Assembly: GCA_027531255.1 (NCBI GenBank) | Contig: JAPZRU010000013.1 | Location: 1 to 64,000, forward strand | Direction: 5' to 3' | Source of the DNA: Steroidobacteraceae bacterium | Lineage (GTDB): Bacteria; Pseudomonadota; Gammaproteobacteria; Steroidobacterales; Steroidobacteraceae | DNA length: 64,000 bases | Part shown: positions 1-64,000 of the stretch, piece by piece | How the letters are laid out: the number at the start of each line of letters is the position of its first letter | How positions within the stretch are numbered: position 1 is the stretch's first letter | The notes under the pieces: generated by a model | The model's database searches: none | The model's input: only the letters and a program-made list of their open reading frames with translations | What the model was told of the DNA's origin: nothing | Made by a program: the position numbers and the translations under genes

Positions 1-134
1 CGAGCGCCCGCCGGGGACTGCGCCGCAGGCGCGGCCTGCCGCGCGACCGCGCCGGGCATCGCCCCGAACTGCAGCGCCAGCAACGCCATCGCGAGCCAGC
101 CGGGGGTCGATCGACGGAACACGCGAGCGTGCAT
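1..134 (-). CDS. N-terminus of a secreted protein (runs off the window)
   Basis: Only the first 44 or so codons are present; the rest lies beyond the left edge. The start MHARVFRR gives a positively charged n-region, followed by a hydrophobic stretch (about residues 12-25, GWLAMALLALQFGAM) and a likely signal-peptidase site near AVA-RQ, so the product is probably exported. Its ATG overlaps the stop of the upstream SUMF1-domain gene in a TGATG arrangement, which suggests translational coupling in one envelope operon with that gene and the HtrA-type protease. The mature domain is not visible, so no function is assigned. Confidence 0.6.
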   Translation of the reverse strand, partial: MHARVFRRSTPGWLAMALLALQFGAMPGAVARQAAPAAQSPAGA

Positions 135-1099
135 CAGCGACCCTCCCCGCGGCCGTCCAGATCGAGCACGACGCGGAAGCCGAGGTAATCGGCGCGATCG
201 CCCATCGCCGCGTCGGTGCGGAACGCGCTGCGCACGCGGTCCGGCGGCGTGACCCAGCTGCCGCCGCGCTGCACGCGCCGCGCACAGCCGCCGATCCAAG
301 TCCAGGCGCGGCCGTCGCGCGGCCGGCCGACGTAGCTGTCGGTCGAGCAGTCCTCCACCCACTCCCACACGTTGCCGAGCATGTCCTGCACGCCGAACGC
401 GTTGGCGCGGAACGAGCCGGTGGGCGCCACGTCGCCGAAGCCGTCGCGGCAGCGCGCGACCTCCCAGCCCAGCGCGTACTGTTCGCGCGCGGCGAGGTCG
501 TACGCGTTCGCGAAGTCGCAGCCCTCGGCCGGCGAGTCGCCCCACGGCCGCAGCGACGAACTGCCAGCACGGGCGGCGTATTCCCATTCCGCCTCGGACG
601 GCAGCCGGTAGGGCTTGCCCGTGCGGCGTGCGAGCCACTGTACGTAGGCCTTCGCCTCGTTCCACGACACGCACGTGACCGGGTGGTCGTCGCGCGGCTC
701 GCGGGGGCGACCGGGATTCTCCCAGGTGCGCGTGCGGTCGTCCGCGAAGCGCCCGAGGTCCTCCCGCCACGTGCGGCAATTCGCGGTCGGCTCGAAGCCC
801 GAATCTGCGACGAACGCGCGGAACTCGCGACGCGTGACCTCGACGCGGCCGATCGCGAACGCGCGCGGGATGCGCACGATGGCGGCCTGCGACTCCGCGC
901 GCGTGGCGGGATCGGCGGCATTCGCGGTCGGCGTGCCCATCACGAACGTGCCGGCCGGAATGCGGACCATCTCCGGGCACTCCGCGCAGTCCCGGAACGT
1001 GGCGCCGTCCGCGGCGCGCGGCGCGACGGCGGGCGCGAGGCCGAGCGCGACGAGGAGCAGGCCGCCGGCCGCGGCGGCGGGAAGGCTGCGGGCGCGCAT
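134..1099 (-). CDS. Secreted SUMF1/formylglycine-generating-enzyme-fold protein
   Basis: A 321-residue protein with a signal peptide (about residues 1-32) followed by a single SUMF1/FGE-sulfatase domain. Hallmarks are PEMVRIPAGTFVMG near the start, HPVTCVSWNEAKAYVQWL, the YRLPSEAEWEYAARAG motif, GNVWEWVEDC and the closing RGGSW...YLGFRVV. True formylglycine-generating enzymes carry a cysteine pair just after the GGS motif. Here the segment reads GGSWVTPPDRVRSAFR with no cysteine, so formylglycine synthesis is unlikely; a binding or structural role, as in many bacterial SUMF1 proteins, is more plausible (inference). It follows the protease gene by 2 bases and overlaps the next gene, so the three are probably co-transcribed. 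Other cysteines occur (CAECPE, CRTW, CRDG) and could form disulfides in the periplasm. Confidence 0.85.
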   Translation of the reverse strand: MRARSLPAAAAGGLLLVALGLAPAVAPRAADGATFRDCAECPEMVRIPAGTFVMGTPTANAADPATRAESQAAIVRIPRAFAIGRVEVTRREFRAFVADSGFEPTANCRTWREDLGRFADDRTRTWENPGRPREPRDDHPVTCVSWNEAKAYVQWLARRTGKPYRLPSEAEWEYAARAGSSSLRPWGDSPAEGCDFANAYDLAAREQYALGWEVARCRDGFGDVAPTGSFRANAFGVQDMLGNVWEWVEDCSTDSYVGRPRDGRAWTWIGGCARRVQRGGSWVTPPDRVRSAFRTDAAMGDRADYLGFRVVLDLDGRGEGR

Positions 1100-1101
1100 G
1101 C

Positions 1102-2595
1102 TCAGCCGCCGATCCGCAGCGGCACGAACAGCGTGTTGCCGTCGCGGTTCACGAGCAGCGCGACGCTGCGCCGCGCGCGCCCGACGATCTTCTCGAGGTC
1201 GTCGACGCTCGCGACGCGCTGGCCGTTCGCGCCGAGTATGACGTCGCCGGCGCGCAGGCCCGCCTCGGCGGCCGGGCCCTCGGCTTCCTCGACCAGCAGC
1301 CCGCCGTCCAGGCTGGCGAGCCTCCGCTCCTGCGCCGACAGCGGTCGCAGCGTGAGGCCCAGCTGCGCGTTGCCGCCGCCGCCGCCTTCCGTGTTCACGC
1401 GCGCGACCCGGCCCTCGTCGAGTTCCGCGATCTCGACCTCGACCTGCCGCGACTTGCGGTCGCGCCAGACCTCGAGCGTCGCCTGCGTGCCGGGCTTGAG
1501 GCCCGCGATGGTCGCGGACACGTCGCCCGAGCGCTCGATCGCGCGGCCGTTGACGCCGAGGATCACGTCGCCCGCCCGCAGGCCCGCCTTCTTCGCCGGC
1601 GTGCCGTCGAGCACATCGGCGACCAGCGCGCCGCGCGGCCGGTCGAGGCCGAACGAGTCGGCGAGCTGCTGGTTCAGTTCCTGGATCTGCACGCCGATGC
1701 GCCCACGCTGCACGCGGCCCGTCTTCACGAGCTGCTCGCGCACGTTGTCGGCGACGTCGATCGGGATCGCGAACGAGATGCCCATGAACCCGCCGGTACG
1801 GCTGTAGATCTGGGAGTTGATCCCGATCACCTCGCCCGCCATGTTGAACAGCGGCCCACCGGAGTTGCCGGGGTTCACCGCGGCGTCGGTCTGGATGAAC
1901 GGTGTGAACTGCCCCTCCGGCAGCGAGCGCGACGTGGCGCTGACGATGCCGGCGGTCACGCTGTTCTCGAAGCCGAAGGGCGAGCCGATCGCGACCACCC
2001 ACTCGCCGGGCCGCAGCTCGTTCGGATCGCCGAACTTCACGGTCGGCAGGTCCTTGCCGTCGATCTTGATCACCGCCACGTCGGTGCGGCGGTCCACGCC
2101 GACCACCTTCGCGACGTACTCGCGGCGATCGGTGAGCCGCACGGTCACCTCGCTCGCGTCCGCGACGACGTGCGCGTTGGTCAGGATGTAGCCGTCGGGC
2201 GTGGTGATGAAGCCGGAACCCTCACCCTGGATCGGCTGCTGCTGCCCGCGCGGCGGCGGCACGCCGAAGCGGCGGAAGAAGTCGTGCAGCGGGTCGTCCG
2301 GCAGGTTCTCCTCGTCGACCGCGGCGGCGGGCTGGCGCCGCTCGACGACGCTGACGTTGACGACCGCCGGACCGTAGCGCGCGACGAGGTCCGAGAAATC
2401 CGGCAGGCCTCGCGCAGCCGCCGCGTTCGTGCCGGGGCTCGGCTCCTGCGGCGCGACCAAGGGGGCGGGCGCGGGCGCCATGCCCTCGCCGGCGGGCGCC
2501 CTCGAATCGCCGCCGCCGCACGCGGCGAGAGCGGCCGACACGAGCACCGACGGGACGAGCCTCGCGCCGCGACGGCGCGGAACCGGAACCAGCAT
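1102..2595 (-). CDS. mucD: HtrA/DegP-family serine endoprotease, lipoprotein form
   Basis: A 497-residue periplasmic quality-control protease of the DegP/DegQ/MucD family that degrades misfolded envelope proteins. The trypsin-like domain has the triad His142 (TNAHVV), Asp172 (RTDVAVI) and Ser245 (NPGNSGGP). Two PDZ domains follow, with GxxxGDVILGVNG- and AGLRAGDVILGANG-type signatures. The N-terminus is a lipoprotein signal: basic residues, a hydrophobic core and lipobox LAAC with the acceptor at Cys26. Most DegP/DegQ/MucD proteins are soluble, so membrane anchoring is a variation. A 60-residue proline/alanine-rich linker precedes the protease domain. The ATG was chosen because GAGGAG lies 7 bases upstream. 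The symbol is by family; degQ would fit equally well. Confidence 0.92.
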   Translation of the reverse strand: MLVPVPRRRGARLVPSVLVSAALAACGGGDSRAPAGEGMAPAPAPLVAPQEPSPGTNAAAARGLPDFSDLVARYGPAVVNVSVVERRQPAAAVDEENLPDDPLHDFFRRFGVPPPRGQQQPIQGEGSGFITTPDGYILTNAHVVADASEVTVRLTDRREYVAKVVGVDRRTDVAVIKIDGKDLPTVKFGDPNELRPGEWVVAIGSPFGFENSVTAGIVSATSRSLPEGQFTPFIQTDAAVNPGNSGGPLFNMAGEVIGINSQIYSRTGGFMGISFAIPIDVADNVREQLVKTGRVQRGRIGVQIQELNQQLADSFGLDRPRGALVADVLDGTPAKKAGLRAGDVILGVNGRAIERSGDVSATIAGLKPGTQATLEVWRDRKSRQVEVEIAELDEGRVARVNTEGGGGGNAQLGLTLRPLSAQERRLASLDGGLLVEEAEGPAAEAGLRAGDVILGANGQRVASVDDLEKIVGRARRSVALLVNRDGNTLFVPLRIGG

Positions 2596-2693
2596 CTTCG
2601 GAACTCCTCGCGTACGGCCCTGCCGCACATTCATCCACGGGCGCCGCGGCGCCCGTAGCCCCTGCGCGGGGGCGTCGCTACACTCCGCGGCCC

Positions 2694-4133
2694 ATGATAC
2701 AGACCTTCGCCCGCGGCCTCGTCCGCGTCGTGCCCGCCGCGTCGCTCGTGGCCTGCCTGCTCGCCTCCGGCGCCGCCACCGCCGCACTGCCCCCGCGCGT
2801 GCAGCAGGTGCTCGCCAGCCAGTCGATCCCCGCCTCCGCGGTCAGCATCGTCGTCCGGGACGCGGTCTCGGGCGAGCAGCACCTCGCCTGGAACCAGAAC
2901 CTGCCGCGCACCCCGGCCTCGACCATCAAGGTGCTGACCACCTACGCGGCGCTCGACGTGCTGGGACCCGCCTACACGTGGAAGACCCGCGCGTACGCGG
3001 CCGGCCCGGTCGTGGACGGGCGCCTCCAGGGCGATCTCGTGATCGAGGGCGGCGGCGATCCCTTCATCACGGCGGAGCGCTGGTGGCGCTTCGCCCGGGA
3101 ACTCCGGCAGCGGGGCATCGAGTCCATCGAGGGCGACATCGTCATCGACCGCTCGCTGTTCGCCCCGGTTCCCGGGGACCGCTACGATTTCGACGGCAAG
3201 GGCTACCGCACCTACAACGTGCTGCCGGATCCGCTGCTCGTGAACCTGCAGAGCGCGGAGTTCACGCTGATCCCGCGCGGCGACTCGGTGCAGGTGAAGA
3301 TCGACCCGCCGCCCGCGAACCTGCGCGTCCAGAACACGGTGCGCGTCACGGACGCCGCCTGCCGCGCGGGCCTGCGCGGCGTCACGTTCACGTCGTTCGA
3401 CGACGACCCGTTGCGCATCGCCATCGGCGGCCGCCTGTCCTCGCGCTGCCCGCCGCTGTCGGTGCGACGCGCGTTGATGCGCCCGGCGGACTTCGCCTAC
3501 GGCACCTTCGTCAGCTACTGGCGCGAGAACGGCGGCCGCCTCGACGGCGCGATGCGCCTCGGCTCGCGCCCGGCCGACGCCCGGCTGCTGGTCACGCAGG
3601 AGTCCGAGTCGCTCGCGGAAGTGGTGCGCCTCGTCAACAAGCATTCGAGCAACGCGATGACGCGGATGCTCGCGCTGACGCTCGCGCTCGAGCGCTACGG
3701 CGCGCCTGCGACTCAGGAAAACGGCGACCGCGCGATCGTCGAGTGGCTGAACGGCAGCGGGCTCGTGATGCCGGAACTCGTGGTCGACAACGGCTCCGGG
3801 CTGTCGCGCGTCGCGCGGATCTCGGCCGAGAACTTCGCGCGGCTGCTCGGGCACGCCTACCAGAGCCGCTACTACCCCGAACTCGCCGCATCGCTGCCGC
3901 TCGGTGGCCTGGACGGCACGCTGCGCACGCGCTTTGCGGACCGCGCGCTGGAAGGTCGCATCCGCCTGAAGACCGGACAGATCAACGGCGTCGCGGGCAT
4001 CGCCGGCTGGGTCACGAGCCGCAGCGGGCGGCCGCTGACGATCGTCGTGCTCGTGAACCACCCCGGCGCGCAGTACGGCACCGGACAGGCGGTGATCGAC
4101 ACCGTGGTGCGCTGGGCGCTCGATCGCCCGTAG
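2694..4133 (+). CDS. dacB: D-alanyl-D-alanine carboxypeptidase/endopeptidase (PBP4, peptidase S13)
   Basis: A 479-residue periplasmic penicillin-binding protein that trims D-Ala from, or cuts cross-links in, peptidoglycan. The signal peptide spans roughly residues 1-31. The three S13 active-site motifs are present: SxxK as STIK (Ser76 nucleophile, Lys79), SxN as SSN (318-320) and KTG (from Lys426, LKTGQING). Between motifs 1 and 2 lies the long insertion typical of class C PBPs, with the IEGGGDPF signature. Length is normal for DacB. It is divergent from the protease operon, with about 100 bases between the two starts. No downstream gene is on the same strand, so it is probably monocistronic. 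Confidence 0.94.
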   Translation: MIQTFARGLVRVVPAASLVACLLASGAATAALPPRVQQVLASQSIPASAVSIVVRDAVSGEQHLAWNQNLPRTPASTIKVLTTYAALDVLGPAYTWKTRAYAAGPVVDGRLQGDLVIEGGGDPFITAERWWRFARELRQRGIESIEGDIVIDRSLFAPVPGDRYDFDGKGYRTYNVLPDPLLVNLQSAEFTLIPRGDSVQVKIDPPPANLRVQNTVRVTDAACRAGLRGVTFTSFDDDPLRIAIGGRLSSRCPPLSVRRALMRPADFAYGTFVSYWRENGGRLDGAMRLGSRPADARLLVTQESESLAEVVRLVNKHSSNAMTRMLALTLALERYGAPATQENGDRAIVEWLNGSGLVMPELVVDNGSGLSRVARISAENFARLLGHAYQSRYYPELAASLPLGGLDGTLRTRFADRALEGRIRLKTGQINGVAGIAGWVTSRSGRPLTIVVLVNHPGAQYGTGQAVIDTVVRWALDRP

Positions 4134-4228
4134 GCCGTCGGCAGCCGCTGCCCCGCAACGCCGCCGGTGCCTCGTGGCCGCGCCGGCACCGCGCCGCAAG
4201 CCTGCGGCACGTCCTCGCGACCGGACCC

Positions 4229-4855
4229 TCAGCGCGGCGCGAGTGCCACCAGCACCAGCCGCACCAGCGCCGGATCGTGCGTGTCGCGCGCGCCCGAGTG
4301 ATGGTGGAGCGTCGCCAGCACGAGTTCGATCGCCGCCTCGCGGTCCGGCGTCGCCAGCGAGCCGTCGCGCTCGCCCTTGCGCAACAGCCGCTCGAGCCGC
4401 ACGCGGATCATCTGCTCGCGCTCCCTCAGCCGCTTCGCGCTGGTCGTCGGCAGGGCCGGCACTCCGCGCAGCGGCAGCAGGCTGCCGCGCTCGCGCTTCA
4501 GGCGCAGCGCCGTGACGAGGAACGCACCGAGGCGATCACGCGCGGGGCCCGCGGCCGTCTCCGCGCGCAGCAGGCTCGCCTCGACCAGCGCCGCGCTGCC
4601 GACGTGGCACTCGTAGACGAGCTGGTCGATGTCCTCGAAGCGCCGCTGCACGACGAGCGAGCGCGTGCCGGCCTCGCGGGCGACGTGCGACCACAAGAGC
4701 CCGCGGTGCCCGCGCCGCGCGATCACGCGCGCGGCGGCCTCGACCAGCTTCGTCCGCGGCACCTGCGGCAGGCGCTGGACGGCGAGCGGCGGCGCCGTCA
4801 CGACGCGGCGGACGGAGCGGCGGGCAGGCAGCGTGCGATCGGGTACGGCGTTCAT
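4229..4855 (-). CDS. TetR/AcrR-like transcriptional regulator
   Basis: A 208-residue protein. After a basic, poorly conserved leader (about residues 1-30) comes a TetR-type N-terminal domain: helix [15 protein letters not shown], then the helix-turn-helix [21 protein letters not shown] and a following DIDQLVYEC helix. The C-terminal half is helical and arginine-rich, as in ligand-binding TetR_C domains, but no subfamily can be recognised. The ATG at 4855 was chosen because the reading frame further upstream runs into the actP relic at 5058-5260 and cannot belong to this gene. Targets are unknown; by position it might once have controlled the decayed acetate-uptake genes (inference only). Confidence 0.7.
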
Positions 4856-5057
4856 CGGGTCCGGGGCAGCAGGAGGCGATGGCGCCCCGAAAGCAAGACA
4901 CGTGCCAACGCGCACCCCGCGTCGCGACGCGCACTTGGCCGAAGTCCCGCGGGCGTCGCGCTCCGTCATCGCGCGTGGCGGGCCGGGCCTGCACCGGGGA
5001 GGTGCGGCGACGCGCCGGCACGTTGCAGCAGCGCACCCCATGGCGTCCCGCGGCGCG

Positions 5058-5260
5058 CCGAACCCGAGGAGCGGCGTCAGCACGTAGAAGCCGCCGATGA
5101 TCGCCATCGCCCAGACCACCGACTTGCGGGCCTGCTGCGCGGTCGGCACCGTGAAGAACCGCATCAGGATGTGCGGCAGGCCGGCCGTGCCGAACACGAG
5201 CGCGAGGCCGAGCGAGATCTGGTCGATCGGCGCCTTGAAGTAGAGGCCGGGCTCGAGGAG
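5058..5260 (-). pseudogene. actP: Internal fragment of cation/acetate symporter ActP
   Basis: About 67 codons match an internal part of the sodium:solute symporter Act[16 protein letters not shown], then [17 protein letters not shown], then [18 protein letters not shown] and GFGA. This is one to two transmembrane segments of a protein that normally has 13 and about 550 residues. No start codon, no N-terminal half and no C-terminal half are nearby. The frame runs on without homology toward the TetR-type gene. Actp genes commonly neighbour acs, and an intact acs lies 1 kb away, so this is best read as the remains of an acetate-uptake gene. The rest of the 4856-5410 gap (4856-5057 and 5261-5410) holds nothing else I can recognise. 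Confidence 0.82.
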
Positions 5261-5410
5261 ATGACGGCGTCCCAGTCCACCGTGGACGTCGCCGACGCAC
5301 TCCTTCGGACCGCTGCCATGGCCGCGCCGTGGCCGGCACGGAGATCTTCGGTGATCGCGTGCACTGGAACTGCCTCCCTCGGGACGTGCCCGTGACGAAC
5401 CCTGCGTGCT

Positions 5411-6102
5411 TCAGAACGAGTACTTGGTCGTGAGCTGCAGGCGCCGGAGGTCGCCCTCCGCCCCGCTCTCGAGTTCGCGGGTCGCGGCCCGGAACTCCGC
5501 GCCGACGTCGAGCTTCGGCAGCGGCGAATAGATCTGGCCGTGAAGTCGGGGATCGAGCTGTCGTCGGTCTGGATCTGCGTGCCGCCGCGGAACGGCGTGA
5601 TCGAGGTCTCCGGATTCTCCGCGGAGATCACGCCGTAGGTGTTGGTGGTGCGCTGGCTGCCGAGCGAGGAACCGAACAGGTCCACCTCGACGCGGGCCTG
5701 CAACCTGTCCTTGCCGCCGATCGGCGTGTCGACCCCGAGCCCCAGCCGGGTCTGCTTGACGTGCGCGTTGAAGTCCGTGCCTTCGTCGAGGCCGCCGACC
5801 GGGATCGCGCCGGGCACGTAGAAGTCGCGGCCGACGCTGCTGTCCGCGATCTCGCCGTCCGGCGTGTCGGTCCACATCCCGTCCGCCTTCACGAAGCCGG
5901 TGAACAGGAAGCTCGAGCCGCCCGTCGCGTTCGGCAGGATGCTGGCGGACTGCACCGGCGACGGACCCGCCGCCGCGGCCCCGGGCGGCGCGGCCGCTGC
6001 TCCGGCGACCCCGGCCGCCAGTGCGGCGCGACCGCCGATCGGCCGTCCCGGCCCTGGACCGCCCGCGTCGCCAGCGTGACTTGAGGTCCGCGTGTCGTTC
6101 AT
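5411..6102 (-). pseudogene. DcaP-like outer-membrane porin, internally deleted and frameshifted
   Basis: The first 187 or so codons (6102 to about 5541) encode an alanine-rich leader and the beginning of a DcaP-family trimeric porin: [11 protein letters not shown], then RDFYVPGAIPVGG, then VKQTRLGLGVDTP and ARVEVDLFG. Near 5540 the coding frame changes. The other frame supplies only the last 42 or so residues, GQIYSPLPKLDVGAEF through LTTKYSF, the terminal-Phe ending needed for outer-membrane insertion. Family members are roughly 400 residues or more, so about half the barrel is missing and the junction is out of frame. A good ribosome site (GAGGGG) remains 9 bases before the ATG, pointing to recent decay. 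It sits beside an actP relic and an intact acs. Confidence 0.78.
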
Positions 6103-6189
6103 CGACGATTTCCCCTCGAGAGTTCCCGGGTGCGGGCCCGGACGTCGGGCAGACTCTGCTCCGGCCCGCGCGGATCCGTCTGTTCGCCT

Positions 6190-6219
6190 TTGGTCGTATG
6201 CGTAAACCGGCACGACCAA
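6190..6219. promoter_or_regulatory. Inverted repeat upstream of acs (possible operator)
   Basis: The arms TTGGTCGT (6190-6197) and ACGACCAA (6212-6219) are perfect complements separated by 14 bases, about 80 bases before the acs start and within the divergent acs/porin spacer. The size and location suit a dimeric activator or repressor site. Acs in Pseudomonas and Vibrio is controlled by a NarL-type response regulator (CrbR/ErdR), and a stub of such a regulator lies just downstream of acs, but linking the two is inference. Confidence 0.35.
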
Positions 6220-6296
6220 GGTCGAAGGCACGGGCCGGCCCGGGGGTGCTAGAACAGCGCAAGCAGCCTGGCCGATGCGGCCGAGGGGGTCGTCAC

Positions 6297-8234
<1,938 letters not shown>

Positions 8235-8252
8235 CTGGCGCAAACTAGGCGA

Positions 8253-8330
8253 GTGAGCCGCTCGATCCTGATCGCCGACGACCACTCGCTGTTCCGCGCT
8301 GCGCTGCGCGTCGTGCCCGACGAGGACTGA
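8253..8330 (+). pseudogene. 25-residue stub of a NarL/LuxR-type response regulator
   Basis: Eighteen bases after acs, a GTG start opens a short frame whose first residues, MSRSILIADDHSLFRAALR, are a textbook receiver-domain beginning (beta-1, the paired acidic residues ADD, then helix alpha-1). After six more residues the frame ends in TGA. The remaining 190 or so residues (phosphoacceptor Asp, Lys and LuxR-type HTH) are absent. The sequence resembles ErdR/AgmR/CrbR-type regulators, which often sit by acs and activate it, so this is probably the relic of the local acs activator (inference). A 25-residue protein of this composition is unlikely to act on its own. Confidence 0.72.
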
Positions 8331-8384
8331 GCCTGTCGTTGCCGCCCTACACCGAGGACGAGCCGTCGCGCGCGTCCTGCGGGA

Positions 8385-9587
8385 TCAGGCCGGTACCACC
8401 AGGTCCTCGGTGCGGACCCGCCGCTCGAGCCGGACTTCGCCGTTCACGTCGCGGACCTGCAGCGAGAGTCCGGGGCGCGGGCGGGTCCAGTCGATCTCGA
8501 TCAGCCCGAAGTTCGCCTCGCGCAGCACCTCGCCGACCCGGTTCGCGTTCGGCGGCACGACCGGCCAGACCTCGGTGAGACCGCTCGACGTGAGATCCCA
8601 CAGCGGATACGGCACGTTCACGTCGAGCTTCGACAGCTCGCCGTAGTGGGTGTCGCCGCTGATGCAGACGAGGCCGTTCGCCCGGTGCCGACGGATCGTC
8701 TCGACGAGCCGCTGGTGGTCGCGCGCGTAGTTGATCCACGCCTCCCAGCCCGGCAGGTCGGCGAGCACCTGCAGGCTCGACGCGAGGATGCGGACCTCGG
8801 CCGGCCGGGCCAGTTCCGCCTCGAGCCACGCCCACTGCGGCTCGCCGAGCATCGTGGCGTCGCGGGCGGGATTGCGCACGTACGGGCCCGGCACGAACCG
8901 GCCCGCGTCGGCGAGCTGCTTCGCCCAGTCCTCGTAGCTCCGGGAACCGAGGTCGAGCTTCAGGATCGGCGCGCGGTTGTAGCGCAGGTCCGGCAGCAGG
9001 ATCTGCACGCGCCGGCCCTCGGGGCCGAACACGTAGCCCGCGTACACGCCGTCGCGGCCCCAGCGCGGCGTCCCGGCCGGCTCGCCCCAGAACTCGAGGA
9101 ACACGCGCCGAGACGCCTCCTTCTGCGGATACTCGGCGCCAGCGTCGTTCGCGCCGTAGTCGTGATCGTCCCAGGTCGCGACGATCGGCGTGGCCTCGCG
9201 AAGGCGCCGGAAGCCCGGCTTGGCCGCGAGCTGCGCGTACTTGGCGCGCAGCACGGCCATGTCCGTGGTGTCGCCGTACACGTTGTCGCCGAGGAACACG
9301 AACAGGTCCGGCCGCGCGTCGAGCACCGCGTCCCAGATCGGCTGGTCCTTGTCCTCCTTGGCGCACGAGCCGAACGCGATCCGCGTCAGCGTGTGCGACG
9401 AGGCGGGATGCGGATCCGGCGGCCCTGGCCGGACCGCGGCCGGCGGCCCCGCGGTGACCGGCGTGGCGGCTCCGCCCGCGGCGCCGGCCGCGGCCTCCGC
9501 CCGCGCCGAGCGCGACCCGAGCGCGGCGGCGCCGAACAGCGCTGCGCTCGCCTGCAGGAACCGCCGCCGCTGGTCCGGCTTCTTCAT
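8385..9587 (-). CDS. phoD: PhoD-family alkaline phosphatase/phosphodiesterase (Tat-exported)
   Basis: A 400-residue metallophosphoesterase. The N-terminus carries a twin-arginine signal (RRRFLQASAALFGAAAL), predicting folded export to the periplasm with bound metals. The catalytic domain shows the PhoD landmarks IAFGSC, LFVFLGDNVYGD, TWDDHDYG (metal-binding Asp/His) and CISGDTHYGEL. Family members release phosphate from phosphomonoesters and diesters using Ca/Fe. Its ATG lies 2 bases after the stop of the upstream TonB-dependent receptor, so the two form an operon. Organophosphate capture at the outer membrane followed by periplasmic hydrolysis is the likely joint role. A Pho-box-like pair of repeats lies before the receptor gene. 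Confidence 0.9.
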   Translation of the reverse strand: MKKPDQRRRFLQASAALFGAAALGSRSARAEAAAGAAGGAATPVTAGPPAAVRPGPPDPHPASSHTLTRIAFGSCAKEDKDQPIWDAVLDARPDLFVFLGDNVYGDTTDMAVLRAKYAQLAAKPGFRRLREATPIVATWDDHDYGANDAGAEYPQKEASRRVFLEFWGEPAGTPRWGRDGVYAGYVFGPEGRRVQILLPDLRYNRAPILKLDLGSRSYEDWAKQLADAGRFVPGPYVRNPARDATMLGEPQWAWLEAELARPAEVRILASSLQVLADLPGWEAWINYARDHQRLVETIRRHRANGLVCISGDTHYGELSKLDVNVPYPLWDLTSSGLTEVWPVVPPNANRVGEVLREANFGLIEIDWTRPRPGLSLQVRDVNGEVRLERRVRTEDLVVPA

Positions 9588-9589
9588 CG

Positions 9590-11896
9590 TCAGAAGCTGG
9601 CGTTCACGGTCAGGAAGACCTGGCGCGGCGCGCCGGCGAGCACCGTCTGGCCGGTGCCGGTCGCGTCCGTGTTCGTGAAGCCGTTCGAGCCGATCGTCGA
9701 CACGTACTCCTCGTCGGCGAGGTTCGTGACGTTGAACTGCGCGGTCAGGTTCTTGAGCACGCCGAAGCTGCCGAAGCGGTAGCCGCCGCTCAGGTCGAGG
9801 ATCGTGTACGAGTCCACGCTCGCGTCGTTCGTGTAGGTGTAGAAGCGCTCGCCGACGTGGCTGACGCCGATCCGCGCGAACAGCTTCGAGTCGTCGTAGC
9901 CGAACTCGAGCTTCGCGAGGTTCTCGGGCGAGTCGACGGCCGTGCGGCCGTCGAGGCGCGTCACGCCGGCCGCGGTGACGACGTCGTCCTGGTACTCCGA
10001 CTGGTTGTACGTGTAGCTGCCGTACAGCCGCCAGTTCGTCGCCACCTCCCACGCGAGACCGGTCTCGACGCCGATCGTGCGTACGTCACCGACGTTCTGC
10101 AGCACCGCCGGGTTGCCCAGGATGCCGGCGCCGACGCGGATGCCGAGCAGGCGGTCCGTGAAGTCGACGTTGTAGACCGTCGCCATCGCCTGCACGGCGC
10201 CGCCGTTGTAGCGCCAGCCGAGCTCGTAGGTCTTCGACCGCTCGGGCTCCAGCGAGCCGCGGATCGCGTCGAAGCCGGCCTGCGTCGTGCCGAAGGGGCC
10301 GCTCGTGTTCGCCGAGACGAACGCGCGCATGTTCTCGGTGTACGAGGCGAACACCTCGTGGTCGCCCGCCACCGCCCAGTTCACGCCGAACTGCGGCAGG
10401 AAGCTGTCCTTCGCATCGATCGTGCCGGCGGGGAACGTGCCCACGATCTGGCGCGCGGTGTTCTCGACGTCGGTGGACTTGAAGCCGAACGATACCTTCA
10501 CCGCGTCCGTCAGCTGCCATTGGTTCTGCAGGTAGAACTGGTTGGTCTTGGTCTCGAACTCGCCGAGCCACTGCGTGAAGAACGGGTCGCGCTGGAAGTC
10601 GAGCGAGGAGCGCTGCGGGGCCGCGAGGTCGAGGCCGTAGAAGCGGCGCGCCTGCTGGAACTCGTTGTTCTCGTACCAGTAGCCGGCGCCCAGCGTGTGC
10701 GCGCCCAGCTGCCAGGTGAAGCCGAGCGTGACGCCCTGGCGTTCGATCTCGTACTCGGTGGTGCGGATCGAGATCGGCGCGCCACCCGGCGTCGGCACGT
10801 ACGGCGTGTACCAGATCCCCTGCCCTTCGTTCCGGTGCAGGTAGGCGGTCGCCTTCGTCTCCAGCCCGGCCGCGAGCGGGGCGTCGAGCGTGATGCCCGC
10901 CAGGTCGTCCTTGCGCAGGCCGGCCGCGTCGAAGTACGCGTCGTCGACCGTGCGGAAGGGGGCCGGGTAGATGGTGCCCGCCGCGGGCACCAGCGGGCCG
11001 GTCACGTCGCCACGATTCGCGGCGATCTGCGCGAGCCGCACCGCGAGCGCCCAGTCGCCGGAGATGTTGTCCCAGTCGTAGCCGAGCCGGCGGATCATCT
11101 CCGGCGACAGGTCCTGGTAGTCGTTCTCGGCGCGGTCCGACCAGTTGTAGAACGCGGTCAGCTGCGCGCTGCCGATCGGCTGCACGAGCTTCAGGTTGAT
11201 CTGCTCCTGGTTCTGCTCGCCGACGCCCTTCCACTTGTCGGCGGACTGGTCGGTGTAGCTCAGGTAGCCGCGCGTGCCGAGGCCGCCGAGCTCGCCGGTC
11301 TCGAGCCGCGCGTGGATCCGCAGCGTGCTGTCGCTGCCGCCGGTCACGGCGGCGTTCGCGCCGAACTCGCGCGACGGATCGGCCGAGAAGAACGCGAGGG
11401 TGCCGCCGAGGTTCGAGGTGGACGCGGTGCCGAGCGCACCGGCGCCCTGCGAGAGCACCACGCGGCCGACGTTCTCGGCTGCGATCGCGCGCGAGACGTG
11501 CAGGCCGTTGTGGTTGCCGTAGCTCATGTCGCCGAGCGGCACGCCGTCGAGCGTGAAGCCGAGCTGGTTCTGGTTGAAGCCGCGGATCGAGATGCGCGTG
11601 GACCACTCGTACGCGCCGTACGGGTCCGCCGACTGGAAGCTGACGCCGGGCAGCTTCTCGATCGCCTTCAGCGGGCTCGTGCCGGGCGCCTGCACCTCGA
11701 GCTGGGTGGCGGTCAGCGTGGTCACCTGGCGCGTCTCGCCGCGGCCGAACACGGTGATCTCGCCGAGTTCGCCCGCGTCGGCGTCGGCGCCCGGCGCGCC
11801 CTGCGCGACGGCACTGGCCGCGACCAGCTGTGCCGCGATCGCGACGGCGAGCGCGAGGCTGCGGCGGGCGGCGTTCTTCGGAAGGGATGCGTCCAT
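9590..11896 (-). CDS. TonB-dependent outer-membrane receptor paired with PhoD
   Basis: A 768-residue receptor. The signal peptide covers about residues 1-32, followed by GELGEITVFGRGE (a plug/TonB-box-like start) and a plug domain with ISIRGFNQNQLGFTLDGVPLG and the variant SNLGGTLAFFS. The long beta-barrel ends in FLTVNASF with the terminal aromatic residue. The ATG at 11896 was chosen because AGGAG lies 6 bases upstream; a frame-open ATG 27 bases earlier lacks such a site. It is transcribed with phoD (2-base gap). The substrate is not readable from sequence; pairing with a secreted phosphatase suggests a phosphorylated organic compound such as a phytate-like molecule (inference). Confidence 0.9.
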   Translation of the reverse strand: MDASLPKNAARRSLALAVAIAAQLVAASAVAQGAPGADADAGELGEITVFGRGETRQVTTLTATQLEVQAPGTSPLKAIEKLPGVSFQSADPYGAYEWSTRISIRGFNQNQLGFTLDGVPLGDMSYGNHNGLHVSRAIAAENVGRVVLSQGAGALGTASTSNLGGTLAFFSADPSREFGANAAVTGGSDSTLRIHARLETGELGGLGTRGYLSYTDQSADKWKGVGEQNQEQINLKLVQPIGSAQLTAFYNWSDRAENDYQDLSPEMIRRLGYDWDNISGDWALAVRLAQIAANRGDVTGPLVPAAGTIYPAPFRTVDDAYFDAAGLRKDDLAGITLDAPLAAGLETKATAYLHRNEGQGIWYTPYVPTPGGAPISIRTTEYEIERQGVTLGFTWQLGAHTLGAGYWYENNEFQQARRFYGLDLAAPQRSSLDFQRDPFFTQWLGEFETKTNQFYLQNQWQLTDAVKVSFGFKSTDVENTARQIVGTFPAGTIDAKDSFLPQFGVNWAVAGDHEVFASYTENMRAFVSANTSGPFGTTQAGFDAIRGSLEPERSKTYELGWRYNGGAVQAMATVYNVDFTDRLLGIRVGAGILGNPAVLQNVGDVRTIGVETGLAWEVATNWRLYGSYTYNQSEYQDDVVTAAGVTRLDGRTAVDSPENLAKLEFGYDDSKLFARIGVSHVGERFYTYTNDASVDSYTILDLSGGYRFGSFGVLKNLTAQFNVTNLADEEYVSTIGSNGFTNTDATGTGQTVLAGAPRQVFLTVNASF

Positions 11897-11964
11897 GACC
11901 GGCTCCTGTGGTTCGGTCGCCACGGCGACCGCGGATGACGAGGCGCGCAGTCTCGGAGCAGTCG

Positions 11965-11982
11965 TTGACGCCGCGGTGACGG
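11965..11982 (-). promoter_or_regulatory. Pho-box-like direct repeat upstream of the receptor-phoD operon
   Basis: On the minus strand the site reads CCGTCACCGCGGCGTCAA: two 7-base half-sites, CCGTCAC and GCGTCAA, spaced by 4 bases as in the PhoB consensus CTGTCAT-N4-CTGTCAT. Each half-site has mismatches. It lies about 70 bases before the receptor start. The context (phosphatase plus receptor) is what makes it credible. Confidence 0.35.
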
Positions 11983-12040
11983 CCGCGTTGCCGGATCGTT
12001 AAAGCAGGCGCACGGGAGGGCGCGGTCCGCGATCCGCGCC

Positions 12041-12076
12041 AAAAGAAAACGCCGGCGCCTCTTCGGCACCGGCGTC
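12041..12076 (-). terminator. Rho-independent terminator after the Oar-like receptor gene
   Basis: On the minus strand a GC-rich hairpin (ACGCCGGTGCC / GGCGCCGGCGT, 5-base loop, one mismatch) is followed directly by TTTTCTTTT. It lies about 90 bases downstream of the large receptor gene (stop at 12163) and separates it from the receptor-phoD operon. Confidence 0.75.
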
Positions 12077-12162
12077 TCGGATAACGCCCTTCAGCGAGCG
12101 AAGCCCGGGTCGCCCCGGGGTTCGCGTGCGTGCAGCGCCGGCAGGCGACTGCACGCCATCGA

Positions 12163-15100
12163 CTAGAACTGGTAGCGGATGCCCACCTGCACGCGCCACA
12201 GCGAGGTCGAGATCGGGTTGGTCGACAGGTTCTTCGTGCCGACGCTCGCCCCGCCGTTGATGCCGCTCATGATGTAGCGGCCCGTGGCGGGATCGATGCC
12301 CTGCACCTCGGCCACGCGGACCACGTACGGGAAGCCCACCTGCTCGAAGCGCCCCCAGTCCTTGTTGATCAGGTTCGCGACGTTCAGGATGTCGAACGAC
12401 AGCACCGCCTTGTGGCCCTCGCCGAAGCCGGGCAGTTCCTGGCGGAGCTGCAGGTCGGCGGTGGTCACCCACGGGCTGCGGAACCCGTTGCGCGGCGCGA
12501 TCTGCCCGCGGTACCGGTCGAGGCCCTCGGCGACGATGAAGGCATCGAGCGCGGCCCACGTCAGGCCGCCCGTCAGCACGACGTCGCTCGCGTCGACCGG
12601 CACGTAGAACAGCTGCCGACCGTTGTTGCCGCCGCCCTGCGCGCTGGTCGTCGACTGGCGGTCGCCGAACACCGTGAACGCTGCGGCCGACTGGTTGAAC
12701 ACGTAGCTGTACGGCAGACCGGCGCGGCGCTCGACGAACAGGTTCACGGCGGTCTCGTTGTCGCCGAAGAACGCCTTACGCCACGACAGGCGCAGCGGGA
12801 AGCGGTGACGCACCTCGTAGTTCGAGGTCGAGAGCGTCGGGTTGTTGACGTCGGAGACGGCGATGTTGTTCCAGTTCGACGCCGCGATCGAGCTCGTCGC
12901 CGGGTTCACGTCCTCGGCGTCCGTGAACGCGTAGCCGAAGCTCATGTCGAAGATGCCCGCGCGCGTGTCCCACGCCTTGTCGATGCTGGCCTTCAGCACC
13001 AGCGAGCTGCCTTCCTGCGTGTTCGTCAGCAGCAGGTCCTGCGTGCCGAGACCGCGCCCGGCGCCGGTCGACGGATCCGTCGGCCGGAACTCGTAGCGGG
13101 CGCGGCCGTCACGCAGCGAGCCGGTGCGGACGAGGCGCAGGTCCTGCCACAGCACCGCGTCCTTGACCTCGGTGTACTCGACGTCGGCCGACAGGTTCCA
13201 GCCGTCGCCCAGGAAGCCGAGGTTGGCCTCGTGCTCGATGCCGAGGTTGTAACGCCAGCTCGACGGGATCTCGAAGTTCGGATCCACCGCGTTCACGGTG
13301 CCCGTGCCGGGCAGCGTCGCGAGGTAGGCCTGCACCGCCGCCGGGATCTGGCCGGTGACGTTGTTGAGCGCGGCGTCGCGCACCGCCTGCGGAATCGTGG
13401 TGCTGGTCGGCGTGATGGTCACGTTCGCCTGGATCACGCCGTCGGTCGAGTAGCTGTTCGACAGCCACACGTTCGGGGTGCCGCCGCCGAACAGGCCCAC
13501 GCCGCCGGACACGCTGGTGCGGTCCGTCAGGCGCCACTCGAAGCCGATGCGCGGCAGCACCAGGTCGCGGCCGTCGTAGGTCTCGGTGTTGAAGAAGCCG
13601 TAGCGGTTGAAGAACGCCTGATTGGCGCGCGGCACGTCGCCGGACGAGTACTGCTCGTAGCGCACACCGTAGGTCAGCAGCAGGTCGTCGGTGACCTGCC
13701 AGCGGTCCTGCAGATAGACGGAGGTCGTGTCGAACGAGAACTGCGCGGCGAGGTCGTTGGCGTTGCCGGTGATCGCGTTCTGGTACGAGAACGACGCCGC
13801 CTGTCGGTTCTGGAAGGCGGTCAGCGTGTTGAACAGGTACGTGCCGCGCGAGTTGTTGCCGAACAGGTTGAAGACGTCCAGCTTCTCCCACTCGACGCCG
13901 GCCGACAGCGTGTGGTTGCCGAGCAGGTACTCCGCGCGGAAGCGCAACTGGTCCTGCTCGTTGTTCAGCTTGTTGGCGTGGCGCGGGCCGTCCGGGCCGA
14001 AGAACACGCGGCCGTCGCGGTTCTGCGCGTCCAGGAAGCCGCGCACCTCGACCGAGGCGAAGTTCGTGCCGCCGCGCGGCTCCTGCCGGTTGTCCACCTT
14101 CTTCTTGGCGGCGCGGAACTCGGTCGAGAACACGTCGGACCAGTTCGAGAAGAGCTGCGCGACGTACTGGTCGAGCTTGAAGCCGCGCTCGTACCAGCGC
14201 GACGGCGCGTCGAGCGAGCGCGTTGCGCCGACCGACGTGGTGATGCCGACCGTGTTGAAGTCCTCGGTGCGCTGCCAGGAGAAGCGCGCACGGTGGGCGT
14301 CGTTGATGTTCCAGTCGACGTTGACGAGGAGCTTCTCGGCCTCTTCGGGAACCGACGGCACGAACTCGCCCGGATCGAAGCTGTAGAGCGACTGCGCGGT
14401 CTGCCGGAACGTGGCGTACTGCGCGGCCGAGACGCCCGGGAAGTCCTGGCCGATGCCGGTGCCGTTCGGCGACAGCTCGACCGGGTCGATGCGCTCGAAC
14501 TTCTCGTAGTTCGCGAAGAAGAACAGCCGGTCCCGGAGGATCGGGCCGCCGAAGGTGGCGCCGTAGGTCTTCTCCTCGAAGATCGGGTTGACGCGGATCC
14601 GCTGCGAGCGGTCGCCCGCCATCGAATCGTCGTTGTAGTAGTAGTACGCCGAGCCCGAGAATTCGTTCGTGCCCGACTTGGTGACGACGTTGATCGAGCC
14701 GCCCTGGAAGCCGTTGAACTGCACGTCCCACGGCGAGGTCGCGACCGAGATCTGCTCGACCGCGTCGAGCGACACCGGCGAGCGGTTGGTCGCGTAGCCG
14801 TTGTTGTTCAGGCCGAAGTCGTCGTTCTGCTTGACGCCGTCGACCGTGATGCTGTTGAAGCGGTTGTTCTGGCCCGAGATCGACATCGCGCCGACGTTCG
14901 CCGGGTCGATGTAGAGGGCCGGGTCGTTGCGCAACACGTCCTTGATGTCGCGGGTGATCGTCGGCGAGTTGGCGATCTGGTCGCGGTCGAACTTCGACGC
15001 CACGCCGAGCAGCTGGTCGCGGGTGCCGGTGACCACGACGTCCGCCATCACCGCGCCGCCGCGCATCACGACGTCCACCTGGGCCGGCACGCCGAGCTGG

Positions 15101-15447
15101 GTGACGATGTCCTCGAGGACGGTCTTCTGGTAGCCCTCGGCTTCCACCGTGACGGTATACGGGCCGCCCGGGCGCAGGCCGCCGGCGAGGAAGCGGCCTT
15201 CCTCGTTGGCCGTGAGCGCGCGCGTCGCACCCGTCGGCAGGTGCGTGATGGTCACGCTGGCGCCCGGCAGCACCGAGCCCTCGGGGGTCTGCACGACGCC
15301 CGTGATCTGGGTGGTGGTCACCTGGGCATACGCCGGCGCGACGACGGCGAGGCCGGCGAGCGTGCCGACGCCTGCGCACAACGGCAGCGCGAGAGCGCTG
15401 GACACGGCGGCCGCGAGGCGCGCCGAACGCGAATTCCGGATGGACAT
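12163..15447 (-). CDS. Oar-like TonB-dependent receptor with N-terminal carboxypeptidase-regulatory domain
   Basis: A 1094-residue outer-membrane protein. Order: signal peptide ending near APAYAQ (about residue 41); a CarboxypepD_reg-like beta-sandwich (about 45-125: ITGVVQTPEGSVLPGASVTI, YTVTVEAEGYQ); a plug domain (about 130-260, with ITVDGVKQNDDFGLNNNGY and a GGSINVVTKSGTNEFSGSAY segment); then a very long barrel ending in VQVGIRYQF. This architecture is that of Oar/OmpA-related TonB receptors, thought to take up large or polymeric substrates or peptides. A promoter-like pair, TTGCCG and AATAAA with 17-base spacing, lies upstream on the minus strand, and a strong terminator lies downstream, so it is monocistronic. 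Substrate unknown. Confidence 0.9.
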   Translation of the reverse strand: MSIRNSRSARLAAAVSSALALPLCAGVGTLAGLAVVAPAYAQVTTTQITGVVQTPEGSVLPGASVTITHLPTGATRALTANEEGRFLAGGLRPGGPYTVTVEAEGYQKTVLEDIVTQLGVPAQVDVVMRGGAVMADVVVTGTRDQLLGVASKFDRDQIANSPTITRDIKDVLRNDPALYIDPANVGAMSISGQNNRFNSITVDGVKQNDDFGLNNNGYATNRSPVSLDAVEQISVATSPWDVQFNGFQGGSINVVTKSGTNEFSGSAYYYYNDDSMAGDRSQRIRVNPIFEEKTYGATFGGPILRDRLFFFANYEKFERIDPVELSPNGTGIGQDFPGVSAAQYATFRQTAQSLYSFDPGEFVPSVPEEAEKLLVNVDWNINDAHRARFSWQRTEDFNTVGITTSVGATRSLDAPSRWYERGFKLDQYVAQLFSNWSDVFSTEFRAAKKKVDNRQEPRGGTNFASVEVRGFLDAQNRDGRVFFGPDGPRHANKLNNEQDQLRFRAEYLLGNHTLSAGVEWEKLDVFNLFGNNSRGTYLFNTLTAFQNRQAASFSYQNAITGNANDLAAQFSFDTTSVYLQDRWQVTDDLLLTYGVRYEQYSSGDVPRANQAFFNRYGFFNTETYDGRDLVLPRIGFEWRLTDRTSVSGGVGLFGGGTPNVWLSNSYSTDGVIQANVTITPTSTTIPQAVRDAALNNVTGQIPAAVQAYLATLPGTGTVNAVDPNFEIPSSWRYNLGIEHEANLGFLGDGWNLSADVEYTEVKDAVLWQDLRLVRTGSLRDGRARYEFRPTDPSTGAGRGLGTQDLLLTNTQEGSSLVLKASIDKAWDTRAGIFDMSFGYAFTDAEDVNPATSSIAASNWNNIAVSDVNNPTLSTSNYEVRHRFPLRLSWRKAFFGDNETAVNLFVERRAGLPYSYVFNQSAAAFTVFGDRQSTTSAQGGGNNGRQLFYVPVDASDVVLTGGLTWAALDAFIVAEGLDRYRGQIAPRNGFRSPWVTTADLQLRQELPGFGEGHKAVLSFDILNVANLINKDWGRFEQVGFPYVVRVAEVQGIDPATGRYIMSGINGGASVGTKNLSTNPISTSLWRVQVGIRYQF

Positions 15448-15561
15448 TGCTCGGGTTCCCCTAAAGGAAACGCTCGGCGAAGGCCGCGCGCGTGCGTTTA
15501 TTGCAGCGCAAGAAGTTTACGGCAACGTGACAACGGCCGCATCAAGCAGACACTTCAGCGA

Positions 15562-16041
15562 TCAGGCGAACAACGGGCGTTGCGAGAAAACCACACCGTC
15601 CTCGTCCGCGTACACCCAGTCGCCGGGACGGACCCGCGCACCGAGGATCTCCAGGTCCACGTCGCGCGCGCCCTGCCCGTGCTTCTCGCTGCGACGGGGT
15701 TGCACGTCGAGCGCCATCACGCCGAGATCCAGCGTGCCGAGCACCACCGTGTCGCGGACGCAGCCGTGCAAGACGATCCCGGCCCAGCCGTTCTCGAGGG
15801 CCGCGGCCGCCAGCACGTCGCCGACCAGCGCGCAGCGGCGCGAACCGCCGCCGTCGATCACCAGCACGCGCCCCTGCCCCGGCGTCTTCAGCCACTCGCG
15901 GACGTGAGAATTGTCCTCGAAGCAGCGCAGCGTCGCCGCGGGACCGTGGAAGCGGCGGCGGCCGCCGAAGTGCCGCAGGCCGGCCTCGCAGGCTTCGAGG
16001 GTCGGGTGGGCATCGAGCAGGTCGGGCGTGCGAAACGTCAT
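15562..16041 (-). CDS. rraA: RraA-family protein (RNase E inhibitor / HMG aldolase fold)
   Basis: A 159-residue protein of the RraA/menG-like family. Visible landmarks are TPDLLDAHP at the start, GQGRVLVIDGGGSRRCALVGD, AGIVLHGCVRDT and GDWVYADEDGVVF. In gammaproteobacteria RraA binds RNase E and lowers mRNA turnover. The same fold includes 4-hydroxy-4-methyl-2-oxoglutarate aldolases, and the Gly-Gly-...-Arg and Cys-Val-Arg-Asp motifs are kept in both, so the RNase E role is probable but not certain. The ATG at 16041 is preceded by GGAG; longer readings upstream add non-homologous sequence. It is divergent from slyD. Confidence 0.88.
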   Translation of the reverse strand: MTFRTPDLLDAHPTLEACEAGLRHFGGRRRFHGPAATLRCFEDNSHVREWLKTPGQGRVLVIDGGGSRRCALVGDVLAAAALENGWAGIVLHGCVRDTVVLGTLDLGVMALDVQPRRSEKHGQGARDVDLEILGARVRPGDWVYADEDGVVFSQRPLFA

Positions 16042-16252
16042 GGGGGGGTCTCCGGAACCGGGGCGGCGGCATTCTGAACGCCGCGTCGGAAACTGCCTAC
16101 TGACACCGCTGCGGAGCGCGGACTCGACTGCCGCGGTCGCGTGGTCGAAGGCCTCGATCTGCGACGGGGCCCGGGCGGCACCCCTCCCGGCACCGTTCGG
16201 CACCGCCGGGTCGCCGCGCTACCATGGCGGGTCGCAGACAAGAGGAATTCCC

Positions 16253-16738
16253 ATGCAGGTCGCTACGGACAAGGTCGTCGTCATCCACTACACGCTGAAG
16301 AACGACGCGGGCGAGGTGCTCGACAGTTCGGACGGCAGCGAGCCGCTCGCCTACATCCACGGCAACGGCAACATCATCCCCGGCCTCGAGGAAGCGCTCG
16401 AGGGCAAGGCGGCCGGCGACAAGCTGCAGGTCAAGATCGAGCCCGCGAAGGCCTACGGCGAGCACAATCCGGAACTGATCCAGAACGTGCCGAAGCGCGC
16501 GTTCCAGGGCGTCGGCAACGTGCAGGCGGGCATGCGCTTCACCGCGCAGACGGAGCACGGGCCGCGCCAGGTGGTCGTCACCCGCGTAGTCGGCGACATG
16601 GTCACCGTGGACGGCAACCACCCGCTCGCGGGCCAGCACCTGAACTTCGACGTCGAGATCACCGAGATCCGCGACGCGAGCCGGGAGGAGCTCGAGCACG
16701 GCCACGTCCACGGGCCGGGCGGCCATCACCACGGCTGA
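16253..16738 (+). CDS. slyD: FKBP-type peptidyl-prolyl isomerase SlyD
   Basis: A 161-residue cytoplasmic proline isomerase/chaperone. The FKBP domain begins VVVIHYTLKNDAGEVLDSS and includes the SlyD insert-in-flap region (PAKAYGEHNPELIQNVPK...). The C-terminus is a short histidine-rich tail (HGHVHGPGGHHHG). In E. coli the metal-binding SlyD tail supplies nickel to HypB during NiFe-hydrogenase assembly. Here the gene is convergent with, and 42 bases from, the last gene of the hydrogenase maturation operon, so a nickel-delivery role is well supported by context. The tail is shorter than in E. coli and has no cysteines. RBS: AGAGGAA upstream of the ATG. Confidence 0.93.
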   Translation: MQVATDKVVVIHYTLKNDAGEVLDSSDGSEPLAYIHGNGNIIPGLEEALEGKAAGDKLQVKIEPAKAYGEHNPELIQNVPKRAFQGVGNVQAGMRFTAQTEHGPRQVVVTRVVGDMVTVDGNHPLAGQHLNFDVEITEIRDASREELEHGHVHGPGGHHHG

Positions 16739-16745
16739 ACGTGCC

Positions 16746-16770
16746 GGGCGGCCGGATCCCGGGGCCGCCC
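16746..16770. terminator. GC hairpin between convergent slyD and hypX
   Basis: GGGCGGCC (16746-16753) and GGCCGCCC (16763-16770) form an 8-bp perfect stem with a 9-base loop in the 42-base convergent spacer. No T-run follows on either strand, so it is a weak or factor-dependent bidirectional terminator candidate. Confidence 0.4.
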
Positions 16771-16780
16771 TCCCGGTCCG

Positions 16781-18505
16781 CTACGTCGCGCCGGCGCGAT
16801 GCCGCGCGAGGTGCCGCGGCGTCCACGAGTGCGGCGCGCGGTGCACGAACCGGTGCCGCGCGACGTGGTAGCTCGTGTCGAAGCCGTAGAAGCTGCGGCG
16901 CATCTGCGCGAGTTCCTCGGCCCGGTACTGCGCCAGCGGCTTCGCCCGCTCGTCCTCTTCCCGACGCTCGCGCTTGGCGTCCAGCTGCGCGGCGTGATCG
17001 GCCGCCGTCGCGAGCGCCTGCGCCCGCGCCGCCACCTCGGCCTCGAAGTCGCCGGCGGTCGCGCCGAAGGTCGCATCGACGAGCCCGCGTGACTCCGCCT
17101 GCCGGCCCAGCAGCGGCGGCCGTTCGTCGATCAGGCGGCGCGCCTCCACCAGCCCCACGCGCCGGGGCAGCGTGTAGGTCCAGTACTCGCTGCCGTACAG
17201 GTTGCCCATGTTCCGATAGTGGAAGTTGAGCACCACGCCCGGACGCGCCCAGACCCGGTCCGCCGCCAGTGCCAGGAACGCACCGCCAGCGCCGGCGTTG
17301 CCGCGCAACGCGGCGACGGTGAGCTTGCCGTCCAGCCGCAGGATCCGTTCGGCGACGTCGTCGATCGCCTGGATGTTGCGCCACGACTCGTCGGCGGCGC
17401 TGTCGGCCGCCTCGATCACGTTCAGGTGCACGCCGTTCGACCAGAAGTCGCGGCCGCCCTCCAGCACCAGCACGCGCGTCGCTCGCGCCGCGGCCGCGTC
17501 GAGCGCGGCGCACAGGCGTTCGCACTGCGCCGCGCTCATCGCGCCGTTGTGGAACTCGAACGCGAGGTGACCGACGTCACCGTGTTCACGGTAGCGGATC
17601 TCGGCGCGGTCGTGCGCCCCGAAGGCTGGCAACCCGGGCAGGGTCGCGGCCGCAGGACACGCGAGCGTCGCCGGCAGCTTGAAGGACTCGGACTGCGCGC
17701 GCCGCGCGTGCCCGATCCAGACCGAGCCGTCACGCGTGGCCCGCAGCAGCGCGGTGCCGCGCCGGCCTAGCCAGGCGCCGGGCCGCACGGACGCGACCGG
17801 ACCGACCGCGCGAAGCGCGGTCTGCGCCGGGCCGCGATTCGCGTCGTACAGGTGACAGGGCTCGTCGAGTACCGCGTCGAGCACGCCCGGAGTGGAGTCC
17901 GCCGCACGCAGCTTCGCAAGCACCATGTCCGTGTCGTCGCGCTCCCAGTCGATGCGGCGCTCAACCTGCTTCGGCGCCGGATGCCACGTGCCGGCCGTCG
18001 CCGGGTCCAGCGCGGCCAGCGGCGTCGGCCGCGCGCCCGCCGCGCGCCGGTCCAGCGCGGCGAGCACCGCGCTCACCGCGCCGTTCGTCGTCTCGTCGCG
18101 GTAGAGGCTGGCTTTCGTCGCCTCGCGCATGGCGAAGGACGCGCTGGCCCAGACGTCGCCGGCGTCGAAATCGGCCGACGCCTCGAGGACGGTCACGCCC
18201 CACTCGCGACGCCCCTCGCGGATCGCCCAGTCGAGAGCAGCCGGGCCGCGATCGCCGGGGATGCCCGGGTGCACGATCCAGCACGGCACGCGGCGCCAGA
18301 CGTCCTCGGGGACCGCGCGCTTCAGGAACGGCGCAACTACGAGGTCCGGCGCGTGCAGGCGCACCGCCTCGCGCGTGACGTCGTCCGCGATGTCGAGCTC
18401 GAGGCTGACGTCGTGCCCGCGATCGGCGAGCTCGCACCACAGGCGCTGGGTCAGGCCGTTGAACGAATGCGCTAGCAGCAGGATCCTGAGCCGGCCCGTC
18501 GTCAT
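16781..18505 (-). CDS. hypX: HypX/HoxX hydrogenase maturation protein (CO-forming)
   Basis: A 574-residue two-domain protein. The N-terminal half (about 1-270) is a formyl-transferase-like domain with the conserved HPGIPGDRGPAALDWAI segment, which binds formyl-tetrahydrofolate in this family. The C-terminal half is an enoyl-CoA-hydratase/crotonase domain with LEGGRDFWSNGVHLNVIEAA and RGNAGAGGAFLALAADRVW. HypX is known to make CO from formyl-THF through formyl-CoA, supplying the active-site CO ligand of NiFe-hydrogenases under aerobic conditions. It is the last gene of the operon, 16 bases after hypE. Its presence fits an oxygen-tolerant hydrogenase made in air. Confidence 0.94.
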   Translation of the reverse strand: MTTGRLRILLLAHSFNGLTQRLWCELADRGHDVSLELDIADDVTREAVRLHAPDLVVAPFLKRAVPEDVWRRVPCWIVHPGIPGDRGPAALDWAIREGRREWGVTVLEASADFDAGDVWASASFAMREATKASLYRDETTNGAVSAVLAALDRRAAGARPTPLAALDPATAGTWHPAPKQVERRIDWERDDTDMVLAKLRAADSTPGVLDAVLDEPCHLYDANRGPAQTALRAVGPVASVRPGAWLGRRGTALLRATRDGSVWIGHARRAQSESFKLPATLACPAAATLPGLPAFGAHDRAEIRYREHGDVGHLAFEFHNGAMSAAQCERLCAALDAAAARATRVLVLEGGRDFWSNGVHLNVIEAADSAADESWRNIQAIDDVAERILRLDGKLTVAALRGNAGAGGAFLALAADRVWARPGVVLNFHYRNMGNLYGSEYWTYTLPRRVGLVEARRLIDERPPLLGRQAESRGLVDATFGATAGDFEAEVAARAQALATAADHAAQLDAKRERREEDERAKPLAQYRAEELAQMRRSFYGFDTSYHVARHRFVHRAPHSWTPRHLARHRAGAT

Positions 18506-18521
18506 GCGGTCGCGCGCGCTC

Positions 18522-19673
18522 TCAGCAGATCCGCGGCAACTGGTCCCCGGTGAGCCAGTCCACCACGCGGCGACCGCCGAGCGTCGTCGTCATCTGCACG
18601 AAGTGGTCCGGGTCCTCGACGACGCTGCCGATCCGCGCGGCGTTCGCGCCGAGCGGATGCGCGCGCAGCGCCGCCAGCACCGCGTCCGCGTCCCCGGCCG
18701 GCGCGATCGCGATCAGCTTGCCCTCGTTCGCGACGTACAGCGGGTCGAGGCCGAGGAACTCGCAGGCCGCGGCAACCTCCGGCCGCACCGGGATCGCGCG
18801 CTCGTCGATGGTCATGCCGACGCCCGACTGCCGCGCGATCTCGTTCAGCGTGGTCGCGAGCCCGCCGCGCGTGGGGTCGCGCAGCACGCGCACCCGCGGG
18901 CACGCGGCCAGCAGGTCCGCGACGAGCCCGTGCAGCGCCGCGCTGTCCGACACGATCTCGGTCTCGAACTCGAGATTCTCGCGCTTCGACATGATCGCGA
19001 CGCCGTGATCCCCCATCGTGCCGGAGACGAAGATCGCGTCGCCCGGGCGCGCGCTGGCGCCGTCGAGCGCGATGCCTGGCGGCACGACGCCGACGCCCGT
19101 GGTCGTCACGTAGCAGCCGTCGCCCTTGCCCGTCTCCACCACCTTGGTGTCGCCGGTGACGATGGGCACGCCGGCCTCGCGCGCGGCGCGCGCCATCGAC
19201 TCGACGATCCGCTGGAGATCCGCGAGCGGGAATCCCTCCTCGAGGATGAAGCCGGCCGAGAGATACAGCGGCTTCGCGCCGCCCATCGCGACGTCGTTGA
19301 TCGTGCCGTGCACGGCCAGCGCGCCGATGTCGCCGCCCGGGAAGAACAGCGGCGAGACCACGTGGCAGTCGGTCGCCATCACCAGCCGGCCCGCCGGCGG
19401 CGCCAGCGTGGCCGAGTCGTTCATCGTCCGCAGCCACTCGTTGTCGAAGGCGGCGAGGAACAGCTCCTCGACGAGCTGCGCGGTCGCGCGCCCCCCCGCG
19501 CCGTGCGCGAGATCCACGCGGCCCCGCTTCAGGTCGAGCGGCCGGCTCTGCAGGCGGTCCCGCTTGGCGGGGCGTGCCTCGGCGCGTTGGGGAACGCGCG
19601 CGGCGGCGCCGTTGGGCGCATCGCCGGACGCGGTCTCGCGCCGGTCGTCCATCGTTTCCCTCGCGGCGCTCAT
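18522..19673 (-). CDS. hypE: Hydrogenase maturation factor HypE (carbamoyl dehydratase)
   Basis: A 383-residue PurM/AIR-synthase-fold protein. HypE accepts a carbamoyl group from HypF on its C-terminal cysteine and dehydrates it with ATP to a thiocyanate, the source of the CN ligands. The sequence ends exactly in PRIC, keeping the essential terminal Cys. ATP-binding landmarks are AHGAGGRATAQLVEELF, ATDCHVVSPLFFPGGDIG and GTINDVAMGGA. The start chosen overlaps the hypD stop (ATGA) and gives a charged, non-conserved extension of about 50 residues before the usual HypE start; a second ATG at 19652 is an alternative. It lies between hypD and hypX in the operon. Confidence 0.94.
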   Translation of the reverse strand: MSAARETMDDRRETASGDAPNGAAARVPQRAEARPAKRDRLQSRPLDLKRGRVDLAHGAGGRATAQLVEELFLAAFDNEWLRTMNDSATLAPPAGRLVMATDCHVVSPLFFPGGDIGALAVHGTINDVAMGGAKPLYLSAGFILEEGFPLADLQRIVESMARAAREAGVPIVTGDTKVVETGKGDGCYVTTTGVGVVPPGIALDGASARPGDAIFVSGTMGDHGVAIMSKRENLEFETEIVSDSAALHGLVADLLAACPRVRVLRDPTRGGLATTLNEIARQSGVGMTIDERAIPVRPEVAAACEFLGLDPLYVANEGKLIAIAPAGDADAVLAALRAHPLGANAARIGSVVEDPDHFVQMTTTLGGRRVVDWLTGDQLPRIC

Positions 19674-20845
19674 GCGGCCACTCCGGTGCGGCCGCCGACG
19701 GCGGCGACCGGCACCGCGACCTCGCGGTCGCGGAAGCGTCCGTAGGAGTAGTGTGCAGCGCAGGCGCCCTCGGACGACACCATGCACGAACCCATCGGTG
19801 TCTCCGGCGTGCACGCGGTGCCGAACAGCCTGCAGTCCGTCGGGCGCTTCAGGCCGCGGAGGATGGCGCCGCACTCGCAGGCCTTGTTGTCAGGGACGGC
19901 GCGGTAGGTCAGTGCGTAGCGACGCTCCGCGTCCCACGGCGCGAACCCGGGGCGGATCGCGAGCGCGCTGTAGGGCACCGTGCCGAGGCCACGCCACTCG
20001 AACGCGCGCCGCAGTTCGAAGGTCTCGGCGACCAGCGCCTGCGCCTTGGCGTTGCCCTCGCGCGAGACCGCGCGGTGGAACTGGTTCTCGACGTCGCTGC
20101 GTCCCGCGTTGACCTGGCGCACCAGCATCAGGATCGCCTGCAGCACGTCGAGCGGCTCGAAGCCGGCGATCACGACGGGCTTGCGGTACTCGCGCGCGAA
20201 GAACTCGTAGGGCTCCGTGCCGATGATGGTGCTGACGTGGCTCGGCCCCACGAACCCGTCGAGCGGCACGGTGCCGAGCGCGCGCACCTCAGGCGACTCG
20301 AGGATCGTGACGATCGCCGCCGGCGTCAGCACGTGGTTGCAGAGCACGCTGAAGTTGCCGAGCTTCGACTCGCGCGCCTCCTTCAGCACGAGCGCGGTGG
20401 GCGGCGTCGTCGTCTCGAAGCCGATCGCGAAGAACACGACCTCGCGCGCCGGATGCTGCCGGGCGATGCGCAGCGCGTCGGCGGCCGAGTACACCATGCG
20501 CACGTCCGCGCCGTCGGCCTTCGCCTTCAGCAGGGACCGGCCGTTCGAGGCGGGGATCCGCAGCGTGTCGCCATAGGTGCAGAGGACCACGCCGCGTTCG
20601 AGCGCGAGGTCGATGCCCAGGTCCACCCGCCCGATCGGCAGCACGCACACCGGGCAGCCGGGCCCGTGGATCATCCGCACGTTCGACGGCAGCAGGTCCG
20701 TGACGCCGTGGCGCGAGATCGCGTGCGTGTGGCCGCCGCAGAACTCCATGAAGTTGTAGCGGCGCGCCGCAACGGCCTCGCGCGCGATCGCCCGTGCGAG
20801 ACCCTGCGCGACCGCACCGTCGCGGAATTCGTCCACGTACTTCAT
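19670..20845 (-). CDS. hypD: Hydrogenase maturation scaffold HypD
   Basis: A 391-residue iron-sulfur protein on which, together with HypC, the Fe(CN)2CO unit is assembled. Conserved motifs are FMEFCGGHTHAISRHG, IHGPGCPVCVLP (the CxxC centre), FFAIGFETTTPPTA and VVIAGFEPLDVLQAI. The C-terminal 4Fe-4S ligands show in ACECG, DCRLFG and MGSCMVSSEGACAA. Length is typical. The start overlaps the hypC stop by 4 bases (ATGA) and the stop overlaps hypE, so hypC, hypD and hypE are translationally coupled. Confidence 0.95.
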   Translation of the reverse strand: MKYVDEFRDGAVAQGLARAIAREAVAARRYNFMEFCGGHTHAISRHGVTDLLPSNVRMIHGPGCPVCVLPIGRVDLGIDLALERGVVLCTYGDTLRIPASNGRSLLKAKADGADVRMVYSAADALRIARQHPAREVVFFAIGFETTTPPTALVLKEARESKLGNFSVLCNHVLTPAAIVTILESPEVRALGTVPLDGFVGPSHVSTIIGTEPYEFFAREYRKPVVIAGFEPLDVLQAILMLVRQVNAGRSDVENQFHRAVSREGNAKAQALVAETFELRRAFEWRGLGTVPYSALAIRPGFAPWDAERRYALTYRAVPDNKACECGAILRGLKRPTDCRLFGTACTPETPMGSCMVSSEGACAAHYSYGRFRDREVAVPVAAVGGRTGVAA

Positions 20846-21090
20846 GCCGCGGCTCCTGCCAGCGCGGCCGCCGGGTCGATGCCCGCGTCCGCCATCGCCT
20901 GCAGCGTCGCCGCGGCAGCCTCGGGGTCGAGCCGCGCCAGCGCATAGCCGACGTGCACGATCACGTAGTCGCCGGGGCCCACGCCGTCGACCAGCGCGAG
21001 CGAGACCGGCTTGCGGACGCCGCCGACGTCGACGACGGCGAGGTCCGGGGCTTCGAGCCGCACGATGCGGCAGGGAACGGCGAGGCACAT
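20842..21090 (-). CDS. hypC: Hydrogenase maturation chaperone HypC
   Basis: An 82-residue HypC/HupF-family chaperone starting MCLAVPCR, with the essential Cys2 that holds the iron precursor and contacts the large subunit. The family signature follows: GDYVIVHVGYALARLDPEAA. It acts with HypD in assembling the Fe(CN)2CO group and passing it to HupL. The window has a second, longer paralogue (HupF at 27747-28049), the usual situation in hup systems, where HupF serves during oxygen-exposed maturation. The gene starts 4 bases after the hypF stop. Confidence 0.94.
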   Translation of the reverse strand: MCLAVPCRIVRLEAPDLAVVDVGGVRKPVSLALVDGVGPGDYVIVHVGYALARLDPEAAAATLQAMADAGIDPAAALAGAAA

Positions 21091-21094
21091 GCGT

Positions 21095-23476
21095 TCAGAT
21101 CTCCGTGTGCCGGGCGACCCAGCATTGACCCAGGCTCAGGCCGCCGTCGTTCGGCGGCAGGTACCCGGACTCCAGCATCTCGATGCCGCGCGCCGCGAAC
21201 TCCACCCGCAGCCGGCGCGACAGCACGTCGTTCAGGAAGCAGCCGCCGCCGCACGCGACGTGCGTGATACCCGTCCGCGCGGCCGCCTGCGCGACCCAGT
21301 CCGCGAGCGCGAGCGCGAGGCCGCCGTGGAAGCGCGCCGCCGCCGCGATCGGATCCGAGGCGGGCGCGAAACCCTCGATCAGCGGCAGCAGGTCGAGCAC
21401 GCCGTCGGCGCCGAGCCGGTGCCGCGCCTCGGCGGGGACGGTGTCGCCCGCGGCCGCCGCGAGGCCTTCCAGCAGCATCGCCGCCTGGCCCTCGAAGCTC
21501 GTCACGGGCTTGATGCCGAGCAGGCCGGCCGCCGCGTCGAACCAGCGGCCGGTGCTCGACGTGGTCGGCACGCGCGTGCCGTTCGCCAGCATCGCGCTCA
21601 CCGTGGCCGCCGCCGGCTGCGCGGCGAAGCGCACGGCGATCTCGTCGCCGCGGCCCATCGCGTGCAGCGCGGCCGCGGCCATGCGCCAGGGCTCCTGCGC
21701 CGCGCGGTCGCCGCCGGGCAGCGCCAGCGGCCGCAGGTGCCCGAGTCGCGTGCAGCGCGCGCCGTCCACCAGCAGCAGCTCGCCGCCCCAGACGCCGCCG
21801 TCGGCGCCGTAGCCGACGCCGTCCAGCGCGAGCCCGAGCGTCGGTGCCTCGACGTGGTGTTCCGCCAGCACGGCGGCGACGTGAGCGTGGTGATGCTGCA
21901 CCGGCACCAGCGGCACGCCCCACTCTCCCGCCAGCCGCGCGGCCAGGTGCGTGGAGTGGAAGTCCGGGTGGAGGTCGTGCGCGACCGCCGCGGGGCGCAC
22001 GTCCACGAGCCGCAGCAGGTGCTGCACCGCCTCGTCGAGCGCGCGCCGCGTCGCCGGTGCGTCGAGATCGCCGACGTGCGGGCTGACGAAGGCTTCCGCG
22101 TCGCGCGTCAGGCACACCGTGGCCTTGTAGTGGCCGCCGACGCCGAGTACCGGTGCACCGCCGCCCAGCAGCTTCACGGGACGCGGCGCGGCGCCGCGCG
22201 CGCGCCGAACGTGCCGCACGCCGCCGCCCCGCACGCGCACCACCGAATCGTCGCACCGCGCGACGATCTCGCGGTCGTGCACGAGCCATGCGTCCGCGAT
22301 GCCGGCCAGCGCCTCGAGCGCCTGCGCGTCGTCGATGACCAGCGGGTCGCCGTGCACGTTCGCGCTCGTCATCACGAGCAGCGCGGGCTCGCGACGGCGC
22401 AGCCAGGCGGTGCCCGCGGGGCGACCGCCGAGTTCGTGGAACAGCAGGTAGTGGAGCGGCGTGTACGGCAGCATCACGCCGAGCTGGGCCAGGCCGTCGG
22501 CGACGCCGGGCAGCGCATCCTGCGCGCCGGCCTGGCGCCGCAGCAGGACGATCGGCCGGTCCTGCGACTCGAGCGCGGCGCGCTCCTGCGCGAGCAGCTC
22601 GACGCAGGGCTCGAGCGACTCGGCGTTCAGCGCCATGATCGCGAACGGCTGTTCCTCGCGGTGCTTCCGCTCGCGCAGCCGCGCGAGCGCAACGGGATTC
22701 CGCGCGTCGCACGCGAGGTGGTAGCCGCCGAGGCCCTTGACCGCGAGGATCGCGCCCTCGCGCAGCAGGTGCGCGGCCCGTGCGATGGGGTTGTCGCTCG
22801 CCTCGCGCGTGGCCGCGACGCCCGGGCCGGCGGTCGTGGTGGCCGCCGAGCGCGCCTCGTCCGCCACGACCAGCCGCAGCCGCGGCCCGCACGCGGGACA
22901 GGCGGTCGCTTCCGCGTGGAAGCGCCGATTGCCGGGCTCCGCGTACTCGCGGGCGCAGTCCGGGCAGAGCGGGAACGGCGCGAGGCTCGTCTGCGCACGG
23001 TCGTATGGCAGCGCCCGGGTGACGGTGTAGCGCGGACCGCAGTCCGTGCAGTTCGTCAGCGCGTAGCGGTAGCGGCGATCGCCGGGCGAGAACAGCTCCT
23101 CGAGGCACGCGTCGCAGAGACCGGCGTCGGCGCCGATCGCGGTGGCGGTGCGCGTGGCCCGGCTCGCGACGACCGCGAAGCCGCGCACGTGTTCGAGGAG
23201 TCGCGGCTCGTCGACGGCCTCCACCGTGTCGATGCGCGCGAGCGGCGGGGGCTGGGTCGCCAGACGCTCGAGCAGCGCGTCGAGGGCTGCCGGCGAGCCC
23301 TGGGCGTCGATGGTGACGCCCTCGCCGTCGTTGCGGACGCTGCCGACGAGGCCGAGTTCCACCGCGGTGCGATACACGAACGGCCGGAAGCCGACGCCCT
23401 GGACGATGCCGCGGACGCGGATGCGGCGCCGGATCGGCGGCGCCGAGGCGAGCCGTTCCGCCGCGGGCCGGTTCAA
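21095..23476 (-). CDS. hypF: Carbamoyltransferase HypF
   Basis: About 793 residues. HypF converts carbamoyl phosphate into carbamoyl-AMP and transfers the carbamoyl group to HypE. Domains in order: acylphosphatase ([19 protein letters not shown]), two zinc-finger-like segments ([14 protein letters not shown] and [12 protein letters not shown]), a YrdC-like domain ([33 protein letters not shown]) and a Kae1-like domain ([34 protein letters not shown]). I placed the start at a TTG (23474-23476) that overlaps the hypB stop (TTGA). The frame stays open upstream, but those codons lie inside hypB and have no family similarity. The start call is the least certain part. Confidence 0.92.
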
Positions 23477-24309
23477 GCGCGACGCTCCAGTGCCGCGGCC
23501 GCGGGTGCACCGGCGGGCAGCGTCCCGCGTGCCGCGCATTCGCGGTCGATCCAGTCTACCCAGGCGTCGAAGCCGTCGCCCTTCAGGGTCGACAGCACGA
23601 GGCACTCGAGCCGCGGGTTGATGCGCCGCGCATTCGCGATCGCGCGGTCCGCGTCGAACGGCACGTACGGCAGCAGGTCGGACTTCGTCACGAGGCAGAG
23701 ATCCGCGGCGAGGAACATGTCGGGATACTTGAGCGGCTTGTCGTCGCCCTCGGTCACGGACAGCACCACGACCTTGTGGGCCTCGCCAAGGTCGAACGAG
23801 GCCGGGCAGACGAGATTGCCCACGTTCTCGATGAACAGCACGCCGCCGGACGGCAGCGGCAGTTCGTCGAGGGCTCGCTCGACCTGCAGCGCGTCGAGAT
23901 GACAGCCCTTGCCGGTGTTGAGCTGCACGACCGGCGCGCCGGTCGCGGCGATGCGGTCGGCGTCGAGACTGGTCTGCTGGTCGCCCTCGACGACCGCGAC
24001 CGGGCGCCGACCGCGCAGCCGCGTCAGCGTCTCCACGAGCAGCGTCGTCTTGCCGGAGCCGGGGCTCGACACCAGGTTCAGCGCCAGTACGCCCGCGCGA
24101 GCAAACCGCTGCCGGTTGGCGGCTGCGTGCCGGTCGTTCTTCGCGAGCAGGTCCTGCTCGACGCTGACGACGCGCGGCGCGGGCTCCTTCCAGATGCCGA
24201 GTCCGCGCGGCCCGGTTCCGTGCGCGTGACCGTGGTCATGCGCACCGTGCCCCATCTCGTGCGCGTGGCCGTCCGCGAGGATCGGCCCGCAACCGCAGGT
24301 CACGCACAT
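23473..24309 (-). CDS. hypB: Hydrogenase nickel-incorporation GTPase HypB
   Basis: A 278-residue G3E-family GTPase that drives nickel insertion into HupL. The N-terminus has the high-affinity nickel motif CVTCGCG and a histidine-rich stretch ([17 protein letters not shown]) that can store metal. The GTPase domain shows the P-loop [36 protein letters not shown] (GTPase-coupled metal site) and TKSDLL. The start overlaps the 3' end of hypA by about 10 bases and the stop overlaps hypF. It works with HypA and, by context, the nearby SlyD. Confidence 0.95.
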
Positions 24310-24668
24310 GCATTCGTCTCCCCGGGCGCGCCGAGCTCCAGCTCGTGCACCCGCATCTCGGTTCCACCCGTCACCTCGAGGCGGTGCCCGCCACAGGCCG
24401 GGCACGCCTCCGTCAGCGCGCCGATCGTCACGGGCGCCGAGCAGTCCCAGCACCACGCCGCACCGGGCGTGGCCTCGATCTCGAGCCGCGCACCCTCGGC
24501 GACGCTGCCCTTCATCACCACGTCGAAGCAGAAGCGCAGCGCCTCCGGCTCGACGGTCGCGAGCCGACCGATGCGCAGCCGCACGACGCGCACGCGATCC
24601 GCGCCGTTCGCTCGCGCGGTCGCCTCGACGATCTCGCGCACGCTCTCGACCAGCGACATCTCATGCAC
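24300..24668 (-). CDS. hypA: Hydrogenase nickel-incorporation protein HypA
   Basis: A 122-residue nickel metallochaperone. The start is GTG: it gives Met-His-Glu-Met-Ser, and His2 plus the adjacent Glu form the conserved nickel-binding N-terminus, which decides the start. The zinc site is two CxxC motifs, CWDC and CPAC, in the C-terminal half. The body matches the family: [35 protein letters not shown]. It overlaps hupK upstream by 8 bases and hypB downstream by 10. HypA partners HypB in loading nickel into the large subunit after the Fe(CN)2CO group is in place. Confidence 0.94.
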
Positions 24669-25713
24669 GGGCCACCTCCCCCGTCGCACGCACCGCGAAC
24701 GGCACGCACGGATCGAGAGCCAGCGCCCACAGCCCCGCGAGACGTTCGGCTTCGGCGTCGTCGCCGCAGGCCAGTCCCGCGACGGCGCGCGCATAGGCGC
24801 CGTTGGGCGCGAAGTTGCGATCGGTCGGCGTGCGGATCGCGTACTCGCGGATCACGCCGGCCTCGAGCCGCGCCTCGTGCAACAGCAGGCCGCGCGCCGT
24901 GGACACGACCGCGCGGCCGACGCCGGGCCGCGGACCGTCGGCGTCGAACTCGAGCGCCTCGTCGGGCCGCTCGCCGCGCGCCGGCGCAGCCAGCGAGGCG
25001 GCGAGTTCGACGAGCGCGACGTAGCGCGCCACGACGCGCGCTTCGAGCCCGCGGCCCGCGGCGGCGAGCGCGGCGACCCACGGATGATCCGCGAGCCGCG
25101 GATAGGCGCCGGTTTCGTCGGCGGCAGGTCGCCGCGGCCGGTCGGCACCGCGGCACGCGACGCGCAGCTCGCGCAGGCACCGCGCGAACGGCGTGTCGCC
25201 GGTCGCGATCCAGGCGTCCGCGGCCGACAGTTCCGCGAAGCGCTCGAGGGCCACGACGAGCGGTTCGCGCGCGCCGCGCGGCGCGAGCAGCGCGGCACCG
25301 CCGGCCCAGCCCGCGAGCTCTTCGACCAGCGGCCCCGCCCAGTCGGCGCCCGCCGCGCCACACCGGCGGTACCAACCGGCGAACGCGGCCTGGTCGACGG
25401 GCAGCCCGAGCCGGCGGGGCCAGTCGACCAGCAGCCGCCACAGGTGCTCCTGCGCCGCTTCGCCCGCGACCGCGGCATGCAGCTTCGCCCGCGTCGCGGG
25501 CGCGAGGCCACGACCCTCGGCCGCCGCCAGCGCGAGCTCGCCGGCGGCGCGCTGCGCGTGGCCGCAGACGGAGTACAGCGTGCCGAGCAGCGCCACCGCG
25601 TCGGCGGGCGCACGCCCCGGCAGCAGGCGCGCCGGATCCGGCCGCCGCGAGGCGACGCGCACGTTCGCGATGCGCCCGCCTTCCCGCCACACGCTGATCG
25701 CGAGGCCGCTCAC
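24661..25713 (-). CDS. hupK: Hydrogenase assembly protein HupK (large-subunit-like)
   Basis: A 350-residue protein placed where HupK/HoxV occurs in hup operons. It looks like a degenerate hydrogenase large subunit: LYSVCGHAQRAAGELA mimics the N-terminal RxCGxC region with only one cysteine, and LDPCVPFAVR near the C-terminus mimics the DPCxxC motif with one cysteine. HupK/HoxV is thought to serve as a scaffold for Fe(CN)2CO assembly during aerobic growth. The GTG start follows the hupJ stop by one base and the stop overlaps hypA. Sequence conservation of the family is low; context makes the call. Confidence 0.85.
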   Translation of the reverse strand: MSGLAISVWREGGRIANVRVASRRPDPARLLPGRAPADAVALLGTLYSVCGHAQRAAGELALAAAEGRGLAPATRAKLHAAVAGEAAQEHLWRLLVDWPRRLGLPVDQAAFAGWYRRCGAAGADWAGPLVEELAGWAGGAALLAPRGAREPLVVALERFAELSAADAWIATGDTPFARCLRELRVACRGADRPRRPAADETGAYPRLADHPWVAALAAAGRGLEARVVARYVALVELAASLAAPARGERPDEALEFDADGPRPGVGRAVVSTARGLLLHEARLEAGVIREYAIRTPTDRNFAPNGAYARAVAGLACGDDAEAERLAGLWALALDPCVPFAVRATGEVARA

Positions 25714-25714
25714 G

Positions 25715-26188
25715 TCAGCCTCCGAGCAGCAGGCCGCGGCGCGAGACCTTGCGCGGCTCGGGCGGCGGCGGGACCGCGAGCAGCGCGTCGAGCGCCGCGA
25801 GCGCGGCGATGCGCGCGGCCTCGTGCGATTCGAATTCGAGCGCCGGCGAGAAGAGCGAGCACTGCTGGTAGTGCCCCAGGCCCTCGGCCTCGTGACCGTG
25901 GAACTCGTATTCGCCCGAAGGGAAGCGCCAGACCTGCGTGCACCCGACGGAGAGGCGCCGTACGCCACCGCCGTCGGCGCCACCGGGGCCCGGCAGGATC
26001 GTCAGCAGCACGGACCACGGCGTGACCAGCGCGCCCACGCGCGCGCCCTGCCAGTCGCGGAAGCCGAGCGCCTCGACGCGCAGCTGGGGATTGTTCAGCG
26101 GCAGGTCCCGCATCCGCGTCGCGTGCACGCCCTGGAACAGCGCCTCCAGCGCCAGCTCGTCCGCGGGTCGCGACTCGACGGCGTTCAC
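25715..26188 (-). CDS. hupJ: Hydrogenase expression/assembly protein HupJ
   Basis: A 157-residue protein between the rubredoxin gene hupI and hupK, the canonical hupJ position. Visible features: LEALFQGVHATRMRDLPLNNP, a WSVLLTILPG segment, FPSGEYEFHGHEAEGLGHYQQCSLFSPALEF, and a basic proline-rich tail. HupJ/HoxT proteins are needed for the oxygen-tolerant hydrogenase in rhizobia and Ralstonia, but their biochemical role is unknown. GTG start, two bases after the hupI stop. No membrane segment or signal is present, so it should be cytoplasmic. Confidence 0.85.
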   Translation of the reverse strand: MNAVESRPADELALEALFQGVHATRMRDLPLNNPQLRVEALGFRDWQGARVGALVTPWSVLLTILPGPGGADGGGVRRLSVGCTQVWRFPSGEYEFHGHEAEGLGHYQQCSLFSPALEFESHEAARIAALAALDALLAVPPPPEPRKVSRRGLLLGG

Positions 26189-26190
26189 GC

Positions 26191-26409
26191 TCAGTCTCCG
26201 AGCACCATGAAGCGCGCCTTCGGCGACTCGCAGTTCGGGCAGTGCCAGCCCGCCGGCAGTGCGGCGAAGGGCGTGCCCGCCGCCACCTGCTGCAGTTCGT
26301 CGCCCTCGGCGGGGTCGTACACCCACCAGCAGACGCCGCACTCCAGCCGCGCATCGGCCGGGAGGCGCGCGTCGTCGCCGAGATAGGTCCCTTCGAAACG
26401 CGTGCTCAA
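26191..26409 (-). CDS. hupI: Rubredoxin HupI
   Basis: A 72-residue rubredoxin with the two iron-binding loops CGVC and CPNC (ECGVCWWVYDPAEGD and GWHCPNCESPKARFMVLG). HupI/HoxR-type rubredoxins in hydrogenase operons are required for a correct iron-sulfur cluster in the small subunit under oxygen, probably through electron transfer. The start is TTG: no ATG or GTG lies in frame between the hupH stop and the conserved region, and GAGG sits 9 bases before the TTG. The gene lies 10 bases after hupH. Confidence 0.93.
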   Translation of the reverse strand: MSTRFEGTYLGDDARLPADARLECGVCWWVYDPAEGDELQQVAAGTPFAALPAGWHCPNCESPKARFMVLGD

Positions 26410-26419
26410 CGGGGCGTCC

Positions 26420-27271
26420 TCAGTCCAGGGTCGCGAGCCACTCGGCGAGCCGCGACAGCGAGTCGTCGAAGTCCTCGGCGGCGGCGAGCGCCACGTCCGG
26501 AACGGGCGTGACCTCGAGCGTGTTCAGGATCAGCTGGTCCATGCTGTTGAAATACTGCACCCACCACGTGTGCCGCAGCCGCGTGCTGGTGATGCGACAG
26601 TTGCCGTAGCCGCGCGAGAGCAGCGTGACGGGACCGATCTCGAGTGCGCCGACCAGCCACTGCACGTCCTCGGGCGACACCGGCAGCAGGGTCAGGTTGA
26701 CGACGTGCGCGGCCGCGCCGGAGGCCGGGGGCCGCGCGCTCGCGGCCACCAGCTCGGTGAGGATCGACGGCGCGTTGACGACGCCTGCGCCGACCGCACG
26801 CTTCGGCATGCGGCAGCGCGAGCCGAGCAGGGCCGCCTCCGCGACCACCGCCGGCGCGGGCCCGACCTCGAGCGTGTCCGCGACGAGCCGCCCCTCCTCG
26901 TCGAATGCGCGTACGCGCCAGAAGCCGGGGAAGCCGGTTTCCTGCAGGCGCACCGCGGGTTCGTCGATGATCGCCGCGACCTCGCCTTCGCCGAGCGCCT
27001 CGTCGACGAGCCGGCGCGCCTGCGCGCCGAGTGCGCCGAGGTCGCGGACGAACGCGACGTCGCCGCCGAACCGGTACCCGCGCGCCGCGTCGAGCACTTC
27101 CGTCAGGAAGGCCCGCGTCTCCGCGATGGCAGCCGGGTCGGCCTCCACGGGATGGGCCGGCATCCGGAACGTCGCCATCGAAGACGGCATCCGGATGAAC
27201 TCGAACGACTCGTCCTGCGCCGGCTGGGAGCCGGGGCCGACGGTCACGACGGGAATCGGAAACGCCTTCAT
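26420..27271 (-). CDS. hupH: Hydrogenase expression/formation protein HupH
   Basis: A 283-residue HupH/HyaF-family protein. Recognisable parts are the start MKAFPIPVVTVGPGSQP, the segment FPGFWRVRAFDEEG, VNAPSILTEL, and the C-terminal half LLPVSPEDVQWLVGALEIGPVTLLSRGYGNCRITSTRL...WWVQYFNSMDQLILNTLEV. The family is required for assembly of membrane-bound uptake hydrogenases, probably acting on the small subunit or in subunit pairing; the molecular role is unsettled. Its start overlaps the hupG stop by 4 bases (ATGA). Confidence 0.9.
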   Translation of the reverse strand: MKAFPIPVVTVGPGSQPAQDESFEFIRMPSSMATFRMPAHPVEADPAAIAETRAFLTEVLDAARGYRFGGDVAFVRDLGALGAQARRLVDEALGEGEVAAIIDEPAVRLQETGFPGFWRVRAFDEEGRLVADTLEVGPAPAVVAEAALLGSRCRMPKRAVGAGVVNAPSILTELVAASARPPASGAAAHVVNLTLLPVSPEDVQWLVGALEIGPVTLLSRGYGNCRITSTRLRHTWWVQYFNSMDQLILNTLEVTPVPDVALAAAEDFDDSLSRLAEWLATLD

Positions 27272-27750
27272 GCGGGCCTCGCGAGCGGATCCACGGCCAG
27301 ATCGACCAACGGGCGCGGCGGCTCGCAGGCGGGCGCGGAGCCGAGCCGCGCGAGTTCCGCGCAGAACGGCAGCCAGTCGCGCATGCCCTCGATCACGCCG
27401 GTGTACTCGCCGTGCCGCAGCACGACGAGCGCCGGAAACTTGTCCACGCCGAAGCGCGCGGCCGCGACGCGGCTCTGCACGGGATCGAGCGTAGCGCCGG
27501 CGAAGCCGCGGCAGGCGCGCATTAGCTCCGGCAGGATCACGGCGACGTCCCAGCTCTCGGGAACGCGCGTCGGGTCGCCGGTGAACAGCGCCGCGAGCAG
27601 CGGTCGCCTCGCGGCCTCGGCCTCGACGGCGCCGGCCGCGAGCATCGGGATGCCGCGCTCCGCGCTCAGGCGACCGAGCAACGCGACGAATGCGCGGTAG
27701 CGCTCGGCCTCGGGATTGGCGACGAGACCCTGGACGGCAGGTTGGCTCAC
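27268..27750 (-). CDS. hupG: Hydrogenase chaperone HupG (HyaE-like, thioredoxin fold)
   Basis: A 160-residue protein of the HupG/HyaE/HoxO family. It has a thioredoxin-like pattern without a redox CxxC: DVAVILPELMRACRGF, then the cis-proline-like segment ARFGVDKFPALVVLRHGEYTG and GMRDWLPF. The family binds the Tat-exported small subunit and protects its immature iron-sulfur clusters from oxygen before export, which fits the Tat signal on HupS. The GTG start overlaps the hupF stop (GTGA), so the two chaperones are translationally coupled. Confidence 0.88.
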   Translation of the reverse strand: MSQPAVQGLVANPEAERYRAFVALLGRLSAERGIPMLAAGAVEAEAARRPLLAALFTGDPTRVPESWDVAVILPELMRACRGFAGATLDPVQSRVAAARFGVDKFPALVVLRHGEYTGVIEGMRDWLPFCAELARLGSAPACEPPRPLVDLAVDPLARPA

Positions 27751-28049
27751 GGGCGGGTCCGGAGGTGTTCGGGCAGTTGCGGTTCGCGATCGACCAGGTC
27801 CTGGAAGTAGGCGTCGAGGTTCGACTCGCCGCGCTGGATCGCGTCGAGCGCGTCGAGCGCGCGATCGATCCGCGCGGCCTCGTCCGCCGGCAGGCGCTGC
27901 CGCGCGTGCCCGAGGAAGGTCATCAGCCACTCGCCGGGCTCGACCGGCGCGACCAGCGTCGCATCGATGCGCTGCTCGCCCTGGCGGCCGCGGCAGACGG
28001 CGACGTTGCCGTCCGCCTCGACCACCTGCATCGGGATGCCGAGGCACAT
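27747..28049 (-). CDS. hupF: HypC-family hydrogenase chaperone HupF
   Basis: A 100-residue HypC/HupF-type chaperone beginning MCLGIPMQVVEADGN with the essential Cys2, and containing EPGEWLMTFLGHARQRL. It is about 18 residues longer than HypC in this window; the acidic C-terminal extension (YFQDLVDREPQLPEHL) is typical of HupF/HoxL. In Ralstonia and Rhizobium HupF/HoxL stabilises the large subunit and carries the iron group during aerobic synthesis. An in-frame ATG 39 bases upstream exists, but the Cys2 requirement fixes the start here. It begins 4 bases after the hupD stop. Confidence 0.92.
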   Translation of the reverse strand: MCLGIPMQVVEADGNVAVCRGRQGEQRIDATLVAPVEPGEWLMTFLGHARQRLPADEAARIDRALDALDAIQRGESNLDAYFQDLVDREPQLPEHLRTRP

Positions 28050-28053
28050 GGAC

Positions 28054-28653
28054 TCAGCCCCTCCGCGCGAAGAAGCGGGCGTCGCCATGTCGGAAGGCCT
28101 CCGCCTCGGTCGGGCGCTCGGCCTCGTAGCGGACCAGCCCGAGCGGGTCCGCGGTGATCGACCGCCGATCGCGCCGGCGCGTCGCGAACCCCCAGCCCGC
28201 GAGCCGCGCGAGCGCGATCCCGATCGCGTGGGGAATCTGCGCGCGCACCGCCGGCCGCAGGCTGCCGCCGAAGTCCTCGAGCTCGACCGGCTGCACGCCG
28301 ATCAGCACCAGCTCGGACGGCGCGCGCCCGGAGAGCTGCGCGGCCGCGAGCACTTCCTGGAAGCCGGTCTGGTGCAGGCTCATCTTCTTGGCGCCCATGA
28401 AGCTCGGCACCCGGTCGCCCTCGAGCACCTGCAGAGTGCCGGGCACGAGGCCGAAGTCGATCGCGTCGAAGACGAGCAGGCGGCGCGCCTCCTGGACCTG
28501 CGGCAGCAGGTAGAGCCCCTGCGTCCCGCCGTCGAGCAGCCCGACGGAATCCGGAAGGCTCCAGTCGGCCGCCAGCGCCTCGACGCAGCGAACGCCGAAA
28601 CCCTCGTCGGCCCAGAGCACGTTGCCTATCCCGAGGACCAGCGCTTCGCGCAT
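28054..28653 (-). CDS. hupD: Hydrogenase maturation endopeptidase HupD
   Basis: A 199-residue aspartic-type endopeptidase that removes the C-terminal peptide of HupL after nickel insertion. Signature: VLGIGNVLWADEGFGVRCVE, with the nickel-sensing Glu and Asp, then LLVFDAIDFG, the LHQTGFQEVLAAAQL segment and LIGVQPVELEDFGG. The substrate site is visible in this window (after HupL His581). Translation start: GGGGAG lies 4 bases before the ATG, but it falls within one arm of a perfect hairpin (28656-28679). The gene opens the second part of the operon, after the higA insertion and a 175-base spacer. Confidence 0.94.
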   Translation of the reverse strand: MREALVLGIGNVLWADEGFGVRCVEALAADWSLPDSVGLLDGGTQGLYLLPQVQEARRLLVFDAIDFGLVPGTLQVLEGDRVPSFMGAKKMSLHQTGFQEVLAAAQLSGRAPSELVLIGVQPVELEDFGGSLRPAVRAQIPHAIGIALARLAGWGFATRRRDRRSITADPLGLVRYEAERPTEAEAFRHGDARFFARRG

Positions 28654-28655
28654 TC

Positions 28656-28679
28656 GTCTCCCCTCCGCGACGGGGAGAC
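28656..28679 (-). promoter_or_regulatory. Hairpin masking the hupD ribosome-binding site
   Basis: On the mRNA strand GTCTCCCC, an 8-base loop and GGGGAGAC form a perfect 8-bp stem. The 3' arm contains the only Shine-Dalgarno-like sequence of hupD (GGGGAG), 4 bases before the ATG. Such an arrangement can lower or regulate translation initiation; no such hairpin precedes the other genes of this operon. Confidence 0.5.
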
Positions 28680-28696
28680 TGTAACGGGCGACGTAA

Positions 28697-28710
28697 CGTA
28701 CAACTGTACG
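28697..28710. promoter_or_regulatory. Palindrome CGTACA-AC-TGTACG in the higA-hupD gap
   Basis: A perfect dyad with 6-base arms and a 2-base centre lies in the only long gap inside the hydrogenase operon, about 45 bases before hupD and 120 bases downstream of an HTH antitoxin-like gene. Size and symmetry fit an operator of an XRE/HigA-type dimer, but no binding data can be inferred from sequence alone. Confidence 0.3.
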
Positions 28711-28828
28711 GAGCGTCCGAGAGCGGCTAGGTGACTACCGAAGCCTCGACCGCCGGGAGCTCCGAACCGAACCGCGAGACCCTTGCGAGGCGCGGTCGTA
28801 CTGCGGGGCCACCGGCACCCCGGCGCGC

Positions 28829-29137
28829 CTACCTGTCCTTGTCGAACTCGACCTTGGCGCGATGCAGGTCCCACGCGGCCTGCAGGTGGAGCCAGAGCTC
28901 CGGGCCCGTGCGGAAGTAGCGGGCGAGACGCAGCGCGGTATCGGGCGTGAGGCCGCGGCGGCCGTTGACGATTTCGTTGACCCGCCGGCGCGAGATGCCG
29001 AGTTCCCGGGCCAGCGCCTCCTGCGACAGGTTCAGCGGCTTCAGGAAGCGGGACTCCAGGAAGTGTCCCGGATGGACCGGCGTGCGGCCGGCGGGCCGGC
29101 GCCGGCCGGTGGCACGCCCTGCGGGGGGCACGAGCAT
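28829..29137 (-). CDS. higA: HigA-family antitoxin-like XRE regulator (orphan)
   Basis: A 102-residue protein. After a basic 30-residue leader it has the HigA/VapI pattern: PVHPGHFLESRFLKPLNLSQ, the helix-turn-helix ARELGISRRRVNEIVNGRR, then GLTPDTALRLARYF and GPELWLHLQAAWDL. HigA proteins neutralise HigB mRNA-interferase toxins and repress their own operon. No HigB-like gene is nearby: the preceding gene is hupC, 2 bases upstream, and the next is hupD. AAGGA at the end of hupC serves as its ribosome site, so it is co-transcribed with the hydrogenase structural genes. It may be a solitary regulator or an acquired remnant. Confidence 0.88.
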   Translation of the reverse strand: MLVPPAGRATGRRRPAGRTPVHPGHFLESRFLKPLNLSQEALARELGISRRRVNEIVNGRRGLTPDTALRLARYFRTGPELWLHLQAAWDLHRAKVEFDKDR

Positions 29138-29139
29138 CG

Positions 29140-29841
29140 CTAGTCCTTGAAGGTCCGGTAGCCGCTGACCATGGTCGACATGATGCTCTGTCTGCTGGTG
29201 ATGTCTTCGCGGATTGCCGCATACAGGTGGATCATCGTGAAGGTGATCACGACCCACGTGCCCAGGTGGTGCCAGGTGTGCACCGCCTGCGAATCGCCCA
29301 GCAGCGGGATCACCCACCCGAACGCCACGTTCGCCCAGCTGCCCTCGCCGGTGCCTTCGCCGTACAGCGCGAAGCCCGTCGCGATCATGAAGAACGTCGT
29401 CACCATCAGCACGAAGCACATGAAGAACTGGGCGAGCGGGTTGTGGCCGCCGTACTTCAGCGGCTTGTCCGCGGCGAACGAGTACCAGCGGATCTCGTGC
29501 CACATCTCGCGCCAGTACTGGCGGCTCCAGAGCGGCACGACGAACAGCTGCTTCGCGTAGTCGTTGCCGACGAAGGCCCAGTAGATCCGGAGCACCGTCA
29601 CGATCGCGAGCACGTAGCCCGCCGTGAAGTGCGCGAACCGGATGTAGCCGAACAGGAAGGAGTCCGAGGCCTCGCCACCGACCGACGGCGGCGGGTAGGA
29701 GATCAGGAACCCGGTCGCCACCAGCACGACCATCGCAACCGCCTGCACCCAGTGCCAGAGGCGCACCGGCGCCTCGTACACGTAGATCGACTTCAGGGTC
29801 TGCGCGTTCGGGTCCGCGCTCAGCTCGTTGTACTGCAGCAC
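29140..29841 (-). CDS. hupC: NiFe-hydrogenase b-type cytochrome subunit HupC
   Basis: A 233-residue membrane cytochrome b that anchors the hydrogenase and passes electrons to quinone. Four hydrophobic segments are visible (around WVQAVAMVVLVATGFLISY, FTAGYVLAIVTVLRIYWAF, FFMCFVLMVTTFFMIATGF and LGTWVVITFTMIHLYAAI). Candidate heme-ligand histidines sit in RLWHW, IRFAHFTAG, HTWHHLG and TMIHLY. The start motif KSIYVYEAPVRLWHWV is typical of HupC/HoxZ. It follows hupL by 55 bases and is followed at once by the higA-like gene instead of the usual hupD. Confidence 0.95.
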   Translation of the reverse strand: MLQYNELSADPNAQTLKSIYVYEAPVRLWHWVQAVAMVVLVATGFLISYPPPSVGGEASDSFLFGYIRFAHFTAGYVLAIVTVLRIYWAFVGNDYAKQLFVVPLWSRQYWREMWHEIRWYSFAADKPLKYGGHNPLAQFFMCFVLMVTTFFMIATGFALYGEGTGEGSWANVAFGWVIPLLGDSQAVHTWHHLGTWVVITFTMIHLYAAIREDITSRQSIMSTMVSGYRTFKD

Positions 29842-29896
29842 CGTCGGTCCCCCGGTCGGTGCGCGGCGCCGCGGTGGTCCGCGGCGCCGCGCGGCC

Positions 29897-31687
29897 TCAA
29901 CGCACCTTCACCTTCGTCAGTTCCCCGCCGTCCGGCGCCATCACGTGCGTGGAGCACGCGAGGCACGGGTCGAACGAGTGCAGCGTCCGCAGGATCTCGA
30001 GCGGCTGGTCGGCCACCGCGACCGGCGTGTTCATGAGCGCCGCCTCGAACGCGCCGATCTGGCCCTTCGAGTCACGCGGGCTGCCGTTCCACGTGGTCGG
30101 CACCACCGCCTGGTAATTGTCGATCCTGCCGTCCTTGATGACGATCCAGTGGCCGAGCGCGCCGCGGGGCGCCTCGGTGAAACCGACGCCCTTGGCAACC
30201 TTCGGCCAGCTCGACGGCTCCCACTTCGCCGTGTTCGCCGTGGACTGGTCGCCGGCCTTGATGTTGGCCAGCAGCTTGTCCTGGAAGTAGCGGAGCTTAT
30301 GCGCCGCCCAGCTGCACTCGAGTCCGCGCGCGGCGGTGCGCCCGAGCGTCGAGAACAGCGCCGGCACCGGCACGTCGAGCGTGCGCAGCAGCTTCTCGGT
30401 CGGCTCCTTGAACTCCGGGTTGCCCTGCGCGTACCCGATCACGTAGCGAGCGAGCGGGCCGACCTCCACCGCGTGACCGCGCCAGCGGGGCGCCTTGATC
30501 CACGAGTACTTGGCGCCCTCGTCGATCTGCTCGATGTTCGTCCTCGTGCCCTTGGACTTCGGACCGAGCTCGAACTTCGCCTGCGTGACGCCCTCCCACG
30601 GATGGAGCGCCTTGACGCCGTCCGGGTACTGGTACCACGAGTGGTCGACGCTCTCCTGGATCTGCTCGGGATCCCGGAGGTCGACCTCGTGGATCTTCGA
30701 CAGGTCGCCGCCGACGATCGCGCCGCGCGGCATCAGCAGGTTCTTCGCCGAGAAGTCGTTGGCGCGCTCCGGGATGTCGCCGTACGACAGCACGCTCTGC
30801 GACGAGATGCCGCCGCCGTGCAGCCAGTCCTTGTAGAAGCTCGCGATCGCGATCAGGTCGGGGACGTAGACCTGGTCGATGAACTCGATCGTCTGGTCGA
30901 TGATCGACGAGACGAGATTCAGGCGCTCCATGTTGATCGCGCCGCCGGCGCCGGTGTCGTGCACGTTGATCGCGCACGGCATGCCGCCGACCAGCCAGTT
31001 CGGGTGCGGGTTCTTGCCGCCGTAGATCGTGTGGATCTTCACGATCTCCTTCTGGAAGTCGAGCGCCTGCAGGTAGTGCGCGACCGCCATCAGGTTCGCG
31101 TCCGGCGGCAGCCTGTAGGCCGGGTTGCCCCAGTAGCCGTTCATGAACGGCCCGAGCTGCCCGGACGCCACGAACTTCTTCAGCCGGTTCTGGATGTCGC
31201 GGAAGTAGCCCGGCGAGGACATCGCCCAGGGCGAGATCGACTGCGCGAACTCGCTGGTGGCCTTGGGGTCCGCCTTCAGCGCGGAGACCACGTCGACCCA
31301 GTCGAGCGCGTGCAGGTGGTAGAAGTGCACGAGGTGGTCGTGCACCTGCAGCGTCAGCTGCATGATGTTCCGGATCGAGTTCGCGTTCTCGGGAATGTCT
31401 ATCCCGAGCGCGTCCTCGACCGCGCGCACGCTCGTCAGCGCGTGCGTGCCGGTGCAGACGCCGCAGATGCGCTCGGTGAACGCCCACGCGTCGCGCGGGT
31501 CGCGGCCCTTCAGGATCACCTCGAGGCCGCGCCACATCGTGCCGGTGGAGACGGCGTTGCGGATCACGTTCTGCCCGTCCAGGTTCACCTCGACGCGCAG
31601 GTGCCCCTCGATGCGCGTCACCGGATCGACGACGACGCGCTTGCCCGAATCGTCGAGGCGAAAGCCCTGGGTCTCGTAAGCGCTCAT
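29897..31687 (-). CDS. hupL: Uptake NiFe-hydrogenase large subunit HupL
   Basis: A 596-residue precursor of the catalytic subunit that splits H2 at a Ni-Fe(CN)2CO centre. The nickel ligands are in the N-terminal motif RICGVC (Cys75, Cys78) and the C-terminal motif DPCLACSTH (Cys575, Cys578, His581). Cleavage after His581 by HupD would remove the 15-residue tail starting VMAP. Other family signatures: [43 protein letters not shown] and GALGHW. It closely follows the membrane-bound group 1d pattern (HoxG of Ralstonia, HupL of rhizobia). The ATG is 2 bases after the hupS stop. The mature enzyme is carried to the periplasm by the Tat signal of HupS. Confidence 0.97.
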
Positions 31688-31689
31688 CG

Positions 31690-32859
31690 TCAGGCCCCCC
31701 GTCCCGTGTTCTGGTCCACCGCGGCGGTCTCGGCGGGTCGCCGCCCGCCCTGCGGGTCCCTTCTCTGGCCCGTCTCCTCGCCGTTCCGGTCGAAACCGGT
31801 GCCGTGGTCGAGTCGCGCGCGCTTCAGAGCGGTGAGGCCCGCGTGCGCGGCGATGGCCGTGCCGGTGACGGCGGCGACCGCGCCGCCGATCCGGTCCGCG
31901 TTGCCCTCGACGCCGAACGCGTTGATCTGCGTGACGCGGTCGTAGAACGAGCCCTTGTCCCAGAAGCCGTCCTCGGAGCAGCCGATGCAGCCGTGGCCGG
32001 AGGCGATCGGGAACGACACGCCCTCGTTCCAGCGCATCGTGGAGCACGGGCTGTAGCTGGTCGGGCCCTTGCAGCCGACCTTGTAGAGGCAGTAGCCCTT
32101 GCGAGCGCCCTCGTCGTCCCACGCCTCGACGAACTGGCCCGCGTCGAAGTGCGGGCGGCGGTAGCACTTGTCGTGGATGCGCTGGCCGTAGAACATCTTC
32201 GGCCGCCCTTGGCGATCGAGCTCGGGGATGCGGTCGAAGGTCAGCATGTAGGTGACCACGGCGGTCATCACCTCCGCGATCGGCGGACAGCCGGGCACCT
32301 TCACGATCGGCTTGTCGGTGATGACCTTGTGGATCGGCGTCGCCTGCGTCGGATTGGGCTTCGCGGCCTGCACGCAGCCCCACGACGCGCACGAACCCCA
32401 GGCGATCACGGCCTTGGCGTCCTTCGCGACCCACTTGAGCTTGTCGATGAACGGCTTGCCGCCGCTGATGCAGAACATCCCGTCCTCGGCGAGCGGCGGG
32501 TTGCCCTCGACCGCGAGGATGTACTCGCCCTTGTGCTTCGCGGTGATCTCTTCGAGGATCGCGTGCGCCTGGTGGCCCGCAGCGGCCATCAGCGTGTCGT
32601 CGTAGTCGAGCGAGAGCATCGACAGCACGACGTCCTTGGCCAGCGGGTGCGCGGAGCGGATGAACGACTCCGAGCAGCAGGTGCACTCGAGGCCGTGCAG
32701 CCACAGCACGGGCGTGCGCGGCTTCGTCTCGAGCGCGTGCGCGATGCGCGGCGCGAACGCGGACCCGAGGCCGAGCGACGTCGCCGTCAGGCTGCAGAAC
32801 TTCACGAAGCTGCGGCGGGTGATGCCCTGGCGTCGCAGCACGTCGTAGAACGTTTCCAT
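31690..32859 (-). CDS. hupS: Uptake NiFe-hydrogenase small subunit HupS (oxygen-tolerant type)
   Basis: A 389-residue precursor of the electron-transfer subunit. The Tat signal is TRRSFVKFC within residues 13-22, with a hydrophobic stretch ending near HAL (43). Six cysteines for the proximal 4Fe-3S cluster are present at 59, 61, 62, 157, 162 and 191. With a 42-residue offset these equal HoxK Cys17, 19, 20, 115, 120 and 149, so both supernumerary cysteines (19 and 120) that give oxygen tolerance are conserved. Medial and distal cluster residues follow ([43 protein letters not shown]). A C-terminal transmembrane helix (about 325-345) anchors it next to HupC. First gene of the operon. Confidence 0.97.
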
Positions 32860-32911
32860 CCGGAACCCCCTCGTCCGCGTGGCGGCGTACCGGCGTGCCC
32901 GCGGTTGCGGC

Positions 32912-32940
32912 CGATTAGGAGGCATGCCTCCTGCGACCAA
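32912..32940 (-). promoter_or_regulatory. Putative hupS promoter with embedded 16-bp palindrome
   Basis: On the minus strand TTGGTC (-35 like; 32935-32940) and TAATCG (-10 like; 32912-32917) are 17 bases apart, about 53 bases before the hupS ATG. The spacer is filled by the perfect palindrome AGGAGGCATGCCTCCT (32917-32932), so a dimeric regulator bound there would sit on the polymerase face. No sigma-54 -24/-12 element of the sort used by some hup operons was seen here. Confidence 0.45.
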
Positions 32941-33068
32941 ATATCCGTAGAGCCCGCAGCCGCACGCGCGACGCGCGACGCGCGTAACCCGGGCCGTTAC
33001 ATCCCGCGCGCGAGTCCCGGCTCGTAACGGACCTCGTTACCGAACGCGTCGCCGCCGCGCGCACGAAA

Positions 33069-33104
33069 GCACGCCGCCCGGGCCTCGCGGACCGGGCGGC
33101 GTGC
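33069..33104 (-). terminator. Strong GC hairpin downstream of the small secreted-protein gene
   Basis: GCACGCCGCCCG and CGGGCGGCGTGC form a perfect 12-bp stem with a 12-base loop, 40 bases past the stop at 33143. Only a short T-run (CTTTCG) follows on the minus strand, so it may need Rho or act mainly as a 3' stabiliser. It also insulates the hup promoter from upstream transcription. Confidence 0.5.
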
Positions 33105-33142
33105 GATCGAACGGCGGGACGGCGGCGCGCGCGCCGCGGACG

Positions 33143-33442
33143 TCAGCGGTCGTCGGTGTGACGGGCCGCGGAGTCGGGGCGGCGCGCACGGCTGAACGGG
33201 CGCGCGGCGAGCACGGCGGCGACCGCGCCGGCGGCGGCGCCGAACAGCCCGCGCACGTTCGCGGGATCCGCGAAGAAGGTCTGCAGGCCGTGGAGCGTCT
33301 GCTCGGCACCGGCGACCGCGCCGACGCTGGCGTGTGCCGCGCCCGCGGCGAGGCATCCGAGCGCGAGCATCGCGGCGCGGCGCAGGCGACGAACGCCGAA
33401 CGGGCCCGCGACCCGGGTGTGGTTGCGATCCGTGACCTTCAT
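33143..33442 (-). CDS. Small secreted/membrane protein of unknown function
   Basis: A 99-residue protein I do not recognise. A basic N-terminus (RRLRRAAM) leads into a hydrophobic segment (LALGCLAAGAAHAS), consistent with a signal peptide cleaved near AHA-S. A second hydrophobic segment (VRGLFGAAAGAVAAVLAA, about 68-85) precedes an arginine-rich hydrophilic tail, so the mature form may be a small inner-membrane protein. AGGAG lies 7 bases before the ATG and a strong hairpin follows the stop, both supporting a real gene. It lies between ald and the hydrogenase promoter, with no visible link to either. Confidence 0.55.
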   Translation of the reverse strand: MKVTDRNHTRVAGPFGVRRLRRAAMLALGCLAAGAAHASVGAVAGAEQTLHGLQTFFADPANVRGLFGAAAGAVAAVLAARPFSRARRPDSAARHTDDR

Positions 33443-33472
33443 GCCGACTCCTGGCTCTACGCTACGGTGAGG

Positions 33473-33494
33473 CCCGCGGCAGGCGGGGATGGCG
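33473..33494 (+). repeat. 22-base intergenic repeat, copy 1
   Basis: This block (stem CCCGC/GCGGG around GGCAG, then an ATGGCG tail) recurs at 46266-46287 with a single mismatch. Both copies are intergenic and on the plus strand; similar but less exact sequence continues for about 10 bases afterwards. The remaining part of the 33443-33700 gap holds no gene I can support. Confidence 0.45.
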
Positions 33495-33700
33495 ACGGAC
33501 GGCGGGTGGGCCCCGCTCTGTGCGCTGCGAGCGCCGTGTCCGACGAGTTCCGCAGGAGCGTGCCGGACACCGGCACCGGTCGCCATGAAGACGGCGTAAT
33601 GGCCGGGACTACGACGGTCGCCGACCGAGCGGAGCGCGCCGTCGCGGCGCGCCCCGGGGTTCGCCCGGGTCCACCGCGCGGCGCGCCGCGTCGTGGCCCG

Positions 33701-34840
33701 CTACTGCAGGCGCGTGCCGGTGCGCACGCGGGCGTCCGGCGCATACGGCCGGAACTCGAGGGCGAGATCGCGCGCGACCGCTTCGTGCGTGACGTGCCCC
33801 GCGTGCACGTTCAGGCCTTTCGCGAAGCCGGCGTCGCGCTCGAGCGCGCGCTCCCAGCCGAGGTCCGCGAGCGCGCGCACGTACGGCAGCGTGGCGTTCG
33901 TCAGGGCGAAGGTCGAGGTGCGCGGCACCGCGCCGGGCATGTTGGTCACGCAGTAGTGGATCACGCCGTCGACCACGTAGGTCGGGTCCGCGTGCGTCGT
34001 GGGCCGCGAGGTCTCGAAGCAGCCGCCCTGGTCGATCGAGATGTCGACGAGCACGGCACCGGGCTTCATCCGCTTCACCATCTCGCGAGTGACGAGCTTC
34101 GGCGCCGCGGCGCCCGGCACGAGCACCGCGCCGATCACGAGGTCGGCGTCGCGCGTCAGCGCCTCGATCGCGTCGGTGGTCGAGTAGACGGTCTTCGCCA
34201 GCGCGCCGAACTGCACGGCGAGCTCCCGCAGGCGCCTGGGCGAGCGATCGACGATCGTGACGTCGGCCCGCAGGCCGACCGCCATCTCGGCCGCGTGCGT
34301 GCCAGACACGCCGCCGCCGAGGATCACGACCTTCGCCGGCAGCACGCCCGGCACGCCGCCGAGCAGCACGCCGAAGCCGCCGTTCGCCTTGGTCAGCGAG
34401 GTCGCGCCGACCTGCACCGACATGCGCCCGGCCACCTCGCTCATCGGCGTCAGCAGCGGCAGGGTGCCGTCCGGCGCGGCCACCGTCTCGTAGGCGATCG
34501 CGGTCGCGCCGGACGCAACCAGGCCCTCCGCCTGCGCGCGGTCCGCCGCGAGGTGCAGGTAGGTGAACAGCACCTGGCCGCGCTTCAGCAGCCGGCACTC
34601 CTGCGGCTGCGGCTCCTTGACCTTGACCACGAGTTCCGCGCTCTCGAACACCTCGCGGGCGGTGCCGAGGATCCGCGCGCCGGCGGCACGATACGCCGCG
34701 TCGTCCATGCCGATGCCGACGCCGGCGTGGCTCTCGACGTAGACCTCGTGGCCCGCACCGACCAGTTCCCGCACGCCCGACGGCGTCAGGCCGACGCGGT
34801 ACTCGTGGACCTTGATCTCCTTCGGCACTCCGATGCGCAT
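33701..34840 (-). CDS. ald: Alanine dehydrogenase
   Basis: A 379-residue NAD-dependent enzyme interconverting L-alanine and pyruvate plus ammonia. Landmarks: MRIGVPKEIKVHEYRVGLTP at the start, the catalytic-lysine region VVKVKEPQPQE, the FTYLHLAAD segment with the catalytic His, the Rossmann motif VVILGGGVSGTHAAEMAVGL, and DISIDQGGCFETSRPTTH (substrate site). Length is slightly longer than typical Ald (about 371), through a short C-terminal extension. It is divergent from an Lrp/AsnC regulator gene 140 bases away, the usual arrangement for alanine-responsive control of ald. GGGGG precedes the ATG. Confidence 0.95.
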   Translation of the reverse strand: MRIGVPKEIKVHEYRVGLTPSGVRELVGAGHEVYVESHAGVGIGMDDAAYRAAGARILGTAREVFESAELVVKVKEPQPQECRLLKRGQVLFTYLHLAADRAQAEGLVASGATAIAYETVAAPDGTLPLLTPMSEVAGRMSVQVGATSLTKANGGFGVLLGGVPGVLPAKVVILGGGVSGTHAAEMAVGLRADVTIVDRSPRRLRELAVQFGALAKTVYSTTDAIEALTRDADLVIGAVLVPGAAAPKLVTREMVKRMKPGAVLVDISIDQGGCFETSRPTTHADPTYVVDGVIHYCVTNMPGAVPRTSTFALTNATLPYVRALADLGWERALERDAGFAKGLNVHAGHVTHEAVARDLALEFRPYAPDARVRTGTRLQ

Positions 34841-34980
34841 GAGCCCCCCTGGTGGCCGGTCGTGGACAGTGACGCCAGCGTAACGACGGCGCGCGACGGC
34901 CCCTTGCGAACGCACCGCAGCATCCGGTCCACTTGCGCAATCTCCTGCCACCGTTCAGGCCATCGGCCGAAGGATCTTGC

Positions 34981-35442
34981 GTGCAACTCGACCGATACGA
35001 CCGCACCCTGCTGCAGGTGCTCCAGCGCGAGGGCCGGATCACGAACGCGGAACTGGCCGCGCGGGTGAACCTCTCCGAGTCCGCGTGCCTGCGGCGCGTC
35101 CGTGCGCTCGAGGCCGAGGGGCTGATCGAGGGCTATTCGGCGCGCCTCAACCAGCAGAAGGCCGGCTGCCCGGTGAACGTGTTCGTCAGCATCACGCTGG
35201 AGCGGCAGGAGCGAGCGGACCTGCGCGCCTTCGAGGAGGCGGTGCGCAAGGTGCCCGAGGTCATCGAGTGCTACCTGATGTCGGGCGAGTACGACTACCT
35301 GCTGCGCGTGGTGGTCGCCGACACCGCGGACTTCGAGCGCGTGCACAGCCAGCACCTGACGAGCCTGCCGAACGTCGCGCGCGTGCATTCGAGCTTCGCG
35401 CTGCGTACGGTCCAGCGGACACGCGAACTGCCTATCCGCTGA
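34981..35442 (+). CDS. Lrp/AsnC-family transcriptional regulator
   Basis: A 153-residue feast/famine regulator. The N-terminal helix-turn-helix is clear (YDRTLLQVLQREGRITNAEL, ARVNLSESACLRRVRAL), followed by the AsnC/RAM ligand-binding domain (VFVSITLERQE, VPEVIECYLMSGEYDYLLRVVV, FERVHSQHLTSLPNVARVHSSFALR). GTG at 34981 was chosen because GAAGGA lies 6-10 bases upstream and the protein then begins MQLDRYDR as in the family; a TTG at 34933 would add 16 non-conserved residues. Divergent from ald, which it probably controls in response to alanine (AldR-like; inference). Confidence 0.92.
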   Translation: MQLDRYDRTLLQVLQREGRITNAELAARVNLSESACLRRVRALEAEGLIEGYSARLNQQKAGCPVNVFVSITLERQERADLRAFEEAVRKVPEVIECYLMSGEYDYLLRVVVADTADFERVHSQHLTSLPNVARVHSSFALRTVQRTRELPIR

Positions 35443-35550
35443 CACCCGATCGCAATCGCGCCTCGGCGCGATGCGCGCCAATTCGGCCACGGTCGGCGCG
35501 GCACGCGGCGCGGGCCGGCATCACCCACGTGCAACGACAGGGAGTCAGGC

Positions 35551-36009
35551 ATGGCCAAGCGCAGCCAGACGGGTGGCGCGCGCGCAACCCTTCGAGAGAC
35601 CGATCTCGTGCACGAGGCCGAAGTCGAGCACGCCTCCGCGAAGGACCTCGTGGCCCAGATCGAGGGCGCGCCCGCGCACGACAAGCTCGTAGCGCGCGTG
35701 AAGGTGCTCGGCGAGTACGTGAGTCACCACGTGAAGGCGGAAGAATCGACGCTGTTCGGGCAGCTGAAGCGCACGCGGCTCGATCTGGCGGCGCTGGGCG
35801 AGCGGCTGCTGGAGCGCAAGCGTCAACTGTCGCAGGGCACGGGCAACGGCGCGGCGGACGCGGATCGCGGCATCGTGCCGGACGCGCCGGACGCGGTGGA
35901 CGAGCCGGACGAAGGCGTGCCGGCGGCGCGGACCGACGGGATGCGCGGCGGTCGCAGGCAGCCGGCCGTGCCGCTCGCGCGCGGCGGCCGCCGCACGAGC
36001 GTGGCCTGA
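35551..36009 (+). CDS. Hemerythrin-HHE domain protein lacking its N-terminal half
   Basis: A 152-residue protein whose residues about 20-85 match only the C-terminal half of a standalone HHE hemerythrin: LVHEAEVEHASAKDLVAQIEG, VKVLGEYVSHHVKAEE, LDLAALGERLLERK. Full proteins begin with a helix carrying HDxxR/K and a second HxxxE helix; these about 70 residues are missing and the match starts directly after a 17-residue basic leader. A four-helix di-iron bundle could therefore only form by pairing of two chains. The C-terminal 60 residues are low-complexity, acidic then Arg/Gly-rich. The start has an AGGGAG site. It is either a functional half-bundle or a deletion product. Confidence 0.75.
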   Translation: MAKRSQTGGARATLRETDLVHEAEVEHASAKDLVAQIEGAPAHDKLVARVKVLGEYVSHHVKAEESTLFGQLKRTRLDLAALGERLLERKRQLSQGTGNGAADADRGIVPDAPDAVDEPDEGVPAARTDGMRGGRRQPAVPLARGGRRTSVA

Positions 36010-36119
36010 GAACCGCGTCGCCTCGCGGACCGGTCCTCCTGCCCGTTCTCGCGCAGTGGCCGCGGGAGAACCGGTCCGGGGACTGTCCTCGCGCGGCGAT
36101 GCGCGCTATTCTTTCCATC

Positions 36120-36232
36120 GCTCGGGGTGGCCTGCAGGGCCTGAGATGCGAGCCGCGGCGCCGGAACCACCGGTATCCGCCCACTCGCGAACCCGTCGAA
36201 CCTGATCCGGTTAGTACCGGCGTAGGGAGCGC
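36120..36232 (+). promoter_or_regulatory. TPP riboswitch (THI element)
   Basis: The conserved thiamine-pyrophosphate aptamer is recognisable: CTCGGGGTG at the 5' end (P1), CTGAGA in the P2/P3 junction, then CCCGTCGAACCTGATCCGG and TAGTACCGGCGTAGGGA at the 3' end. It directly precedes a TonB-dependent receptor. The terminal TAGGGAG, which pairs in P1 when ligand is bound, is also the ribosome site 7 bases before the ATG at 36236, so control is most likely at translation initiation, shutting expression when TPP is plentiful. Confidence 0.95.
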
Positions 36233-36235
36233 GCA

Positions 36236-38365
36236 ATGCCCGTTCGTCCGTTCGTCCGCCGCGCGTCGGCGGTCGCCGCCTGCTGTGCGGCCCTCTCTTC
36301 CTCCACCGTCGTCGCCAGCGACCTCGGCGAGATCGTCGTCACCGCGCCGTTGCGTGCGCAGCCCGTGCTCGAGCTGCCGGCCAGCGTCACCGTGCTCGGG
36401 CCGGACGTTCTCGGTGCCGCCGGCGCGCAGCACCTGGAAGACGTGCTCGCGCTAGTGCCCAACCTGAACTGGTCCGGCGGCAGCTCGCGTCCCCGGTACC
36501 TGCAGCTCCGCGGCATCGGCGAACTGGAGCAGTACCAGGGCGCCCCCAATCCCTCGGTGGGCTTCCTGCTCGACGACGTGGATTTCAGCGGCCTCGGGAT
36601 GGTGGCGACGCTGTTCGACCTCGAGCGCATCGAGGTGCTGCGGGGTCCGCAGGGCACGCGCTACGGCGCCAACGCGCTCGGCGGCCTCGTCTACGCGCGC
36701 TCGCGCGAGCCCGAGGACACCTTCGGGGCGGAGGTGCAGGCCGGGTTCGGCCGCTTCGACGCGCGCTCCTTCGGCGCGTCGGTCACCGGGCCGATCGCCG
36801 CGCTCGACTCGGCGGTGCGACTCGCCGTGCACGGCTACCGGAGCGACGGCGCCTACGAGAACCGCTTCCTGGGACGCCCGACGAACGCTCGCGACGAACG
36901 CACGGCGCGGCTGCGCTGGCGCTACGCGCCGGACGAACGGCTGGGCGTCGACGTCGCACTGCTGCACGCGCGTCTCGACAACGGCTACGACGCGTTCGCG
37001 ATCGACAACTCGCGGCGCACGCTCTCGGACCGTCCCGGCGAGGACTCGCAGCACGCGACGGGCGCCTCGGTGCGCGCGCGGTGGTCGGGTTGGCACGCGG
37101 GCGAGCTCACCGTGATCGCGACGCACGCCGATTCGGACTCCGTGCACGCCTACGACGGCGACTGGGGCAACGCGCGCTCGTGGGCGCCGTACGTCTACGA
37201 CTTCGACTACCGCGCGGACCGCGACCGCCGCACGCGCAGCCTCGAGATGCGGCTGGCGTCGCCCTCCGGCGCGCCGGTAGGCTGGCTCGTCGGCGCCTAC
37301 GCGCAGCGGCTCGCCGAGACCATCGCCGAGACCAGCGGCGGCACGCTCGGCTATCCGCCCGGCGATCCGGCGTTCGACTTCGGCTTCACGACCAGCGCCG
37401 CGCTCGCCAGCCGCTATCGCGCGGACAGCCTCGCGGCGTTCGCGCAGCTCGACGGCGAGTTCGCGCCGTCGCTGGCGTGGTCCGCGGGCCTGCGCGCGGA
37501 GCGCCGTCGCGCGCGCTACGCCGACGCGACCGTGACCGACGGCGCGCCCGCGGGCGCGAACTCGTTCGACCCGCGCGACTCGATGGCGGGCGGGCACGCG
37601 AGTCTCACGTGGCGCTACGCGCCGAACCGCTCCGCGTACGCTTCGCTCGCGCGCGGCTACAAGGCCGGTGGGTTCAACCTGTCCGGCGCGCTGCCGGAGG
37701 CACGGCGCCGCTTCGCGCCGGAATCGCTCTGGAACCTCGAGGTCGGCTGGAAGGCAGTGCTCGCGGACGGCCGCCTCCGCATCGAGACCGCTGCCTTCCA
37801 CATGCTTCGCGACGACCTGCAGATCCGCACCGGCGAGCAGCTGGTGCCCGGCGATCCCAACACGTTCGTTTTCTACACCGGCAATGCGGCGACGGGGCGC
37901 AATTCCGGGCTCGAGGCCAGCGTGCGCTGGCGCGCCACGCCCGCGGTGGAACTGGGCCTCGCCGCCGGCGCGCTGTCCACGCGCTTCCGCGACTTCGCGA
38001 TCGACGGCGAGCCGGTACCCGACCGCGAGCAGCCGCACGCGCCCGCCTGGCAGGCCGCGGCGGACGCGATCTGGCGCGGCGCCGGCGGCTGGCACGCGCG
38101 CGTGGAGGCGACCGGCACGGCCGCGTTCCGGTTCGACGTGCCGCCGAACGACACGCGCTCGCGCCCCTACGTACTCGTGCACGCGCGCGCGGGCTACGAG
38201 ACGCCGCGGTGGAGCGCGGTGGCCTACGTGCGCAACGCGTTCGACCGCGAGTACGCGGTGCGCGGCTTCTTCTTCGGCAACGAGCCGCCCGACTTCCCGA
38301 ACCGCCTGTACGTCCAGCTCGGCGCCCCGCGCGAGTGGGGCGTGCAGTTCGGCTACCGCCACTGA
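36236..38365 (+). CDS. TPP-riboswitch-controlled TonB-dependent receptor
   Basis: A 709-residue outer-membrane receptor. Signal peptide about 1-27; plug domain with the TonB-box-like GEIVVTAPL, PASVTVLGPDVL, LQLRGIGELEQYQG, FLLDDVDFSGLG and IEVLRGPQGTRYGANALGGL; then a barrel with the receptor signature near the end (VAYVRNAFDREYAVRGFFFG) and terminal WGVQFGYRH. The TPP riboswitch upstream makes thiamine, its phosphates or a precursor the likely cargo. The next gene, 24 bases downstream, encodes a YkoF-like thiamine/HMP-binding protein, which strengthens this. No inner-membrane thiamine ABC genes follow; they would have to be elsewhere. Confidence 0.93.
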   Translation: MPVRPFVRRASAVAACCAALSSSTVVASDLGEIVVTAPLRAQPVLELPASVTVLGPDVLGAAGAQHLEDVLALVPNLNWSGGSSRPRYLQLRGIGELEQYQGAPNPSVGFLLDDVDFSGLGMVATLFDLERIEVLRGPQGTRYGANALGGLVYARSREPEDTFGAEVQAGFGRFDARSFGASVTGPIAALDSAVRLAVHGYRSDGAYENRFLGRPTNARDERTARLRWRYAPDERLGVDVALLHARLDNGYDAFAIDNSRRTLSDRPGEDSQHATGASVRARWSGWHAGELTVIATHADSDSVHAYDGDWGNARSWAPYVYDFDYRADRDRRTRSLEMRLASPSGAPVGWLVGAYAQRLAETIAETSGGTLGYPPGDPAFDFGFTTSAALASRYRADSLAAFAQLDGEFAPSLAWSAGLRAERRRARYADATVTDGAPAGANSFDPRDSMAGGHASLTWRYAPNRSAYASLARGYKAGGFNLSGALPEARRRFAPESLWNLEVGWKAVLADGRLRIETAAFHMLRDDLQIRTGEQLVPGDPNTFVFYTGNAATGRNSGLEASVRWRATPAVELGLAAGALSTRFRDFAIDGEPVPDREQPHAPAWQAAADAIWRGAGGWHARVEATGTAAFRFDVPPNDTRSRPYVLVHARAGYETPRWSAVAYVRNAFDREYAVRGFFFGNEPPDFPNRLYVQLGAPREWGVQFGYRH

Positions 38366-38389
38366 CTCCGCAACCCCGGAGCGACCGCC

Positions 38390-38659
38390 GTGCGCATCGC
38401 CGTCGACATCAGCCTCTACCCGCTCGACGCGGACTACGTGCCGCCGATCCGCGAGTTCATCGACCGGATCGCCGCGCACCCGGGTCTCGCACTCGAGTAC
38501 AACGCGCTCAGCACCCAGGTCAGCGGCGACGTCGACGCCGTGTTCGCGGCGCTGCGCGCCGAGATCGGCCGCACGTTCGAAGGGCCGCAGCGTGCGGTGT
38601 TCGTGATGAAGATGCTGGGCGGCGGCGAACCGCCCCCGGCAGGGTCGGCGCCCGTCTAG
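38390..38659 (+). CDS. YkoF/MTH1187-like thiamine- or HMP-binding protein
   Basis: An 89-residue single-domain protein of the thiamine-binding/YkoF-like fold: MRIAVDISLYPL, YVPPIREFIDRIA, LEYNALSTQVSGDVDAVFAAL and the closing VFVMKMLGG. Such proteins bind thiamine or hydroxymethylpyrimidine and are often encoded with thiamine-salvage transporters. It has no signal peptide, so it should be cytoplasmic. The GTG start lies 24 bases after the receptor stop, so it shares the TPP-riboswitch mRNA. Its stop overlaps the 3' end of the convergent alr gene by 4 bases. Confidence 0.82.
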   Translation: MRIAVDISLYPLDADYVPPIREFIDRIAAHPGLALEYNALSTQVSGDVDAVFAALRAEIGRTFEGPQRAVFVMKMLGGGEPPPAGSAPV

Positions 38660-39801
38660 TCCGTCGAGGTGCGCGGGAACGCGGCCCCGTCGACCGCACC
38701 AGCGTACCGCCGCTCGACGCGTGGGCCGATCCGCGTCAGCAGTTCGTAGGCGATCGTGCCGGCGGCCTCGGCGAGCGCGTCGATCGGCACGCCGCCGCCG
38801 AGCAGCGACACCCAGTCCCCCACGCGCAGCTCGTCGCGCGGCACCGAAGTGACGTCCAGCGTCACGACATCCATGGACACGCGGCCGATCACCGGGACGT
38901 GACGGCCGGCGACGCTCGCGTGGCCGCGGCCGCCGAGCGAGCGCGGATAGCCGTCCGCGTAGCCGGCGCCGACGATCGCGATGCGCGCCGGTGCACGCAC
39001 GCGGTGCGTTGCGCCGTAGCCGACCGTGACGTCGTCGTCCACGTCGCGCAACTGCAGCACGCGCGCGCGCAACCGCACGACCTCGCGCATGGGGTTTGGA
39101 CCGGCGGCCGCGGGACGACCGCCGTAGAGCGCGATGCCGGTCCGCACGAGATCGCCGCGATACCCGGGCCCCAGCAGCGTGCCCGCCGAATTCGCGATGC
39201 TGGTCGCTGCGGCGGGCAGCCGACGGCGCAGCCGGTCGAATACCTCCACCTGGCGCGCGTTCAGCGGATGGGCGGGCTCGTCGGCGCAGGCGAAGTGCGT
39301 CAGCACGAGCACGAGCGAGAGTCGTTCGAGTGGCACGCCCTCGACGGCCAGCCGGTCGAGATCGCCAGCGTCGAGCCCCGCGCGCGTCATGCCGGTGTCG
39401 AGCTGGATCGCGGCCGGCCGTCCGGGCGCCTCCGCGAGCCAGCTGCGGACGTCCTCCACGGAGTTCAGCACCGGCACCAGGTCGTGATTCACGCAGTCGG
39501 CCGACGCGCCCGGCGGCAGGCCGCCGAGGCTGTAGATCGTCGCCTCGGGCACGTGCGGGCGCAGTGCGACGCCTTCGGCGGCATTGGCGACGAAGAAGCT
39601 ACCGCAGCCCTCCCACGCGAGGCGGCGCGCGACCTGCGCGGCACCGAGGCCGTAGGCGTCGGCCTTGACCACGCCGGCGACGTTCGCCGGGGCCGCGATG
39701 CGGACGAGCAGCGCGTAGTTGGCGGCCAGCGCGTCGAGATCGACGTCCAGGATCGCGGTCGGTCGGCTGCGCATCGGGCTCGTCGTGCGGGTGAGCGGCA
39801 T
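38656..39801 (-). CDS. alr: Alanine racemase
   Basis: A 381-residue PLP enzyme making D-alanine for peptidoglycan. The PLP lysine is Lys46 in AGVVKADAYGLGA; the second catalytic base is the Tyr in VTVGYGATHR; the substrate region GRVSMDVVTLDVT is present. An N-terminal extension of about 14 residues precedes the usual start (RPTAILDVDLDALAANYALL); an internal ATG at residue 10 is an alternative. Convergent overlap with the YkoF-like gene. In the same window Ald degrades L-alanine and DacB trims D-alanine, but nothing shows co-regulation. Confidence 0.95.
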   Translation of the reverse strand: MPLTRTTSPMRSRPTAILDVDLDALAANYALLVRIAAPANVAGVVKADAYGLGAAQVARRLAWEGCGSFFVANAAEGVALRPHVPEATIYSLGGLPPGASADCVNHDLVPVLNSVEDVRSWLAEAPGRPAAIQLDTGMTRAGLDAGDLDRLAVEGVPLERLSLVLVLTHFACADEPAHPLNARQVEVFDRLRRRLPAAATSIANSAGTLLGPGYRGDLVRTGIALYGGRPAAAGPNPMREVVRLRARVLQLRDVDDDVTVGYGATHRVRAPARIAIVGAGYADGYPRSLGGRGHASVAGRHVPVIGRVSMDVVTLDVTSVPRDELRVGDWVSLLGGGVPIDALAEAAGTIAYELLTRIGPRVERRYAGAVDGAAFPRTSTD

Positions 39802-39920
39802 CGCTAGTGTAAGGGCTGCCCGCTCGCGGCTGGGCGGGGGCGGATCGCGACGCCGGCACCGCTTCTGCCTGCCGGTCGGGTCTGCTACGGTGACGGCCTC
39901 GCACGGACCCGAGGCCCGCG

Positions 39921-40298
39921 ATGAACGCCACTGCCGATCCCCGTTTCGAAGCCGAGAACCTGTACCGCGAGGACGTCTACACCGACCGGCGCGTCGGCAC
40001 GATCCGCGTGCTGACGCCCGTGACTCCGGACGGCGCCACCGACGCGGCGCGCGTCACCCTTTACGTCGGACAGATCTCGGTGATGACGCCGATGGGCACG
40101 CTGCCGATCAGCTACGAGATCGAGGCGAGGACACTCGCCGAGGCCGTCGCGAGGTTCGCCGACGGCGCGAAGAAGGCGATGGAGGAGACGATGCGCGAGC
40201 TGCAGCAGATGCGCCGCGAAGCCGCCTCTTCGATCGTGATTCCCGAGCCGGGCGCCGTGCCGCCGGCCGGCGGCGGCGGTCGCATCCGCATGCCCTGA
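39921..40298 (+). CDS. Conserved-looking cytoplasmic protein of unknown function
   Basis: A 125-residue protein without a signal peptide or membrane segment. Residues about 10-65 alternate beta-strand-like segments (YTDRRVGTIRVLTPVTPDG, ARVTLYVGQISVMTPMGTLPISYEIEA), then a long charged helix (LAEAVARFADGAKKAMEETM RELQQM) and a short Pro/Gly tail. I do not recognise the family. It is divergent from alr, with 119 bases between starts, and is followed by a REP-like repeat. Codon usage and the absence of a better frame support a real gene. Confidence 0.6.
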   Translation: MNATADPRFEAENLYREDVYTDRRVGTIRVLTPVTPDGATDAARVTLYVGQISVMTPMGTLPISYEIEARTLAEAVARFADGAKKAMEETMRELQQMRREAASSIVIPEPGAVPPAGGGGRIRMP

Positions 40299-40300
40299 CG

Positions 40301-40358
40301 GAAAAGGGGTCAGTCCCCGTTTCCGCGACGGCGAAAACGGCGACTGACCCCTCTTCCC
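40301..40358. repeat. REP-like imperfect palindrome
   Basis: Two long arms, AAGGGGTCAGTC-CCCGTTT and AAAACGG-CGACTGACCCCTCTT, face each other across about 10 bases just after a stop codon. The GGGGTCAG/CTGACCCC ends resemble the REP-type intergenic repeats of proteobacteria, often mobilised by Y1 (RAYT) transposases. Only one copy is in the window. As RNA it would form a stable hairpin that could end or protect the upstream transcript. The following bases to 40478 contain nothing I can support. Confidence 0.6.
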
Positions 40359-40478
40359 AGGTGCCGACGATACCGCCCCTCGGCCGCGACGGACCGGCGC
40401 GTCTCCGCGACGTCATCATGCTCGTCGAGGCACGGGCTACCGACCTCCGCACCTTCCTTCGCGCAGGCGATCGGCCGT

Positions 40479-40748
40479 TCAGCGCACTCGACCGCGCCTG
40501 AACAGGTTCACCAGCGCCAGCAGCAGCACCGCGCCCAGCAGCGACACCAGCAGGCTGCCCGGACTGAAGTCGTTCTGGTTCAGCGTGCCCGCACCGATCA
40601 GCGGACCGATCAGCCAGCCACCGATCAGCGCGCCGACCACGCCGACGACGACGTTCATGAACACGCCCTGCTCGGGATCCGTCTTCATCATCAGGCTCGC
40701 GAGCCAGCCGATCGCGCCGCCCACCACCAGCCACACCATGAGATTCAT
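40479..40748 (-). CDS. GlsB/YeaQ/YmgE-family stress-response membrane protein
   Basis: An 89-residue protein with three hydrophobic segments (LMVWLVVGGAIGWLASLMM, FMNVVVGVVGALIGGWLIG, LLVSLLGAVLLLALVNLF) and a short basic tail. The GAIGWLA...GxxxNxxxGxxGAxxGGW pattern is that of the transglycosylase-associated (GlsB/YeaQ) family, small inner-membrane proteins induced by stress. The cysteine-free core ends in LFRRGRVR. It stands apart from its neighbours and fits the stress-envelope gene set that continues to 46 kb. Confidence 0.9.
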   Translation of the reverse strand: MNLMVWLVVGGAIGWLASLMMKTDPEQGVFMNVVVGVVGALIGGWLIGPLIGAGTLNQNDFSPGSLLVSLLGAVLLLALVNLFRRGRVR

Positions 40749-40902
40749 CGCTCTCGCCTCCTTGCGCCCGCCGTTGCGGCAGCGCTCGCGACGGCCGTAG
40801 CCCGGCCGCCCTGCGGACCAATCCGCAACGACGTCTCGCGGCGCCGTGGCACGGTTCTCGGAGCCGCCTCCTCCCCGGACTACGCCGAGGAATCCCGCCC
40901 CG

Positions 40903-41178
40903 ATGGCCGCGCTACCGCATCCGCTACCGACCTCCTGGAAGCAGCTCCACGTGCGCGCCGACGGTCACGCCTGGCACGTGCTCGACGGTGCCGAAGCCGC
41001 CGCCGTCTTCACGCGCCGCGACGACGCCGTCGACTACGCGCGCGGTCTCGCGGTGCTGTCCGGTGGCGGCGCGATCCGCATCGGCGGCGACGACGACTTC
41101 CCCGACTGCCACGAGGTCTACCTCGCGCTTCCCGGCGAATCCGAGCCGCACCGCCTGACGCTCGACGAATCGGAGTAG
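40903..41178 (+). CDS. Small DUF2188-like protein
   Basis: A 91-residue protein. The core KQLHVRADGHAWHVLDGAEA, then FTRRDDAVDYARGLA, has the beta-beta-helix pattern of DUF2188 proteins (a short sequence with a HxVxxxxxxWxV motif followed by an aligned helix). It continues AIRIGGDDDFPDCHEVYLALPGE. Function of the family is unknown. The ATG at 40903 follows GAGGAA; the frame is open to a GTG at 40846, but those codons are proline-rich and unlike the family. Convergent with the YqjE-like gene, 18 bases apart. Confidence 0.6.
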   Translation: MAALPHPLPTSWKQLHVRADGHAWHVLDGAEAAAVFTRRDDAVDYARGLAVLSGGGAIRIGGDDDFPDCHEVYLALPGESEPHRLTLDESE

Positions 41179-41196
41179 CTTCGCGATCCGGGCAGC

Positions 41197-41874
41197 TCAG
41201 TGCATGCCTTCCGGCTCCGCCGCCGGCGGACGCGCCGCGCCCGGTCGTCCCCGCCGTGGCGCGCCTCGCTGCAGTAGATGCGCGAGCAGCGCCGCGGTGC
41301 CGCCCTGGCCGTTGGTGAGCAGTTGCATCGTCCGGCTGCGCGGGAAACCCGGCCGCGTGCCCGCTCGGGCCAGCACGCTGGAGGCTTGCGCGGAGTTACC
41401 GCCCGTCACGTCGTGCCCATGCGGCGGGCGATCGCGTGCCGCGAGGCGGCGGATCTCGCTGCGCGAGGCTTCGAGCTGCGACTCGGGCTCCGCCGTCGGC
41501 TGCGAGGCCTCTTCCGGCCGGATCTCCGCGTAGAGGCGCCGGTCCGCCTCCAGGTTGCGCCGCGTGGCCGCGAACGGCTCGACGAGCGCGAGCGCCCGCG
41601 CGCCCTGCACCGCGAACACGAACGCGGGTATCGCGAACGCGGCGGTCAGCAGGCCCGCCGCGAGCGTGCGGTACTCGGTATCCCAGACGGCCGCGAGGAT
41701 CCACGCGCAACCCATCAGCACCGCGAGGAAGCCGGCGACGCCCGCGAGCGCGAGACGCGCCGCCGACGCGCCGTATCGGCGCGCGGCGACCTGCGCGTCG
41801 CGTGCGCCGAGCCGCGCCAGCGCACCGAGGTGTCGCGCGACGTGCGGCGCCATCCGGGGCCAGCGGAACATCAT
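41197..41874 (-). CDS. YqjE/holin-like (phage-holin superfamily) membrane protein
   Basis: A 225-residue protein. Its N-terminal third has two hydrophobic segments (ALAGVAGFLAVLMGCAWIL and LAAGLLTAAFAIPAFVFAV) as in Phage_holin_3_6/YqjE proteins, which follow DUF883/YqjD genes in many proteobacteria, exactly as here. Next come a charged helix (LEADRRLYAEIRPEE) and a FPRSRTMQLL motif. The C-terminus is Arg/Pro-rich and looks shortened relative to proteins where the FPRSRTM motif leads into another hydrophobic region. Function unknown; probably an inner-membrane stress factor working with the DUF883 protein. Confidence 0.7.
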   Translation of the reverse strand: MMFRWPRMAPHVARHLGALARLGARDAQVAARRYGASAARLALAGVAGFLAVLMGCAWILAAVWDTEYRTLAAGLLTAAFAIPAFVFAVQGARALALVEPFAATRRNLEADRRLYAEIRPEEASQPTAEPESQLEASRSEIRRLAARDRPPHGHDVTGGNSAQASSVLARAGTRPGFPRSRTMQLLTNGQGGTAALLAHLLQRGAPRRGRPGAARPPAAEPEGMH

Positions 41875-41915
41875 CGTGGTCGCTCCCGCGGGTCGGGCGT
41901 CGGGCCCAGGCGCAG

Positions 41916-42287
41916 TCAGTAGTCGTAGTCACCACCGCGTCGACTACCGGCGAGCAGGCCGATCGCGAGACCGACCGCGGCCGCGATGCCGATCGCCGCC
42001 CAGGGCCGCTCGTGCACGTAGTCGTCCGCCACGGCGGCGGCGTCCGAGGCCTGGGTGCGCAGGTCGGCCGTTCCCTCGAGCAGCGCGGCCTTCGCCTCGG
42101 CCACCGTCGCGCCGACGCGCGCGCGCAGGCGGGCGACGTCCGCATCACCCACGTTCGACACGCCGCGCAGCAGGTCCTCGACGTCCGCGATCAGGTTGCG
42201 CACCTCCGCGGAGGCGGCGCCCATCGCACCGCCGAGGCCTGCGCCGCGGTGTCCGTTCTCTCTGCGGATCGTGCCGTCGTCGTTCAT
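41916..42287 (-). CDS. DUF883/YqjD-ElaB-like membrane-anchored protein
   Basis: A 123-residue protein with a long amphipathic helical region (VRNLIADVEDLLRGVSNVG ... AEAKAALLEGTADLRTQ) and a C-terminal membrane anchor preceded by the family hallmark YVHERPWAAIGIAAAVGLAIG, ending in LLAGSRRGGDYDY. ElaB/YqjD proteins are C-tail-anchored, stationary-phase or stress-induced, and in E. coli associate with ribosomes at the inner membrane. GGAGGA lies 6 bases before the ATG. The YqjE-like gene follows 41 bases downstream on the same strand. Confidence 0.9.
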   Translation of the reverse strand: MNDDGTIRRENGHRGAGLGGAMGAASAEVRNLIADVEDLLRGVSNVGDADVARLRARVGATVAEAKAALLEGTADLRTQASDAAAVADDYVHERPWAAIGIAAAVGLAIGLLAGSRRGGDYDY

Positions 42288-42395
42288 GGAGTCCTCCCGT
42301 TCGTCCGGCGCATCATCGGCACGCACCAGGACCTCGACAGTAGGTGCCGTACGCGTCGCTCCGTAGGAGCCGCCTCACGGTCGTGGCGGCGTTCT

Positions 42396-42884
42396 TCACC
42401 GCGACGCGATTCGGCCGGACTCGTCCGAGATCACGACCTCCACGCGCCGGTTCAGCTGTCGTCCGCCGGGGTTGGAGCTGCTGGCGATCGCGTACTGCTC
42501 ACCGTGGCCGACGGTCGCCACGCCGTCTGCGCCGATTCCGCGCGAAACGAGCGCCGCGCGACCCACGTCGAAGAGCACGTCGTTGCCGAGGGTGACGACG
42601 AGCGCGCGCTGCGTACGCTCGGCCTGCAGCGCCGCGAGATCCGCCTCGAGTTCCGCCGTCGCCTGCCGGGCCGCCTCGCGTTCGCGCCGGAGCCGTTCGG
42701 TCTCCGCCGTGGCCTGCTGGGCGACCTGCTGCGCGTCCTCGGCGCGCTCGATCGCGGCTGCGGCGACCGCGAGGTCGTCGGTGGGCGGCGGCATGCTCGC
42801 GCAACCACCGAGTGCAGCCGAAGTCACGAGCAGGCAGACCGCAACGGCGACCGCGCCACGACGCCGTGGGAAGGAGCGCTTCAT
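42396..42884 (-). CDS. DUF4398/OmpA-family lipoprotein with an internal in-frame deletion
   Basis: A 162-residue lipoprotein (lipobox LGGC, Cys28). After the lipobox come SMPPPTDDLAVAAAAIERAED (a shortened DUF4398 start), a coiled coil (TAETERLRREREAARQATAELEADLAALQ), and an OmpA C-terminal domain that is not whole. LVVTLGNDVLFDVGRAAL runs directly into VSRGIGADGVATVGHGE and RQLNRRVEVVIS. The central part of the domain, including the TDxxGxxxYN peptidoglycan-binding loop and the SxxRA helix (about 45-60 residues), is absent although the frame is kept. Peptidoglycan binding should be lost. First recognisable gene of its operon. Confidence 0.78.
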   Translation of the reverse strand: MKRSFPRRRGAVAVAVCLLVTSAALGGCASMPPPTDDLAVAAAAIERAEDAQQVAQQATAETERLRREREAARQATAELEADLAALQAERTQRALVVTLGNDVLFDVGRAALVSRGIGADGVATVGHGEQYAIASSSNPGGRQLNRRVEVVISDESGRIASR

Positions 42885-42912
42885 CGCGCGACTCCGGCCA
42901 AGGGCCCGATCC

Positions 42913-43116
42913 TCAGCCGGATCCACGGGTCGTCGGGCCGCGATTCTGCGCACCCTGCGCCGAGCCACCGTCGCGCCCGCCTGCCTGGTTCGTCGGCAAA
43001 CCCGGCCCACCGGGGCGGTCGTCGTCGCCGACCTCGCGACCGGGATTGTCGAGGACGACCCGCTGCGGATCGCGATCGTGGCGGTCGACGTGCTCTCCGA
43101 CTCGTTTCTCGGCCAT
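42913..43116 (-). CDS. Small hydrophilic protein, hypothetical
   Basis: A 67-residue, strongly hydrophilic frame rich in Asp, Arg and Gly (start MAEKRVGEHVDRHDRDPQ, then DNPGREVGDDDRPGGP). No domain, signal or membrane segment. GGAG lies 8 bases before the ATG, and the gene would sit 28 bases ahead of the OmpA-type lipoprotein in the same direction. Composition resembles small disordered stress proteins, but it could be a chance frame in GC-rich DNA. Confidence 0.4.
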   Translation of the reverse strand: MAEKRVGEHVDRHDRDPQRVVLDNPGREVGDDDRPGGPGLPTNQAGGRDGGSAQGAQNRGPTTRGSG

Positions 43117-43241
43117 GCCGGCGCTCCGTGGCTAGTGCGGGCTCGTGCCCGAGGAGCAACAGCCGTGCCAAGGGTCGCCGCATCGGCCGAGCGGAGCGGC
43201 AAGCTCGCCACGAGCGCCGCGGCTCGGACGTTCGGGGCCGA

Positions 43242-43673
43242 TCAGCGCGCCGAGTGGATCTCGCGGAGCAGTTCGCCGAGGCGCTCGAAGTCGCGCGCCT
43301 TGTCGAGAAAGTGCCGCACGCCGAGCGCATGCGTGCGCGAGCGATAGCCCGGCACGTCGTGGTTGGTCAGCACCACCACCACGGGCTGCAGCCCCGGCTG
43401 CCGGCGCAGGGCGCGGAGCACTCCGAAGCCGGTGCCCTGCTTCAGGTGCAGATCGAGTACCAGCACGTCCCAGGAGGGCACGCCCTCGGCCAGTGCCTCG
43501 ACGGCCGCGGCCTCGCGGTCGACCGTGCGGACGCGGCCGATCTCGGGCATCGCCTGCAGCAGTTCGTGCACGCGCTCGACGAGCACGGGGGAGTCCTCGA
43601 CCAGCAGCACCGCGAGACCGCCGCGCACGGCCGCCCCGTCGGGCAGGCCGGGCGTCGGCATCGCGGGGCTCAC
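43242..43673 (-). CDS. Single-domain response regulator (receiver only)
   Basis: About 143 residues consisting of one CheY-like receiver and no output domain: VLLVEDSPVLVERVHELLQ (acidic pocket), phosphoacceptor Asp in WDVLVLDLHLKQGTGFGVL, the conserved Thr in VVVVLTNHD, and the Lys in RHFLDKARDFERL. It probably transfers or buffers phosphate for a partner, or acts by protein binding. I chose a GTG that overlaps the stop of the preceding NarL-type regulator (GTGA, translational coupling); an ATG 12 bases further in is an alternative. No histidine kinase is encoded nearby. Confidence 0.85.
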   Translation of the reverse strand: MSPAMPTPGLPDGAAVRGGLAVLLVEDSPVLVERVHELLQAMPEIGRVRTVDREAAAVEALAEGVPSWDVLVLDLHLKQGTGFGVLRALRRQPGLQPVVVVLTNHDVPGYRSRTHALGVRHFLDKARDFERLGELLREIHSAR

Positions 43674-44302
43674 TGGATGATCCCGTTCCTGAGAGCGTAG
43701 GAAGTGAGGTCCGCGTTGGTGCGCAGACTCATCTTCTCGAGGATGCGGGTGCGATACGTGCTGACGGTCTTCACGGACAGGCACAGTTCGTCCGCGATCT
43801 CGGAGACCGCCTGGCCGCTGGCCAGCTTGGTGAAGATCTGGAACTCGCGCTCCGAGAGCTTCGAGTGGATCGGCTTGTCGCTGCCGCCGTCGATGTCCGA
43901 CAGCAGGAGTTCCGCGAGGGTCGCGCTGACGTAGCGGCGCCCCTGCAGCACCGCGTTGACGGCCTTCAGGAGGTCGTCCGCGGCGCTGGTCTTCGCGAGG
44001 AAACCCGAGGCACCCGCGCGCAGCACGTTCAGCGCGTACTGGCGCTCGGGATAGCCGCTGATCACGAGCACCTTGGTGGACGGGTGCGCCGCGCGGATGT
44101 GCCGCAGCACGTCCAGACCGCTGCGATCCGGCATGCCGATGTCGAGGATCACGAGATCCCACTTGCCGGTACGCAGGATGTCGAGCGTCTCCTTGCCGGA
44201 GGCGGCCTCGCCGATCTGCGTGATGGTTCGGTCCTCGGCGAGGAACTGGCGCAGGCCGGCGCGCACGACCGCGTGGTCGTCGGCGATCAGTACTGTAGGC
44301 AT
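43670..44302 (-). CDS. NarL/FixJ-family response regulator
   Basis: A 210-residue two-domain regulator. Receiver: TVLIADDHAVVRAGLRQFL, phosphoacceptor Asp in WDLVILDIGMPDRSGLDVL, VLVISGY and the Lys in GFLAKTSAADDL. Output: LuxR-type HTH LSEREFQIFTKLASGQAVSE, DELCLSVKTVSTYRTRILEKM. Complete length, unlike the stub beside acs. It lies downstream of the sigma-54 activator gene (64-base gap) and overlaps the single-domain receiver gene, forming a signalling operon. The cognate kinase is not in the window. Confidence 0.93.
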   Translation of the reverse strand: MPTVLIADDHAVVRAGLRQFLAEDRTITQIGEAASGKETLDILRTGKWDLVILDIGMPDRSGLDVLRHIRAAHPSTKVLVISGYPERQYALNVLRAGASGFLAKTSAADDLLKAVNAVLQGRRYVSATLAELLLSDIDGGSDKPIHSKLSEREFQIFTKLASGQAVSEIADELCLSVKTVSTYRTRILEKMSLRTNADLTSYALRNGIIQ

Positions 44303-44365
44303 TCCTTACCAGTCCTCCGTGGGCGGCGCGGCATCCAGCGGCCCTTCGCGCCCACCATCGTACGG

Positions 44366-45433
44366 TCAGCTCTCCGCCCAGGCGGGCTCGCGTGCGTACC
44401 CCTTGAGTTTGTTATACAGCGTCTTGAGGCTGCATCCCAACACCTGCGCGGCGCGACGCTTGTTGCCCTGGTAGTGCTGCAGCGTGGCCTCGATCAGCGA
44501 GCGCTCCGCCTGGTCGAGCCGCGCACCGACCGGCACCTGGATCGCCGCGGCGCCGGTTGCGCCGACCGCGCCGTGGGCGCCGTCGAGCGGCACCAGATCG
44601 AGTTCGTCGTCGGCGAGGATGTAGGCGCGCTCCACGGCGTTCTTCAGTTCGCGGACATTGCCGGGCCAGGGATGCTGGTGCAAGTGCGCGAGTGCCTGTT
44701 CGGAGAGCCGCTTGGCGGTGCCGCAAGCCGCGTTGCGCTCGGCGAGGAAGTTCTCCGCGAGCAGCACGACGTCGTCGCCGCGCTCGCGCAGCGCCGGCAC
44801 GTGGATCGGGAACACCGCGAGCCGGTAGAGCACGTCCTCGCGCAACCGGCCGTCGCGCACCGCTCGGAACGGGTCGCGGTTCGTGGCCGCGACCACGCGG
44901 ATGTCGGTCTGCAGCTCCGTCGTGCCGCCGACGCGCGCGAAGCGCTGCGTCTCGAGCACGCGCAACAGCCGCGTCTGCATCTCCACCGGCATCTCGGTGA
45001 TTTCGTCGAGGAACAGCGTGCCGCACTTGGCACGCTCGAACACGCCGGCGTGGGCGCGCGAGGCGCCGGTGAAGCTGCCCTTCTCGTAGCCGAACAGCTC
45101 GGCCTCGATCAGCGTGGCCGGAATGGCGCCGCAGTTGATCGCGACGAACGGCGCCCCGGTCCGCAGGCTCCTGCCGTGGATCTCGTGGGCGACCAGTTCC
45201 TTGCCGCAGCCGCTGTCGCCGATGATCAGCACCGTCACGTCCGTCGGCGCGACCCGCTCGATCATCCGGTACACCCGCTGCATCGTCGGCGCCCGCCCGA
45301 TCAGCGCGCCGAACCGCTCGGGCCTCTCCTCGATGGCCGCCTCGACCGCGACGAGTTCCCCGCCCGCGATCGCGTCGGCCGGCAGCGCGGCGTCGTCCGC
45401 GTCGGGATGCTGGAAATCGTGCTGGAAGTCCAT
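44366..45433 (-). CDS. Sigma-54-dependent activator (AAA+ plus Fis-type HTH, no receiver)
   Basis: A 355-residue bacterial enhancer-binding protein. A short acidic N-terminus (about 35 residues) has no receiver, GAF or PAS domain. The AAA+ domain shows Walker A GDSGCGKE, the sigma-54 contact loop GSFTGA (a Ser variant of GAFTGA), Walker B GTLFLDEI and the sensor region REDVLYRLAVFPI. A Fis-like HTH ends the protein (ATLQHYQGNKRRAAQVLGCS, LKTLYNKLKGY). Without a sensory domain it may be controlled by level or by a partner protein. It is divergent from a lipoprotein gene with a consensus sigma-54 promoter (45660-45675), its most likely target. Confidence 0.93.
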   Translation of the reverse strand: MDFQHDFQHPDADDAALPADAIAGGELVAVEAAIEERPERFGALIGRAPTMQRVYRMIERVAPTDVTVLIIGDSGCGKELVAHEIHGRSLRTGAPFVAINCGAIPATLIEAELFGYEKGSFTGASRAHAGVFERAKCGTLFLDEITEMPVEMQTRLLRVLETQRFARVGGTTELQTDIRVVAATNRDPFRAVRDGRLREDVLYRLAVFPIHVPALRERGDDVVLLAENFLAERNAACGTAKRLSEQALAHLHQHPWPGNVRELKNAVERAYILADDELDLVPLDGAHGAVGATGAAAIQVPVGARLDQAERSLIEATLQHYQGNKRRAAQVLGCSLKTLYNKLKGYAREPAWAES

Positions 45434-45659
45434 GGGCCGTGCCCTCCTTGGCCGTGCAAGATTTACGTCCCTCACCTTGTAACTTGCGTTGCCGCGGTCA
45501 TTCAGCGGCCGGCGCTGAAACTCCGATAGGACGACCGATACGAGACCGTAGGACACGTGCGGACAGGCTGCGGAACCCCGTGAATCACCGGGAATCGCGC
45601 GCCGTCCGCGGATTTAGGCAACTGCGTCGCGGTCGGCTCTCGCAGACTCGTACCGGCAA

Positions 45660-45675
45660 TGGCACGCGCGTTGCA
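45660..45675 (+). promoter_or_regulatory. Consensus sigma-54 promoter (-24/-12)
   Basis: TGGCACGCGCGTTGCA matches the RpoN consensus TGGCAC-N5-TTGCA at every defined base with correct spacing. Transcription would start near 45686, about 57 bases before the ATG of the lipoprotein gene at 45743. It lies in the 309-base spacer (45434-45742) between that gene and the divergent sigma-54 activator; no other gene is apparent there. Confidence 0.85.
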
Positions 45676-45742
45676 ATTCCGTTCGTGCGTGCCGTCGCGC
45701 GCGGCGGCCGGAGTACCGTGCAGGTCACGGCGGAGGATCGGG

Positions 45743-46210
45743 ATGACGCAAGTTGGCGCGCGCGGAGCGGCGCTCACGGGACCGCTGGTCCTGTTCGTCG
45801 GCCTGCTCGCAGGCGCCGCGGCGCTCGCGGGCTGCGGTCGCGAGGATCCGGCCGAGACCCGGGCGGACGTCGCGCGCGCGGAAACCGAGGCGACCGAGCA
45901 GGTCGCCGCGGCGCGCGAGGCCGCGGCGGACACGAATTCCGACGCCCGGCACGAGGCGGCCCAGTCGATCGTCGAGTCCGGAGGCGAGTCCGGCGGATCC
46001 GCGCCGGACGCGAACCGGGAACTGCGCACTGCGTCGGCCGAGGGCGCGTACGCGGTCGCGGTCGCACAGGCCGAGGGCGCCCACAGGGTCGCCGTCGAGC
46101 GCTGCGACGCGCTGTCGGGCGACGCGCGACTGATCTGCCGCGATCGCGCCGACGCCGAACTGCAGCGGGCCAAGGCCCGCGCGCAGGCGGCGCGCGACGG
46201 ACGGAACTGA
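45743..46210 (+). CDS. Lipoprotein of unknown function under a sigma-54 promoter
   Basis: A 155-residue protein with a lipoprotein signal (LVLFVGLLAGAAALAGC, acceptor Cys31). The mature part is highly charged, Ala/Glu/Arg-rich and helical (EDPAETRADVARAETEATEQ, AVAVAQAEGAHRVAVERC, then CRDRADAELQRAKARAQAA), suggesting a periplasmic coiled coil. Two cysteines bracket DALSGDARLI and may form a disulfide. GGAGGA precedes the ATG. The sigma-54 promoter upstream and the divergent activator suggest a dedicated regulator-target pair in envelope stress. No family recognised. Confidence 0.8.
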   Translation: MTQVGARGAALTGPLVLFVGLLAGAAALAGCGREDPAETRADVARAETEATEQVAAAREAAADTNSDARHEAAQSIVESGGESGGSAPDANRELRTASAEGAYAVAVAQAEGAHRVAVERCDALSGDARLICRDRADAELQRAKARAQAARDGRN

Positions 46211-46265
46211 ACTGAGGAGGCGCGCGGACGGAGCGGCGACGCCGCGATCGCGAGGTATCGAGCCC

Positions 46266-46287
46266 CCCGCGGCAGGCGGGAATGGCG
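46266..46287 (+). repeat. 22-base intergenic repeat, copy 2
   Basis: It matches 33473-33494 in 21 of 22 bases (CCCGC/GCGGG stem followed by an ATGGCG tail) and lies between the lipoprotein gene and the AI-2E exporter relic. See copy 1. Confidence 0.45.
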
Positions 46288-46319
46288 CCCGGAGGGCGCC
46301 CCTGGAGCGCATCCCGAAG

Positions 46320-46500
46320 CGACCCTTCGCGATGCGCTCGTTTTTTCCGTGCTCGCGGTCGCAGGCACCTTCCTGCTGCTGACGACGATCGAAGGACAGA
46401 TCGTGCAGCCGATCGCGGTGGGACGCCGACTGGCCGTGAGTCCGCTGATCGTGATAATCGCGCCGTCGTTCCCGGGCTGGCTCCGGGGCATCGCCGGGCG
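46320..46500 (+). pseudogene. C-terminal fragment of an AI-2E/PerM-family exporter
   Basis: In one frame the segment VAGTFLLLTTIEGQIVQPIA, then VGRRLAVSPLIVIIAP and GWLRGIAG, matches the conserved C-terminal membrane region of AI-2E family transporters (the H/TxIEGQxVxPxxxGRRLxLNP motif). The other 280 or so residues of the family, including most membrane helices, are missing upstream, and the last helix is lost downstream where the frame runs into polar sequence. AI-2E exporters often sit among DUF883, GlsB and OmpA-lipoprotein stress genes, so this is a relic of that set. Nothing else is seen in the 46211-46542 gap besides the repeat at 46266. Confidence 0.75.
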
Positions 46501-46542
46501 CGACCGTGAGGATTCCAGCCGGGGGACAGGGAAGCAGTCCGC

Positions 46543-47724
46543 ATGGGCGACGAAGACCGTAACTCCGCCGACGCCGCCTCCGTCGACCGCGGCGCGCGCG
46601 TGATCGCGCTCGGCACCGCGGGCCGCGCCAGTCGGCGCGAGGTGCCCGACGCGGGACGCGTACGCAGCCGCAGCGAAGCCGCGCTCGCTCGCCAGCTGCA
46701 CGCGATGTCCGCGCTCCTGCTGTTCAACGAGGGCGTATCCGGCGACCGGCCCTACGACGAGCTGCTGCAGCGGCTGACCGCAGAACTGCCGACGATCCTC
46801 GAGGCTCGCCTGGCGATGCTGGTGGTCGCCGAGCAGGAGAACGGTCCGCTCGCACTCTACTGGTCGCGCCGCGGCGCAGACCTCGCGGAACGGCAGTCGC
46901 TCGAGTCGGTGCCGGTCGAGCGCCTGCGCGGCGGCGGCACCGAGGCATGGGTGAAGCTGCTCGACCGGCTCCCGGACCGCGTGCGCGAGGAACTGAAGCG
47001 CGTGTCGCCGGAGCGCCTGCGCATCACGCCGATCGGCGCACGCGACCGGCTGGTCGGACTGCTGGTCGCCGGCAGCGACGAGGACGCACCACGCGGCGGC
47101 TGGGCCTGGCACCACGTCGTAGCACGCAACGTGGCGACCGCCACCCAGCGCCTGCGCCGCAACCGCGAACTGGTGCGCCGAGCCTACTTCGACACGTTGA
47201 CGGGGCTCCCCAATCGCGACCTGTTCCAGGACCGCCTGACGCAGGCCGTCGCTCGGGCGCGCCGCACGGGCCTGCCGCTCGCCGTGCTGTATCTCGACCT
47301 CGACGACTTCAAGTGGGTCAACGACACGCTCGGCCACCACGCCGGCGACGAACTGCTCAAGCGCGTGGCGACGGCGCTCGCCTTGGGCCTGCGCGAGACC
47401 GACACGGTCGCACGGCTGGCCGGCGACGAATTCGCGATCCTGCTGCCCGACGTCGGCGATGCCCGCCAGATCGAGGCCGTGCTCGCGGCGCTGCGCACGC
47501 GGCTGCAGACGCCCGCGCGCATCGGGACCACCGAGCTCGAACTCCGCGCCTCGATCGGGATCGCCGTGTTCCCGCTGCACGGCACGGACGCCGACACGCT
47601 GCTGCGCAGCGCGGATGCGGCGATGTACCGCGTGAAGCGTGCCCGCGCCGTGCGCCGCCAGCGCGAGGCCGTCGACGGCGGGCCGCGACGCGACGAGATC
47701 GCGTCCAGCGGTGCGCTGCTCTGA
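46543..47724 (+). CDS. Diguanylate cyclase with N-terminal GAF-like sensor
   Basis: A 393-residue protein. After a disordered basic leader (about 1-45), residues about 50-200 resemble a GAF-type sensory domain (LLFNEGVSGDRPYDELLQRL, RLAMLVVAEQ, RDRLVGLLVAGSDED). The GGDEF domain follows: FDTLTGLPNRDLFQDRL, LDLDDFKWVNDTLGHHAGDEL, then active-site ARLAGDEFAILL and SIGIAVFPLHG. The signature is AGDEF instead of GGDEF, a variant seen in some active cyclases. An intact inhibitory I-site RETD lies five residues upstream. The likely product is c-di-GMP in response to a cytoplasmic signal. No membrane segment is visible. Convergent with otsA. Confidence 0.9.
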   Translation: MGDEDRNSADAASVDRGARVIALGTAGRASRREVPDAGRVRSRSEAALARQLHAMSALLLFNEGVSGDRPYDELLQRLTAELPTILEARLAMLVVAEQENGPLALYWSRRGADLAERQSLESVPVERLRGGGTEAWVKLLDRLPDRVREELKRVSPERLRITPIGARDRLVGLLVAGSDEDAPRGGWAWHHVVARNVATATQRLRRNRELVRRAYFDTLTGLPNRDLFQDRLTQAVARARRTGLPLAVLYLDLDDFKWVNDTLGHHAGDELLKRVATALALGLRETDTVARLAGDEFAILLPDVGDARQIEAVLAALRTRLQTPARIGTTELELRASIGIAVFPLHGTDADTLLRSADAAMYRVKRARAVRRQREAVDGGPRRDEIASSGALL

Positions 47725-47749
47725 GCGCCCGGGCGCGGGTGGCGGAGGC

Positions 47750-49150
47750 TCAGGCGCGGACGGCGGAGGCCTGGGCGGCCGGATCGCCCTCGAGGGTGTC
47801 GAGGAAGCGCCGGTGCCAGGCGTGGATGTCGTTCCGCCGCAGCACCTCGAGCAGCGCCTGGTGCCGCTGGCGACGCTCGCCGAGCGGCATCCTGACGGCG
47901 GCCTGCAGCGCGTGCGCGAGCGCCTTGGCGTCGTAGGGATTCACGAGGATCGCGTTCGTCATCTCGCGCGCGGCGCCGGCCAGCGTGGAGAGCACCAGCA
48001 CGCCGGGATCCGCGGGATCCTGCGCCGCGACGAACTCCTTGGCGACCAGGTTCATGCCGTCGCGCACCGGCGTGACCACGCCGACCTGGGCGGCGCGGCA
48101 GAAGCCCATGAGCAGCGACTGCGGGTAGTTTCGGTTCAGGTAGCGGATCGGGGTCCAGTCGGCCTCGCCGAAGCGCCCGTTGATGCGGCCGGCGGACTGC
48201 TCCAGCGCGCGTCGCATCTGCGCGTAGGCGCGCACGTCGGTGCGCGACAGCGGCGCGATCTGCAGCAGCGTCATCCGGTTGCGGTTCTCGGGGTGCGTCT
48301 CCAGCAACCGTTCGTAGGCCTGGAAGCGCTCGACGAGGCCCTTGCTGTAGTCCAGACGGTCGACGCCGATCAGGAGCTTGCGGCCGAGCAGGCTCGTCAT
48401 CGTGCGCTTCACGGTCTCGTGGTGCTGCGCCTCGATGGCGAGCGCCTGCAGCGCGTCCACGTCGACGCCGATCGGGAACACGCCCGCCTGCAGCCGGCGC
48501 GCACCGATCCGGATCCGGCCGTCCGGTTCGAGCGCCTCCGGCCCATACACGTGCTCGATCGCTGCACGGAATGCGTTCAGGTCGGCAGCGGTCTGGAAGC
48601 CGACGAGGTCGTAGGCGGCGAGGTCGCGCACGAGCTCCGCGTATACCGGAAGCGAGCGCAGCACCTCGATGTGCGGGAACGGGATGTGGAGGAAGAACCC
48701 GATCCGGCGGTCCACGCCCGCCTCGCGCAACCGCTGCCCTAGCGGGATCAGGTGATAGTCGTGCACCCAGATCACGTCGTCGGGCTTCAGCAGCGGCACG
48801 AGCCGCCGCGCGAACAGTGCGTTGACCCGCTCGTACGCGAGGTACTGGGCCTCCGAGTAGCGCAGGTCGTTCAGGAAGTAGTGGAAGGTCGGCCACAGCA
48901 CCGCGTTCGCGAAGCCCGCGTAGTAGAGCTCGTGCTCGCCCCGGTCGAGGTCGATCGTCGCGTAGGTCACGGGGCTGCGGATCGTCAGCTCGGCTTCGGC
49001 GGGCTCGCCCTCCACGAGGTCGCCGCTCCAGCCGAACCACAGGCCGCCCCGCGCGCGCATCGCGGCGAGCACGCCGACCGCGAGGCCGCCGGCCGAGGCT
49101 TCCTTCCGCGGGATCGACAGGCGGTTGGAGACGCAGACGAGGCGACTCAC
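47750..49150 (-). CDS. otsA: Trehalose-6-phosphate synthase
   Basis: A 466-residue GT20 glycosyltransferase making trehalose-6-phosphate from UDP-glucose and glucose-6-phosphate. Motifs: VCVSNRLSIPRKEASAGGLAVG near the start, WVHDYHLIPLGQRLRE, FFLHIPFPHIEVLRSLP, LIGVDRLDYSKGL and VTPVRDGMNLVAKEFVAAQ. It has the normal OtsA length. The start is a GTG overlapping the otsB stop (GTGA), so translation is coupled; any upstream start would lie in otsB. Trehalose serves as an osmoprotectant and stress metabolite. Confidence 0.95.
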   Translation of the reverse strand: MSRLVCVSNRLSIPRKEASAGGLAVGVLAAMRARGGLWFGWSGDLVEGEPAEAELTIRSPVTYATIDLDRGEHELYYAGFANAVLWPTFHYFLNDLRYSEAQYLAYERVNALFARRLVPLLKPDDVIWVHDYHLIPLGQRLREAGVDRRIGFFLHIPFPHIEVLRSLPVYAELVRDLAAYDLVGFQTAADLNAFRAAIEHVYGPEALEPDGRIRIGARRLQAGVFPIGVDVDALQALAIEAQHHETVKRTMTSLLGRKLLIGVDRLDYSKGLVERFQAYERLLETHPENRNRMTLLQIAPLSRTDVRAYAQMRRALEQSAGRINGRFGEADWTPIRYLNRNYPQSLLMGFCRAAQVGVVTPVRDGMNLVAKEFVAAQDPADPGVLVLSTLAGAAREMTNAILVNPYDAKALAHALQAAVRMPLGERRQRHQALLEVLRRNDIHAWHRRFLDTLEGDPAAQASAVRA

Positions 49151-49911
49151 GCGCCGCCTCCCGCGCAAGCGCCGGGCGGGCTCCCGAGCGCGGCCCGCAC
49201 GCAGGCGAGCCAATCGCGCACGGACGCGGGATCCGGGAGCGACCAGCGCGCCGCGACGCGCGGGCCGACCGCGATCGCGTCGCCACCGAGCGCCTCGACG
49301 GTGGCGAAGCCGTCGAGGTCGGTGAGATCGTCGCCGACGTAGACCGGCCGGCGCCCCACGAACGGCGGCTCCGCGAGGAAGGCGCGCACCGCGTCCGCCT
49401 TCGTGCGCAGCGCGGGCTTCAGTTCCAGCACGCACGCGCCGGGCTGCAGCTGCCACCCAGGACCGAGCGCGTCGGCGAGGCGTCGCAGCGTGGCCGTGGC
49501 GGCGGGTTCGAGCGCGGGCGCCTCGCGCCAGTGCACCGCGATCGCCGCGCCCTTGTCCTCGATGCGGAGCGCCGGGTGCCGCGACGCGAGATCGCGGAGC
49601 GCTGCGCGCACGTGCGAAGGCAAGGCGACTGCCGAGGACTCGACGCCCGCCGCGCCGCGCCGCTCGAGGCCGTGCAGCCCGGCGGCGGAGACCGACAGAT
49701 CCGGGAACACGCGGTCCAGCTGCGCCAGCGAGCGGCCGCTGACGAGGGCGAGCGCGCCGTCGAGCGCGCGGGCGAGCGCGTCCAGCACGTCGACGAGCCC
49801 CGACCCGGCGCGCACTGCGCCGGGGTCGTCGACGAACTCGAGCAGCGTACCGTCGACGTCGAGGAACAGCGCCCAGTCGTGCCGGGGTCGCGGGGTATGC
49901 CAGCCGTTCAC
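49147..49911 (-). CDS. otsB: Trehalose-6-phosphate phosphatase
   Basis: A 254-residue HAD-superfamily phosphatase that dephosphorylates trehalose-6-phosphate. HAD motif I is FLDVDGTLLEFVDDP, motif II appears in ALVSGRSLAQLD, and motif III/IV in ELKPALRTKADAVRAFL and YVGDDLTDLDGF. GTG at 49911 (start VNGWHTPRPRHDWALFLDVDG) was chosen since it leaves a usual 14-residue leader; an ATG at 49998 would add 29 Arg/Pro-rich residues. First gene of otsBA. Confidence 0.94.
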   Translation of the reverse strand: MNGWHTPRPRHDWALFLDVDGTLLEFVDDPGAVRAGSGLVDVLDALARALDGALALVSGRSLAQLDRVFPDLSVSAAGLHGLERRGAAGVESSAVALPSHVRAALRDLASRHPALRIEDKGAAIAVHWREAPALEPAATATLRRLADALGPGWQLQPGACVLELKPALRTKADAVRAFLAEPPFVGRRPVYVGDDLTDLDGFATVEALGGDAIAVGPRVAARWSLPDPASVRDWLACVRAALGSPPGACAGGGA

Positions 49912-50040
49912 GCGTGGACGATAGCGACGGCGGCACGCGGCCGGGAGTGCGCCGAATGCATCGTTGGCGCCCGGACTCTCACCGGGGGCAACGGGCACGG
50001 CGCGGCCTTGCGGTTCTGCACGCGCGAGCCGGCGACGCCC

Positions 50041-51045
50041 TCAACCGCGCGGCGCCGCGCCGGCACGCCATGCGCGCGCGATCTCCGTGCCGGTCGCGTT
50101 CCAGACCCCCGCGCGGCGCGTCACGTGCTCCAGCACTCCGCGCAGCGCCTGGATGCGGTACGGCAGGCCCGTGATGTACGGCGTCAGCGGGATGCACAGC
50201 ACGCGACCGCCGTACCGGGCCGCCTCGGCGTACAGCACGTCGAACTGGTCGCAGAGCTGCTGCGCGTACTCGTCCTCGGTGTGGTGGTAGTCGATCAGGA
50301 TCTGCCGGTCCGAGAGTTCCGTCGAGTGCGGCATCGCGACGAGCGTGGGTCCCGTCGGGCGGCCCGGCGCCGCCGTCGAGCCGTAGCCGCCGGCAGCCGC
50401 AGGCACCGCACCCGGCACCGGCGCGGCCGCGATCTCGTAAGGCAGGTCGTCGTTGACCCAGTCGCAGACGTACTCGACGCCGTGCGCCTGCACGAGCTCG
50501 AGCGTGTTGCCCGACTCGCACTTCGCGGGCGACAGCCAGCCGGTGACCGCCTGCCCGGAGACCTTGCGCAGGACCCCGAGCGTCTTCGCGATCACCGCGG
50601 CCTCGGCGTCCTTCGCGAGCCCGCCGTGGTGCAGCGTGTCCATGTCCCAGCCGTGCGCGAGCACTTCCCAGTCGCGCGCCGCGAGGTCGCGCACGAGCGC
50701 CGGGTAGCGCTCCGCCACCGCGCCGTTAACGGCGACGCTCGCGCGCAGCCCGAAGCGGTCGAGGAGCTTCGCGATCCGGTAGATCGCGACGCGGTTGCCG
50801 TAGTCGCGCGTGGTGAAGTGCCGCAGGTCCGGGTACGGGGTGACCATGCTGCCGGGCGCCTTGAACGGCTTGCCCGTCGGATTCAGCGGGAAGAACTCGA
50901 GTGCCGGCACGATCCACAGCGCGACGCGCGCGCCGTCGGGCCACTCGATCTTCGGGCGCGCGAAGGCCTTCGACCACGGGTACAGGTCGTGGTCCATCCC
51001 GTGCCGGCGGCGCGGGTACTCGAGGTAGCTCGGCGGCAGGCTCAT
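50041..51045 (-). CDS. Polysaccharide-deacetylase-fold hydrolase (PuuE-like), copy A
   Basis: A 334-residue NodB/polysaccharide-deacetylase-superfamily protein without signal peptide, so cytoplasmic. It resembles the PuuE allantoinase branch: YPWSKAFARPKIEWPDGARV, ALWIVPALEFFPLNP, TRDYGNRVAIYRIAKLLDRF, the metal-site region VLAHGWDMDTLHHGG, and a closing LCIPLTPYITGLPYRI. A Pro/Ala/Gly-rich insertion lies at about 210-235. The next gene upstream encodes a homologue of similar length (copy B); the two overlap at ATGA and probably form a heteromer or act in sequence. The substrate is unknown; a cyclic amide or N-carbamoyl compound is a reasonable guess from the cysteine hydrolase that opens the operon. 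Confidence 0.85.
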   Translation of the reverse strand: MSLPPSYLEYPRRRHGMDHDLYPWSKAFARPKIEWPDGARVALWIVPALEFFPLNPTGKPFKAPGSMVTPYPDLRHFTTRDYGNRVAIYRIAKLLDRFGLRASVAVNGAVAERYPALVRDLAARDWEVLAHGWDMDTLHHGGLAKDAEAAVIAKTLGVLRKVSGQAVTGWLSPAKCESGNTLELVQAHGVEYVCDWVNDDLPYEIAAAPVPGAVPAAAGGYGSTAAPGRPTGPTLVAMPHSTELSDRQILIDYHHTEDEYAQQLCDQFDVLYAEAARYGGRVLCIPLTPYITGLPYRIQALRGVLEHVTRRAGVWNATGTEIARAWRAGAAPRG

Positions 51046-51992
51046 CGCGAGGCCTCCGTCTCGAGGCCTTCCGGCAGCCGATTCGTCGCCTGCCGGCGCG
51101 CCACGTCGGCGACGACCGTGTCGTAGCAGTTGGCGTAGTAGTACTCGGCGATCTCGCGCGCGGTCGTCACCCAGACGTCCTCGAAGCTAGTGATGTAGGC
51201 GAGCGCCTCCTCGAACGGCTTCACGCGGTGCGGGTGGCCGACGAGGTAGGCGTGCAGCGGGATGCACATGACCGTGCCGCTCTCGGCGCCCTCCTCGTAC
51301 AGCGTGTCGAACTGGCGCCTGATCATGTCGCCGTACGCGCGCGGGCTCGCGAGATAGGAGTTGTAGACGATCACGTCGTTGATCTCGAGCGAGTACGGCA
51401 TCGAGATCAGCCGGCCCTGCTTCACCTTGATCGGCTGCGGGTGGTCGTCCTGGAACAGGTCGCAGGTGTAGAGGATCCCGTACTCCGCGAGCAGGTCCAT
51501 CGTGCGCTCGGTGTGCGTCAGCGCGGGCGCGAGCCAGCCGGCGATCCGCTGGCCGGTGGCGTCCTTCACCGTGCGGATCGAGTCCTCGATGATCGCGCGC
51601 TCCTGGGCCTCGTCCATGCCGTACGAGTAGCGCGTGTTGTAGATGCCGTGCGAGAAGAACTCCCAGTTCCGCTCGACGCACTCGCCGATGATCTCGGGGT
51701 GGTGCTGGCACATCGCGACGGAGAGCGAAACGCTGCCGCGCACGCCGTGCTTGTCCATCGCCTCCATCATCCGCCAGTGGCCGACGCGGTTGCCGTAGTC
51801 GCGGTGCGAGTAGGCATGCACGTCGGGAAGCCCGCGCGGCCACGGCGTGCGGCTCGGGTTGCCGGGCGGGTCGAGCTCGTAGAACTCGATGTTCGGCGCC
51901 ACCCAGAACGCGACGCGCGCGCCGTTCGGCCAGCGGATCTTCGGCCGGTCGACGTACGGCCACCAGTCGTAGAGCCCGGGATCGCGCTTCAC
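51042..51992 (-). CDS. Polysaccharide-deacetylase-fold hydrolase (PuuE-like), copy B
   Basis: A 316-residue homologue of the next gene, sharing the pattern YDWWPYVDRPKIRWPNGARV, AFWVAPNIEFYELDP, HRDYGNRVGHWRMMEAMDKH, the FFSHGIYNTRYSYGMDEAQ metal-site region, GWLAPALTHTERTMDLLAEYG and MCIPLHAYLVGHPHRV. The catalytic-site His (FSHG) is kept. The GTG start overlaps the stop of the cysteine hydrolase gene (GTGA) and its stop overlaps the copy A start (ATGA). Divergence between copies is high, so this is an old duplication with probable division of labour. No transport gene is linked. Confidence 0.86.
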   Translation of the reverse strand: MKRDPGLYDWWPYVDRPKIRWPNGARVAFWVAPNIEFYELDPPGNPSRTPWPRGLPDVHAYSHRDYGNRVGHWRMMEAMDKHGVRGSVSLSVAMCQHHPEIIGECVERNWEFFSHGIYNTRYSYGMDEAQERAIIEDSIRTVKDATGQRIAGWLAPALTHTERTMDLLAEYGILYTCDLFQDDHPQPIKVKQGRLISMPYSLEINDVIVYNSYLASPRAYGDMIRRQFDTLYEEGAESGTVMCIPLHAYLVGHPHRVKPFEEALAYITSFEDVWVTTAREIAEYYYANCYDTVVADVARRQATNRLPEGLETEASR

Positions 51993-52675
51993 GGCCGCGC
52001 TCCCGCTGCGGCCGGCAGGCCGTCGAGGTAGTCGTGCACCTCGCGCACGCCCACGACGTCCGCGTACTTCAGCATCAGGTCGGTCAGGTTCGCGTAGTGA
52101 TAGCTCTCGTGCTTGTCGGCCACGCACTCCTCGGGAACGATCGTGCGATAGCCGTGCGAGAGCGAGTCCACCGCGGAAGCGCGCACGCAGCCGGAGGTCG
52201 AGCCGCCGGTCAGGATCACGGTGTCGCACCGGTGCCAGGTGAGCAAGCTGGGCAGCGTGGTCTCGAAGAACACCGACGGCATCTTCTTGCAGAAGATCAC
52301 GTCGCGGCTCCGGTCGATCTCGAGCCGCTCGTCGAACTCGGCACGCTCCGAGCCGAACTTGATGTTCTGCAGCGAGTCCGGCGTATCGGTGCGCGTGCCC
52401 CAGACGCCGCAGTCCTCGCCCGAGTCCACGTAGGCCACGTAGGTCCAGACCACCGGCAGACCCTTGGCGCGGAACCGCTTCGCCAGTTCGTTCACGTACT
52501 CGAGCTGCCGCGGGTCGGTCTCGTAAGCGGTCTTGAACCTGCCCACGGCGGTATAGGCCTTCTGCAGGTCGATGTTCACGAGCGCGGGCTTCGAACCGAA
52601 GCCGAACTTCGCGCGGCCGGGGTTGGCGCGCACCTCGTGGTAGATCTCGCGGGCGGTCTTGGTCGTGGTTTCCAT
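51989..52675 (-). CDS. Isochorismatase-family cysteine hydrolase (carbamoylsarcosine-amidase-like)
   Basis: A 228-residue hydrolase with the complete catalytic triad of the family: Asp in ALVNIDLQKAYTAVG, Lys in FCKKMPSVFFETTLPSLL and the nucleophile Cys in GGSTSGCVRASAVDSLSHGY. This branch includes N-carbamoylsarcosine amidase and related ureido/carbamoyl hydrolases that release CO2 and ammonia. It heads a three-gene operon with two PuuE-like deacetylase-fold enzymes. Together they could open a cyclic ureide or imide and then remove its carbamoyl group, but no substrate is evident. Divergent from the bfd-bfr pair. Confidence 0.88.
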   Translation of the reverse strand: METTTKTAREIYHEVRANPGRAKFGFGSKPALVNIDLQKAYTAVGRFKTAYETDPRQLEYVNELAKRFRAKGLPVVWTYVAYVDSGEDCGVWGTRTDTPDSLQNIKFGSERAEFDERLEIDRSRDVIFCKKMPSVFFETTLPSLLTWHRCDTVILTGGSTSGCVRASAVDSLSHGYRTIVPEECVADKHESYHYANLTDLMLKYADVVGVREVHDYLDGLPAAAGARP

Positions 52676-52852
52676 GGTCTCGGATCGTCGGCCGGTGAAC
52701 GGGGGCCGCCATGCTACGAAGCGGCCCCCGCGGCGTCATCCGTCCCAGCGTCGCCGCACCGGCCTGCCGAAGGCGCAGTCGGCGCTTCGGATAGCCCCGA
52801 TGGGCGTTTCGCCCGTCTCGAGGGTACCGTTGACCCAACGAATGAGACTCGC

Positions 52853-52876
52853 TTGCAAACGCGAACGATTCTCACT
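52853..52876 (+). promoter_or_regulatory. Fur box upstream of bfd
   Basis: The segment TTGCAAACGCGAACGATTCT followed by CACT matches the overlapping-hexamer pattern of proteobacterial Fur sites (compare TTGCAAATGCGAATGATTCT). It ends about 26 bases before the bfd ATG, placing it over the promoter. A second AATGAGAC half-site lies just upstream (52841-52848). Iron repression of bfd is well established in other proteobacteria. Confidence 0.7.
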
Positions 52877-52901
52877 AGAGTCTGGGGCGGAGGGTCGCGT
52901 G

Positions 52902-53093
52902 ATGTATGTCTGTCTCTGCCACGGCATCCGGGACCGGGACCTGCGCGACGCGGTGACCCGCGGCTGCGACTCGTTCGAAGCGCTGCAGGCGCACACCGGG
53001 GTCTCCACCTGCTGCCGCACCTGCGAGCCCACCGCGCGCGAGGTCCTCGAAGAGGCGCTTGCGTCGCGTGCGCCCGCCGTTCAGGCTGCCTGA
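52902..53093 (+). CDS. bfd: Bacterioferritin-associated ferredoxin
   Basis: A 63-residue 2Fe-2S protein: MYVCLCHGIRDRDLRDAV, then GVSTCCRTCEPTAREVL. The four ligands follow the BFD pattern CxC near the N-terminus and C-x2-C (TCCRTC) in the second half. It reduces ferric iron in the bacterioferritin core so that it can be released. It is directly followed by bfr (48-base gap) and preceded by a Fur box, so iron starvation should induce it. Confidence 0.94.
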   Translation: MYVCLCHGIRDRDLRDAVTRGCDSFEALQAHTGVSTCCRTCEPTAREVLEEALASRAPAVQAA

Positions 53094-53141
53094 ACGAACG
53101 CCGCGCGGCCGTGCGCGGCGCCGATGCCAGGAGCAGACGGA

Positions 53142-53624
53142 ATGAAGGGCGACCCCCAGGTCATCGCGCACCTCAACAGGATCCTCAAGAACGAACTGAC
53201 GGCCATCAACCAGTACTTCCTGCATGCGCGCATGCTGAAGCACTGGGGACTCGTGAAGCTCGGCAGGTACGAGTACAAGGAGTCCATCGACGAGATGAAA
53301 CACGCCGACAAGCTCGTCGAGCGCATCCTGTTCCTCGAGGGCCTGCCCAATCTCCAGGACCTCGGCAAGCTCCTGATCGGCGAGAACCTCAAGGAACTGC
53401 TCGAGTGCGACCTCAAGCTCGAGTACCAGGCGCACCCCGACCTGAAGGCCGCGATCGCACACTGCGAGTCCGTCGGCGACTACATCAGTCGTGAACTCCT
53501 CGAGGACATCCTCGAGTCCGAGGAAGAGCACATCGACTTCCTCGAGACGCAGCTGGAGCTTATCGAGCGCGTCGGCATGCAGAACTACCAGCAGTCGCAG
53601 ATGGAGCCGGGCGAGCCGTCCTGA
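53142..53624 (+). CDS. bfr: Bacterioferritin
   Basis: A 160-residue ferritin-like iron-storage protein. Ferroxidase ligands are visible in [37 protein letters not shown] (which also contains the heme-ligand Met in EMKHAD) and [36 protein letters not shown] is the family signature. The chosen ATG gives [15 protein letters not shown], the standard bacterioferritin start; an ATG 18 bases earlier is in frame but not family-like. Located downstream of bfd in one transcript. Confidence 0.96.
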
Positions 53625-53632
53625 GGCCCGCC

Positions 53633-55192
53633 GTGGGCCACGCCCAGCCCGCGAGCCTGGATGAGGCGCGCGCGCCGCGCGCCGGCGTCCGCCACCGCGT
53701 CTTCGCGGCCGCGCTCGCGACCTCGTTCGGCATGGCCGCGGCCGCGGCCTCGGCCTCGTTCGCGGCGCCGGCAGCGGCCAGCGTGCGGGACGTCGCGACC
53801 GCGAGCACGCGACCGGCCGACGGCGTTCCGGTCGCAGCCCCCTCCCCCGTGCTGTTCCGCGGCGCCCACGTCGTCACGATGCACGGCCCCGAAGTGCTGC
53901 GCGAACGCGATGTGCTCGTCGTCGACGGGCGCGTCGCGCGCATCGCGCCGCGCGGTCGGCTGCGTGCGCCGCGCGACGCGACGAGCGTCGACGCCCGCGG
54001 CCGCTGGCTGATGCCCGGGCTCGCGGAGATGCACGCCCACGTGCCCGCGCCGCCGCCCGCGGAGACGCGCAGCGCGCAGGCCGAGCAGTATGCGCACGAC
54101 GTTCTGCTGCTCTACGCCGCGCACGGCATCACGACGATCCGCGGGATGCTCGGTCACCCGTGGCATCTCGCGCTCCGCGACGACCTGCGGCGCGGCGCCG
54201 TACTCGGGCCACGCCTCCATACCGCCGGTCCTTCCCTGAACGGAAACACCGCCCCGGACCCCGTCACCGGCGTGCGACTCGTGCGCGAGCAGAAGGCCGC
54301 GGGCTACGACTTCCTGAAGCTGCACCCGGGTCTCGGCCGCGCGACGTTCGACGCCATCGTCGCGACCGCGAACGAGGTCGGCCTGCGCTTCGAGGGTCAC
54401 GTCGCCGACGACGTCGGCCTGCTGCACGCGCTGGACGCGCGCATGCCCGCCATCGACCACCTCGACGGCTACCTGCAGGCGCTCGCGGACCCGGATTGCC
54501 TGAAGGGGCCGACCAGCCCCGGATTCTTCGGCATCGGTCTCGTGCAGTGCGCGGACCGCGCGCGGATCCCGGAACTCGTCGCCCGCACGCGCGCCGCCGG
54601 CACGTGGATGGCGCCGACGCAGGTGCTGCTCGAGCAATGGGCGAATGCACCGACCGAGGCCGAACTCCGCGCCCGGCCCGCGGTGCTCTGGCTGCCGCCG
54701 AACGTCGTGGACCAGTGGGTGCGGGCGCGCGGCGGCTTCCTCGCGCTGCAGGCGGTCGGTCCGGAACGTGCGGCGGCCTTCGTGCGGCTGCGCCGCGAGC
54801 TGATCCGCGAACTGCACCGCGCCGGCGTGCCGATCCTGCTCGCCGCGGACGCGCCGCAGGTTTTCAACGTGCCCGGCGACTCGGTGCACGGCGAACTCGC
54901 GACCTACGTCGCGAGCGGGCTCTCGCCCTACGACGCGCTCGCGACCGGCACCGTCAATGCCGCGCGCTTCCTCGGCGCCGGCGACCGCCGCGGCCGGGTG
55001 GCCGAAGGCTACGACGCCGACCTCGTGCTGCTGGCCGCGAACCCGCTCGACGACGTCGCGAACGCGCGCCGTATCGAGGGCGTGATGCTGGCCGGCCGAT
55101 GGCTGCCGCGCGCCGAACTGGACCGTCGGCTGGGCGAGCTGGCGGCGCGGCACGCTGCCGTGCCACGCCCGTCCGCAGCGCCCCGACCGTAG
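53633..55192 (+). CDS. Secreted metal-dependent amidohydrolase
   Basis: A 519-residue amidohydrolase-superfamily protein with an unusually long leader (signal-like hydrophobic region around residues 24-48). Metal-binding motifs: HAH in GLAEMHAHVPAPP, a Lys in DFLKLHPGLG, His in RFEGHVADDV and IDHLDGYL, and Asp in LLAADAPQVFNVPG. The latter half shows YDALATGTVNAARFLG and GRVAEGYDADLVLL as in imidazolonepropionase- or prolidase-like members. The substrate is unknown. It is followed 19 bases later by modB, so it may be co-transcribed with the molybdate transporter, in the place where modA would usually be. Start GTG follows the bfr stop by 8 bases. Confidence 0.85.
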   Translation: MGHAQPASLDEARAPRAGVRHRVFAAALATSFGMAAAAASASFAAPAAASVRDVATASTRPADGVPVAAPSPVLFRGAHVVTMHGPEVLRERDVLVVDGRVARIAPRGRLRAPRDATSVDARGRWLMPGLAEMHAHVPAPPPAETRSAQAEQYAHDVLLLYAAHGITTIRGMLGHPWHLALRDDLRRGAVLGPRLHTAGPSLNGNTAPDPVTGVRLVREQKAAGYDFLKLHPGLGRATFDAIVATANEVGLRFEGHVADDVGLLHALDARMPAIDHLDGYLQALADPDCLKGPTSPGFFGIGLVQCADRARIPELVARTRAAGTWMAPTQVLLEQWANAPTEAELRARPAVLWLPPNVVDQWVRARGGFLALQAVGPERAAAFVRLRRELIRELHRAGVPILLAADAPQVFNVPGDSVHGELATYVASGLSPYDALATGTVNAARFLGAGDRRGRVAEGYDADLVLLAANPLDDVANARRIEGVMLAGRWLPRAELDRRLGELAARHAAVPRPSAAPRP

Positions 55193-55211
55193 CCACCCGC
55201 CCGGCCCCGCC

Positions 55212-55898
55212 GTGCTCCAGCCCGCCGAATGGGACGCGCTGCGCCTGAGCCTGGCGGTGGCGCTGCGCAGCGTCGCGCTCGGCCTGCCTTTCGCCGTGCT
55301 GGTCGCGTGGCTGCTAGCCCGCTCGCGGCTGCGCGGACGGCTGATGCTGGACGCGATCGTCCACCTGCCGCTCGTGCTGCCGCCGGTCGTCGTCGGCTAC
55401 CTGCTGCTGCTCGTCTTCGGCGTGCGCGGCCCGGTCGGCGCGTGGCTCGACGCGACCTTCGGCGTGCAGTTGGCGTTCACGACCGCGGGGGCCGCGCTCG
55501 CGACGGCGGTGATGAGCTTCCCCCTGATGGTGCGCGCGATCCGGCTGTCGCTGGAGGCCGTGGATCCCGGCCTCGAGGACGCGGCGCGCACGCTCGGCGC
55601 GGGCCCGCTGGACCGCTTCCTGACGATCACGCTGCCGCTGATGCTGCCCGGCATCCTGGCCGGCGCCGTGATCGCGTTCGCCGCCGGCCTCGGCGAGTTC
55701 GGCGCGGTGATCACGTTCGCCGCCAACGTCCCCGGCGAAACGCGCACGCTGCCGCTCGCGCTCTACACCGCGCTGCAGGCCCCGGACGGCGAGGCGCTCG
55801 CCGCGCGCCTCGCGGCGATCTCGATCGCGCTCGGCCTGGCCGGCCTCGTGATCGCGGAGCTGATCGCGCGCGGCGTGCGGCGGAGACTCGGCCGGTGA
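55212..55898 (+). CDS. modB: Molybdate ABC transporter permease
   Basis: A 228-residue inner-membrane permease with five to six hydrophobic helices (for example SVALGLPFAVLVAWLLA, LPLVLPPVVVGYLLLLVFG, ILAGAVIAFAAGLGEFGAVI). The signatures are the LPPVVVGYLLL segment and the EAA-like loop AARTLGAGPLDRFLTITLPL, plus GLGEFGAVITFAANVPGETR, all typical of ModB. GTG start. It overlaps modC by 4 bases. The periplasmic binding protein gene modA, normally just upstream, is absent. Confidence 0.92.
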   Translation: MLQPAEWDALRLSLAVALRSVALGLPFAVLVAWLLARSRLRGRLMLDAIVHLPLVLPPVVVGYLLLLVFGVRGPVGAWLDATFGVQLAFTTAGAALATAVMSFPLMVRAIRLSLEAVDPGLEDAARTLGAGPLDRFLTITLPLMLPGILAGAVIAFAAGLGEFGAVITFAANVPGETRTLPLALYTALQAPDGEALAARLAAISIALGLAGLVIAELIARGVRRRLGR

Positions 55899-56989
55899 CG
55901 CTCGACTTCGACCTGCGGGTCGCACGCGGCGAGTTCCGGCTCGAGGCCGCGGCCACGGTGCCGATTCCGGGCGTGGTCGCCCTGTTCGGACGCTCGGGGT
56001 CGGGCAAGAGCACGCTCGCACACGCGATCGCCGGGCTCGGGCCGCGACCGACCGGCCATCTGCGGCTCGAGTCGGTCACCTGGCTCCACAGTTCGCGGAG
56101 CGTGCACGTGCCGGCCGAACGCCGCGGCGTCGGCTACGTGTTCCAGGATGCGCGGCTGTTCCCGCACTACGACGTGATCGGCAACCTGCGCTACGGCGCG
56201 CGGCGCGCGCGCGGCTCGGCCGCGTACGCGCGGGAAGACGAGCTCGTGGCGCTGCTGGGCCTGGAACTGCTGCTGGGCAGGCGCGTGCACGAGCTGTCCG
56301 GCGGCGAGCGCCAGCGCGTCGCCCTCGGGCGCGCGCTGCTCGCGCAGCCGCGGCTGCTCGTGCTCGACGAGCCGCTCGCCTCGCTCGACGACGCGCGTCG
56401 CGAGGAAGTGCTGCCGTACCTCGAGCGCGTGCGCGACCGCTTCGGCGTGCCGATGGTCTACGTGAGCCACCGCTACGACGAAGTGCTGCGACTCGCCACG
56501 CACGTGCTGCTGCTCGACGCGGGGCGCGTCGTCGCGAGCGGCCCGCCCGCGGCGCTCGGCCGCGACGCGCAGTTGCGCTCGATCGTCGGCAGCGACGCCG
56601 TCGGCGCGGTGCTCGACGCGACGATCGAGGCGGTGGACGCACGGGCGCGGCTCGCGACGGTGCGCGTCGGGAGCCAGACGCTGCAACTGCCGGTCCCGGG
56701 CGCCGACGTCGGCGCGCACGTCCGCCTGCAGATTCCCGCCCGCGACGTCGTACTGGCGGTGGAGACGCCGCGCGGACTCTCCGTCCGCACCGAGCTGCGC
56801 GGAGTCGTCGCGGAGATCGTGCGGGACGACGAGCACGCGGCTCTCGTCGCGGTGGACTGCGAGGGCGTGGCGCTGTTCGCGCGCGTGACGCACGCGGCCG
56901 TGGCCGATCTCGCTCTCGCGCCGGGGCGGCCGGTCTGGGCGCTGGTGAAGGCGGCCGCGCTGCGGGGCCACGTCTACCGTCGCCCCTGA
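55895..56989 (+). CDS. modC: Molybdate ABC transporter ATPase with C-terminal MOP domain
   Basis: A 364-residue ATPase. Walker A FGRSGSGKST, Q-loop YVFQDARLFPH, signature LSGGERQRVALGRALL, Walker B LLVLDEPLASLD and the H-loop YVSHRYDEV are intact. Residues about 295-364 form the MOP (molybdate/tungstate-binding) regulatory domain, as in ModC. GTG start overlapping modB (GTGA). Molybdenum uptake could support molybdoenzymes not encoded in this window. A terminator lies just past the stop but points the other way. Confidence 0.94.
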   Translation: MTLDFDLRVARGEFRLEAAATVPIPGVVALFGRSGSGKSTLAHAIAGLGPRPTGHLRLESVTWLHSSRSVHVPAERRGVGYVFQDARLFPHYDVIGNLRYGARRARGSAAYAREDELVALLGLELLLGRRVHELSGGERQRVALGRALLAQPRLLVLDEPLASLDDARREEVLPYLERVRDRFGVPMVYVSHRYDEVLRLATHVLLLDAGRVVASGPPAALGRDAQLRSIVGSDAVGAVLDATIEAVDARARLATVRVGSQTLQLPVPGADVGAHVRLQIPARDVVLAVETPRGLSVRTELRGVVAEIVRDDEHAALVAVDCEGVALFARVTHAAVADLALAPGRPVWALVKAAALRGHVYRRP

Positions 56990-57020
56990 AAGAAGAACGG
57001 CCGCTTTCGCGGCCGTTCGT
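56990..57020 (-). terminator. Rho-independent terminator of the RRM gene
   Basis: GAACGGCCGC and GCGGCCGTTC form a perfect 10-bp stem with a TTTC loop. On the minus strand the stem is followed by TTCTTTC, so it ends the glycine-rich RRM gene. It lies immediately after modC and may also halt that transcript less efficiently. Confidence 0.8.
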
Positions 57021-57061
57021 AGCGTCTCGACGCAGGGCGTCGAAGCGTCAGGGGCTACCGC

Positions 57062-57442
57062 TTACCAGCGGCCGCCACCGCCGCCGCCGCCGTAGCCGCC
57101 GCCGCCGCCGCCGCCGCCGTAGCCGCCACCGCCGCCGCCGTAGCCGCCGCGGCCACCGCCGCCGCCGAAGCCGCGACCGCCGCCACCGCCACCGCCACGC
57201 TCACGCTCCTGCGCTTCGTTAACGCGGAGCGGGCGACCGCCCATGCTGAAGCCGTTCAGGCTCTGGATCGCCTTGGCGGCGTCCGAGCTCGACATCTGCA
57301 CGAAGCCGAAGCCGCGGGGGCGGCCGGTCTCGCGGTCGTTGATCAGGGAAACGGACTCGACCTTCCCATGCTGCTCGAAGAGTTGGCGAACTTGCGCCTC
57401 GTCAGCGGAGAACGGCAGGTTGCCTACGTAGATCTTGGTCAT
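57062..57442 (-). CDS. Glycine-rich RRM RNA-binding protein
   Basis: A 126-residue RNA-binding protein. One RRM (residues 1-80) has RNP2 IYVGNLPF and RNP1 RGFGFVQM with the conserved aromatics. The remainder (about 85-126) is almost only glycine with scattered Tyr, Arg and Phe (GGYGGGGGG repeats), ending in GRW. Such proteins in proteobacteria and cyanobacteria are often cold- or stress-induced. ATG at 57442 gives the usual MTKIYVGNLPF start; a GTG 15 bases upstream is possible. Poor Shine-Dalgarno match. A long spacer lies upstream and may be a structured leader. Confidence 0.93.
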   Translation of the reverse strand: MTKIYVGNLPFSADEAQVRQLFEQHGKVESVSLINDRETGRPRGFGFVQMSSSDAAKAIQSLNGFSMGGRPLRVNEAQERERGGGGGGGRGFGGGGGRGGYGGGGGGYGGGGGGGGYGGGGGGGRW

Positions 57443-57877
57443 TTGCGAAACACTCACTCACGAAATACCGCGTGGCCACCCTCGTCGGACGATGGCGCGA
57501 CGCGACCAACGTACTGCGCATGAGCCCGGGCCGAACCGCTGCAGAAGCACTGAGCGCCCCGGTGACAGGCCCACCCGCCACCTTGGATCGACGACTCTTC
57601 GGCTTACTGCCGGCACCGTTCCCGTTCACCGGGGCGGCGATGGCCAAGGAAAGGAGAAAGTCACGAACCGCAAGCGGTTATACCGGAACCGCACGGCAAA
57701 AGCGAACCGGGATTGCGGAAATCGCGGATGACCCCGCAGCGGCACCTGTCCGGCCGCGCGTACTTCGGATGCAACCCGCCGGGCTCGTTTGCCAGGCCCC
57801 ACCTGCGGCGCCCCGCGCCTCGACGTCGAGGTCCGGGGCACCCGCGGGATGCGCCGGACCCGCAACGCCGCGCCCGT
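57443..57877. other. Non-coding gap between the RRM gene and the PQQ dehydrogenase
   Basis: About 435 bases without a convincing gene. The frames that are open here lack codon bias, domains and ribosome sites. The part next to the RRM gene is presumably its promoter and 5' leader. AACCGC/GCGGTT near 57672-57685 is a short dyad with a 2-base centre. I see nothing else I can name. Confidence 0.4.
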
Positions 57878-59089
57878 TCAGGTCGCGGGCTCGAAGCGCA
57901 GCAGCCGGCCGGCCTTCTCGTCGGTCAGCACGTAGAGCAGGCCGTCCGGCCCGACGCGCACGTCGCGCACGCGCTGCCCGACCCGCAAGGCCTTCTGCTC
58001 CACCACGCGCCCCTGCGCATCGAGCACGAGTCGGCGCACGTCCTGCGTCATCAGGCCGCCGGAGAACACGTTGCCACGCCACTCGGGGATCCGCTCGTGC
58101 GCGTAGACGGCGAGCCCCGACGGCGCGGTCGCGTTGTCCCACACCACGCGCGGGTCGACGAACGGCGAGCGCGAGCGATCCGCGGAGATCGCGGGACCCG
58201 TGTACTCGCGGCCGTGCGTGACGAGCGGCCAGCCGTGGTTCGCGCCCGCGTTCACCTGGTTCAGCTCGTCGCCGCCGAGCGGCCCGTGCTCGGTCGCCCA
58301 CACGCGACCGTCCGGTGCGACCGCGAGGCCCTGCACGTTGCGGTGCCCGTAGCTCCACACGGCCGGGTCCGCACCCTCGGCCTTCGCGAACGGATTGTCC
58401 TCCGGCACGCTGCCGTCGTCGTTGAGCCGCAGGATCTTGCCGAACGCGGTGCCGCGGTTCTGCGCCTCGTCGCGGATGAAACCTTCGCCCAGGCGGATCG
58501 GCGGATTGCCGCCGTCGCCGATCGAGACCAGCAGCGTGCCGTCCGGCAGCCACGCGAGCCGCGAGCCGAAGTGCGCACCGCCGCTCTTCGCCGCGGGCAC
58601 CTCGTAGATCACCTGCCAGTCCGCGAGTTGCTTCCCATCGAAGGTCGCGCGCGCGACGCGCGTGCGGTTAGCCTCGCGCGTGCCGTGCGCGTAGGTGAAG
58701 TAGAGCAGCCGGTTCTGCGCGTAGCTCGGGTGCGGCATGACGTCGAGCAGGCCGCCCTGGCCCTCGGCGAACACTGCGGGCAACCCCGCCACCGGCGTGG
58801 GATCGAGCTTGCCGTCGCGCACGACGCGCAGCCGCCCCGGGCGCTCGGTGATCAGTTGGGTGCCGTCCGGGAGCCACGCGACGGCCCACGGGAACTCGAG
58901 CCCCTCGAGCACGGTGGTGCGGCGGAAACCGGTCAGCACCGGCACGTCGCCGGAGGACACGAGCGTCGCGGGCGCGACCGTGGCAGTCGCGGCGGCAGGT
59001 GCCGCCGTCGCCGCCGGGGCGGCGACGGCGAGCGAGATCGACACGAACGGGGACAGCGCCGCGACGCCGGCGGCGAGACGGTTCTTCAT
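57878..59089 (-). CDS. PQQ-dependent aldose/sorbosone-type sugar dehydrogenase
   Basis: A 403-residue secreted beta-propeller dehydrogenase (YliI/Asd, GSDH family). A signal peptide with an Ala/Thr-rich spacer covers about residues 1-45. Family motifs are LEFPWAVAWLPDGTQLITERPG, GQGGLLDVMPHPSYAQNRLLYFTY, GGAHFGSRLAWLPDGTLLVSIGD, YGHRNVQGLAVAPDG, TEHGPLGGDELNQVNAGANHGWP and DGLLYVLTDEKAGRLLRFEP. It oxidises free aldoses in the periplasm using PQQ and passes electrons to the respiratory chain. It follows two Rieske oxygenase genes on the same strand after 174 bases, but a functional link is not obvious. Confidence 0.92.
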   Translation of the reverse strand: MKNRLAAGVAALSPFVSISLAVAAPAATAAPAAATATVAPATLVSSGDVPVLTGFRRTTVLEGLEFPWAVAWLPDGTQLITERPGRLRVVRDGKLDPTPVAGLPAVFAEGQGGLLDVMPHPSYAQNRLLYFTYAHGTREANRTRVARATFDGKQLADWQVIYEVPAAKSGGAHFGSRLAWLPDGTLLVSIGDGGNPPIRLGEGFIRDEAQNRGTAFGKILRLNDDGSVPEDNPFAKAEGADPAVWSYGHRNVQGLAVAPDGRVWATEHGPLGGDELNQVNAGANHGWPLVTHGREYTGPAISADRSRSPFVDPRVVWDNATAPSGLAVYAHERIPEWRGNVFSGGLMTQDVRRLVLDAQGRVVEQKALRVGQRVRDVRVGPDGLLYVLTDEKAGRLLRFEPAT

Positions 59090-59263
59090 CGGGGACTCCC
59101 TGGGTGACGGCGCAGCGCCGGTACGCGACGCCCCGCCGCTCGGACCGCGGCGGCAGCGGCGGGTTCCGCCGCGAACTGTACCTCATGGCGCGGAATCGCG
59201 GGCCGACGCCCAGGCCCCACGGCGCCGCGCGGACGGCCGCGCGGCCACCGGCCGCGGATGCGC

Positions 59264-60664
59264 TCAGGTGCCGGACGGATCCACCGCGAGATAGCGGTCC
59301 AGCGTCGCGTGGAAATGCCTGATCCGGCTCTCCTGGTAGCCCGCCAGGTGGACCTGGCCGGTCCCGGACGCGAGCAGGCCCTCCTGCACGTACGGCATGT
59401 TCTCCATGTCCTGGTCGATCACCGCGCCGAGGACGGGCAGTTCGCCCGCGTCGCTCCAGCGCTCGCGATCCCCGAGCAGCCGGAACGGCACCGCGCGTGG
59501 CGGCTCCGCGCCCTCCTTCACGGGCTTCAGGATCATCACTTCCATCAGGCAGGAGTTCACGTCGCGCCCGTGCGGCCGCCAGCGGTAGACGATGTTGGGG
59601 GCGTACCCCGCCCACGGCGCGAAGTTCGGGAACACGTTGTAGACGAGCGCGTCCAGCACCTCGGCGTCGGAGGCCTGCGACCAGTCGCCGCCGTAGGCGC
59701 GGCGGAAGGATTCGCGCACGCGCGCGCCGAGCTTGCGGCGCGCGTCGTACCAGTCGAGCGGCGCGGCACCGCCGGCATCGCGCTGTCCGTACATCGCGAG
59801 CAGTCCCGCGTACGCGCGATCCGGCGACGCGCGGCCCGCGAGGTGCGGACTCGGCGCGCCGAACGCCGTGAGGTTCCGGTTCACGTGGTCGCCGAGGAGG
59901 TCGTAGCGCGCGTTCGCGTCCGCGCAGAACTCGAGGATCTGCGGGTGGGTCGCGATGACGTGGTACGACTCCATGAAGGCTTCCTGCGCGACCTTCCAGT
60001 TGCACGCGATCACCTTGCCGACGTGCGCCGCCTTGAAGCGCCGCTCCAGCCCCCAGCGCGCGAAGTGCTCCGGCAGCGGCGCGAGGTACTGCGCGAGCGG
60101 GGGCGCGTTCGCGTCCATGTTCAGGAACACGAAGCCGCCCCAGGTCTCGACGCGCGCCTCGGGCAGCCGCAGGTCCTCGTCGCGCCGGAGCGTCGGAAAA
60201 TCGCCGCGGCACGGCACGAACTTGGGGCCCCCGTCGAGGTGCCACGTGAAGCCGTGGAACGGGCAGCGCAGGTTGTCGACGTGCGCGCAACTGGAGCCGG
60301 GGGCGCTGCCGAGCAGCAGCTTGCGGCCGCGGTGCAGGCAGGAGTTGTAGTAGGCGCGGATGCGGTCGGGCGCCGTCCGCACCACCACGAACGACTTGCC
60401 GACGACCTCGTACACCAGCGCGTCGCCGACCGCCGGGATGTCCTCCTCGCGACAGGCCATCTGCCAGACGCGCGGCCACAGCCGCGTCGCCTCGAGCTCG
60501 AAGAAAGTCTGCGAGGTGTAGCGCTCCGCCGCGAGCGGCGCGGTGCCGAGGTCGCGCCGGTGCTGTCGCTTCAGCACTTCCGGCGCCCCGACGCCGTCGT
60601 GCGCGAGGTAGTCGTCGTAGGACGGCGCACCGGCCGGCCCGTTCCAGCGTTCCGCCGCGCTCAC
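59264..60664 (-). CDS. Rieske-type aromatic-ring/betaine oxygenase large subunit, copy A
   Basis: A 466-residue non-heme iron oxygenase. The Rieske cluster ligands are in YYNSCLHRGRKL (Cys, His) and LRCPFHGFTWHLDG (Cys, His). The mononuclear iron triad lies in QEAFMESYHVIATHPQ (two His) with an Asp expected in AVIDQDMENM. This is the alpha-subunit architecture of the RHO family, here with a long C-terminal extension typical of the group sometimes annotated as aromatic-ring-hydroxylating or choline/betaine-type oxygenases. It lies 33 bases after a second RHO gene. No beta subunit, ferredoxin or reductase gene is linked, so electrons must come from elsewhere. Substrate unknown. Confidence 0.88.
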   Translation of the reverse strand: MSAAERWNGPAGAPSYDDYLAHDGVGAPEVLKRQHRRDLGTAPLAAERYTSQTFFELEATRLWPRVWQMACREEDIPAVGDALVYEVVGKSFVVVRTAPDRIRAYYNSCLHRGRKLLLGSAPGSSCAHVDNLRCPFHGFTWHLDGGPKFVPCRGDFPTLRRDEDLRLPEARVETWGGFVFLNMDANAPPLAQYLAPLPEHFARWGLERRFKAAHVGKVIACNWKVAQEAFMESYHVIATHPQILEFCADANARYDLLGDHVNRNLTAFGAPSPHLAGRASPDRAYAGLLAMYGQRDAGGAAPLDWYDARRKLGARVRESFRRAYGGDWSQASDAEVLDALVYNVFPNFAPWAGYAPNIVYRWRPHGRDVNSCLMEVMILKPVKEGAEPPRAVPFRLLGDRERWSDAGELPVLGAVIDQDMENMPYVQEGLLASGTGQVHLAGYQESRIRHFHATLDRYLAVDPSGT

Positions 60665-60697
60665 GTCTGCATTCCCGGCTGGCTCATCGCGCTCGCC

Positions 60698-61906
60698 TCA
60701 CTGCTCCGAGATCCACGGCGACAGGATCTGCGGCACCCGCAGGTGCTCCGGCACGGTCTCGATGCCGATGCGGCGGTCCAGCTCCTCGTGCCAGTGGTAG
60801 ATGCGGCGCTCCTGGTACGACAGAACGAGCCCGTCGAACCCGCCGCACTCGACCGACTCCTGGATGCGCGGCGCGAACTGCGTGTCCTCCTCGAGGATGC
60901 GCTCGAAGTTCGCCATGCGCGTCGGCCACAACTCGTGGTCCTGCGAACCCTCGGGGCCGAACCAGTGCACCTCGACGGTCATCTCGCGCGGCCCCTTCGG
61001 CCAGAACAGGCAGAACGGGATGCCGGTCGACGCGATCGGCGTGACGAGGTTGGGGTAGACGTTGTACGAGACGTTCTGCTCGACGTAGATCTCGTCGGCA
61101 GTGTCGATCTCGGGCATGCCGATCGCGCCCGGGTCCTTCCACTCTGGGCGCCGGTGGGGCGTCGCCATCACCGAGTGGCCGTTGCGCCAGAGGATGTTGT
61201 AGGTGCCGCGGGAATCGAGGAAGCGGTCCACCGTCTGCGGGTGGATCGACTTCAGGTGATAGGTCTCGAGGAACGCGTCGAGCAGCACCTTGACGTTGCA
61301 GGCGATGTCGAAGCTCTTCGAGGCGACGAAGCGGATCCGGTCCAGCTGCATGTTACGCAGGTGGCCGGGGATCGGCCCCAGCGACTCGAGCAGCGGCGCG
61401 GCACTCGGGTCCTCGTTGATGAACACCCAGTTGCCGAGCTGCTCGCAGCGGATCTCGTTCAGGCCGTGGCAGGCCAGGTCGAGCTCCGGGAAGTCGCGCT
61501 TCTCGCGCACGGCGAGCAGGCGGCCCGAGAGGTCGTAGCTCCAGCCGTGGTAGCGGCAGAAGAAGCCCTGCGTGCGGCCCCGCTCGTTCTCAACCAGCGG
61601 CGCGCCGCGGTGGCGACAGGCGTTGTAGAACGCGCGGATCTTCCGGTCCTTGCCGCGCGCGATGACGATCGGCGAGCCGGTCTTGCGCCACAGGCGGTAG
61701 CTGCCGACCTCGGGCAGTTCGTCCACGTGCAGCGCGTAGAGCCAGGACTTCCGCCACAGGTGCTGCTGCTCGAGGGCGAGGAAGGCGGGATCGGTGTAGC
61801 GCCCGACCGGCACCTTCGGGAGCCTCGGGAAGCCGTCGGGCGCCGTGTCGCGCGCCTTCTCGTGCTGCATGCCGGACCAGAGCTCGGCGCCGAAACCGTC
61901 GTACAT
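60698..61906 (-). CDS. Rieske-type oxygenase large subunit, copy B
   Basis: A 402-residue RHO-family oxygenase upstream of copy A. Rieske motif: FYNACRHRGAPLV and FFCRYHGWSYDLSGRL. Iron triad in LDAFLETYHLKSIHPQTVD, with the third ligand expected in the C-terminal part. A short C-terminal domain ends in ILSPWISEQ. The two copies differ strongly and may form a hetero-oligomer or attack the same substrate in sequence. About 100 bases upstream is a perfect palindrome (62006-62021), and the gene before that is a TonB-dependent receptor, so substrate uptake and oxidation may be linked (inference). Confidence 0.88.
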   Translation of the reverse strand: MYDGFGAELWSGMQHEKARDTAPDGFPRLPKVPVGRYTDPAFLALEQQHLWRKSWLYALHVDELPEVGSYRLWRKTGSPIVIARGKDRKIRAFYNACRHRGAPLVENERGRTQGFFCRYHGWSYDLSGRLLAVREKRDFPELDLACHGLNEIRCEQLGNWVFINEDPSAAPLLESLGPIPGHLRNMQLDRIRFVASKSFDIACNVKVLLDAFLETYHLKSIHPQTVDRFLDSRGTYNILWRNGHSVMATPHRRPEWKDPGAIGMPEIDTADEIYVEQNVSYNVYPNLVTPIASTGIPFCLFWPKGPREMTVEVHWFGPEGSQDHELWPTRMANFERILEEDTQFAPRIQESVECGGFDGLVLSYQERRIYHWHEELDRRIGIETVPEHLRVPQILSPWISEQ

Positions 61907-62005
61907 CGCGGGGTCCCCCGTCCAGCCTCGTAGGCCGATGTTGCCCCCCCCCTACGAAGGGGTCATCGTGGCAAACCGCGAGCGAGGCGCGGACGGTCGC
62001 GATGG

Positions 62006-62021
62006 TGCAACGCGCGTTGCA
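62006..62021. promoter_or_regulatory. Perfect 16-bp palindrome TGCAACGCGCGTTGCA
   Basis: A fully symmetric site in the 187-base gap between the TonB-dependent receptor and the Rieske oxygenase operon, 100 bases before the oxygenase start. Size and symmetry suit a dimeric repressor or activator. A run of nine C residues (61943-61951) lies between it and the gene. Confidence 0.4.
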
Positions 62022-62093
62022 TCCTGTGCGGGAATGTGCGCCGGGGCACGAGCGGCGCGGCAACCTCGCCCCGGCGCGCCGCGTGCCGGGCAC

Positions 62094-64000
62094 TCACCAG
62101 CCGTACCTGACGCCGACGTAGACGTTGCGGGGCGCGCCGGGGTCGATGCCGCCACCGCCGCCGGGCCGCACGCGCGCGACGTACTCCTCGTCGAGCAGGT
62201 TGTTGACGCCCGCGTTGATCGCGAGGCGCTCGCCGAACCGCCACGACGCGGTCGCGTCGACGACGAAGTACGACGGAATCGCGAACTCCGCCGCACCGTT
62301 GTCGGCGCCGTTCTGCGCGGCCGACCAGGTGGCGAACAGCGCCAGCTCGAGGCCGCCCGCGGACTGCCAGCCCAGCGAGGCGCGCGCGAGTAGATCGGGC
62401 GCGTACTGCGGCGTCGAGCCCGCCGCCGGGCCGGTCGCGAACTCCGCGTCGAGCAGCTGCGCGTTCAACTGCAGGCGCAGCCGATCCGCGCTGCCGCCGA
62501 ACGGGCCGCCCGACGGGCCGAACAGCTCGATCGAGCCGCCGACGTCGAAGCCGCGGCTGTCGAGCGTGCCGACCGTCAGCCGACGTGCACCGCCGGCACC
62601 GACCGCGCCGAACGGCGGGCTGGCCGCCAGCGGACCGGCGAGGAAGCCGACCTGGTTCTCGAGCCGCACCGCGAACGCCGCCGCCTCGAGCGCCAGCCAC
62701 TCCTGCGGGCGCGCCTGCACGCCGAGCTCGTAGGTAGTCGAGTACGACGCGTCGAAGCTGCCGGCCGCGTCCACCCCGGCCTGGAACGTCACGCCGTCGT
62801 TGAAGAGCTGCGGCTTGAAGCCGCGCGACGCATTGGCGAGGAGGCGCACCTCGTCGGTCCAGTCCCAGGTCAGCCCGAGGCCCCAGAGCAGCACTGCCTC
62901 GTTCGAGTCGCGGGCCGACAGCGCGCCGTTGGGCCCGCCCGGCGGCCCGCCGGTCGGCGAGCCCGTGCCGAGATCGAGCGACTCGACCACGCGCTGCTCG
63001 ATGCGCTCGTAGCGCAGGCCGGGCACCAGTTGCAGGCGATCGAACGCGAGCTTCAGCTCGGCGAACGCGGCCGTCGTCGTGCCGTCGCGCGCGGTGCGCG
63101 CGAGCGCCCCCGCGAGACCCTTGCCGTCCGTCGGCGTCGCGCCCTTGTCGACGAACACCGGCGCCTCGCTGTCCCACCAGGTCGCGCCGAAGGTCAGCGC
63201 ATGGCGCGCGTCGCCGAAGGCGAGATCGCGCCGACCGCGCAGGTCCACGCCCGTGCCGTCGAAGACCTGCCGCTGCAGGATGGCGACGTTCGCCGCGGGC
63301 GTCGGCTGGCCGAACGAGCCGCCCGCCTGCCGCCGGCTCGTGCGGTCGTAGTCCACGGTGAACGCGCGCGCGCTCCACCACCACTCGCCCTGCGTCAGTT
63401 CCGCGCTGACGAACGGCACGGTGCGCGACAGGAACATGCGGTCGACCGGCGTCGAGCCCGCGCGGTCGTCGGCCCGCCAGCGCTCGCGCGTCAGGCCGCC
63501 CGGCTCGCCGAACTCGCCGTCGTACCAGTCGAGTCCGAAGGTCACGCGCCACGCGTCCTGCGCGTATTCGACACGCGCCACCGCAGATCTCTGCTCGAAA
63601 TCGCCGTTCACGCGGCGGGGGCCGTCGCCTTCCGACTGCCGCCCGTAGGCCCACAGCCGCCAGGGGCCGCTGGCCGCATCGGCCCCCGCGAATGCGGAGC
63701 GCAGGCCGAAGGAGCCGGCGGTCAGCTTCGCCTGGGCACCCGCACCCTCGGTGCGCGTCGGCCGGCGCGTCACGTAGTTCAGCACGCCGCCCGGCAGCGG
63801 GCCGTAGACCAGGCCTGCGCCGCCGCGCAGGAACTCGACGCGCTCGACCACGTCGAGCGGCGGCGTGTAGTACGCGGCCGGGTAGGAGTAGAGGTCGGGG
63901 CTGACGGGAATGCCGTCCTTGAGCGTCAGCAGGTTCCAGCTCTCGTGCGGCTCGCCGAGGCCGCGATAACTGACGCTCTGCCACGACTGGTTCGAGACCT
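62094..64000 (-). CDS. TonB-dependent receptor (5' end beyond the window)
   Basis: The C-terminal 635 or so residues of a TonB-dependent receptor; the signal peptide and start lie beyond the right edge. The plug region is visible (WQSVSYRGLGEPHESWNLLT, GIPVSPDLYSYPAAYYTPP, VERVEFLRGGAGLVYGPLPGG, VLNYVTRRP), resembling FecA-like receptors. The barrel ends VNNLLDEEYVARVRPGG and YVGVRYGW with a terminal aromatic. A loop rich in Gly/Pro (GTGSPTGGPPGGPNG) interrupts one strand pair. Transcribed toward two Rieske oxygenase genes, 187 bases away. Substrate not determinable; the FecA-like plug would fit an iron chelate as well as an organic substrate for the oxygenases. Confidence 0.92.
   Translation of the reverse strand, partial: VSNQSWQSVSYRGLGEPHESWNLLTLKDGIPVSPDLYSYPAAYYTPPLDVVERVEFLRGGAGLVYGPLPGGVLNYVTRRPTRTEGAGAQAKLTAGSFGLRSAFAGADAASGPWRLWAYGRQSEGDGPRRVNGDFEQRSAVARVEYAQDAWRVTFGLDWYDGEFGEPGGLTRERWRADDRAGSTPVDRMFLSRTVPFVSAELTQGEWWWSARAFTVDYDRTSRRQAGGSFGQPTPAANVAILQRQVFDGTGVDLRGRRDLAFGDARHALTFGATWWDSEAPVFVDKGATPTDGKGLAGALARTARDGTTTAAFAELKLAFDRLQLVPGLRYERIEQRVVESLDLGTGSPTGGPPGGPNGALSARDSNEAVLLWGLGLTWDWTDEVRLLANASRGFKPQLFNDGVTFQAGVDAAGSFDASYSTTYELGVQARPQEWLALEAAAFAVRLENQVGFLAGPLAASPPFGAVGAGGARRLTVGTLDSRGFDVGGSIELFGPSGGPFGGSADRLRLQLNAQLLDAEFATGPAAGSTPQYAPDLLARASLGWQSAGGLELALFATWSAAQNGADNGAAEFAIPSYFVVDATASWRFGERLAINAGVNNLLDEEYVARVRPGGGGGIDPGAPRNVYVGVRYGW

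Follow-up and report, generated by a model that had tools for sequence, protein, structure and literature searches.

The stretch of DNA analysed here (64,000 nt from a member of the Steroidobacteraceae, in the following called the window) carries a gene cluster for a membrane-bound [NiFe] uptake hydrogenase in the order hupSLC-higA-hupD-hupF, which is followed by hypB, hypF, hypD, hypE and a HoxX-like gene (table 1). The latter (16784–18505), which comes after the last of the hyp genes, encodes a fusion of a formyltransferase-like and an enoyl-CoA-hydratase-like part and produced weak NCBIfam matches only. The higA-like gene, which has no place in the usual order of such operons according to a sequence-only reading of the locus, begins 2 nt behind hupC and is followed by a spacer of 175 nt before hupD; as this reading had stated for both gaps, the spacer is the sole long one, the remaining gaps measured in the operon being 2, 55 and 7 nt. 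An assembly join at 28650–29140 can be excluded, because the identical hupC–higA junction recurs in independent assemblies from many genera. The spacer has no match to a structured RNA in Rfam. A gene for an Lrp regulator near the cluster is arranged divergently to one for alanine dehydrogenase, and in a related genome (G380) neither of the two is found beside hupS.

Table 1. Genes and promoter elements of the hup-higA locus in the window.
Feature	Position	Strand	Description
hupD	28054..28653	-	maturation endopeptidase; first gene past the spacer
spacer palindrome	28681..28697		GTTACGTCGCCCGTTAC; in the higA–hupD spacer, predicted HigA operator; starts 44 nt before the hupD ATG
TACAGT	28703..28708	-	-10-like (putative function), located 11 nt before the spacer palindrome; relatives have TATAGG/TATTCA-type elements here
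higA-like gene	28829..29137	-	102 aa, XRE/HigA fold, toxin partner absent
hupC	29140..29841	-	b-type cytochrome subunit
hupL	29897..31687	-	large subunit
hupS	31690..32859	-	small subunit
TACGGAT	32943..32949	-	conserved, -10-like; exactly 34 bp from the proximal hupS palindrome
proximal hupS palindrome	32984..33000		GTAACGGCCCGGGTTAC; nearer of the two sites preceding hupS; start 141 nt ahead of the ATG
distal hupS palindrome	33024..33040		GTAACGAGGTCCGTTAC; farther of the two sites preceding hupS; start 181 nt ahead of the ATG, at 40 bp from the proximal copy

Both by sequence and by fold, the product of the inserted gene belongs to the HigA family. It scores 105 bits against the antidote_HigA profile TIGR02607 (cut-off 47.7), and its AlphaFold model (pLDDT 90) is a confident HigA fold with HigA of Pseudomonas aeruginosa, HigA of C. 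burnetii and GraA as best PDB matches (41–44% identity in the aligned core). Dedicated regulators of uptake hydrogenase operons are known in the form of the HoxA/HupR-type σ54 activators, which operate with HupUV/HoxBC and are far bigger proteins of several domains whose partners sense H2. The hup-linked HigA, for which we propose a similarly dedicated role, differs from these AAA+ proteins in size and architecture, i.e. it consists of a single HTH domain, and the hup cluster of the window revealed neither an activator of this type nor any other hydrogenase regulator besides it.

The arrangement is not peculiar to the window. Among 396 genomes of the order, seven (the window's included) have the HupC closest to that of the window, and all seven have HigA directly behind hupC; the more distant hup clusters examined run from hupC to hupD without HigA. 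A family-alignment scan of about 85,000 species' genomes yielded 80 loci that divide cleanly. In the first set, HigA is located behind hupC and HigB is absent; this set comprises Steroidobacteraceae and related MAGs, a Nevskiales MAG, Zoogloea, Sideroxydans and other Burkholderiales (Betaproteobacteria) as well as many Oceanospirillaceae, so that the search of related genomes proposed by the sequence-only reading finds a hupC-adjacent higA across many genera. Most of the remaining loci have HigB just 5' of HigA and no hup genes, and these HigB-linked relatives never occur at hup. Hup-linked HigAs were thus found at at least 39 loci, always directly behind hupC, i.e. at 38 loci plus L103, which is assigned to the first set because its contig starts with the sequence encoding the C-terminus of HupC. 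As side observations, two hup operons from genomes of the same order (L068 and L070) contain two tandem copies of hupC, and one locus (L090, genome G144) has a gap of more than 300 nt between hupC and hupD with neither higA nor the palindrome described below. An origin of higA from a phage or plasmid was considered and rejected, since the matches there are distant HigAs only (less than 60% identity), and membership in a defence system likewise, for which a single very weak match was found.

The long spacer contains a palindrome of 17 bp, overlooked in the sequence-only reading, with the consensus GTWAC-N7-GTWAC, mostly in the form GTAACG-N5-CGTTAC. In the window it accounts for six strand-matches where 0.4 would be expected, a result obtained in 0 of 100 shuffles. 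All seven Steroidobacteraceae carry it in the spacer, starting 44–47 nt before hupD, and all seven carry it before hupS, with two copies there in both the window and G380. Across 37 hup-higA loci (416 kb), 26 of 27 palindromes precede hupS or hupD or follow directly on higA; higBA loci contain a single one in 381 kb, and hup loci lacking higA have none in 115 kb. It is also missing from the hupS promoters of 21 loci and the hupD upstream regions of 23 loci that lack higA. Outside the Steroidobacteraceae, nearly all other genomes with hup-higA also have the palindrome before hupD; it was not found in the sequence examined of L107 and L103.

At the scale of entire genomes, too, the palindrome is concentrated at hup. 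In two genomes of 4.1 and 4.3 Mb, all copies are found there (two of two in G207, three of three in G380), followed by two of three copies in G337, G262 and G375, two of four in G221 and three of seven in the window's own genome, while Zoogloea, Sideroxydans, the genome of L111 and the Nevskiales MAG have one to four copies each, one of them at hupD. The probability of such a placement arising by chance is 1e-3 to 1e-12 per genome. In the Oceanospirillaceae the motif is looser and commoner genome-wide (8–41 copies), and 20 of 21 hupD promoters carry it, with L216 showing a near-match only. Most of these bacteria have a hupD that does not adjoin higA, with unrelated genes lying between them in both loci examined, and the promoters with the palindrome include those of genomes in which hupD is located kilobases away. 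Since hupD promoters carry the site even when separated from higA, it is a promoter element rather than a remnant of the higA end. In Pontibacterium granulatum (L122:6426–6956), an ORF identified by eye as resembling REP-associated (Y1-type) transposases lies between higA and hupD and may have caused their separation. Two copies elsewhere deserve mention. In L234 (G000:C35:550500–570000), a palindrome at 2803–2819 precedes a putative cytochrome-type gene by 193 bp, which makes this gene a possible further member of the regulon. Approximately 5 kb away, a second [NiFe] hydrogenase is encoded (hupS-like; hupL 58% identical), which is not accompanied by a HigA. In L235 (G000:C17:27500–31500), the palindrome GTAACGGTCAGGGTTAC at 1770 starts 38 nt ahead of an ORF whose predicted product is a membrane protein, possibly also a regulon member.

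Upstream of hupS in the Steroidobacteraceae, the distance from the end of the palindrome to a TACGKAT element is 34 bp in six of seven genomes and 23 bp, i.e. one helical turn less, in the seventh. At hupD of the Oceanospirillaceae, the distance from its start to a σ54-like TGGCAY element is either 42–44 (8 cases) or 53–55 (15 cases) with none in between, and these two classes are again one helical turn apart. Such helical phasing suggests a protein that touches the promoter complex from one face and hence activation. A different placement is seen in the window's spacer as well as in Zoogloea, Sideroxydans and the Nevskiales MAG. Here, the palindrome starts just past a -10-like or -12-like element and would cover the presumed start point, a location that points to repression; the spacer site begins 11–12 nt after the start of the -10-like element, at the presumed transcription start of hupD.

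An important question is which protein reads this palindrome. The closest solved homologue of the hup HigA by sequence is GraA of Pseudomonas putida (E 7e-23; PDB 6F8H, 6FIX), whose operator contains TTAAC-GAATAAC-GTTAA, i.e. TTAAC-N7-GTTAA (PMC6393540). In our alignment the two operators share their spacing and a TAAC/GTTA core, but GraA, which is encoded in graTA next to the toxin GraT, is a repressor of the TA operon to which it belongs and has no link to a hydrogenase. HigA of P. aeruginosa (PDB 6JPI, 7CSY), identical in fold, binds a TTAAC/GTTAA palindrome and also controls non-TA genes such as mvfR (PMC6987408); its higBA is intact, however, and regulation beyond the TA module is secondary for it. 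The hup HigA, in contrast, is toxin-less, and in the closest genomes its sites are for the most part confined to hup. HigA2 of V. cholerae binds an inverted repeat with N5 between the arms (PMC11006873). Moreover, the HigB-linked relatives have the sequence AGCATG-N5-CATGCT before higB in 27 of 37 loci (L117–L178, mostly Chloroflexota), the predicted operator of that HigBA family, in which the 6-5-6 layout is the same as at hup and both the half-site and the helix (mostly VPYQR[IV]NEIVNG) are different. Thus, the hupS and hupD promoters carry a palindrome with the layout found for GraA, V. cholerae HigA2 and the HigB-linked operators, which makes HigA its probable reader.

Alternatively, the palindrome could be the site of some other hydrogenase regulator co-travelling with the same hydrogenases, e.g. 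a σ54 activator of the HoxA/HupR type, with HigA being a passenger or otherwise employed. This would fit the σ54-like elements found near the palindrome in the Oceanospirillaceae and the betaproteobacterial and Nevskiales relatives, which also have a second, shorter large subunit resembling that of a regulatory hydrogenase. Yet at the hupS promoters of the Steroidobacteraceae the palindrome is phased in the absence of any σ54-like element, it is missing from higA-less hup loci, including two with σ54-like hupS promoters, its geometry and TAAC core fit operators of the HigA family, and the window's cluster has no recognisable activator of this kind; we therefore regard this explanation as unlikely. 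The notion that HigA has replaced σ54 control holds only partly, because higA and σ54-like promoters coexist outside the Steroidobacteraceae.

That the hup HigA acts as an antitoxin which stabilises the hup locus, one of two roles envisaged in the sequence-only reading, would require it to neutralise a HigB encoded elsewhere, as no HigB is present near hup-linked HigAs at any locus examined. Its family and fold are those of an antitoxin, and the window's genome does encode two HigBs (PF05015) besides three HigAs. Both HigBs, however, adjoin the other two HigAs (on C22 and C1) and are thereby taken as distant partners, which leaves the hup-linked HigA an orphan, just as the absence of an adjacent higB had indicated. 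In addition, only 6–19 residues follow the [WFY][DE][LMI] motif in hup HigAs versus 19–50 in HigB-linked ones, and this shorter C-terminal tail gives a hint, though only a hint, against neutralisation of HigB. With the palindrome also tying the protein to hup promoters, a stabilising antitoxin appears very improbable. A TA-type gene pair within a hydrogenase operon has a precedent in sll1225-ssl2420 of Synechocystis (PMC4963859); this, however, is a complete TA pair in the bidirectional hox operon and is read as stabilising, in contrast to the toxin-less regulator in an uptake hydrogenase operon considered here.

Orphan antitoxins are a common type of relic, and with three HigAs in the genome the one at hup could be a recent capture that drifts or decays without function, but this is refuted in practice by a single ancient clade intact in 39 loci, an invariant recognition helix and a conservation exceeding that of the neighbouring gene products. 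In the seven Steroidobacteraceae genomes, identity is 66–89% for the HigA core compared with 59–64% for HupC and 57–67% for HupD. The recognition-helix residues S49–R52, N54 and E55 (SRRR-NE) are invariant in 28 hup HigAs with a mean column identity of 52%, although part of this invariance reflects selection, since the pattern-based scan (R[VI]NEIVNG; HPG..F) is biased towards sequences having such a helix. A tree of 107 HigAs, based on 95 columns only, places the hup-linked ones in one clade (support 100/97), and mapping the presence of higA onto a HupC tree requires four changes compared with a shuffled mean of 17.6; higA has therefore kept to the lineage of the hydrogenase, apart from a few gains, losses or transfers. 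The other role envisaged for the gene, that of a captured transcription factor which tunes the accessory genes, is well supported as far as regulation is concerned, given a HigA-type palindrome in the higA–hupD spacer and, in this lineage, also before hupS, but the capture was not a local event: it is old and has a single origin.

Overall, we consider it highly probable that the hup HigA is a HigA which lost its toxin and was domesticated a single time to serve membrane-bound [NiFe] uptake hydrogenase operons as their dedicated transcription factor. It would be made as the last gene product of a hupSLC-higA transcript, as the 2-nt gap suggests, and a dimer would bind the 17-bp palindrome, in the Steroidobacteraceae at two promoters. 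At hupS, the site upstream of the -10-like element has an activator-like position, which would also be autoregulatory; at hupD, the spacer site would occupy a repressor-like position over the presumed start; and in other lineages the hupD site is retained beside a σ54-like promoter. HigA is thus probably a dual and local regulator that couples the amount or timing of the maturation genes, from hupD onwards, to the structural genes. As the protein has no sensor domain, any physiological signal would have to be carried by its dose, its turnover or a partner. More tentatively, HigA could act as a dual regulator on σ70-like and σ54-like hydrogenase promoters alike, with phased upstream sites activating and sites at transcription starts repressing, a generalisation we consider somewhat less likely than not. 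If true, an XRE/antitoxin-type protein would help to control σ54 promoters and adjust how much hydrogenase is made relative to its maturation machinery.

In open-access texts of PubMed Central, no paper came to light that connects HigA with an uptake hydrogenase operon. Regulation of other genes by antitoxins is already known; striking here are the permanent domestication with a single origin and the clean operator and regulon. The hup HigA offers a clear and testable case of an antitoxin that has permanently become the regulator of one pathway; its operator is predicted, and its regulon in the closest genomes comprises essentially hup alone. For cultured marine genera such as Marinobacterium, Amphritea and Neptuniibacter, this suggests that uptake hydrogenases are subject to a level of control hitherto undescribed. 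More generally, the automatic label 'addiction module antitoxin' can mask a metabolic regulator.
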